From Ignavibacteriota bacterium (GTDB taxonomy: Bacteria > Bacteroidota > Ignavibacteria > UBA10030 > UBA6906), in NCBI GenBank assembly GCA_003154425.1, contig PMDK01000085.1, positions 60,204-95,184 of the forward strand: a DNA stretch of 34,981 nucleotides, given 5' to 3'. The notes beneath the pieces are model-generated. The model ran no database searches and was not told the DNA's origin. It saw only the letters and a list, made by a program, of their open reading frames with translations. Made by a program: the position numbers and the translations under genes. Positions 1-34,981 of this stretch are shown here, piece after piece; the first letter of the stretch is position 1; each line of letters opens with the position of its first letter.

Positions 1-1
1 C

Positions 2-424
2 ATCGAGCTGGCCGGTGAAATCAACGCGGGGATGCCCGACTTCGTCGTGCACTGCGTCATGGAGGCGCTCAACACGCTCGGGAAGCCCCTGAAGGGGGCA
101 AAGATTCTGATGCTCGGACTGGCATACAAGGCGAACGTTGACGATGACCGCGAGTCGCCTTCGTACCATCTGATGCAGAAGCTGGAGGAGCGCGGTGCCG
201 TGGTCAGCTACAACGATCCGTACATCCCCGTGATCCGTCCGTCGCGTGAATTCTCCAACTACGCGGGGAGGAAATCCGTGCCGGTCGGGAAGGGATTCGA
301 TCTGATACTGATCTCCACGCCCCACGATGAGTACAAGACAATGGACCTGACCGGACTCAATATCCCCATTGTTGACACGCGGAACGTGGTCAAAGGTTCG
401 AGCCCGCTGGTGTTCAGAGCGTGA
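2..424 (+). CDS. UDP-N-acetyl-hexosamine 6-dehydrogenase (WbpA-like), 3' part only
   Basis: The reading frame is open from the first bases of the window, so the gene starts upstream and only about 140 C-terminal residues are present. They read through IELAGEIN at the end of the central domain into the C-terminal UDP-binding domain, which contains LGLAYKANVDDDRESPS. That is the hallmark of the UDP-glucose/GDP-mannose dehydrogenase family, and the variant here is closest to the WbpA/WecC group that oxidises C6 of UDP-GlcNAc or UDP-ManNAc. The family makes UDP-HexNAc uronic acids with 2 NAD+ in the cytoplasm. The catalytic Cys and the N-terminal Rossmann domain lie outside the window. A UDP-GlcNAc 2-epimerase at 26583 could provide UDP-ManNAc, so the choice between GlcNAcA and ManNAcA is open. 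The family call is firm; the exact substrate is inferred. Confidence 0.9.
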   Translation: MELAGEINAGMPDFVVHCVMEALNTLGKPLKGAKILMLGLAYKANVDDDRESPSYHLMQKLEERGAVVSYNDPYIPVIRPSREFSNYAGRKSVPVGKGFDLILISTPHDEYKTMDLTGLNIPIVDTRNVVKGSSPLVFRA

Positions 425-476
425 CCGCCGCCCGTCCGGCACATGGACGATCCATCAGGCACCGGAAGAGCGCGTG

Positions 477-3400
477 ATGGGAATTCCGCCACCCACAGGT
501 CCCGGAGGCACGCCCTCCGGGCGCCCAATCCCCCGGCGTGACCGCCAGGATTCGGCCCTGGTGCCGTCGTTCGCGCAGCAGCGGCTCTGGTTTCTGGACC
601 GCCTTGAGCGCGGGAGCGCCGCGTATAATATCCCGCGACTGTACAGGATCCGGGGGAGGCTGGAGCCCTCCGTTGTGGAGCGGTGCGTCGGTGAGATTGT
701 GCGGAGGCACCAGATTCTGACGGCGGTGATCGCGGGGGAGGGGGAGCCGGTGCTTACGCTGACGGAGAATCCGCACGATGTGTTTCGTGTCGAGGAGGTG
801 CCGGGGAGCAGTGCCAGGGATCGGGAAGAAACGGGGAGGCGCAGAGTGGATGAAGAGGCCCGCCGTCCGTTCGACCTGACGGCGGGGCCGCTGGTGCGCG
901 TTCTGCTGCTGCGCCTGGGGGAGGAAGACCAGCTGCTGTTGATCGTGATGCACCATATTGTCTCAGACGGGTGGTCGGTGGGGATTTTTGTCAGGGAGAT
1001 GGGGGAATTGTACGGAGCGTTCGCCGCCGGGCGGGCGAGCCCGTTGAACGATCTGCCGGTTCAGTATGCCGACTTTGCCGTGTGGCAGCGGGAGCGGCTT
1101 CAGGGGGAGTTCCTTGCCGAGCAGATGCGGTACTGGCGCACCGAACTGGGGGGAGCGTTGCCGGTGCTGGATCTGAGCACCGACCATCAGCGGCCGGGGA
1201 CGAGACGGTCGCTTGGCGCGACGTACAGGTTCGTGGTGCGCAGGGAGGTGATCGAGGGGTTGAAATCGCTGAGCCGCAGGGAGGGGTGCACACTCTTTAT
1301 GACGCTGCTCGCGGCCTACGGCGTGCTGCTGCACCGTTACAGCGACCAGGACGAGGTCATCATCGGGACGCCGATTGCCGGGAGGACGCGGGTTGAGACG
1401 GAGGAACTGATCGGGTTGTTCGTGAACACGCTCCCCATCCGGGTCGACTGCGGCGGCAGGCCGACGTTTCAGGAGCTGCTCAAGCGTGTCCGCGCCCGGG
1501 CGCTCGGGGCGTATGAACATCAGGAGGTGCCGTTCGAGAAAATCGTGGAGGAGGTGCAGCCCGAGAGGTCGCTCAGCCGGACCCCGGTCTTTCAGACGTT
1601 GTTCGTCCTTCAGAACACCCCGGCTCCCGCCATGAACGTAACGGGAGTGCGGGCGACGAAGGAGGAGATCGACACCGGGACGGCGAAATTTGACCTGACG
1701 ATGTCGATTACGGAGACCGGAGACCAGGGCGAAGGGCTGCTGGAATATGACACGGATCTCTTTGAGCACGCCACCGTCGTGCGGATGGCCCGGCACTACG
1801 GGATGCTGCTGGATGAAGTGCTCGAAAGTGCGGGGAGGCGGATCTCGGAATACTCGATACTCACCCCGCACGAGCGTCATCAGGTGTTGAGGGAGTGGAA
1901 TCGCCCGGATGCCGCCCCTGTTGCCGGCGAATGCCTCCACCGGTTCTTCGAATCACAGGCGGCGCTGGCGCCCGCTAAGACCGCGCTCGTCTGGGAATCC
2001 GACCGTGTGTCGTACGCTGAATTGAATGAGCGGGCCAACCGCCTGGCGCACTATCTGCAGCGCCACGGGGTCGGGCCGGAGGTCATGGTCGCCGTCTGCA
2101 TGGAACGGTCGACCGCTCTGATCGTGGCCCTCCTGGCCGTGAGCAAGGCCGGCGGCGCGTTCGTCGCGCTGGATCCTTCCTATCCGCCTGAGAGGAATGC
2201 GTTCCTCGTCAGCGATTCCGGGGCGGCGCTCGTCCTGACACAGGCCCGCGCGCGCGATCGTTTTCCCTTCCTGGCGCGCACTCCGGCTGTGCAGGTTCTC
2301 TCTGTCGAGGCGGATGATCCTCTGCTCCGGACGGAAGAAAGCGGGAACCCCGCATGCGCGGCGACAGGCGGGAGCCTTGCGTACATCATTTACACGTCGG
2401 GCTCCGCCGGCAGGCCGAAAGCGGTGGCGATTGAACACCGGCACACGACGGTGCTGATCGAATGGGCACGGGGAGTCTACAGCCCGGAAGAACTTGACGG
2501 GGTGCTTGCCTCGACGTCGGTGTGTTTCGACCTCTCGATATTCGAGATCTTTGTCCCGTTGAGTCTGGGGGGAAAGGTCGTTCTGGCCGAGAACGTCCTG
2601 CAGCTCCCTGCCCTGCGCGCGGCGAAGGAGATCACGCTGTTGAACACCGTCCCTTCGGCGATGAACGAACTGCTGCGCATCGACGGGGTTCCGCCGTCGG
2701 TGAGAACCGTCAACCTCGCGGGCGAGCCGCTGACGCAGGCGCTCGTGCGGCGCATCTACGGCCTGGGATTTGTGCGCAAAGTGTATGATCTCTACGGCCC
2801 GTCGGAGGACACGACCTATTCGACGTTCGCGTTGCGGGCTCCGGACGGCCCTCAGACGATCGGCCGTCCGTTGACGGGCAAACGCGTCTATGTTCTCGAT
2901 CGGAATCGTCAGCTTGTTCCCGTGGGAGTGAAGGGTGAAATATATATCGGGGGCGGCGGCGTGGCCCGCGGCTATCTCGGGCGGGCAGAACTTACGCAGG
3001 AACGCTTTGTGAAGGACCCGTTCTCGGATGATCCCGGCGCCCGTCTCTATCGTACCGGCGATATAGGGCGTTTGCTTTCGGACGGGACCATCGAGTTTCT
3101 GGGCCGCATGGATGGCCAGGTGAAGCTCCGGGGATACCGTATCGAGCCGGGGGAGATAGAAAGCGTTCTCGGCGCGCTCGCCGGAGTCCGGGACGCGGCT
3201 GTCATCGTCCGCGAGGACGTGGCGGGCTTCAGGCGCCTGGTCGCTTATGTCGTTCCCGGGGAAGGACACCCCAGGTCCGGCGGAGAGCTGCGGTCGGTCC
3301 TGAAGGGGATGCTCCCGGAGTATATGGTTCCATCGGTGGTCGTGATGCTGCAGGCGCTCCCGCTGCTGCCGAACGGGAAGGTCGACAGGACTGCGCTCCC

Positions 3401-3725
3401 CGCGCCGGAGGGAGTGCCCGATCCCGGCGCCGGGGGAACCTCTGCGGCTCCCCGCACGCACGTCGAGAAGGTCATAGCGGACATCTGGAAATCTGTGCTG
3501 GGGGGAAAGGGAGTCGGCGTGCAGGATGATTTTTTCGATCTCGGGGGGCACTCATTGCTGGCAACGCAGGTGATCTCCAGGATCCGCGAATCGCTCCACG
3601 TCAATCTCCCGTTGATCAGCCTGTTCGAGTCTCCGACAGTCGAAGCGCTTGCAGCCGTCGTCGAAGGAAGCCTTCGCCGGGAGGTCGAAAGAAAGCGACA
3701 CAGTCCGGAGCCCCTCTCATCGTGA
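477..3725 (+). CDS. Nonribosomal peptide synthetase module, C-A-T (predicted alanine)
   Basis: The start is ATG 477, preceded by GGAAG; the frame is open further upstream, but that part overlaps the dehydrogenase gene and has no family similarity. The protein has 1082 residues. The condensation domain (about 30-450) carries the intact active-site motif HHIVSDG at 159-165. The adenylation domain (about 480-985) has the A3 loop IIYTSGSAGRPK near 635, YGPSE near 772, RTGD, and the A10 lysine K968. The carrier domain has LGGHS with the phosphopantetheine serine at S1026. Aligning by eye with GrsA gives the specificity residues D-L-F-N-N-A-L-T-Y-K, which I recall as a code reported for alanine-activating modules. 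There is no thioesterase or epimerase domain, so its product must pass to another protein, presumably the C-A-T-TE protein at 6499. A condensation domain at the front means an upstream acyl or aminoacyl donor is needed; the A-T protein just downstream is the obvious candidate. Confidence 0.93.
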   Translation: MGIPPPTGPGGTPSGRPIPRRDRQDSALVPSFAQQRLWFLDRLERGSAAYNIPRLYRIRGRLEPSVVERCVGEIVRRHQILTAVIAGEGEPVLTLTENPHDVFRVEEVPGSSARDREETGRRRVDEEARRPFDLTAGPLVRVLLLRLGEEDQLLLIVMHHIVSDGWSVGIFVREMGELYGAFAAGRASPLNDLPVQYADFAVWQRERLQGEFLAEQMRYWRTELGGALPVLDLSTDHQRPGTRRSLGATYRFVVRREVIEGLKSLSRREGCTLFMTLLAAYGVLLHRYSDQDEVIIGTPIAGRTRVETEELIGLFVNTLPIRVDCGGRPTFQELLKRVRARALGAYEHQEVPFEKIVEEVQPERSLSRTPVFQTLFVLQNTPAPAMNVTGVRATKEEIDTGTAKFDLTMSITETGDQGEGLLEYDTDLFEHATVVRMARHYGMLLDEVLESAGRRISEYSILTPHERHQVLREWNRPDAAPVAGECLHRFFESQAALAPAKTALVWESDRVSYAELNERANRLAHYLQRHGVGPEVMVAVCMERSTALIVALLAVSKAGGAFVALDPSYPPERNAFLVSDSGAALVLTQARARDRFPFLARTPAVQVLSVEADDPLLRTEESGNPACAATGGSLAYIIYTSGSAGRPKAVAIEHRHTTVLIEWARGVYSPEELDGVLASTSVCFDLSIFEIFVPLSLGGKVVLAENVLQLPALRAAKEITLLNTVPSAMNELLRIDGVPPSVRTVNLAGEPLTQALVRRIYGLGFVRKVYDLYGPSEDTTYSTFALRAPDGPQTIGRPLTGKRVYVLDRNRQLVPVGVKGEIYIGGGGVARGYLGRAELTQERFVKDPFSDDPGARLYRTGDIGRLLSDGTIEFLGRMDGQVKLRGYRIEPGEIESVLGALAGVRDAAVIVREDVAGFRRLVAYVVPGEGHPRSGGELRSVLKGMLPEYMVPSVVVMLQALPLLPNGKVDRTALPAPEGVPDPGAGGTSAAPRTHVEKVIADIWKSVLGGKGVGVQDDFFDLGGHSLLATQVISRIRESLHVNLPLISLFESPTVEALAAVVEGSLRREVERKRHSPEPLSS

Positions 3726-3816
3726 GGGAGTAGACCGGCGTTTCATCGGGAGCACGGCTGTGCAGGGCCGTCTCCCGGGCCGTCCGAAGAACATCAGCGG
3801 GGATCGCTTGTCCACA

Positions 3817-5655
3817 ATGTATGCTCTCTTCGCGCAGCAGGCTGCGCTCAGGCCGCGGGAGACAGCCCTGGCCGCACCCGCCCGCCCGCCGTTGTCCTTC
3901 GGGGATCTCATGACGCTCGTCGATGGTGTCGCCGGCATCCTGTCCGCGATGGGCGTTGAGAGGCACGATCGCGTGGCTGTTGCCCTCCCGACCTCCGCCG
4001 AGCGGCTGGTCGTCCAGGCTGCGGTGTCCTGCTGGTGCGCCGCCGCTCCGATCAACCCCGCACTCCGTCCCGGCGAGATCGAGGCTCTGTTATCCCGCCT
4101 GGGCATCAGACTGGTCATCGTTCCGTCCGGTGAAAACTCGGCGGCCCTCGCCGCGGCGCACAATCTCGGCATCGCAAGCCTCGAGCTCACTCCCCTCCCG
4201 GGTGCGCCGGCGGGGATGGCCCGCCTCGGCGCGGCTGACGTGCTGGGGGCGGGGGCGCAGGCCGGTCGCCGCGGTGCGGGCGCCGGCCCGGAAGATATCG
4301 CGCTCCTTCTGCCGACCTCCGGGACGACAGGGAGTCCCAAGATTGTTCCTCTGTCCCAGGCAAATGTGTGCGCGGGCGCGGCCAACATCGTCCGGGCGAT
4401 GAACCTGGGTCCGGGGGACCGGTTGCTCAGTCTGGCGCAGCTTCACCATATCGCGGGGATCAGCCTCACGCTGGCGGCCCTGAGTGCCGGGGGGAGCGTG
4501 TACTGCACGCCGGGTTTCCATGCCCCTGATTTCTTCCCGTGGATGGAAGAAGCGGATCCAACCTGGTTGTGGGTGGCGCCGGCGATGCTCCATGAAATCG
4601 TGGGGCGGGCGGCAGCTTACCAGGAAGTGCTTGCACGATCGCGGCTGCGATTGATCAGGGTCGGATCCGCGCCTCTTGCGGAGAGGTTGAGGGCGGAAGC
4701 CGAAGAGCTTCTTCACGTCCCCGTGCTGGAGAACTACGGCATGACGGAGGCGGCGCCGCAGATTGCCAGTACTCCCCTCCCCCCCGGGAAGCGAAAGAGG
4801 GGATCCGTAGGCCTCCCGGTCGGCGTGGAAGTGGAGATCGAAGGGGAAGGGGGAACATTCCTCCCCAGGGGGTCGGCGGGAGAAATCGTAATCCGGGGTC
4901 CAAGCGTCATGGGCTGCTACCTGGGAGGAGAGGACGCCGCCGACGGGTCGTTCGTCCGGGGCTGGTTCAGGACGGGAGACCAGGGCTACCTCGACGAGGA
5001 GGGATACCTCTTTCTTACCGGGAGGATCAAAGAGATCATCAACCGCGGCGGCGAGAAAATCTCTCCGCTGGAAGTCGACGGCGTTCTCCTCAGGCATCCG
5101 GAAGTGGAGAAAGCGGTGACGTTCCCCATCCCGCATCCGTCTCTGGGAGAAGAGATTGCCGCCGCCGTCGTCCTGCGTCCGGGGCGTGCCGTCACTGAGC
5201 AGGAATTGCAGGAATTTGTTGTCCGCGAACTTTCCGTGTCGAAAGTGCCGCGGCGCGTGGTGATCCTCGAGGAGATCCCCTCGGATGAACGGGGCAAAGT
5301 CCGGCGGCTCAGGATGGCGGAACAGCTCGGTCTGACGCGGCCGGCATCCGTCTCCGGTGACCGGCCGTCCGGCGATGACGCCGCCCCGCGGACCCCCGTT
5401 GAGCGCGATCTCGCAGCGATGTGGAAGGACGTTCTGAGGCTGAAGGAAGGGGAGGTCCTGACGAACGCCCGCTTTCTGGATCTGGGGGGGGATTCGATAT
5501 CGGCTGTCCTGATCATCTCCCGCGTCCGCGGTTCCTTCAACGTGGACCTTTCCCCCGTGACTTTTTTCGAAGCTCCGACGATCGCCGGGCTCGCCCGGAT
5601 CATCGAAGAGAAACTCGGATCGGGGCCGGTTGCCGGCCCGCAGCCGGAAGGTTGA
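3817..5655 (+). CDS. Stand-alone acyl-activating enzyme with C-terminal carrier domain (A-T)
   Basis: This is an adenylate-forming enzyme of the acyl-CoA synthetase type (FadD or oxalate-CoA-ligase-like) fused to a phosphopantetheine carrier domain, 612 residues. The P-loop TSGTTGSPK is at 167-175, YGMTEAAP lies near 307, TGD has D388, RIKEIINRGGEK follows, and the C-terminal catalytic lysine is probably K494. The carrier motif LGGDS carries S560. Its acyl-CoA-synthetase-like motifs suggest it loads a carboxylic acid rather than an amino acid onto its own carrier, making it a plausible starter for the condensation domain of the preceding NRPS. ATG 3817 was chosen because the family's N-terminus begins near there; TTG 3808 with a closer GGGGA is an alternative. 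The frame stays open upstream to 3649, but that part overlaps the previous gene by 77 bases. The substrate is not predictable by eye. Confidence 0.85.
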   Translation: MYALFAQQAALRPRETALAAPARPPLSFGDLMTLVDGVAGILSAMGVERHDRVAVALPTSAERLVVQAAVSCWCAAAPINPALRPGEIEALLSRLGIRLVIVPSGENSAALAAAHNLGIASLELTPLPGAPAGMARLGAADVLGAGAQAGRRGAGAGPEDIALLLPTSGTTGSPKIVPLSQANVCAGAANIVRAMNLGPGDRLLSLAQLHHIAGISLTLAALSAGGSVYCTPGFHAPDFFPWMEEADPTWLWVAPAMLHEIVGRAAAYQEVLARSRLRLIRVGSAPLAERLRAEAEELLHVPVLENYGMTEAAPQIASTPLPPGKRKRGSVGLPVGVEVEIEGEGGTFLPRGSAGEIVIRGPSVMGCYLGGEDAADGSFVRGWFRTGDQGYLDEEGYLFLTGRIKEIINRGGEKISPLEVDGVLLRHPEVEKAVTFPIPHPSLGEEIAAAVVLRPGRAVTEQELQEFVVRELSVSKVPRRVVILEEIPSDERGKVRRLRMAEQLGLTRPASVSGDRPSGDDAAPRTPVERDLAAMWKDVLRLKEGEVLTNARFLDLGGDSISAVLIISRVRGSFNVDLSPVTFFEAPTIAGLARIIEEKLGSGPVAGPQPEG

Positions 5656-5680
5656 AAATGTCCGGAAGGAAACTGACGTG

Positions 5681-6502
5681 ATGCCACTGGTGGACATCTG
5701 CCGCGCAGCTCCATGGGGGACGCTTCGCAGCACAGGGGGTGAATGGCTCCCCCTGCCGGCGCCGCTCCCGGCGGACCGGGACGAAATCCACGTATGGCGG
5801 GCCTGGTTGCCTGTTGATCGATCGCGGCTTGAATCGCTGGCGGGCGTGCTGGACAGGAGCGAAAGGGAAAAGGCCGGAATGTACCATTCGTCGCGGGACG
5901 GTGACAGGTACGTTGCTGCCCACGGTATGCTCAGAGAGTTACTGGCCTCCTACCTGGGGGTCGCTCCGGAGAGTATTGCTTACCGGTGCTCGGAGAGGGG
6001 GAAGCCTGACCTTGCGCATTCTCTTTCCGGGAGATCGCTTGGATTCAACATGACCCATTCTCTCGATGTCGCGTTGTTCGCGGTCGGGGAGTCCATAGAC
6101 CTGGGGGTTGACGTGGAATGCGTGTCGGGCGCTCTGGACATTGAAGAGTTGGGACGGGCCTGCCTTTCCGCCTGCGAGCGGGAGGCGCTGGATTCTCTTC
6201 CCGGCCGGGATCGGCGGGAGGCGTTATTCCAGTGGTGGACGCGCAAGGAGGCGGTCGCCAAGGCAGCGGGAGAAGGTCTCGCTGCTTCGTTTAAGCGGCT
6301 CTCTGTTATCCCGCCGTATCTTGAACATCCCGGCCTGGACCCGGGGGGGGAGCCCGCCGTGGAGAGGGATGAATGGAGCGTGTGGGACCTGACTCCGTGG
6401 CCGGGATATGTCGGGGCACTGGCCTCCCGGGGCGAGCGCAGGATGCTCCGCCTGTTCGAATTCCGCGCCCCGGCGGCGCACACCGGGAGGCGTGTTGCAT
6501 GA
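5681..6502 (+). CDS. 4'-phosphopantetheinyl transferase, Sfp type
   Basis: This enzyme transfers the phosphopantetheine arm of coenzyme A to the serine of carrier domains, turning apo-NRPS into holo-NRPS in the cytoplasm. The 273-residue length and motifs fit the Sfp/Gsp/HetI group: GKPDL and FNMTHS in the first half, GVDVE with metal ligands D144 and E146, and WWTRKEAVAKA with K189 and E190. The start at ATG 5681 follows GGAAGGA at a 10-base spacing (GTG 5678 is also possible). The frame is open back to 5630, which overlaps the end of the A-T gene. Its stop overlaps the ATG of the next NRPS gene (ATGA at 6499), so the two are probably translationally coupled. Its position between carrier-protein genes makes S1026, S560 and S1034 of the neighbours its likely targets. 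Confidence 0.93.
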   Translation: MPLVDICRAAPWGTLRSTGGEWLPLPAPLPADRDEIHVWRAWLPVDRSRLESLAGVLDRSEREKAGMYHSSRDGDRYVAAHGMLRELLASYLGVAPESIAYRCSERGKPDLAHSLSGRSLGFNMTHSLDVALFAVGESIDLGVDVECVSGALDIEELGRACLSACEREALDSLPGRDRREALFQWWTRKEAVAKAAGEGLAASFKRLSVIPPYLEHPGLDPGGEPAVERDEWSVWDLTPWPGYVGALASRGERRMLRLFEFRAPAAHTGRRVA

Positions 6503-9500
6503 GAAACGGCATGGACCACGAAATGCTGCAAAAGCGCATATCCCGGGGCGCCGTTGAAGGGGCTCCACCCCTTTCGTTCGCCCAGCAACGGCTCTGGTTC
6601 CTTGATCAGCTCGACCCGGGCAATTCCGCCTACAACGTTCCGGTGCTGCTCCGCGTCGACGGGCCGCTGAACATCGCGGTCCTGAAGCAGAGCGTTGAAG
6701 AAATCGTCCGCCGGCATGAAGCCCTGCGGACGGTCTTTCGTTCGACCGACGGCCAGCCCGTCCAGGAGATCCTCCCGCCCCGCTCTCTTGATCTCGCCGT
6801 GACGGATCTTCAGGCACTGCCCCCCGGTGACCGTGAAGCCCGGGGAGTGCATCTGGCGGGGGAAGAAGCGATGAAACCGTTTGACCTCTCCCGCGGGCCG
6901 ATGATACGTGTGAACCTGTGGCAGGTGGACGCGGAAGCGTTCCTGCTTCTCGTCACCATGCACCACATTTCCTCCGACGGGTGGTCGATCGGCGTCTTGA
7001 TGACGGAGCTCGTGTCTCTGTATGACGCCTACGTCGCGCAGAAGCCGTCACCGCTCCCGGATCTTGAAATCCAGTATGCGGATTACGCGGCCTGGCAGCG
7101 GTTGTGGCTCCAGGGGGAAGTCCTGGAGAGGCAGCTTTCGTACTGGAAGCGGCAGCTTGCGGGTGCTCCGCCCGTGCTTGAATTGCCGCCTGACCGGCCG
7201 CGTCCTGCAGTCCAGAACATGCGCGGCAGACAGCAGCCCGTGGTCCTCTCACGGGAGCTCACCGAAGGGTTGAAAGCCCTCAGCCGGAGGCACAACGTTA
7301 CGCTGTTCATGACATTGCTGGCAGCCTTCGAGACGCTGCTCCACCGGCATTCGGGCCAATCCGACATTCTCCTCGGCGTCCCTATCGCCGGACGCGTGAG
7401 GGCCGAAACGCAGGGGCTGATCGGTTTCTTTGTCAATACGCTGGTCATGAGGGCGGACTTCGCTGATGACCCGACATTCGCCGAGTTGCTGCGTCGCGTC
7501 CGGCGGACGTCGCTGGAGTCATTTGAGCATCAGGATCTTCCGTTTGAAAAGCTCGTCGAGGAACTCCATCCGGAACGGGACCCTTCGTACAACCCGCTGG
7601 TGCAGGTGATGTTTGCATTTGAGAACGCTCCGATGCCTGCCGCCCCTTCTCATGTGCTGAAGCTCCATCCTCTGAGAATCGAGAGCGGGACGACGAAATT
7701 CGATCTCACGCTGACGCTCTATGATGAAGACGGCTTGAGGGGCTTCTTTGAATATGCAAGCGACCTCTTTGATCCCGACACTATCCGCAGGATGGAAGGG
7801 CACTTCCAGACGATGCTGAGGGGCATCATCGCGGACCAGGAGCAGCGTGTGTCGATGCTCCCATTGCTGACTGAATCCGAGCGGCAGACTTTGATCGTCG
7901 ATTGGAACAGGGCCGGGACTGCCGCTCCGACGACGGCGACCGTGCAGGAGCTGTTTGAGGCGCAGGTGAACCGGACCCCCGATGCCGACGCCCTCGGGTT
8001 TGGGGACCGCCGCCTGACGTACCGGCAGTTGAACCGCTGGGCCAACCAGCTCTCGCATGCGCTCCGGGCGCAGGGGGTGGGACCGGAGGTCCCCGTTGCA
8101 CTGTGCATGGAGCAGTCTCTTGAAATGATGATGGCGGTGATCGGCATATTCAAGTCCGGAGGGGCGTACGTCCCGGTCGATCCGCAGAATCCCCCCGAGC
8201 GCATCGCGTTCATCCTCACCGATACCCGCCCGGCGGTGATCCTGACTCAGCGCGCGTTGCTCGATCGCCTGCCGGCGGTCCCCGGCAGGGTGCTGTGCAT
8301 AGAACCGGATTTCTCATTCCCCGGTCCGGATTCCGGAGAGAACCTCCCGCTGGAAGTAACGCCTGACAATCTGGCGTATGTGATCTACACCTCCGGTTCG
8401 ACAGGCAAACCCAAGGGGGTGCAGATCACCCACAGGGCGCTTGCGATACACTCTCTGGAGACTGTTCAATGCTACGGGTTATGCCCGACGGACAGGATGC
8501 TCCAGTTTTTCTCTCTGAGCTTTGACGCTTCCCTCGAACAGATCTTCCCTCCGCTTATCTGCGGCGCGATGGTCATGGTGCGGGATGTGGAAGTCTGGAG
8601 TCCCGCGGAGGCCTACCGCAAGGTGGGTGAATTGGGGCTGACAGTCCTGCACATGTCCACCGCCTACTGGCACGAACTGGCACAGGGCTGGAGTTCCCTG
8701 CCCGGACCATCGCTGCGCCTTCGTCTCGTTCTCGTCGGGGGGGAAGCGATGATGCGGGCCAGCGTGGATCTGTGGCAGCAGGGTCCCACGGAGGGAGTGC
8801 GTTTGCTGAACGCCTACGGTCCCACCGAGACCACTATCGCTGCGACCACGTATGAGGTCCCCGCGCGGGACCCGAAGACGGCCGCCGTGGCGGCCCGGGG
8901 GATTCCCATCGGCAAGCGGCGTGGGGACAGATCCCTTTACATTCTGGACGGCCACCGACAGCCCGTCCCGATAGGCGTTGCCGGCGAGCTGTACATCGGC
9001 GGTGATACTGTCTCGCGCGGCTATCTCAACAGACCCGAGCTGAACGAGCAGGTGTTTCTACCCGATCATCTCTCGGGGACTCCCGGGAAACGTCTGTACA
9101 GGACAGGCGACAGGGCGAGGTTCCTTGCCGGCGGCGACGTCGAATTCCTGGGACGCAACGATTCGCAGATCAAGATCCGAGGGTTTCGCGTTGAGCTCGG
9201 TGAAATCGAGAGCGCCCTCGTCAGCCATCCCTCGGTGGCCGAGTCCGCCGTCCTCGTCGCAGGGGAAGGCGGCGTTGAGAAAATGCTGGTGGCGTATATC
9301 GTCTGGAAAGAGGGTGCCGCTGCGTCGACTGCGGAGGTGCGCGCCTACCTGGGGGACCGGCTCCCCGGTTACATGGTTCCGTCCGTTTACGTCCCCCTCA
9401 AGGCCATGCCGCTGACGTCGAACGCCAAGATAGACCGGCGTGCTCTCCCGGCCCCGGACGCTTCGAAGGTGGAACGTGTGACCGACTACATCGCCCCGCG

Positions 9501-10614
9501 TGACCCCCTTGAACAGCAACTGACGAATATATGGCAGAAGCTTTTCGAGAAACGACCGATCGGTGTCCGGGATAACTTTTTCGAACTCGGGGGGCACTCG
9601 CTCATGGCGGTGCGCCTCTTCTCGCAGGTGGAGAGGCTGACAAAGAAGACATTGCCCCTGGTGACCCTGTTCCAGGCTCCTACAATAGAACGGTTGGCGG
9701 GCGTCTTGCGCCAGCAGGGGTGGGAGGCGCCGTTCTCGTCGCTGGTCCCCATCAAACCGGGAGGCTCGCGCCCTCCCTTTTATTGCGTGCACGGGGTGGG
9801 GGGGAATATCCTCGAGTTTGAGCACTTCTCGCGCTATATCGATCCTGACCAGCCGCTCTACGGGCTGCAGGCTCAGGGACTCGATGGGAAGCGCCCCCGG
9901 CATTCGAGCGTGGAAAAGATGGCCGAGCATTACATCGCCGAGATCCGTCAGTTTCAGCCTGAAGGTCCCTACTATCTGGGCGGATCCTCATTCGGGGGGA
10001 TGGTGGCGTTCGAGATGGCGCAGCAGCTGAACGCGGGGGGGCAGGGGGTGGGTCTGCTCGTTCTGTTCGACACGAATGCCCCGGGCTACCCCAGATACCT
10101 CCCGACGACTACCTCGCTGAAGAGGATGTTTGACCACATGAGATTCAGGGTGGAACTGCACTGGGGGAATATCAAAGTCGCCCGGCCTGCGATCCGGCGG
10201 GAGTACATCGTAGCGAAATCGAAAAGATTCGTGAAGCAGTACAGGGCCAAAATAAAGCACAAATCGCGCGGGGCCGTCAAGAGCCTGCGGGAGAGGATTC
10301 TCCCGCGGGCGATACGTCAGGTTCAGAAGGGTGGGCATCAGGCGCAGAGGAAGTACGAAGCGCGGCCGTACCCCGGCAAAGTGACGCTTTTCAGGGCGAC
10401 GGAACAGCCCTACGGAGTCATCCCGGATCCGGCAAACGGGTGGGGACGATTCTGCCCGGGCGGGCTGGAGATCCTCGACATTCCGGGGCATCACGGCGCG
10501 ATCATGCGGGAGCCCCGCGCACAGTATCTTGTGAAAACGCTCATGGACTGCCTCACGAAGGCGCAATCGGGCGCGCATGGACGAGCGGGCGAACACCAGA
10601 AAGGAGACTCATAG
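6499..10614 (+). CDS. Nonribosomal peptide synthetase terminal module, C-A-T-TE
   Basis: This 1371-residue protein holds one elongation module and a release domain. The condensation domain (about 20-450) has HHISSDG from residue 155. The adenylation domain (about 475-985) has VIYTSGSTGKPKG near 630, NAYGPTETT near 771 and A10 lysine K977. The carrier serine is S1034 in LGGHS. The type I thioesterase (about 1085-1360) shows GSSFG with nucleophile S1164, probable acid D1191 and histidine H1332. By-eye specificity residues are D-A-E-H-L-G-A-I-A-K, which I cannot assign to an amino acid. Between the acid and the histidine is a strongly basic lid segment (about 1207-1294). The start ATG overlaps the PPTase stop (ATGA), and its stop overlaps the GTG of kdsD by one base. 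As the only protein here with a thioesterase, it should be the last step of the assembly line. Confidence 0.94.
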   Translation: MRNGMDHEMLQKRISRGAVEGAPPLSFAQQRLWFLDQLDPGNSAYNVPVLLRVDGPLNIAVLKQSVEEIVRRHEALRTVFRSTDGQPVQEILPPRSLDLAVTDLQALPPGDREARGVHLAGEEAMKPFDLSRGPMIRVNLWQVDAEAFLLLVTMHHISSDGWSIGVLMTELVSLYDAYVAQKPSPLPDLEIQYADYAAWQRLWLQGEVLERQLSYWKRQLAGAPPVLELPPDRPRPAVQNMRGRQQPVVLSRELTEGLKALSRRHNVTLFMTLLAAFETLLHRHSGQSDILLGVPIAGRVRAETQGLIGFFVNTLVMRADFADDPTFAELLRRVRRTSLESFEHQDLPFEKLVEELHPERDPSYNPLVQVMFAFENAPMPAAPSHVLKLHPLRIESGTTKFDLTLTLYDEDGLRGFFEYASDLFDPDTIRRMEGHFQTMLRGIIADQEQRVSMLPLLTESERQTLIVDWNRAGTAAPTTATVQELFEAQVNRTPDADALGFGDRRLTYRQLNRWANQLSHALRAQGVGPEVPVALCMEQSLEMMMAVIGIFKSGGAYVPVDPQNPPERIAFILTDTRPAVILTQRALLDRLPAVPGRVLCIEPDFSFPGPDSGENLPLEVTPDNLAYVIYTSGSTGKPKGVQITHRALAIHSLETVQCYGLCPTDRMLQFFSLSFDASLEQIFPPLICGAMVMVRDVEVWSPAEAYRKVGELGLTVLHMSTAYWHELAQGWSSLPGPSLRLRLVLVGGEAMMRASVDLWQQGPTEGVRLLNAYGPTETTIAATTYEVPARDPKTAAVAARGIPIGKRRGDRSLYILDGHRQPVPIGVAGELYIGGDTVSRGYLNRPELNEQVFLPDHLSGTPGKRLYRTGDRARFLAGGDVEFLGRNDSQIKIRGFRVELGEIESALVSHPSVAESAVLVAGEGGVEKMLVAYIVWKEGAAASTAEVRAYLGDRLPGYMVPSVYVPLKAMPLTSNAKIDRRALPAPDASKVERVTDYIAPRDPLEQQLTNIWQKLFEKRPIGVRDNFFELGGHSLMAVRLFSQVERLTKKTLPLVTLFQAPTIERLAGVLRQQGWEAPFSSLVPIKPGGSRPPFYCVHGVGGNILEFEHFSRYIDPDQPLYGLQAQGLDGKRPRHSSVEKMAEHYIAEIRQFQPEGPYYLGGSSFGGMVAFEMAQQLNAGGQGVGLLVLFDTNAPGYPRYLPTTTSLKRMFDHMRFRVELHWGNIKVARPAIRREYIVAKSKRFVKQYRAKIKHKSRGAVKSLRERILPRAIRQVQKGGHQAQRKYEARPYPGKVTLFRATEQPYGVIPDPANGWGRFCPGGLEILDIPGHHGAIMREPRAQYLVKTLMDCLTKAQSGAHGRAGEHQKGDS

Positions 10615-11609
10615 TGCAAAGTGATCCGGTGATTGCATCGGGGGAAATCCTCGACGTTGCCAGGGCCACGCTCCTCGCCGAGGCCGAAGCGATTCGGGTG
10701 GCCGCCGGGCGGATTGACGAAACGATGGCGCGGGCCGTGCAGTTGATTCTCTCGAGCAGCGGCAAGGTCATTGTCCTCGGCATGGGGAAATCGGGGCAGA
10801 TCGGTCAGAAAATCGCCGCGACGCTCTGCAGCACGGGAACCCCCTCCGTGTTTCTGCGCGCGGCCGAGGCGACGCACGGGGACCTGGGCATATACACGCC
10901 GGGCGATCCGTCAATTCTGATATCGAAGAGCGGAGCGACGGCGGAGCTCGTGAACCTGATACCGACATTGCGGCAGTTCAGAACCCCGCTGATCGGGATC
11001 CTGGGGAACCTGACGTCACCGCTTGCGCGTCAGGTGGATGTCGTGCTCGATGCGCGGGTCGCACGGGAAGCGGATCCCCTGAATCTCGCCCCCACATCGA
11101 GCACCACGGTGGCGCTTGCCCTGGGCGACGCGCTGGCCGCGGCGTTGATGCAGGTGCGGCGGTTCAGCGACGAGGATTTTGCGCGCTACCATCCCTCGGG
11201 CCAGCTTGGACGGAACGTCCTTCTTCATGTTGCCGATGTCATGCATGCCGGCGAGGATGTCGCCTGGGTATCCCCCGCGGACAGCCTGCGCAAGGTCGTG
11301 ATTGCGATGTCCCGGCATCCGTTGGGCGCCGCATGCGTTGTGAATGAAGGAATGGAGTTGGCCGGTATCATCACCGATGGGGACCTGCGGCGCGCACTCC
11401 AGGCTCACGACGATATCCGGCCGCTGAGCGCAGCGGACATCATGACCGCCCACCCGATATCGGTGTCTCCGTCCGCTGCGCTGAAAGATGCCGCGCACAT
11501 CATGGAGGACAGGCCGTCGCAGATTTCCGTGCTGCCTGTCATCGACGAAGGACTGCACTGCGTCGGACTCCTGCGCATCCACGATATCTACCAGACCGGC
11601 CTGACGTAG
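10614..11609 (+). CDS. kdsD: D-arabinose 5-phosphate isomerase, KdsD/KpsF type
   Basis: The enzyme interconverts ribulose 5-phosphate and arabinose 5-phosphate, the first step to Kdo, the inner-core sugar of LPS and a linker sugar in some capsules. The 331-residue protein has an N-terminal SIS sugar isomerase domain with GMGKSGQIGQKIA around residues 55-67 and AEATHGDLG, followed by two C-terminal CBS domains. This is the full KdsD/KpsF layout, and E. coli KdsD is of similar size. The start is GTG 10614: AGGAG lies 7-8 bases upstream, the family N-terminus begins there, and it overlaps the NRPS stop by one base. That coupling puts a Kdo-pathway enzyme in the same transcript as the NRPS. Since KdsD and KpsF (GutQ) share motifs, it may be either the housekeeping enzyme or a cluster-specific copy. 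Confidence 0.93.
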   Translation: MQSDPVIASGEILDVARATLLAEAEAIRVAAGRIDETMARAVQLILSSSGKVIVLGMGKSGQIGQKIAATLCSTGTPSVFLRAAEATHGDLGIYTPGDPSILISKSGATAELVNLIPTLRQFRTPLIGILGNLTSPLARQVDVVLDARVAREADPLNLAPTSSTTVALALGDALAAALMQVRRFSDEDFARYHPSGQLGRNVLLHVADVMHAGEDVAWVSPADSLRKVVIAMSRHPLGAACVVNEGMELAGIITDGDLRRALQAHDDIRPLSAADIMTAHPISVSPSAALKDAAHIMEDRPSQISVLPVIDEGLHCVGLLRIHDIYQTGLT

Positions 11610-11697
11610 GAGAGCGAGTGCACCATAGAGCGATCCTGATGAACGCGGGTCTGTCGGCGGCGGGCGCGACGGCCCGGCCCGGGAGACCGATATCGCG

Positions 11698-13245
11698 ATG
11701 ACATCCGCCATCAAGCATTCGCGGACGAGGAACTTCATCGCCGGCATCTTCAGCGGGTACGTGATGATGTTCGCCACCGTTGCGGTGGGGCTGTGGCTGA
11801 CCCCCTTTACGCTGCGGTTCCTCGACCGCCAGGAGTACGCGATCTTCGCGCTGATGAGCGACGCGCTCATGTGGCTCGGGCTCCTTGACCTTGGCATAAC
11901 GGCGGGACTGCGCGCCAAGGCGGCTCATCTGGCCGGTGCACCGGACCAGGAGAGGCTCAACAGGCTCGCGAGCACGGCGTTTTTTTCCCAGAACGTCATC
12001 GTCGCGGCCGTCCTGCTGGTGGGAGGAGGTCTGGCGTTCGCCTTCCCGCAGTTTTTTCCGGTCCGGGCGGACCTCCACACCGAGGCCACGAATCTGATGT
12101 TTCTGATGGTGCTGGCGCTCGTGTTGTCCATGGGGACGCAGACATTCTCGGCTCTGCTGATCGCGCACCAGCAGATGTACATGGACAATGCCCTGGGGCT
12201 TCTGAACATCGTGACGCGGACCGTGCTCACGGTCGTTCTCCTGAAAGCCGGCTGGGGGCTGTACAGTCTGGGGATCGCAAACCTCGCCGCGAAGGCGACC
12301 TCTTCGGGACTTGCGGTCGTGCGGACGTTCCGGCTGATTCCCGGGCTCCAGATCCGCCGCCGCTTCGCCTCCTGGGAGGTGCTCCGTAGCATCGGGAGCC
12401 TGGGTGTGTGGTTCAGTCTGGGGGGGCTGGCTCAGATCATCATCGGCGGTCTGGATCGGATCGTCACTGCCAAGCTCGTCTCGATGGAAATGGTGACGAC
12501 GCTGACGCTCACGAGCAGGCTCTACATGTTTTCGGGAGGGCTGATCCTGCTCGTGACGGACACAGCCCGCCCCATGCTGGGGCAGCTGATCGGCCAGAAG
12601 AAAATGGGGGGCGTGTTGAAGATCTACCGCGAGCTGTTTGCGGTGTCTCTCGGCTGCGCAGTCGTTCTCGGGTACAGTATCTGGGCGGGGAACGAGAGCT
12701 TCATCAAGACATGGGTGGGCCCGGCAAACTACGGGGGGATGGCGCTGGACACTGTGCTGATCATGAACTTCGTCGTCGGTTTCTGGGTACGGCCGAACCG
12801 GGCGGTCCTTTCGGCGTCCCTCATCGTCCGTCCCCAGTCGCTGAGCCAGATCCTGGAGGGAGGTCTGAACCTCCTTCTCTCCATCCTGCTCGCGCGCCCG
12901 TTCGGCGTCGTGGGTATCGTGATTGCGGACGGGATCGCAAGCATTATGGTGTCGTGCTGGTACATGCCGTACCTGACGGCGAAGTTGTTCGGTATTTCGT
13001 TCGCCCGGTTCGTCTGGGACGATATTTCGCGCATCCTCCTTCTCGGGCTCTGCCTGGCGCCGATTGCATACTGGGCGAGGCTCATGGCGAACAGCGTGTC
13101 GGGATACGGCGGGGCGTTCCTCGGGGCCTCGATAACGGGGTGCGCGGGGCTCCTGATGCTCTGGTTCGTGGTCTTCACCAGCGGGGTCCGCGGGAGGGTC
13201 ATTGAGTACGCGGTAAAACTGAGGCAGACGGTCCTGCCGTCCTGA
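11698..13245 (+). CDS. Wzx-type polysaccharide flippase
   Basis: This 515-residue integral membrane protein has repeated hydrophobic segments through its whole length (about 12-14 predicted helices), with a short basic N-terminus and a conserved-looking first helix pair (FIAGIFSGYVMMFATVAVGL, then LDRQEYAIFALMSD). This is the pattern of the PST/MOP superfamily of lipid-linked oligosaccharide flippases, which move undecaprenyl-diphosphate-linked repeat units across the inner membrane. GGGAG lies upstream of ATG 11698. Its place at the head of a run of glycosyltransferases fits the Wzx/Wzy-dependent pathway. No short sequence motif defines Wzx, so the call rests on topology, length and context. 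Confidence 0.85.
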   Translation: MTSAIKHSRTRNFIAGIFSGYVMMFATVAVGLWLTPFTLRFLDRQEYAIFALMSDALMWLGLLDLGITAGLRAKAAHLAGAPDQERLNRLASTAFFSQNVIVAAVLLVGGGLAFAFPQFFPVRADLHTEATNLMFLMVLALVLSMGTQTFSALLIAHQQMYMDNALGLLNIVTRTVLTVVLLKAGWGLYSLGIANLAAKATSSGLAVVRTFRLIPGLQIRRRFASWEVLRSIGSLGVWFSLGGLAQIIIGGLDRIVTAKLVSMEMVTTLTLTSRLYMFSGGLILLVTDTARPMLGQLIGQKKMGGVLKIYRELFAVSLGCAVVLGYSIWAGNESFIKTWVGPANYGGMALDTVLIMNFVVGFWVRPNRAVLSASLIVRPQSLSQILEGGLNLLLSILLARPFGVVGIVIADGIASIMVSCWYMPYLTAKLFGISFARFVWDDISRILLLGLCLAPIAYWARLMANSVSGYGGAFLGASITGCAGLLMLWFVVFTSGVRGRVIEYAVKLRQTVLPS

Positions 13246-13289
13246 CCGTCGTACGAGGACACAACAAACGAGGAAGGTCGCTGCTTCGT

Positions 13290-14537
13290 ATGCCTGAAAT
13301 CGTCATGATCACAGCCCGTGGATCGGTGCATCACGCCCGACCCCTGCTGGAGCACTTCGGGGGGCGGGCCGTCGCGGAATCGGACCGGCTTCCGGCGAGC
13401 CTTGCCGCGCATTCTCCCGAGCTTGTCATCACGTTCGACGAGCACGACTGTGAGCTCGGCATGCTTACCGGGGAGATGGCGCGGCGGAACGTCGCCACGC
13501 TCCAGATCATGGACGGCATACTGGAGTGGCGCAGGACCTGGCAGTACCCGACGTCGGCGCAGAAACGCCCCCTGAACCAGCCGGCGCTTGCGCACAAGAT
13601 CGCCTGTCTGGGACGGGCCGATGCACGGATCATGGAATCGTGGGGGAACGTCGGGAAGTGCGAGGTCGTTGGGAGTCCCCGTTTTGACCACCTGGTGCGC
13701 GAGGGAAGAGCGATGCGGCTGAGTCCGGTCGCCGGACGCCCCCTGCGTCTGCTCGTCATGACCGCCAAGACTCCCGGGTTCACTCCCGCGCAGGTTGAAA
13801 CGACGTTCGCCTCGCTGGCGGATATCCGGGACACCGTCGGTCAGAGGCAGGACGTCGAGATCCTCTGGCGCGTCACGCAGAACATGCACAAGGATCTTGG
13901 CGTTCGTGACACTGTGCGCGATGTGACGGGGGGGGAGCTGCATCAAATGCTCAGGAACGTGGACGCGGTGATCACGACGTCGTCCACCGCGATGCTGGAA
14001 TCCATGCTGTGCGGGTTGCCGACCGCGCTTCTCGACTATCACAACTGTCCTCACTACGTCGCCGCAGCGTGGCGCATCTCCTGCAGGTCGCAGATAGAAC
14101 CGACGGTCGAGGCGTTGAGAGTTCCGCCGCTCGAGCGGATGCTGTATCAGGACTACTGCCTGCACGACGGCCTTGCATGCGCGACGCCTGCGCTGCCGAG
14201 GATGGTCCGGCTCATCGAGGAGATGATCCGGATCCGGAGAGAACAGTCGGGTTCGGGGAGGGGGGAACTGGTGTTTCCCCACCGTCTCGTGGAGGATCCC
14301 GCGGAGCATGTCTCCTGGCCCAGCAGGGAGTTTGACCTCAGCAAACTCTATCCGGGCCATCCTGTGTTCGGCCGCACCGACATCGTTGCCATGCAGAATG
14401 AACTCGAGGCGGCTCTCGGAACGGTGGAGCGCCTCCACGGACAGGTCGACGTGCTGACCCGCCGGCTTCACCGGATCCCGGGGTACCTGCTTGCCGTCCG
14501 TCTCGGGAAGAAACTACGCCCGCGGTGGCCGCGATGA
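13290..14537 (+). CDS. GT-B-like glycosyltransferase with coiled-coil tail
   Basis: I do not recognise a named family with certainty. The 415-residue protein begins MPEIVMITARG and has a central stretch GSPRFDHL near residue 130, and TTSSTAMLESMLCGLPTALL near 232-250. The second element resembles the donor-binding loop of GT-B enzymes of the capsule, CDP-glycerol transferase and UDP-GlcNAc 2-epimerase fold classes. No EX7E motif typical of GT4 is seen. The C-terminal 45 residues, from DIVAMQNELEAAL on, form a heptad-like, probably coiled-coil segment ending in a basic tail (GKKLRPRWPR), which may serve for membrane contact or oligomerisation. GAGGAAGG lies 12 bases upstream of ATG 13290. Its stop overlaps the ATG of the next glycosyltransferase. 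Confidence 0.6.
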   Translation: MPEIVMITARGSVHHARPLLEHFGGRAVAESDRLPASLAAHSPELVITFDEHDCELGMLTGEMARRNVATLQIMDGILEWRRTWQYPTSAQKRPLNQPALAHKIACLGRADARIMESWGNVGKCEVVGSPRFDHLVREGRAMRLSPVAGRPLRLLVMTAKTPGFTPAQVETTFASLADIRDTVGQRQDVEILWRVTQNMHKDLGVRDTVRDVTGGELHQMLRNVDAVITTSSTAMLESMLCGLPTALLDYHNCPHYVAAAWRISCRSQIEPTVEALRVPPLERMLYQDYCLHDGLACATPALPRMVRLIEEMIRIRREQSGSGRGELVFPHRLVEDPAEHVSWPSREFDLSKLYPGHPVFGRTDIVAMQNELEAALGTVERLHGQVDVLTRRLHRIPGYLLAVRLGKKLRPRWPR

Positions 14538-15694
14538 AGACGATCCTGATAGCACATTCGCTGCCATACGCGGTGAGCGGTGCGGAGCTCGCGATCGCTG
14601 ACATGATCGACAAAACCGGAAAAGACTTTCGGTGCATCATGCTGACGCCCGGAGAGGGGGACCTGTCGGCGTACTACCGCCGGAGGGGGTTTGAAGTCAT
14701 TGCGAAGATGATCCAGACCAGGCGGCGCCGCTACCCCGGCCTCCACCTGGCGCAATCGGCCTATTACGCGCGCTACTTCCGGAAGCGCGGCATCGACGGA
14801 GTCGTGTGCAACACGTTTGCCGCCGCGGCGCGCGTGGGGACGCTGTGCAGAATGGCGGGGATCCCGCACGCGGTGTACGTCCGTGAGTACATCCGGAACA
14901 TCCCGCTCCACCGGGCGATCCTCCGGAACGCGGATCTCGTGTTCGCCGTCTCCGCGGACATGGCAGCGTACCTGCGTGAGTTCATGGACCAGCGAAAACT
15001 GTCCGTGGCGCACGACTACATCAACGCTGAGCCGTTGATGCGTCGCGTCGAGGAACATCGGCGGGCGGGAACACGGCTGCTCCCGTGTGATCCGGGCGGA
15101 CCGGTGGTCGGCTTCGTCGGCCGGCTCACGCCGTACAAGCAGCCTGAAGTGTTCATCGCGATGATCCCCCATGTGGTCAGGGCGGTGCCTGGCGCCCGGT
15201 TCGTCGTTGTGGGGGCCGCACACCCGTCGTCGGGCGACTACGAGGAAAGCCTGAAGAAGCTTGCCGTCACACTCGGGGTGGACCGCGTCGTGCACTTTAT
15301 GGGCCAGCGCAGTGACGCCGTGGAGATCATCTCGGAACTCAGCGTCCTGTGCCTCACGTCGGACCGGGAGCCCTTCCCCCGGACGGTTCTCGAGGCCCAG
15401 CTGGCGGGATGCCCCGTCGTCGCGGCGAATTCCGGCGGGTGCCCTGAACTCGTGGAGGAGGGATCGACCGGCCTCCTGTTTGATTCGACAGGCCCGGATG
15501 CCGCCGCGGGGCTGGGAGAGCAGGTCATCCGCCTTCTGCGGGACTCCGGACTCGCGGCGACGTTGTCGGGAAAGGCGAAGCAGAAGGTCCTCGGGGCGGA
15601 AGGAAGTCTGGAGCCCGTGAAGAATCTCGAACGGCTCCTGGATCGCCTGACAGTTCCCGGGACAATGGATCACCTGACGGGGGAGGACCGATGA
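14534..15694 (+). CDS. Glycosyltransferase family 4
   Basis: This 386-residue cytoplasmic enzyme of the retaining GT-B type probably adds one sugar to the lipid-linked repeat. The N-terminal domain opens with TILIAHSLPYAVSGAE. The C-terminal donor-binding domain has VGFVGRLTPYKQPEVF, FVVVGAAHP and the EX7E pair E279/E287 within DREPFPRTVLEAQLAGCPVV. ATG 14534 is in an ATGA overlap with the previous stop; GTG 14525 is an in-frame alternative three codons earlier. It ends in another ATGA with the next glycosyltransferase, so genes 13290, 14534 and 15691 form one coupled block. Donor and linkage cannot be read from sequence. Confidence 0.9.
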   Translation: MKTILIAHSLPYAVSGAELAIADMIDKTGKDFRCIMLTPGEGDLSAYYRRRGFEVIAKMIQTRRRRYPGLHLAQSAYYARYFRKRGIDGVVCNTFAAAARVGTLCRMAGIPHAVYVREYIRNIPLHRAILRNADLVFAVSADMAAYLREFMDQRKLSVAHDYINAEPLMRRVEEHRRAGTRLLPCDPGGPVVGFVGRLTPYKQPEVFIAMIPHVVRAVPGARFVVVGAAHPSSGDYEESLKKLAVTLGVDRVVHFMGQRSDAVEIISELSVLCLTSDREPFPRTVLEAQLAGCPVVAANSGGCPELVEEGSTGLLFDSTGPDAAAGLGEQVIRLLRDSGLAATLSGKAKQKVLGAEGSLEPVKNLERLLDRLTVPGTMDHLTGEDR

Positions 15695-16878
15695 AGGTCG
15701 GGATCGTGGTCAGGCTCACTGAGCCCGGCGGAGTGCAGTCCGTCGCCCTTTCGCTCGCCAGGGGGCTGAACGGAAAAGGGATCGTTCCCGACATTCTCTG
15801 GGATCTCCCCCCCTCCGCACCGCTCGTTGCCTCCTGGGGGGTCAACGTCGGGTTCCGGCGGGTCAAATTCCCGGTTCCCACACTGCGGATCGACAGGATG
15901 TTTCTCAGCCTCCGGTATCTCGCCTATCTGGTGAATGCCGTCGATGGAGAGCGCTTCCGGGGTCAGTATGATTTTGTGTACACCGTCAACCAGGTGTTCG
16001 TCTTTCCGGCGGATTTCCCGCACCTCTACTATCTCTCGGGTCCTCCCTTACTTCCGCAGCTGGAGAGCCCCCCGCCGGGTGTCAAAGGCGTCCCTCTTGC
16101 GGTGTTCAAATGGGTGTACAGGACATTCTGGAGAAGATACCGGCCCATTTATGACTATCAGCCGGGAAGCGACTTTGTGATCAATTCGGGCTACACCGCG
16201 CGCCTGTTCAAGGAGGCCCACGGCGTGGACCTCCCTGTCGTCCATCCGCCGATAGATCTCTCCGGACGGAGTTTTGACGACGGGGATCTTTCCCGCCGCG
16301 ATTCGCTGGTTTTCTTCTCGAGGATTGTGGCGTACAAGCGCCCTGAAATGGTCATGGATCTCGCCGGGCGGCACAGGGATCTCCGGTGCGTCATCATGGG
16401 CGGCGTGCAGCCTCACCGCCGACCGTATTACGAAGGGCTCAAAGCGAAGTCCAGGGAAGCGGGGCTCGATATCGTGTTCCTTGACAACCCGTCCGATCAG
16501 CGCGTGCGGGAGGAGCTTTCGCGGGCGAAATTTTACGTGTTCCCCGCGGTCAATGAGCATTTCGGCATGACCACGCCTGAGGCGATCGCCTCCGGGGCAA
16601 TCCCGTTCGTGCATGATTCAGGCGGGCAGCCGGAGATTGTGAATGACGAACGACTGCGGTTCGCCGACCCGGAGTTTTTCGAGAAGTTCCGGCGGCTGGC
16701 CGAGAGTCCCGAGCAGGAACTCAGGTCGATACGGCAGCGGCTCGTGGCGCACATGAGTGATTTCTCTGAAGAAGCATTTCTTTCCAAAATGCTTCCCTAC
16801 CTTGAAGGGAAGCGCTTGACCGCCACCCCGGCGAACGGGGCGGGAACTCTCCTTTCCGGTGAAAAGCATGGCAGGTAG
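15691..16878 (+). CDS. Glycosyltransferase family 4
   Basis: This 395-residue GT-B enzyme has the glycine-rich N-terminal acceptor loop RLTEPGGVQSVALSLA, a donor domain starting FFSRIVAYKRPEMVMDLAG, and the EX7E pair E289/E297 in NEHFGMTTPEAIASGAIPF. It overlaps the preceding GT4 by ATGA at 15691. Its own end overlaps the possible upstream starts of the ligase/polymerase gene. The NEHFGMTTPEA form of the loop is seen in mannosyltransferase-like GT4 enzymes such as ALG11/WbaZ relatives, but that is only a weak hint to the donor. Confidence 0.88.
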   Translation: MKVGIVVRLTEPGGVQSVALSLARGLNGKGIVPDILWDLPPSAPLVASWGVNVGFRRVKFPVPTLRIDRMFLSLRYLAYLVNAVDGERFRGQYDFVYTVNQVFVFPADFPHLYYLSGPPLLPQLESPPPGVKGVPLAVFKWVYRTFWRRYRPIYDYQPGSDFVINSGYTARLFKEAHGVDLPVVHPPIDLSGRSFDDGDLSRRDSLVFFSRIVAYKRPEMVMDLAGRHRDLRCVIMGGVQPHRRPYYEGLKAKSREAGLDIVFLDNPSDQRVREELSRAKFYVFPAVNEHFGMTTPEAIASGAIPFVHDSGGQPEIVNDERLRFADPEFFEKFRRLAESPEQELRSIRQRLVAHMSDFSEEAFLSKMLPYLEGKRLTATPANGAGTLLSGEKHGR

Positions 16879-16894
16879 CGCGGGGGAAATAACG

Positions 16895-18319
16895 ATGGAC
16901 GCGGCCGGGCAGATTGCCGGCCGGCCCTTGAACATCGATGATGCCAGGAGCAGCATGGCTCCCGGCTTGTACCGCCGCTTTCGCAGGCGGCTGATCGGCC
17001 AGACGCTCCTGTGCGTGATCCCTTCTTCGATCGTCCTCTGGTTTGGGAACGCCAATCTTGCCGGGGCGGTGTTCTGGGCGTTGTTCTGCTTTCTGTATTT
17101 TCGGCTTCTGTTTCTGGGGAGACCCCTGGAACTCCTCTGTTTCATCATTGCGCTCGCGCCGCACATCACACTGCTCCGGGGCATCTCGTTCTATTATAAT
17201 GCCGTGGTGATCCTGCTGTTGATTGCCCTGGTGGCGTACGGGGCCCGATCCCGCGGCGAACTGTGGGATCTCTTGAGGAGTAATCCGCTCGTCATCGGCC
17301 TGCTGGCGTTCATGGTCCTGTATTACGTGGCCACGGTCATCCTGATCCGCCAGTACGACACCAACCTGCGGCTTATCGACTTTGCGCTGATGGTGGTCGT
17401 CGTGATCGTCGTGTCGCGCGTGCGGGGATTGCTTGCCCCCGCCCTCCTGGGACTGCTGTTTTCCGCCTGGGGAGTGGGCTTTGCGATGATGGGGAATATC
17501 AGTCAAAGCTCCGGTTCGAGGCTGGGGGTCATGGTGATCGACGATTACAGCATCGGCAACCCCGTGTCGCTGGGGACCCCCCTGGCGCTGGCGTGCCTGG
17601 CCCTGATTCTGGACCGGGGCCGGTGGCTCCACCTCCAGAAGAAACCTCTCGTTCGCCTCATTCTCGTTATTCCCACGTTCGCGCTCCTCGCGCTGACGAC
17701 GTCGCGCGCGGCCTGGCTGGTGACGGCGGTGGGGTTTCTTGTGGCCCTGTTCCTTGACAGGCGTTCCCGCGTGAGGATCCTCCTCCTCATCGGGATGGGG
17801 ATCCTCGTCATGCAGATCGTTCTCCTCAGTCCGTTCGGCACCGGTTTGCAGGCGGGGCTGGACAGGACGTTCAGCGACGAACGAACGACTGCAAACAGGA
17901 CGAGCGGCCGCAGCGATCAATGGCGCGTATCGTACAGGGCGGTCAATGCATCCGTCGGGAGTATGGTTCACGGTTACGGGCCGGGGATCGGTCCTCTGGT
18001 CTATGCCAGGTTATCACGCGACACGAGAGGCGTTGTGTACGACGTCGGCGGCGAATCACAGCTGCATTCATTGTATATGCAGATCGGCGTTGAAACGGGC
18101 CTGATAGGAATCTCCTTGCTCCTTTTGTGGCTCTTCCGGGCCGGCTTCCGGATCCTCCAGTGGTGCAGGCGGAACGAGTCGGTTTTTCCCCTGGTCTGCC
18201 TGCTCGGGTATATGATCATCATTGCGACCGTCAGCGGGAACGACCTGGTGTCCGGGACATTCCTGGGACTCGCGCTCTTTGCGACGCTGCGGGGGCACAC
18301 TGCGGTGAAAGAGACATAA
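16895..18319 (+). CDS. O-antigen ligase/polymerase family membrane protein (Wzy/WaaL)
   Basis: This protein of about 474 residues has some ten to twelve hydrophobic segments, a long periplasm-type loop between about 320 and 395, and HSLYMQIGVETGLIGISLLL after that loop, the signature of the O-antigen ligase family (compare the NLYLQ-type motif). TSRAAWLVTAVGFLVAL is a second typical element. Members either polymerise repeat units (Wzy) or attach the finished chain to lipid A-core (WaaL), and sequence alone does not separate these. ATG 16895 was preferred because GGGGGAA lies 7 bases before it; ATG 16868 and GTG 16859 are in frame and overlap the previous gene. With the flippase at 11698 it completes a Wzx/Wzy-type pair. 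Confidence 0.85.
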   Translation: MDAAGQIAGRPLNIDDARSSMAPGLYRRFRRRLIGQTLLCVIPSSIVLWFGNANLAGAVFWALFCFLYFRLLFLGRPLELLCFIIALAPHITLLRGISFYYNAVVILLLIALVAYGARSRGELWDLLRSNPLVIGLLAFMVLYYVATVILIRQYDTNLRLIDFALMVVVVIVVSRVRGLLAPALLGLLFSAWGVGFAMMGNISQSSGSRLGVMVIDDYSIGNPVSLGTPLALACLALILDRGRWLHLQKKPLVRLILVIPTFALLALTTSRAAWLVTAVGFLVALFLDRRSRVRILLLIGMGILVMQIVLLSPFGTGLQAGLDRTFSDERTTANRTSGRSDQWRVSYRAVNASVGSMVHGYGPGIGPLVYARLSRDTRGVVYDVGGESQLHSLYMQIGVETGLIGISLLLLWLFRAGFRILQWCRRNESVFPLVCLLGYMIIIATVSGNDLVSGTFLGLALFATLRGHTAVKET

Positions 18320-18424
18320 GAGGCGGCGGCGCGGGACATCGGGGACCGGCCGGGTCTCATAAGTGCATGGGCCGCCGGGGGTGTGCAGGGCAAACGTGGA
18401 TTCACTTCGGATCGGGGATCGGAC

Positions 18425-19588
18425 ATGAACGAGTCAGCGCGTTTCAAAATGAAGCTCGGAGTCATCGGCGCCCCCCCCCACTGGAAGGGCCCGGACGGGG
18501 CCCTGTGGGCCTTCGAACCGTATGTGCGCGAAATGCGGGTGTGGGCGGATCTCTTCTCTGATGTCGAGATCTGCGCGCATGCCGGCGAGGGAGAGATGAA
18601 GGGGAATCTGGCTCCCTATGAACGGGAGAATATCACGATACGTCAGGTGCGGTACACGACCGATCACGGATTTTCCGGCGCCCGGCGCCGGCTCTTTCAG
18701 CTGCCGGGGCTCACGTGGCAGGCTCGCCGCACACTCCGGGATACCGATTTCACGCTCCTCCGCGCTCCGAGTCACTTCGCCCTGGTGGGTCTGGTTCTCG
18801 TCTGGCTGATGGGGAAGCGAAGCATCACGAAATGGGCCGGCGGCAACGCTTCGTTCCGCGGAGAGAGGATCCCCACGCGCGTCAACCGGTGGCTTGAAGC
18901 GCTTACCACGAAAGATCACTTCACCCTGGTGTACGGCGAGGCCCGCCGGCCGCACCACATAAGTTTCATCCCGGCGCTCATGACCGCCGGGGAGCTCGCG
19001 GCGGGGCGGCGCGCGGCGGGTGCACGCCTGTGGAATCCGCCCTGGAAGATATTGTGCGTCGGCCGCCTGGAGCTTGTGAAGAATTTCGATCTCGTGCTCC
19101 GGGGCCTGGGAGAGCTCAGCCGGAGGCGCCCCGATCTCCCGTGGACGTTTACGCTGGTTGGAGGAGGCAGAGAAGCGGAGAATCTGCGCGTTCTGGCCGG
19201 AGAGTGTGCCATCGCCGATCGGGTGACATTCACGGGCCCGCTGCAATTCGGGGAGGTCCAGAAGCGCTACGGCGCGTCCCACGTCGTGATCATGCCGGGC
19301 ATACAGGAAGGCTGGCCGAAGGTCATTGCGGAATCCTGGGCACACGGTGCGATTCCGCTCGGAGCCAGGGCCGGGATAGTGCCGTGGATCCTGGCGGACC
19401 CGAAGGCCGGCGCCGTGTTTGACCCGACGCCGGCGGGTCTTGCGGAGACGCTCGCCCGCGTGCTCTCGGCGCCGTCGACGATGTCCTCCATGTCGGAACA
19501 TCTCTACGCGCACGCCGAGGATCTGTCGCTGGACCAGTTCAGGGTGCGCCTGGAAAAGGTGTTGACGGAACGATACGGACTCTCCTAA
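18425..19588 (+). CDS. Glycosyltransferase family 4 with a C9 tract near the start
   Basis: This 387-residue GT-B glycosyltransferase has a donor domain with ILCVGRLELVKNFDLVLRGL, FTLVGGGREAENL and the EX7E pair E295/E303 in QEGWPKVIAESWAHGAIPLG. ATG 18425 follows a weak GGGGATCGGA; ATG 18449 (MKLGVIGAPP) is also credible because the family often begins with such a strand, and GTG 18383 is in frame. About 105 bases after the previous stop contain nothing recognisable. Nine consecutive C (18471-18479) lie at codons 16-18, so a one-base slip would truncate the protein near its start. Donor sugar unknown. Confidence 0.87.
   Translation: MNESARFKMKLGVIGAPPHWKGPDGALWAFEPYVREMRVWADLFSDVEICAHAGEGEMKGNLAPYERENITIRQVRYTTDHGFSGARRRLFQLPGLTWQARRTLRDTDFTLLRAPSHFALVGLVLVWLMGKRSITKWAGGNASFRGERIPTRVNRWLEALTTKDHFTLVYGEARRPHHISFIPALMTAGELAAGRRAAGARLWNPPWKILCVGRLELVKNFDLVLRGLGELSRRRPDLPWTFTLVGGGREAENLRVLAGECAIADRVTFTGPLQFGEVQKRYGASHVVIMPGIQEGWPKVIAESWAHGAIPLGARAGIVPWILADPKAGAVFDPTPAGLAETLARVLSAPSTMSSMSEHLYAHAEDLSLDQFRVRLEKVLTERYGLS
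18471..18479 (+). repeat. C9 homopolymer tract at the 5' end of a GT4 gene
   Basis: Nine consecutive cytosines cover codons 16-18 of the GT4 gene at 18425. Tracts of this kind near the start of surface-glycan genes are classic slipped-strand phase-variation sites in other bacteria, but nothing in this single sequence shows variation. Confidence 0.6.
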
Positions 19589-19598
19589 GGACGGCGCG

Positions 19599-20747
19599 AT
19601 GATCTCCACACGCACGACGTCGGGAGGGAAGGTACCGGGTGGGCCTGCCGTGAAAATTGCAGTGTTGCAGGTGTGCGATTCGCTCGATGCGGGGGGGATG
19701 GAGCGTGTCGCGGTCAACGTGGCCAACTGTCTCCCCCTCGAGAGATTCGAGTCCCACATTTGCGCGACACGCCGCGAAGGCCCGCTGGAACGGTGTATTG
19801 CTCCCCACGTCCGGCGTCTGTGTCTGTGGCGGAAGAACACGCTGGATGCCGGGGCGGTGCGCCGGCTGATCGGCTATTGCAGGGAGAACGATATTTCCAT
19901 TCTCCACGCCCATGCCTCATCACTGTTCATTGCATCCGTGGCGTCGCTGTTTGCGCCGTTTCCCAAGTTGATCTGGCATGATCACTACGGCGCGCACGAG
20001 ACGAAGGAGCGGCCGGCGTGGGCGTACAGGCTTCCCGCAACCCGGATCGACGGGGTGATCGCCGTGAGCCGGGCTCTGGCGGAGTGGTCCGTAGCAGCGC
20101 TGCACATTCCCGCCGGCAAGGTCAGGTTCATCCCGAATTTCGTCGCGCCCGCGGAAAGGACCGGGGATGTTCCGGATCTGCCGGGAACGCCCGGAAGCAG
20201 AATCGTCTGCGTTGCCAACCTCCGGCCGCAGAAGGACCATGTGAATCTGCTCCGTGCGATGAAGCGCGTCGTGCGGCAGTTTCCGGCGGCACACCTGCTG
20301 TTGCTCGGCGCTGCCGATGAGCCCGGCCACCTGGAGCTGATCCGGCGGGAGATAGGGCTTCAGGACCTCGGCGCAAACGTGACGTGGCTCGGCTCGCGTG
20401 ATGACGTGGACGCGGTGGTGCGGGGGTGCGACATCGGCGTCCTGAGTTCCGCCTCGGAAGGGTTGCCGCTCGCGTTGATCGAATACGGGATGTCGGGCCT
20501 CCCCTCCGTGGCCACACGCGTCGGACAGTGCGAGGACGTTCTTGAAGGCGGCCGGGCCGGCATCCTGGTCCCCCCGTCATCGCCGGACGAGCTCGCGGAT
20601 GCGCTGCTGGCCCTCCTCCGTTCCCCCGAAGAGCGCCGGAGATTTGGCAGGGAGTTTCAGCAGCGCGTTCAGCGGGAGTACAGCGCGGATGCAGCGATGG
20701 GCCGCATCGTAGCGCTGTACGATGCGGTGTTGGGCAAAGAGATCTGA
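19599..20747 (+). CDS. Glycosyltransferase family 4
   Basis: This 382-residue GT-B enzyme shows the acceptor loop LQVCDSLDAGGMERVAVNVAN near the N-terminus, IVCVANLRPQKDHVNLLRAM at the start of the donor domain, and SSASEGLPLALIEYGMSGLP with E287/E295. These are typical of exopolysaccharide GT4 enzymes of the EpsD/PelF-like style. AAGGA lies 7 bases before ATG 19599. An in-frame start a little downstream would drop the first ~17 residues, which look non-conserved. It sits 10 bases after the preceding GT4 and 50 bases before the next one, so all three are probably one transcript. Confidence 0.9.
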   Translation: MISTRTTSGGKVPGGPAVKIAVLQVCDSLDAGGMERVAVNVANCLPLERFESHICATRREGPLERCIAPHVRRLCLWRKNTLDAGAVRRLIGYCRENDISILHAHASSLFIASVASLFAPFPKLIWHDHYGAHETKERPAWAYRLPATRIDGVIAVSRALAEWSVAALHIPAGKVRFIPNFVAPAERTGDVPDLPGTPGSRIVCVANLRPQKDHVNLLRAMKRVVRQFPAAHLLLLGAADEPGHLELIRREIGLQDLGANVTWLGSRDDVDAVVRGCDIGVLSSASEGLPLALIEYGMSGLPSVATRVGQCEDVLEGGRAGILVPPSSPDELADALLALLRSPEERRRFGREFQQRVQREYSADAAMGRIVALYDAVLGKEI

Positions 20748-20797
20748 CCGGAGGAGAAGTGCGCCAAAAAAGCCGCGGGAAAGAAGGAGAACCCGGA

Positions 20798-21829
20798 ATG
20801 TCGCATGTTCCGCCGCGCCTGTGCATTGCCGGCCCGATGGTAGGCCGGGTTCCGGGATCTGTAACGACCCAGGGAGAAATTCTTGCCGATCACTTCGCCG
20901 CGGAAGGCTACGAAGTGATATCCACGTCGACCGTCCCGAACAGGTTCCTCCGTCTTGCCGATATCGCGTGGACCCTGCTGCGCAGCCGGCACCGGATCGA
21001 TATCGTCATGGTGCAGACGTTCAGCGGCCGGAGTTTTGTGGTTGCCGACGTCGCGAGCTGGCTGGGAAGGCGCCTGGGATTCAAGGTGCTCTTTCATCTG
21101 CATGGCGGCGCGCTCCCCGAATTCATGAAGCGCTTCCCGCACTGGTGCCGGCGCGTGTTCAACCGCGCCGATGCTATGGTGGCGCCGTCGGGCTTTCTGG
21201 CGCGGGAGGTGGGGAATCGCGGGTACAGGGCACGGATCATACCCAACAGCCTCAACCTTGCGGACTACGAGTACCGGCCGCGCTCATCGCTGCGTCCGAA
21301 TCTCTTCTGGATGCGGAGTTTCCACCCGATCTATAATCCGGCGCTCGCGGTCCGCGTTCTTTCACGGCTCCGGTCGGACGGACTGGATGCGACGCTGGTC
21401 ATGGCCGGCGGGGACAAAGGGATACGGGGCGAGACTGAGGAGCTTGCGCAATCGCTCGGCGTGTCCGGCGCCGTGCGGTTTGTCGGTTTTCTGGACATGA
21501 AGGATAAAGCCCGTGAGGGAAACGCCGCGGACATTTTCATCAACACCAATAACGTGGACAACATGCCGGTGGCGGTGGTCGAGGCCTGCGCCATGGGACT
21601 CCCGGTGGTCTCGACCGCGGTGGGGGGTATTCCCGACCTGCTCGTCGACGGGGAGACCGGGCTGCTCGTTCCGGTCAACGACGAAGCGCGGATGGCTGAA
21701 GCGGTAGAGCGCCTGATGCGCGAGCCTGCCCTTGCGGCCCGGCTTTCCGCGAACGGGCGGCGTCTGGCCGGCCAGTCGTCCTGGGTTGAAGTGAAGAAAC
21801 AGTGGGAGAATACCATGGCGGAGCTCTGA
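20798..21829 (+). CDS. Glycosyltransferase family 4
   Basis: This 343-residue GT-B glycosyltransferase has a short N-terminal domain including VQTFSGRSFVVADVA and FHLHGGALPEF, and a donor domain with NVDNMPVAVVEACAMGLPVVSTAVGGIPDLL. In the usual EX7E motif the first glutamate is replaced by aspartate (DNMPVAVVE), a variant common in this subgroup. ATG 20798 has AAGGAG about 9 bases upstream. GTG 20759 is in frame behind GGAGGAGAA, but the spacing is short and the extra residues are unlike the family. It runs directly toward the PaaK-like gene, with only 4 bases between. Confidence 0.87.
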   Translation: MSHVPPRLCIAGPMVGRVPGSVTTQGEILADHFAAEGYEVISTSTVPNRFLRLADIAWTLLRSRHRIDIVMVQTFSGRSFVVADVASWLGRRLGFKVLFHLHGGALPEFMKRFPHWCRRVFNRADAMVAPSGFLAREVGNRGYRARIIPNSLNLADYEYRPRSSLRPNLFWMRSFHPIYNPALAVRVLSRLRSDGLDATLVMAGGDKGIRGETEELAQSLGVSGAVRFVGFLDMKDKAREGNAADIFINTNNVDNMPVAVVEACAMGLPVVSTAVGGIPDLLVDGETGLLVPVNDEARMAEAVERLMREPALAARLSANGRRLAGQSSWVEVKKQWENTMAEL

Positions 21830-21833
21830 GAAG

Positions 21834-23270
21834 ATGAAAGGCTGGATGCAAAATATCTACTGGGCGTTGCCCGGGCCCGCACGATCTCTGGCTGCCGGCG
21901 TTCGCGGGCGGTATCTGAACTCCCTGCGCTACGACCGTGACACCGACAGGCTCGTGGAGATGGCGCTGGCCCGGGAACAGTGGAGCGCGCCCCAGTGGCA
22001 GGCGTGGCAGGACGAGAGGCTTGCCTTCATATTGCGGCGGGCCGCGACGAGGGTACCGTTCTACCGTGAAGCGTGGAGCAGCCGGCGCCGCAGGGGCGAT
22101 GAGTCCTCCTGGGAGCACCTCGAGAATTGGCCGCTGCTGGAGAAAGACTCGCTCCGGGCGCAGGCACAGAGTTTTGTGGCCGATGATGTTGATGCCCGAA
22201 GAATGTATCATGATCACACCAGCGGAACAAGCGGGAAGCCTCTGGACATCTGGCAGACTCACGGGACGGTCCGCGCATGGTATGCCCTGTTTGAAGCCCG
22301 CTGGAGACGATGGTACGGGGTCTCCCGACATGATCGCTGGGCGAACATCGGGGGGCAGCTCGTGACGCCTCAGCGCCAGCGGAAGCCCCCGTTCTGGATC
22401 TGGAATCCCGCGCTCAACCAGCTCTATATGTCATCGTACCACCTGGCGCCGGACCTGATTCCGTCGTATCTCGACGCACTCCGCCGGTACAGAATCACGT
22501 ACCTGCTGGGGTACACCTCCTCGCTCCATGCGCTGGCACGGGAGGTGCTGCGGCTGAATAGGAAGGACGTTCCGATGGCGGTGGTCATCACGAACGCTGA
22601 GCCGTTGCTGGAACACGAGCGCCAGGTGATCGCCGAGGCATTTCAGTGTCCGGTGCGCGCGACCTACGGGATGACGGAAATGGTGACGGCTGCGGGGGAG
22701 TGCAATGCCGGCCGCCTCCACCTGTGGCCCGAGGTGGGCGTCGTTGAGGTACAGGACCGCGGGCAAACGGCGGCACCGGGGACGCTGGGCGATCTCGTGT
22801 GCACGGGCCTCTTTAACGCGGACATGCCGCTGATCAGGTACAATGTCGGCGACAGGGCTTCGCTCTCGGGAGCCGCGGATGAATGCAGCTGCGGACGCGG
22901 GCTGCCGGTTCTCCGGTGCGTCGAAGGCCGGTCTGACGACACGCTCTTTACCGGGGACGGCCGCCGGATCGGCCGCCTTGATACGGTGTTCAAGGATCGT
23001 CTGCCGATCCGCGAAGCGCAGATCATCCAGGAGAGCCTGCAGCGCATCCGGGTGAAATACGTGAGCGCACCCGGGTTCACCCCCGAAGCCGGGAATTCGA
23101 TCGTCAGCCGCTTGAAAGCGCGCCTCGGCGACATCGAGGTGGTGCTGGAAGAAGTCGACCGTATCCCCCGAAGCGCGAACGGCAAGTTCCGGGGGGTCGT
23201 GTGCATGCTGCCAGCCGAAGAGCAGCGACGGCTCGCGGAGGGTGCGATCGCTGAAACCGGGGGGTCCTGA
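21834..23270 (+). CDS. Phenylacetate-CoA ligase-like (PaaK/CapK) adenylate-forming enzyme
   Basis: This 478-residue member of the adenylate-forming superfamily belongs to the PaaK/CapK branch found in many polysaccharide loci. The P-loop HTSGTSGKPLDIWQ is near 128-141, the aromatic-acid-ligase element YGMTEMVTAAGEC near 280-292, and CSCGRGLPVL near 350 recalls the Cys pair of PaaK relatives. The C-terminus carries the small mobile domain (IPRSANGKFRG, probable catalytic lysine near 460). Activity in the family is ATP-dependent activation of a carboxylic acid to adenylate and then thioester; the substrate of the polysaccharide-locus members is generally not established. It may activate an acyl group that decorates a sugar, possibly with the neighbour at 23286. 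The start follows the previous stop by four bases. Confidence 0.82.
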   Translation: MKGWMQNIYWALPGPARSLAAGVRGRYLNSLRYDRDTDRLVEMALAREQWSAPQWQAWQDERLAFILRRAATRVPFYREAWSSRRRRGDESSWEHLENWPLLEKDSLRAQAQSFVADDVDARRMYHDHTSGTSGKPLDIWQTHGTVRAWYALFEARWRRWYGVSRHDRWANIGGQLVTPQRQRKPPFWIWNPALNQLYMSSYHLAPDLIPSYLDALRRYRITYLLGYTSSLHALAREVLRLNRKDVPMAVVITNAEPLLEHERQVIAEAFQCPVRATYGMTEMVTAAGECNAGRLHLWPEVGVVEVQDRGQTAAPGTLGDLVCTGLFNADMPLIRYNVGDRASLSGAADECSCGRGLPVLRCVEGRSDDTLFTGDGRRIGRLDTVFKDRLPIREAQIIQESLQRIRVKYVSAPGFTPEAGNSIVSRLKARLGDIEVVLEEVDRIPRSANGKFRGVVCMLPAEEQRRLAEGAIAETGGS

Positions 23271-23285
23271 AACTTTGGAACGAGC

Positions 23286-25319
23286 ATGCATCTGATCGCC
23301 GGGCGAGGCGGGGGTTCCGGGGACGGTATTCTGCTCCGTGAGCCAGTGCTGCGTTATGCGGGTCCGCTCTCTTCTTCCGGTCACGGGGGGACGCGAAGGG
23401 AAGGGCCGGTCTGGAAGTGCGGAGATGATTCCCGGTGGACGTACAGTGACGGAAGTCTCATCCTGGGAGCCGGGATTGACGCGGCTCCGGACCACTTCCC
23501 CGCGGGCTCGAGTATCCTCCGCGTCACAGCCACGTCGCTCGAGCCCGTAAGTGTGGGTCTGTGTGCTTTCGCATTTGAAGTGCGGAGCCTGACCCCCCCG
23601 TATTTCGCGGACAGGCGTCTGCGCTGGGGCCGGCTCCGCGGCACGGCGCACGTGAATGACTTTGGCCCGTGTGCCGTTCGCTGGAACCCCTCCGGGGGGA
23701 CGGCGATGGAACTGCGCATGGTCCGGGGGACGGTCTCCTCCCGTCTGACCTGGAAGAGACGCCGCCTGGAGATTGCCTTCACACTCGACAGCGCGGCCCT
23801 CCATCCCCGCTGGCAGTTTTCGGCCGGCGCAAACATATCCACGGCGGCACACTCATGGGAGGCGGGGGAGACCATGACGCTGAGTTTCCTCTTCTCGGGT
23901 GCCGACGGCGTTGAGGCGGCGCCTCCGATCGCGGGGCGTTTCCCCGACGGAGCGGAAGCGGGCTTCGCTCTCACCGATCATTGTGATTTCGACAGCAACG
24001 ATCGGCTTCACGTCTTTCTGGAGGGGGATGAGCGGCACAACGGCTGGCTGGGGCGGGGGCTGCGCATGACCAAAGGGGTCTTCACGCTCACCTCGGCCGT
24101 CCCTGACCGGACGCCGGTTCCCACGCTCGCCGACAGCAGGTACCGGGAATTGATTCAGGCACTGCGCCGTGACGGGAGTGAGATTGCGCCGCACGCCCTG
24201 AGCGAGGTGGGGACCGTGTCCCCTCCCGTGTTCCGTGAGGCGGTGCGGCAGTTTTCCTCCAAGTGGTCTCCCGCCACGTGGATAGACCACGGCAACACCA
24301 TCGGCTACTGTTACACGATGGGAGGGGCGGCCGACCCTGCGTACGACCTCCTGGGAGTCCTGAGGAGCAACGGCTTCACTGCGCTCTGGTCGTATCATGA
24401 TATCCCCGTGCACGGAAGCGCGACGCTGAACCTGCTCGATGCGCCGCACTCCGCCATGGGCGCAATGGGACGGCGGTCCGCGTCCCATGCGCGGCGAGGC
24501 GAGGTCCTCGTCGCGATGCACTATCTGCGCTCGATGCTGGAGCGCGGCCTGCGCGGGAGATGGGGGCGCGTCGTGATGGTGGTCATCCCCGCCCTGCGGG
24601 GTTACGGGATGAAGGTGGCCAGAACGCGGAAGATCGCGCCGGGGGAGCTCATGCAAACGCTGCGTCAGGTTCGCACCCGCGCACGGCAGGCGCTGGGAGC
24701 GCCCGGGCCGGAGCTTCGGGAGCCGTACACGCGGCGGGAGCTCGCGGAGTGCGGTGCCGTCGTGTACCCCGAGCGCGGGGTGCCGCTCCATCAGGCCTCT
24801 GAAAGCGAGCAGCTGCTTTTTGCGACAATCGAGGGGGTGCACACGCGTGACATCTACACGCCGGACGCCCTTGATCGTCTGCTCTCCGAGCGTGGATTGC
24901 ACGTGGGTCACTGCTACCTGCTCAATCGTCTCCCGTACATCGCGGGGGTTTTTGAACGCGGGACGGAGCCCGGCCGGTTGACCGATGCGTGGACGGAATT
25001 CATCGCCTCCCTCGACCGGTCGGTGGCGTCACGCCGGTTGTGGAACCCCACCGCGGGAGATCTCTCTGCGTGGATGAGGGATATGCAGGCCATTTCGGTG
25101 ATTCCCGGGAAACGGGGCCGGGTGGACCTCCACCATCCCGGCTCCGGGCCCGTCCGGGGGTTCACCCTTCTCCTTGCGCGCACAGTCCCGCCGGCAAGCG
25201 TCCGCTGGGGGGATGCAGCCGCTGCGGGGTGGAGGTACTGGCGCGATTGGCTCGCGGTCTGGGGCGACCTGCCGGCGGCGAGTCACACGGTTGTTCAATG
25301 GGAAGATCCCATCCCGTGA
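23286..25319 (+). CDS. Unrecognised 677-residue protein with NodB-like catalytic signature
   Basis: I cannot name this gene. Residues 1-220 are rich in beta-strand-forming stretches with many aromatic residues, which suggests a beta-sandwich or carbohydrate-binding-like region. At 230-236 is TDHCDFD, reminiscent of motif 1 of NodB/CE4 polysaccharide deacetylases (TFDDG, catalytic and metal Asp). EIAPHALSE (H303, E307) stands where HxxxH is expected, and WIDHGN at 332-337 could be the following active-site loop. The region to 677 contains no other motif I know, nor a clear signal peptide or membrane helix. A metal-dependent deacetylase or hydrolase acting on the glycan or its precursor is possible but unproven. 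It sits 15 bases after the PaaK-like gene, which suggests coupled function. Confidence 0.6.
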   Translation: MHLIAGRGGGSGDGILLREPVLRYAGPLSSSGHGGTRREGPVWKCGDDSRWTYSDGSLILGAGIDAAPDHFPAGSSILRVTATSLEPVSVGLCAFAFEVRSLTPPYFADRRLRWGRLRGTAHVNDFGPCAVRWNPSGGTAMELRMVRGTVSSRLTWKRRRLEIAFTLDSAALHPRWQFSAGANISTAAHSWEAGETMTLSFLFSGADGVEAAPPIAGRFPDGAEAGFALTDHCDFDSNDRLHVFLEGDERHNGWLGRGLRMTKGVFTLTSAVPDRTPVPTLADSRYRELIQALRRDGSEIAPHALSEVGTVSPPVFREAVRQFSSKWSPATWIDHGNTIGYCYTMGGAADPAYDLLGVLRSNGFTALWSYHDIPVHGSATLNLLDAPHSAMGAMGRRSASHARRGEVLVAMHYLRSMLERGLRGRWGRVVMVVIPALRGYGMKVARTRKIAPGELMQTLRQVRTRARQALGAPGPELREPYTRRELAECGAVVYPERGVPLHQASESEQLLFATIEGVHTRDIYTPDALDRLLSERGLHVGHCYLLNRLPYIAGVFERGTEPGRLTDAWTEFIASLDRSVASRRLWNPTAGDLSAWMRDMQAISVIPGKRGRVDLHHPGSGPVRGFTLLLARTVPPASVRWGDAAAAGWRYWRDWLAVWGDLPAASHTVVQWEDPIP

Positions 25320-25327
25320 CGCAAATC

Positions 25328-25360
25328 ATGAATTAAGAAACCCCGCAATGGTATATTTAA
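25328..25360 (+). promoter_or_regulatory. Weak AT-rich promoter candidate before the WbuB-like gene
   Basis: The short gap after the 677-residue protein is clearly AT-rich against its GC-rich surroundings and contains TATATTTA at 25352-25359, resembling a -10 element (TATATT). No good -35 is present (TGAATT at 17-base spacing). Transcription from here would begin about 20 bases before ATG 25387. This is a suggestion from composition only. Confidence 0.22.
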
Positions 25361-25386
25361 GGAATTCATCCTCGTTCTCAAGGCAC

Positions 25387-26586
25387 ATGAAGATCGTTTT
25401 CCTGACCCAGTACTATCCGCCCGAGACGGGAGCCGCGCAGCGAAGGCTCTCCGGGCTCGCTGCGAGGATGGTCGTGCGCGGACATGATGTCACCGTGCTC
25501 ACGGCGATGCCGAGCTATCCCCGGGGCAAGATCTATCCGGGCTACGGTGGGACCGTGCAGAGGGAGGAAATTGACGGCGTGAAGATCATTCACACGCTTA
25601 TTTATCCCACCCAGAAAGCGGACTATGTGCGGAGGCTGACGAACTATTTTTCATTCATGGTCTCCTCTTCGATTGTCGGGGCGCTGCTCCTGGAGAGGCC
25701 CGACTACCTGATCGTGGAGAGCCCTCCGCTGTTTCTTGGTCTGACCGGCTTTGCGTTGTCGCGCCTGAAACGTGCGCGCATGATATTCAACGTCTCCGAT
25801 CTCTGGCCGGAAAGCGCGGTTTCGCTGGGGATCCTCAAGAGGGAAAGCCTGGCCTACCGGCTGAGCCAGAAGCTCGAAGAATTCTGCTACCGGCACGCGT
25901 GGCTCGTCACGGGGCAGGCCAGGGGCATCCTCGATGATATATCCCGCCGCTATCCGGAGGTCCCTACGTATTTCCTTTCAAACGGCGTGGACACGGCCCG
26001 GTATGATGTTCACCCCGGGAAAGCCGGCGGGAAAGGGGACTGCAACGTCCTCTATGCCGGATTGCACGGCCTGGCGCAGGGTCTCGATCAGGTGGTCGAC
26101 GCCGCGGCGATTGTTCGGGAGAGCGGGGGATGCCGTTTCCTCCTGATCGGAGACGGACCGGAAAAGGAGGCGCTGCGCGACCGGGCACTGAGCCTGAAGC
26201 TCCCCAACATTACGTTCGGCGACTCGCTCCCCTCCGGCGAGGTGCCTGCGCTGGTGTCGTCCGCCGACATCGTCCTTGTGACGCTGAAACTGTATATCCC
26301 CGGCGCGGTCCCTTCAAAGCTCTATGAGGCGATGGCCGCAAGCCGGCCCGTCGTACTTGTCGCTGACGGGGAGGCGGCGGATATCGTCCGTACTCACCGG
26401 GCCGGACTCGTGGTGAAGCCCGGAGATACCCGCGAACTCGCCCGGTCGATCTGCCTGTTGCGCGACCAGCCTGAGCTCCGGCGGGAGATGGGAGCGAACG
26501 GCCGCCGTGCCGCGGTGGAGTTCTTCGACAGCGCCAGGATCGCCGACCACTACATCGACCACCTGGAGGAGTGCAGGCGACCATGA
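25387..26586 (+). CDS. Glycosyltransferase family 4, WbuB-like
   Basis: The protein begins MKIVFLTQYYPPETGAAQRR, the characteristic N-terminus of the WbuB group of GT4 enzymes, which fixes the start at ATG 25387 rather than ATG 25348 or an earlier in-frame codon. The 399-residue protein has FNVSDLWPESAVSLGIL in the middle, NVLYAGLHGLAQGLDQVVDAA at the start of the donor domain, and PGAVPSKLYEAMAASRPVV near the end, all standard for this subgroup. WbuB relatives transfer 6-deoxy-HexNAc sugars such as L-FucNAc or similar. Its stop overlaps the ATG of the 2-epimerase gene. The family is firm; the sugar transferred is inferred only loosely. Confidence 0.9.
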   Translation: MKIVFLTQYYPPETGAAQRRLSGLAARMVVRGHDVTVLTAMPSYPRGKIYPGYGGTVQREEIDGVKIIHTLIYPTQKADYVRRLTNYFSFMVSSSIVGALLLERPDYLIVESPPLFLGLTGFALSRLKRARMIFNVSDLWPESAVSLGILKRESLAYRLSQKLEEFCYRHAWLVTGQARGILDDISRRYPEVPTYFLSNGVDTARYDVHPGKAGGKGDCNVLYAGLHGLAQGLDQVVDAAAIVRESGGCRFLLIGDGPEKEALRDRALSLKLPNITFGDSLPSGEVPALVSSADIVLVTLKLYIPGAVPSKLYEAMAASRPVVLVADGEAADIVRTHRAGLVVKPGDTRELARSICLLRDQPELRREMGANGRRAAVEFFDSARIADHYIDHLEECRRP

Positions 26587-27677
26587 TCTGCTCAGTCGTC
26601 GGAGCTCGTCCCAATTTCATGAAGATGGCGCCGGTGGTCATCGAGATGCGCCGCCGCGGGATGCCGAACATGCTCGTTCACACCGGCCAGCACTACGATG
26701 CCGCAATGTCCGCGGTCTTCTTCGACGAACTCGGCATGCCCCAGCCTGACGTCTTCCTGGGCGTGGGCTCCGGGTCTCACGCGGATCAGACCGCCCGCAT
26801 CATGGTGGCGTTTGAACAGGTGTGTCTGGATCGTCCGCCGGAGCTTGTTATCGTCGCCGGGGATGTCAACTCCACCCTGGCGTGCGCCCTGACGGCCGCC
26901 AAGCTCGGAATCCCCGTCGCCCATGTCGAGGCGGGCCTCCGCTCCTTCGACAGGTCGATGCCGGAGGAGATCAACAGGGTGCTGACCGATCACATTGCCG
27001 ATATCCTTCTGACCTCCGAGCCGAGCGGGGCCGTCAACCTGCGGCAGGAGGGGATTGCCGGAGAGAAGATCCACTTTGTCGGCAATTGCATGATCGACAG
27101 CCTCCGCTCTCATCTTGCGCGCGCACAGGAGAGGAAGCCGTGGGTCCATCTCGGGCTTGAACCGGGCTGCTATGGTCTTGTCACGGTCCACCGGCCCAGT
27201 ATGGTGGACGACCCCGCAAAGCTCGAGCAACTCCGGGGTGCATTGTGCGAGGTGGCACGGTCTCTTCCCCTTGTATTCCCGGTGCATCCGCGGACGCGGA
27301 AGAGGATGGAGGCCCTTGACCGGCGGTGGGATCCGGTGAAGCTCGTCGACCCGCTGGGCTATCTTGAATTCCTCGGACTCATGGCGGACGCGCGGTTGGT
27401 CCTGACAGACTCCGGTGGTATACAGGAAGAGACGACAGCGCTCGGCATCCCGTGCGCGACGCTGCGCGACAACACGGAGCGGCCCGTGACGGTGGAGCTG
27501 GGGACGAACCGCATTGCCGGGACGACCCGGGAAGGAATCGTATCTGCTGCCCTCGCCCTTCTGGCGTCCGGAGGCCCCCCCCCCGGCATTCCGGAATTGT
27601 GGGACGGGAGGGCGGCACAGCGCGTGATAGACGTTATTGCGCGATGGCAGGATTTGAGCAATCGGAGTGAACAATGA
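26583..27677 (+). CDS. wecB: UDP-N-acetylglucosamine 2-epimerase (non-hydrolysing, WecB-like)
   Basis: This 364-residue enzyme interconverts UDP-GlcNAc and UDP-ManNAc. It begins ICSVVGARPNFMKMAPV, with HTGQHYDAAMSAVFF, HVEAGLRSFDRSMPEEINR and LVLTDSGGIQEE following; these contain the catalytic Asp/Glu/His residues of the family. ATG 26583 lies in an ATGA overlap with the preceding gene, with GGAGGAG 11 bases upstream. It may feed the dehydrogenase at the window's left edge to give ManNAcA, or provide a precursor to L-sugars. A run of ten C (27575-27584) near the 3' end encodes a Pro-Pro-Pro turn. wecB is the general family symbol; orthology to enterobacterial wecB is not claimed. Confidence 0.93.
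   Translation: MICSVVGARPNFMKMAPVVIEMRRRGMPNMLVHTGQHYDAAMSAVFFDELGMPQPDVFLGVGSGSHADQTARIMVAFEQVCLDRPPELVIVAGDVNSTLACALTAAKLGIPVAHVEAGLRSFDRSMPEEINRVLTDHIADILLTSEPSGAVNLRQEGIAGEKIHFVGNCMIDSLRSHLARAQERKPWVHLGLEPGCYGLVTVHRPSMVDDPAKLEQLRGALCEVARSLPLVFPVHPRTRKRMEALDRRWDPVKLVDPLGYLEFLGLMADARLVLTDSGGIQEETTALGIPCATLRDNTERPVTVELGTNRIAGTTREGIVSAALALLASGGPPPGIPELWDGRAAQRVIDVIARWQDLSNRSEQ
27575..27584 (+). repeat. C10 homopolymer tract in the 2-epimerase gene
   Basis: Ten consecutive cytosines, the longest homopolymer I found in the window, lie inside the coding region about 30 codons before the stop. A length change would alter only the C-terminus. It may be a slippage site or chance in a GC-rich genome. 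Confidence 0.6.
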
Positions 27678-28723
27678 ATCATAACGGTTCTGGGCCGAAG
27701 ACATCCGTCTCGGTGATTATGCCCGTGCGGAACGAGGCTTCCTTTATCCGCTTGAGCGTCGGTTCCGTCCTTGCGCAGGACTACCCGGGGGACGAGCTGG
27801 AGGTGATCATTGCGGATGGGATGTCCACGGACGAAACCCGCACGATCGTCGCCTCGATGCAGGCGGAGCATCCCAACATCCGTCTGATCGATAACCCCGG
27901 GCGCAAGGTATCGACCGGTCTGAACGCCGCGATCACGCATGCGACGGGAGAGGTCATCATCCGGGTGGATGGCCACTGCACGATAGCCCCGGATTACGTC
28001 CGGCGGTGCGTGGAGCATATCGAGCGGGACGGCGTCGATTGCGTGGGGGGGAAGATCCACACGATCGGGAGAACGACCCTCGGCGAGGTGATCGCGGAAG
28101 CGACAAGCTCCCGCTTCGGCGTCGGGAATTCCGCATTCCGGACCTCGAACGATAGCACCAAGCTCTCGGACACCGTCCCCTTCCCCGCCTACACGCGGGC
28201 GATCATCGAGAAGGCGGGCCCATACGACGAAGAGCTCGTGCGAAATCAGGACGATGAGTACAATTACCGGCTGCGGAAACTCGGCGCTAGGATACTGCTC
28301 GCGTCGGATATCTTCTCGACGTACTATTGCCGGTCATCGCTCAGGTCCCTCTGGCGGCAGTATTTCGAGTATGGCTACTGGAAAGTCCGGGTGATGCAGA
28401 AACACCCCCGGCAGATGCGGTGGCGCCAGTTCGTCCCGCCGGTGTTCGTGGGCACGGTCATCCTCTTCATCCTGCTGTTGCCCGTCTGGCTGCCGGTTGA
28501 GCTGCCTCTTCTCGTCGTCGCAGGGACCTATCTGGCGGCGAACATCATCGCGTCGTTCGTCATAGCGATGCGGTCGAAATGGAAGCTGTTCCCGTTCCTG
28601 CCTGCGGCGTTTTGCGCGATCCATTCTGCGTTCGGATACGGATTCCTTGTCGGAATGGTCAAGTTTCGAAACCGCTGGGGAACGCCGGCGGACGGCAATC
28701 TTCCCATTGAACACACACGGTAA
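27674..28723 (+). CDS. Glycosyltransferase family 2, ExoA-like
   Basis: This 349-residue inverting GT-A enzyme opens with VSVIMPVRNEASFIRLSVGS, then VIIADGMSTDETR with the first Asp pair, GEVIIRVDGHCTIAPDYV with the metal-binding D-x-H type motif, and NQDDEYNYRLRKLG supplying the probable base. The last 100 residues contain two to three hydrophobic segments (for example VGTVILFILLLPVWLPV), so it is likely membrane-anchored at the C-terminus. This layout matches ExoA-type beta-glycosyltransferases of succinoglycan-like clusters. It overlaps the 2-epimerase gene by ATGA at 27674 and is followed three bases later by the 4-epimerase gene. Confidence 0.92.
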   Translation: MNHNGSGPKTSVSVIMPVRNEASFIRLSVGSVLAQDYPGDELEVIIADGMSTDETRTIVASMQAEHPNIRLIDNPGRKVSTGLNAAITHATGEVIIRVDGHCTIAPDYVRRCVEHIERDGVDCVGGKIHTIGRTTLGEVIAEATSSRFGVGNSAFRTSNDSTKLSDTVPFPAYTRAIIEKAGPYDEELVRNQDDEYNYRLRKLGARILLASDIFSTYYCRSSLRSLWRQYFEYGYWKVRVMQKHPRQMRWRQFVPPVFVGTVILFILLLPVWLPVELPLLVVAGTYLAANIIASFVIAMRSKWKLFPFLPAAFCAIHSAFGYGFLVGMVKFRNRWGTPADGNLPIEHTR

Positions 28724-28726
28724 TAC

Positions 28727-29686
28727 ATGACACCCATGCGGTTTTTGGTTACTGGTGGAGCGGGGTTTATCGGGTCAAACATCGTGGGAGAGCTTCTGCG
28801 ACGGCAGTACGCCGTCCGGGTCTTCGATAATTTCTCGACGGGGAGAAGAGAAAACCTCCGCGAGTACGGTGATGCCCCCGAAATCATGGAGGGAGATCTC
28901 CGGAGCTACCATCTGGTCCGGGAGGCCATGGCGGGTGTCGACGTCGTCCTCCATCAGGCGGCGCTGCCTTCGGTGCCCCGCTCGGTGCGCGACCCCATCA
29001 CATCCAACGACGTCAACGCCGTCGGAACGCTCAACGTTCTCCATGCGGCGAGGGACGCCGGCGTCCGGCGCCTCGTGTATGCGTCGTCGTCGTCGGTCTA
29101 CGGCGACACGCCCGAGCTCCCGAAACACGAAGGGATGGTCCCCAACCCCCTTTCTCCCTATGCGGTGTCGAAGCTGGCGGGGGAGTACTATTGCCGGGTA
29201 TTCTCAGGCGTGTACGGGCTGGAGACGGTGTGCCTGCGGTATTTCAACGTGTTCGGACCGAGGCAGGACCCGGCCTCGCAGTACTCCGCCGTGATCCCGA
29301 AGTTCATCGCCGCGATGTTGAAGGGCCAGGCGCCTGTCGTGTTCGGAGATGGCGAGCAGACGCGCGACTTTACGTATGTAGAGAATGTCGTCCAGGCGAA
29401 CCTCCTGGCGGCCACCGTGCGCTGCGAGTCGGGTCTGGCGATCAACTGTGCCTGCCACGAGAGAATATCTCTCAACAGTCTGCTGGCGGAGATCAACAGG
29501 ATCCTCGGATTGCGGATCAAGGCTTCATATGCGGAGCAGCGCAAGGGTGATATCCTCCATTCGTTTGCATCGATAGAACGGGCACACAAGATTCTCGGTT
29601 ACTCCCCCGTTATCGATTTCAGGACGGGGTTGGAGAAGACCATCGAATGGTACAAAAGCCGGGTTCCGGCGTCCGGGAACACATGA
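28727..29686 (+). CDS. UDP-glucose/UDP-N-acetylglucosamine 4-epimerase family protein (SDR)
   Basis: This 319-residue extended short-chain dehydrogenase has the NAD-binding motif TGGAGFIG at 9-16, the active-site element ASSSSVYGD, and the YxxxK pair Y145/K149. NVFGPRQDP and the C-terminal ERISLNSLLAEIN region fit the UDP-hexose/UDP-HexNAc 4-epimerase group (GalE/WbpP-like). It probably makes UDP-Gal or UDP-GalNAc from the gluco form; a related dehydratase cannot be excluded. ATG 28727 has no strong ribosome site; ATG 28736 is in frame. It is the last gene before a 169-base gap. Confidence 0.85.
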   Translation: MTPMRFLVTGGAGFIGSNIVGELLRRQYAVRVFDNFSTGRRENLREYGDAPEIMEGDLRSYHLVREAMAGVDVVLHQAALPSVPRSVRDPITSNDVNAVGTLNVLHAARDAGVRRLVYASSSSVYGDTPELPKHEGMVPNPLSPYAVSKLAGEYYCRVFSGVYGLETVCLRYFNVFGPRQDPASQYSAVIPKFIAAMLKGQAPVVFGDGEQTRDFTYVENVVQANLLAATVRCESGLAINCACHERISLNSLLAEINRILGLRIKASYAEQRKGDILHSFASIERAHKILGYSPVIDFRTGLEKTIEWYKSRVPASGNT

Positions 29687-29855
29687 AAACGGTCTCCTGC
29701 TCCAATGTGAGTGCGGAGACCATGGAAGTGCGGAGGCTGTGCCCGAAATCACACCTTCTCACCAGCCTTTTTCAGATCTTGACATAGAGATATGGTCTTG
29801 ATGGCCCCTGTGCAGCTCAAATTGCGCCTTTTTTCGGCTTCTGACGGATTCATTC
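29687..29855 (+). other. Intergenic gap before the initiating sugar transferase
   Basis: These 169 bases hold no gene. GGTCTCC (29691-29697) and GGAGACC (29715-29721) can pair as a 7-bp hairpin with a 17-base loop, too weak and without a T-run to call a terminator. TTGACA is present at 29779-29784, but no -10 element follows at 15-18 bases. The composition is more AT-rich toward the next gene, so a promoter here is possible but not identified. Confidence 0.4.
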
Positions 29856-30461
29856 ATGCTCAAGCGGTTGTTTGACGTCCTTGCTTCGCTCCTGGGTTTG
29901 ATAGTACTCTCCCCGGTGCTCGTTGCCACTGCGGCAGGGATTCTCATCCTGTCGCCCGGCCCGGTTCTCTACCGGGCGGCGAGGGTCGGGAAGGGGGGAC
30001 GGGTTTTCACGATGTACAAGTTCCGGACAATGGTGGTCGATGCGGACAAGAACGGACCGCTCATCACGGCCTCGGGAGATCGGCGCGTGACGTCGATCGG
30101 CCGGTTCCTCCGCAAGACCAAGCTGGACGAGCTCCCGACGATCTGGAATGTCCTCATGGGGCAGATGAGCTTCGTGGGGCCCAGGCCGGAGAACCCCCTG
30201 TCGGCCTCACAGTACAACGAAGAACAACGCAGGATCTGGTGGGTGCGCCCGGGGGTGACGAGCCTGGCGACTATCAAGTACCGGCACGAGGAATCACTTC
30301 TGGGGGGAGCGGGGGAACTCGAATCCCGCTATTTCGAGGTCATGCAGGACAAGCTCCGCATGGAATTGGAGTACGTTGATCATCACCCGTTCTCGATGGA
30401 TCTGGCGATACTCTTTCGGACCATTCACGCAATTTTTAAAACTGAGGTTCCAGGTGCGTAA
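29856..30461 (+). CDS. Initiating phosphoglycosyl transferase (monotopic, PglC-like)
   Basis: This 201-residue sugar transferase attaches the first sugar-1-phosphate to undecaprenyl phosphate at the inner membrane. It has one N-terminal hydrophobic segment (about 7-34, a re-entrant helix in PglC), then FTMYKFRTMVVDAD, SIGRFLRKTKLDELPTIWNV with the catalytic pair D91/E92, and MSFVGPRPE. The length is that of the minimal PglC/WcaJ catalytic domain, lacking the four-helix N-terminal part of WbaP. A membrane domain resembling such an N-terminal part occurs instead in the protein at 31645. The PglC subgroup often uses UDP-diNAcBac or UDP-GalNAc-type donors, which would fit the sugar aminotransferase directly downstream, but this is inference. 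Confidence 0.92.
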   Translation: MLKRLFDVLASLLGLIVLSPVLVATAAGILILSPGPVLYRAARVGKGGRVFTMYKFRTMVVDADKNGPLITASGDRRVTSIGRFLRKTKLDELPTIWNVLMGQMSFVGPRPENPLSASQYNEEQRRIWWVRPGVTSLATIKYRHEESLLGGAGELESRYFEVMQDKLRMELEYVDHHPFSMDLAILFRTIHAIFKTEVPGA

Positions 30462-31632
30462 GACGTTCCTTCCATTTTCGCTGCCGACGATTGGTGAAGA
30501 GGAAATCGCGGAAGTTGTTGACGCGCTTCGTTCCGGATGGGTGACCACCGGGCCGAAGACCAAACGGTTTGAGGAGCAGCTGGCGGCGTACGTCGGGACG
30601 GGGTTGGCCCTTGCGGTCAATTCCTGCACCGCGGGTCTGCATATCGCGCTCTCGGCGCTCGGCATCCGTCCGGGCGACGAGGTGATCGTTCCTACCCTCA
30701 CGTTTTGCTCGACGGCAAACGTCGTCGTGCATCTGGGTGCCCGGCCGGTGTTCGTCGACGTCGGGGAGGACTTCAATGTCACGGCCGGCGCCATCGAGGC
30801 CGCGATCACGCCCCGGACGAAGGCGATCATGCCGGTGCACTTCGGCGGTCAGTCGTGCGATCTTGACAAGATCTATGCCGTTGCCGCCGCGCACAACCTC
30901 CCGGTTGTCGAGGACGCCGCGCACGCCATCGGCAGCTCGTACCACGGTATGAAACTGGGGTCGGACGCCCTCTCCTCCCGGGGGATCCGGCGGGCGACGG
31001 TATTCTCGTTCTATGCGACCAAGAACATGACCACCGGGGAAGGTGGCATGATCACGACGGACGATCAGGACCTTGCTGACAGGATGCGGCTGTACGCCCT
31101 CCACGGGATGAGCCGGGACGCCTGGAAACGGTACACCAGCGCAGGGTCATGGTTCTACGAAGTGGTCGTCCCGGGATACAAGGACAACATGACCGACATC
31201 CAGTCGGCGATGGGGATCCACCAGCTGCGCAAACTCGACGGTTTCATCGCGACGCGGCAGCGGTACGCCGGGATCTACGACCGGGCGTTCTCCGGTCTTG
31301 CGGAGGTCGCCACGCCGATCGTGCATCCGGACAGGAATAACGTTTACCATCTGTACGTGCTGCGGCTGAATCTCGAAAAGCTGACCATCGACCGGTCGCA
31401 GTTCATCGAGGAGCTGAGGGCGCGGAATATCGGCGCCAGCGTTCATTTCATACCCGTGCATATGCATCCATTTTACCGGGACACGTTCGGCTACAGGAAG
31501 GGATCGTATCCGGTGTCCGAAAAGCTGTACGAGCAGATCCTCTCGCTGCCGCTCTTTCCCGGAATGATTGAAAGCGATGTGCAGGACGTCATCGCCGCGG
31601 TCGGGGATATTATTGCGCAACACAACCATTAA
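30454..31632 (+). CDS. Sugar aminotransferase, DegT/DnrJ/EryC1 family (ArnB/PglE-like)
   Basis: This PLP enzyme transfers an amino group from glutamate to a keto-sugar nucleotide. The 392-residue protein begins RKTFLPFSLPTIGEEEI and has SGWVTTGPKTKRFEEQLA, VEDAAHAIGSSYHG and the PLP lysine K190 in FYATKNMTTGEGG. The opening and the GWVTTGP element are closest to 4-aminotransferases of the ArnB/PglE/PseC type. The start is GTG 30454, with GAGG 6 bases before it and the family N-terminus right after; it overlaps the preceding stop by 8 bases. Extending to ATG 30376 would overlap far more and adds unrelated residues. A 4-keto sugar substrate could come from RmlB (34426) or from the SDR protein at 31645. 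Confidence 0.92.
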   Translation: MRKTFLPFSLPTIGEEEIAEVVDALRSGWVTTGPKTKRFEEQLAAYVGTGLALAVNSCTAGLHIALSALGIRPGDEVIVPTLTFCSTANVVVHLGARPVFVDVGEDFNVTAGAIEAAITPRTKAIMPVHFGGQSCDLDKIYAVAAAHNLPVVEDAAHAIGSSYHGMKLGSDALSSRGIRRATVFSFYATKNMTTGEGGMITTDDQDLADRMRLYALHGMSRDAWKRYTSAGSWFYEVVVPGYKDNMTDIQSAMGIHQLRKLDGFIATRQRYAGIYDRAFSGLAEVATPIVHPDRNNVYHLYVLRLNLEKLTIDRSQFIEELRARNIGASVHFIPVHMHPFYRDTFGYRKGSYPVSEKLYEQILSLPLFPGMIESDVQDVIAAVGDIIAQHNH

Positions 31633-31644
31633 CAGGGGGATATC

Positions 31645-33633
31645 ATGGTTTGGAAAAAGTTGGTTCCCAGGCGTCCGTCGTCAGAAGTTGTGCTTCGGGT
31701 TGTTGCGGACGCGGTCCTGGTCAACGCAGCGCTTGCCCTCAGCTTCATGGGCCGTTTCCTCACGTTTTTCCTGCTGAGGGAAGAGGAGCTCATATCGAAT
31801 CGAACGTACATGGGACTCTTCTCGGAGTCTCTGATGGGGATCGAGCATTCTGCGGGGCTGCTCACGGTCATCTCCCTGATCGTGTTCTGGATGAGCGGGT
31901 TCTACACGTACGGGCGCGCGTACCAGAGCAAATACAAGCTGCTCATCGTGTTCCAGGCGGTGAGCCTCTCGTTTCTGATCTTCGTCGTGTGCTCCTTCTT
32001 CGTCCCGTTCGTCACGCCGTTCCCCCGCAGCATGCTGTTCGGGTCATGGCTCCTGAGTCTTGTCCTGTTGATCTTCTCGCGTGTCTGGTCGTATCTGTGG
32101 ACGCGTGCGACGATAAACGGGAAGAACGCGACGGACGACCGCAAGGGGACCAAGAACGTGCTGGTGATCGGCGGGGCGGGCTACATCGGGTCGATCTTTG
32201 TGAGAAAGCTCCTGGCCAAAGGGTATAACGTCAAGGTCCTGGATGCGCTGATTTACGGCGATGAGGGGATCCGGGAACTGTACGGGACGCCGCATTTCGA
32301 CTTCATCAAAGGCGACCTGCGCGATATCGAAGCCGTGGTCGGTGCGATGCAGGGAATCGATTCCGTCGTGCATCTGGGAGCCCTGGTGGGGGACCCGGCC
32401 TGCGCGATTGATGAAAAGCTGACACTCGAGATCAACCTGGCCGCGACCCGGATGATATGCGAAGTTGCGAAAGGGTACGGCGTGCAGAGGTTCATCTTTG
32501 CGTCGACCTGCAGCGTTTATGGAGCGAGTGATGAGCTCCTGAACGAGCGGTCCGCGCTGAATCCGGTCTCGCTGTATGCGCGCTCGAAGATCGCTTCGGA
32601 AGAGGTCGTCCTCCACACGCTGGACGAACGATTCGCGCCGACGATCGTCCGTTTTGCGACGATATTCGGGATGTCGCCGCGGCCCCGGTTTGATCTCGTC
32701 GTCAATTTTCTCACCGCCCGCGCGGTCGCGGACGGTTCGATCACGATCATGGGCGGAGACCAGTGGAGGCCGTTCCTCCACGTTGCCGATGCCGCGGAGT
32801 CGCTCCTCCGGTGCCTCGAGACACCCCCGCACGCTGTACGGGGAGAGATCCTCAACGTCGGTTCGGACGCGGAGAACTACCAGATCACGCAGATCGGGAA
32901 TCTCATCAAGCAGGTCGTGCCCGACGTGAAGGTGATCACCGCCGGCGGTGCGGATGCCGATCGGCGGAACTACCGGGTGTCATTCAAGAAGTTCGTGGAC
33001 CGCGTCGGATTCGTCCCGTCGAGGACAGTCCCCTCGGGTATCGAGGAGATCCTCGACGCGATCAAGAGCGGCGTGATTGACAACTATCTCAATCCGAAGT
33101 ACAACAACCACAAGACGCTGACGGCAGACGGCATGACGGGACGGATCCAGCGGACCAACTCGTGGACCCCTCTCTACCAGGACAGCATGGACGACGCGCT
33201 CCTGCAGCCCGGGCGCACGAAGCACGGCAGGAAAGAATCGGTGCTCGTCATCGACGACGATGAGATGCACCTGGTGCTCATGCAGAACATACTCGAGCTG
33301 GAAGAATACGAGCTGTTCAAGGCCGCGGACGGCCCGACCGGGATCGCCATCTTCAAGGAGCGGCATCCGGACGTTGTGTTGCTGGACCTCGGACTCGTGG
33401 GGATGCAGGGGCTCGACGTGTTGAAGGAGCTCCGCCGGGTCGAACCGAATGCGAGGATCATCATCGTCACCGGCCATGGATCGCTCGAGTCCCAGGAAGC
33501 CTTCCGGCACGGGGCATGGGATTACCTCCGGAAGCCGTTTGACGTCGCGGAACTGCTCGCGAAGGTCAGAAGCGCCGCCGACAAGCGGGCGCCGACTCCG
33601 CCGCCGGCATTGCCCGCCATGAAACCCGCGTGA
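31645..33633 (+). CDS. Membrane domain + NAD-dependent sugar epimerase + receiver domain fusion
   Basis: This single uninterrupted frame of 662 residues joins three parts. Residues 1-155 hold about four hydrophobic helices (near 20-43, 70-87, 99-123, 130-150), like the membrane part of FlaA1/PglF or WbaP proteins. Residues 170-480 form an extended SDR nucleotide-sugar epimerase/dehydratase: GGAGYIG at 176-182, ASTCSVYGAS at 286-295, Y311/K315, and GDQWRPFLHVADAA. Residues 532-645 form a response-regulator receiver domain: acidic residues D537-D539, phospho-acceptor D581 in LLDLGL, T609 and K630 all in place. A hydrophilic linker precedes it; in-frame ATG 33187 (M515) behind AGGA could give a free receiver. 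No output or kinase domain is present. Each domain is clear; the combination is unusual, and what it does together is unknown. Confidence 0.88.
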   Translation: MVWKKLVPRRPSSEVVLRVVADAVLVNAALALSFMGRFLTFFLLREEELISNRTYMGLFSESLMGIEHSAGLLTVISLIVFWMSGFYTYGRAYQSKYKLLIVFQAVSLSFLIFVVCSFFVPFVTPFPRSMLFGSWLLSLVLLIFSRVWSYLWTRATINGKNATDDRKGTKNVLVIGGAGYIGSIFVRKLLAKGYNVKVLDALIYGDEGIRELYGTPHFDFIKGDLRDIEAVVGAMQGIDSVVHLGALVGDPACAIDEKLTLEINLAATRMICEVAKGYGVQRFIFASTCSVYGASDELLNERSALNPVSLYARSKIASEEVVLHTLDERFAPTIVRFATIFGMSPRPRFDLVVNFLTARAVADGSITIMGGDQWRPFLHVADAAESLLRCLETPPHAVRGEILNVGSDAENYQITQIGNLIKQVVPDVKVITAGGADADRRNYRVSFKKFVDRVGFVPSRTVPSGIEEILDAIKSGVIDNYLNPKYNNHKTLTADGMTGRIQRTNSWTPLYQDSMDDALLQPGRTKHGRKESVLVIDDDEMHLVLMQNILELEEYELFKAADGPTGIAIFKERHPDVVLLDLGLVGMQGLDVLKELRRVEPNARIIIVTGHGSLESQEAFRHGAWDYLRKPFDVAELLAKVRSAADKRAPTPPPALPAMKPA

Positions 33634-33667
33634 TGGGGACCTGAAATTCCCCCGTTGCGCCGACGTT

Positions 33668-33702
33668 GCGCGAGGCCCTGGATCGTCTCCGGGGCCTCGC
33701 GC
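33668..33702 (+). terminator. Hairpin, possible transcription terminator
   Basis: GCGCGAGGCCC (33668-33678) is perfectly complementary to GGGCCTCGCGC (33692-33702), an 11-bp stem with a 13-base loop, 35 bases after the epimerase-receiver stop. The following GTTGTATGCC has no T-run, so it is not a canonical intrinsic terminator; it might act with Rho or as a 3' end stabiliser. Confidence 0.4.
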
Positions 33703-33731
33703 GTTGTATGCCCGGCATGGCGCGCGCGATG

Positions 33732-33760
33732 TTGACTTTCCCCCCCGAAATTGATAAATT
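33732..33760 (+). promoter_or_regulatory. Sigma70-like promoter with C7 in the spacer
   Basis: TTGACT (33732-33737) and TAAATT (33755-33760) are separated by 17 bases. They match the -35 and -10 consensus at 5 and 4 of 6 positions. Seven C (33740-33746) lie in the spacer. The start of transcription would be near 33767, leaving a leader of about 180 bases before the RmlC-like gene. Confidence 0.45.
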
Positions 33761-33793
33761 TTGTGTTGACCGTCGTTTCGTGTACCACTAGCT

Positions 33794-33805
33794 CTTTCCG
33801 GAAAG
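33794..33805 (+). promoter_or_regulatory. 12-bp palindrome in the leader, possible operator
   Basis: CTTTCCGGAAAG is a perfect palindrome about 33 bases downstream of the predicted -10 element. It could bind a dimeric regulator. Its function is speculative, as a 12-bp palindrome can occur by chance. Confidence 0.25.
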
Positions 33806-33947
33806 GAAGAGTAACCCCCCCCATTGCTACGATTGGTTCCCTCCACACCGGCTGGCCGCGTGCGAAATCCCGGACTCCGGCAAATGTCGCATAACGCTGG
33901 TGATCGCCAAATAGTCTGAAGTGACAACAGCTCTCGGAAGGTGACTC

Positions 33948-34421
33948 ATGTTTACGAACGGGACGATTCAGGACGTGATTCTGCGCGACCTGACGAAATT
34001 CAAGGACGACCGGGGGTGGCTGACGGAGCTCTTCCGGAAGGACGAGATCCCTGCAGAACTGTATCCGGCGATGGGGTATGTTTCGATGACGGAGCCGGGA
34101 GTGACGCGGGGTCCTCATGAGCACGCCGACCAGGCCGACTGCTTCGCATTCCTCGGGCCCTCCAATTTCAGGATCTGTCTCTGGGACAACCGGAACGCGT
34201 CCCCGACCTACATGACCCGTCAGATCGTTTTCGCCGGGGAGGATGCACCGAGGTCGCTCGTCATCCCGCGGGGGATCGTCCATGCATACAGGAATATCGG
34301 GGAACGGCAGGGGATGGTGCTGAACTTTCCCAACCGCCTCTATGCAGGAGAAGGGAAAAAGAAACCCGTGGATGAGATCCGGCATGAAATCGATCCGACT
34401 TCCATCTTCCTCATGGACTGA
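33948..34421 (+). CDS. RmlC-like dTDP-4-keto-sugar epimerase/isomerase (cupin)
   Basis: This 157-residue protein of the RmlC-like cupin family shows the N-terminal element DDRGWLTELFR, the active-site strand RGPHEH at 54-59 (R54 and H57 matching the Arg/His of the RmlC motif) and a C-terminal NFPNRLY...DEIRHEID pattern. RmlC converts dTDP-4-keto-6-deoxyglucose to the L-lyxo form; this version is shorter than the usual ~180-residue enzyme and could instead be a 3- or 5-epimerase or ketoisomerase variant. GGAAGGTGA lies directly upstream of ATG 33948. It is four bases ahead of rmlB, which supplies the keto sugar. No rmlA or rmlD is seen before the window ends. Confidence 0.8.
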   Translation: MFTNGTIQDVILRDLTKFKDDRGWLTELFRKDEIPAELYPAMGYVSMTEPGVTRGPHEHADQADCFAFLGPSNFRICLWDNRNASPTYMTRQIVFAGEDAPRSLVIPRGIVHAYRNIGERQGMVLNFPNRLYAGEGKKKPVDEIRHEIDPTSIFLMD

Positions 34422-34425
34422 GACG

Positions 34426-34981
34426 ATGCGCTCTCTGCTTGTCACAGGCGGTGCCGGGTTCATCGGGAGCAATTTCGTCCGCTACTTCCTTGAATCACAT
34501 CCCGGGGTCCGCCTTGTCAATTTCGACAAGCTGACCTACGCGGGGAACCTGGACAATCTCCGGGATGTCCAGGACCACGACCGCTACGCATTCGTCCGTG
34601 GGGACATCTGCGACAGGGACGCGGTTCAGGGGACGATGAAGAAACATGCGATTGACGCCGTGGTGCATTTTGCCGCGGAGTCTCACGTCGACAGGAGCAT
34701 CCACGGTGCCGCCGTCTTCGTTGCGACAAACGTGCTCGGCACGCAGATTCTCCTCGATGCGGCGCGCGAACAGGGCGTCGAGAGGTTCCTGCATGTCTCC
34801 ACCGACGAAGTGTACGGGTCTCTGGGAGCGGGGGGGAAATTCACGGAATCCACTCCGCTCCACCCGAACAGTCCGTACGCCGCGAGCAAGGCGGGATCTG
34901 ACCTGCTTGTCCTTGCCGCCGCTCACACGTTCGGCTTCCCCGCCCTTATCACGCGATGCTCCAACAACTACGGGCCCTACC
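34426..34981 (+). CDS. rmlB: dTDP-glucose 4,6-dehydratase, 5' part only
   Basis: The first 185 residues are present and the gene runs off the right edge. The frame contains VTGGAGFIGSNFVRY at 6-20, FDKLTYAGNLDNL, FAAESHVDRSI, the catalytic STDEVYGS with D127/E128, and the Y151/K155 pair in YAASKAGSD. These together are specific to RmlB rather than general epimerases. The enzyme removes water from dTDP-glucose to give dTDP-4-keto-6-deoxyglucose, the branch point to rhamnose and many amino- and deoxy-sugars. It starts four bases after the RmlC-like gene and is probably co-transcribed from the promoter at 33732. Confidence 0.95.
   Translation, partial: MRSLLVTGGAGFIGSNFVRYFLESHPGVRLVNFDKLTYAGNLDNLRDVQDHDRYAFVRGDICDRDAVQGTMKKHAIDAVVHFAAESHVDRSIHGAAVFVATNVLGTQILLDAAREQGVERFLHVSTDEVYGSLGAGGKFTESTPLHPNSPYAASKAGSDLLVLAAAHTFGFPALITRCSNNYGPY

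Follow-up and report, generated by a model that had tools for sequence, protein, structure and literature searches.

The window, the whole stretch of 34,981 nucleotides analyzed here, is part of contig C209 (111,730 bases) and carries an exopolysaccharide (EPS) cluster that is syntenic with those of three genomes of the same genus (G001 to G003). The EPS genes are immediately preceded by an NRPS block (369-10614), which is built of C-A-PCP, A-PCP, and C-A-PCP-TE together with a phosphopantetheinyl transferase gene. After this block follow genes for glycosyltransferases, Wzy, a UDP-GlcNAc 2-epimerase, an SDR, a phosphoglycosyl transferase (PGT), a DegT aminotransferase, and the fused gene considered here, with a cupin, RmlB, Wza, Wzz, and a second Wzy-like gene on its 3' side. 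A protein with a SIS domain and two CBS domains, the arrangement of arabinose-5-phosphate isomerases (KdsD-like), is encoded at 10440-11609.

Domain matches place a small monotopic PGT (PF02397, PglC-like), a possible target of the receiver described below, at 29856-30461 and a DegT/DnrJ/EryC1 aminotransferase in a PglE-like position at 30376-31632, both on the plus strand like all features that follow. The DegT frame as listed overlaps the PGT gene, and its real start probably lies later. On the 3' side of the fused gene, folding reveals a strong hairpin with a 16-bp stem and no T run (33667-33703), which may mark an operon end; a scan of the window for T-run terminators found nothing above chance and did not pick up this hairpin. 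A motif scan and sequence similarity point to a promoter-like site of the next operon at 33732-33760, which is kept in the sister genomes. This operon includes a dTDP-sugar isomerase-like cupin (33948-34421; 79 to 90% identity in G001 to G003), a conserved backbone gene, and an RmlB-like SDR (34342-34980), assigned to the backbone by domain match and synteny, which extends past the window edge. DNA similarity resumes at 33731, with 87% to G001 and 77% to G002, and is patchy to the left of this position (64 to 74% to G001). This step suggests that the fused gene is probably the right end of a divergent left-hand cassette, directly after which the conserved backbone operon begins. The step itself is likely the border of an exchanged EPS cassette.

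The fused gene (31645-33633), delineated by its reading frame, Pfam, a residue check, and codon statistics, is one open frame of 662 amino acids from ATG to stop with no internal stop codon, as the sequence-only reading had it. Its product consists of four transmembrane helices, an extended SDR, and a receiver, in that order. The N-terminal membrane bundle covers residues 1 to 165 (31645-32139), with helices at residues 13 to 44, 52 to 88, 98 to 118, and 128 to 162 in the AlphaFold2 model; hydrophobic regions agree with the model and bear out the earlier count of about four helices. PF13727, the cytoplasmic domain of WbaP/PglF, stays below the Pfam cutoff (E = 0.029), and this match falls on residues 84 to 158 of the membrane part. 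The SDR catalytic domain extends over residues 172 to 488 (32158-33108) and shows a pLDDT of ≥90 along most of its length. PF01370 (NAD-dependent epimerase/dehydratase) spans residues 172 to 406 with an E value of 3.4e-45 and 154.8 bits, versus 38.3 bits for PF02719. The linker, residues 494 to 531 (33124-33237), is predicted to be disordered (pLDDT 31 to 36) yet is coding. The receiver, residues 533 to 645 (33241-33579), matches PF00072 over residues 533 to 642 (E = 2.5e-26), contains its acidic residues within VIDDDE (residues 535 to 540), and, when modeled alone with its stand-alone relatives, adopts a (βα)5 fold with a mean pLDDT of 86.8. The phospho-acceptor D581, the switch residue T609, and K630 are all present, as in response regulators with an enzymatic output, and the enzyme domain and the receiver are encoded, at the gene level, as one polypeptide in one frame. 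The motif GGAGYIG and the pair Y311/K315 of the YxxxK signature are likewise found as first noticed. With its predicted disorder, the linker gives no sign of a fixed interface between SDR and receiver.

The enzyme had been described as a complete NAD-dependent epimerase; the SDR domain is indeed there, and it is the epimerase identity that is not supported. The nearest solved structure is the nucleotide-sugar C4-dehydrogenase Cj1427 (PDB 6vo6), with a sequence E value of 9.6e-49 and a fold TM-score on the target of 0.91 to 0.94, and the Cj1427-like C4-dehydrogenases show the closest relationship in both sequence and fold. Judged by this relationship, the domain does not count as a classical epimerase, and "epimerase" is only the name of the Pfam family, unproven as an activity. 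Cj1427 yields a 4-keto sugar, and its tightly bound NADH is renewed to NAD with α-ketoglutarate (PMC10680097); the solved protein lacks a membrane bundle and a receiver, both of which the window protein contains. Because of this likeness and of the neighboring DegT aminotransferase and PGT, the simplest reading of the family and its context is that the SDR would oxidize C4 to give a 4-keto sugar for amination by the DegT enzyme. By gene order, the SDR with its DegT and PGT neighbors holds a PglF-like position. The PglF/WbpM/CapD enzymes (PF13727 plus PF02719) share with the window protein the N-terminal four-helix bundle and the place beside DegT and PGT genes, and the corresponding position in G001 to G003 is held by a PglF-type enzyme. 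The window protein differs from them in that PF13727 is missing, PF01370 rather than PF02719 is the best match, and a receiver is added.

All three sister genomes encode the receiver separately: its gene starts at an ATG, is set off by a spacer, and lies directly 3' of that for the PglF-type membrane dehydratase. The gene order in G003 is GT2, DegT, SDR, PGT, PglF-type dehydratase (PF13727 plus PF02719), stand-alone receiver, cupin, RmlB, Wza, and Wzz. This raises the question of whether two adjacent genes were merged by an assembly or sequencing error. The source genome is a draft assembly of 351 contigs with 85.5% completeness and is the sole genome among those searched that shows the fusion, and a stop-free linker is by itself weak evidence, since 44% of shuffled linkers contain no stop either. 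Codon usage is more informative: the 38 linker codons (residues 494 to 531) score 0.53 log-odds per codon in frame, compared with 0.51 ± 0.22 for the genes of the window and −0.67 ± 0.31 for off-frames, and 0 of 508 overlapping intergenic segments match the linker score (maximum, 0.33). The linker is thus gene-like in its codon usage. In G001 and G003, the upstream gene ends in its stop codon, a spacer follows, and the receiver then opens with ATG-CCG-AGG-GTG/GTA-CTT; the window reads AAA-GAA-TCG-GTG-CTC at the orthologous receiver start, with AAA at the ATG position. The loss of both stop and start together with a coding-like linker is not expected from a single base-calling error. The genes on either side of the frame match one EPS locus syntenic with G001 to G003, and the only sharp change in similarity to these genomes lies at 33731, outside the frame, so that doubt over an assembly join inside it appears reduced, though not eliminated. 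An artifact is therefore considered quite improbable.

The same stretch bears on the proposal that the gene yields two products, the fusion and a separate receiver translated from GTG 33241 or ATG 33187. An AGGA-type sequence lies 8 nt upstream of GTG 33241, which itself is three codons past the site where the stand-alone orthologues have their ATG, and the sequence AGGAAAG followed by this GTG (33229-33243) is a putative internal start. Against this, the orthologous ATG position is occupied by AAA, the linker codons appear to be translated in frame, and a promoter search upstream of the receiver gave no match. A promoter-like TTG-N-TAnnTT motif is found upstream of the receiver in G002, G010, and G020 and has no match at this place in G001, G003, or the window, a comparison that is only suggestive. 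A second product is accordingly regarded as improbable.

The three-domain order was not found in genome contigs by a pattern search with a sensitivity suited to close relatives, nor in viral contigs, and no plasmid record covered 80% of it. It was likewise not found in 100 relatives, 98 genomes of the order, 391 genomes of the class, 114 genomes of the order to which G131 belongs, or phylum samples of 396 genomes; these sets overlap, the larger searches scored the best few candidates per genome, and the two phylum draws of 396 gave identical counts and are probably one and the same sample. Long frames in G012, G017, and G313 were examined and contain no fusion, and a 664-residue frame in G707 has the order four transmembrane helices, PF13727, and SDR, with no receiver. 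Literature searches turned up no direct description of a receiver fused to an epimerase or another SDR. The proposed search for the same domain order has thus returned relatives of the four-helix SDR and of the receiver and the complete order in none of the other genomes searched. The sequence-only reading had named homologues in which enzyme and receiver are always separate genes as an observation that would speak against it. This is the arrangement in the relatives, and it makes the fusion lineage-specific rather than removing it. On the combined evidence of codon usage and gene order, the fusion is taken to be genuine, lineage-specific, and translational.

Both halves have relatives of their own. 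Two other membrane-SDR homologues were found, both lacking the receiver: a protein of 546 amino acids with 45% identity in G061, whose gene adjoins a DegT gene, and one of 507 amino acids with 52% identity in G131, whose gene is preceded by PglC-, PglD-, and DegT-like genes. Other SDRs of the same subfamily carry different N-terminal modules. CBS-type modules are present in L120 (PF00571 above the cutoff), L037 (just below the cutoff), and L038 (by alignment to L037), which might indicate a possible sensing of adenylates or other nucleotides. L129 from G707 is a Cj1427-like SDR with four transmembrane helices and PF13727 at its N terminus, as is typical of PglF and large PGTs. From the CBS-type and the PF13727-bearing N termini, the uptake of accessory modules is a habit of this SDR family, which counts in favor of the fusion. 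L079 and L080 show a Rossmann-like N terminus, and in L079, L080, and L129, the YxxxK of the SDR is replaced by YxxxR (SLYARTR).

The receiver falls into an orthogroup of stand-alone receivers that is present across the order and is separated from three other receivers of its own genome with a tree support of 99/98. Its identity with the same-genus receivers is 56 to 57%, against 85 to 91% among those receivers themselves; it lies on a long branch and lacks one residue near helix α4. The notion that the receiver was simply inherited with the downstream backbone genes is weakened by these values, as cupin and RmlB are 78 to 90% identical to those of the sisters, and also by the break in DNA similarity at 33731. 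The long branch, the identity below that of the backbone, and the α4 deletion suggest that the signaling face of the receiver may have changed. The long branch and the deletion would also fit a receiver that was fused by chance when the EPS cassette was swapped by recombination and that is now drifting, in agreement with the similarity break at 33731. The intact phosphorylation and switch residues, the normal coding statistics, and the confident receiver fold (pLDDT 86.8) argue against such decay and render it extremely unlikely.

The closest mechanistic precedent for the fused receiver is EpsW of Myxococcus xanthus. This single-domain response regulator was shown in 2025 to activate, in its phosphorylated form, the EPS-initiating enzyme EpsZ posttranslationally, probably by favoring the EpsZ dimer (PMC12802240). 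Both systems comprise a receiver in an EPS pathway and a membrane enzyme of EPS initiation with a four-helix bundle. EpsW, however, is a separate protein whose partner is a large monoPGT, whereas the window receiver is covalently joined to a sugar-nucleotide SDR; it shares the EPS-locus location of the EpsW-like receivers, is stand-alone in the relatives examined, and is fused here. Receiver domains fused to small monoPGTs are also on record, as cited from O'Toole 2021 in PMC12802240. Further receivers joined to an enzyme domain are MTH_548, an archaeal fusion with a BcsA-like glycosyltransferase (PMC5847659), and PorX, in which a CheY-like domain is combined with a PglZ domain (PMC10951265). 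The archaeal fusions resemble that of the window in their narrow phyletic range, and the window protein differs from MTH_548 and PorX in enzyme class, in the C-terminal position of its receiver, and in being a membrane protein. Given EpsW, the receiver-monoPGT fusions cited there, and the BcsA-like fusions, the original description of this control as a novel switch for making polysaccharide goes too far; precedents are known for each element, this particular pairing excepted.

The reading favored here, with a probability of about 55%, is that of a membrane C4-oxidoreductase fused via a flexible linker to a receiver of the EPS locus that would act in an EpsW-like manner and gate EPS initiation. 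A four-helix SDR in a PglF-type position would have been joined to the receiver that formerly stood alone in this EPS locus. An unlinked histidine kinase would phosphorylate D581, and the phosphorylated receiver, held at the membrane, would work upon the attached machinery of EPS initiation. It would either shift the oligomerization or activity of the SDR to which it is fused or dock onto the adjacent PGT. The outcome would be a gated entry of the modified sugar into the EPS repeat units. The EpsW-like part is supported by the receivers of G001 to G003, which directly follow a PglF-type membrane enzyme in the same EPS locus; the C4-oxidoreductase part is supported by the 4-keto sugar, the product of the Cj1427 reaction, as a plausible substrate of the DegT aminotransferase. 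What we infer in this scheme is phosphorylation, its kinase, the target, and whether the effect is positive or negative. The kinase is probably unlinked, since no PF02518 (HATPase_c) match, the mark of a hybrid histidine kinase, exists in the fused protein, its neighborhood, or the whole of contig C209 (111,730 bases), and 41 such matches occur elsewhere in the genome. The earlier remark that the window contains no histidine kinase can hence be extended to the entire contig.

Direct control of the SDR by its receiver is plausible by analogy. In its strict form, phosphorylation of D581 would itself switch the C4-oxidoreductase and thereby control the committed supply of sugar for EPS, with the receiver replacing the nucleotide-sensing PF13727, which is absent here; this is a tentative possibility. 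Large PGTs and PglF-like dehydratases share the four-helix bundle and PF13727, a puzzling feature proposed to regulate both classes, and PF13727 of WbaP has been implicated in uridine nucleotide binding (PMC10942596).

A different view takes the fusion as real and the tether as accidental, the receiver retaining its stand-alone function, such as activation of a PGT in trans or a role as a phosphate sink, and the SDR remaining unregulated. It is consistent with the predicted flexibility of the linker and with the target of EpsW, which is a PGT and not a sugar-nucleotide enzyme (PMC12802240). The receiver, moreover, is already an EPS-locus gene in the sisters, and in several more distant genomes, stand-alone receivers of the orthogroup adjoin a family 2 glycosyltransferase and not an SDR. 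A covalent link to an irrelevant enzyme would carry a cost, however, and the frame, the linker, and both domains are apparently maintained; the sister receivers, too, directly follow the analogous membrane enzyme. An accidental tether is thus judged rather unlikely.

If the direct switching of the SDR by the fused receiver holds, a two-component system would set the committed EPS sugar supply at the level of the enzyme. The fusion here, together with the stand-alone receiver beside the analogous membrane dehydratase in the sisters, suggests that an EPS receiver occurs throughout the order and may be partnered with the membrane sugar-modifying enzyme. The fusion offers a one-gene construct for asking whether sugar-nucleotide enzymes are outputs of two-component systems and bears on the question of why PglF-like dehydratases and large PGTs have N-terminal domains in common (PMC10942596). 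Elsewhere in the orthogroup, receiver and membrane family 2 glycosyltransferase form a recurring pair: the glycosyltransferase gene immediately precedes those of the stand-alone receivers L137, L139, L144, and L148, several of which are in turn followed by a gene for a secreted protein.
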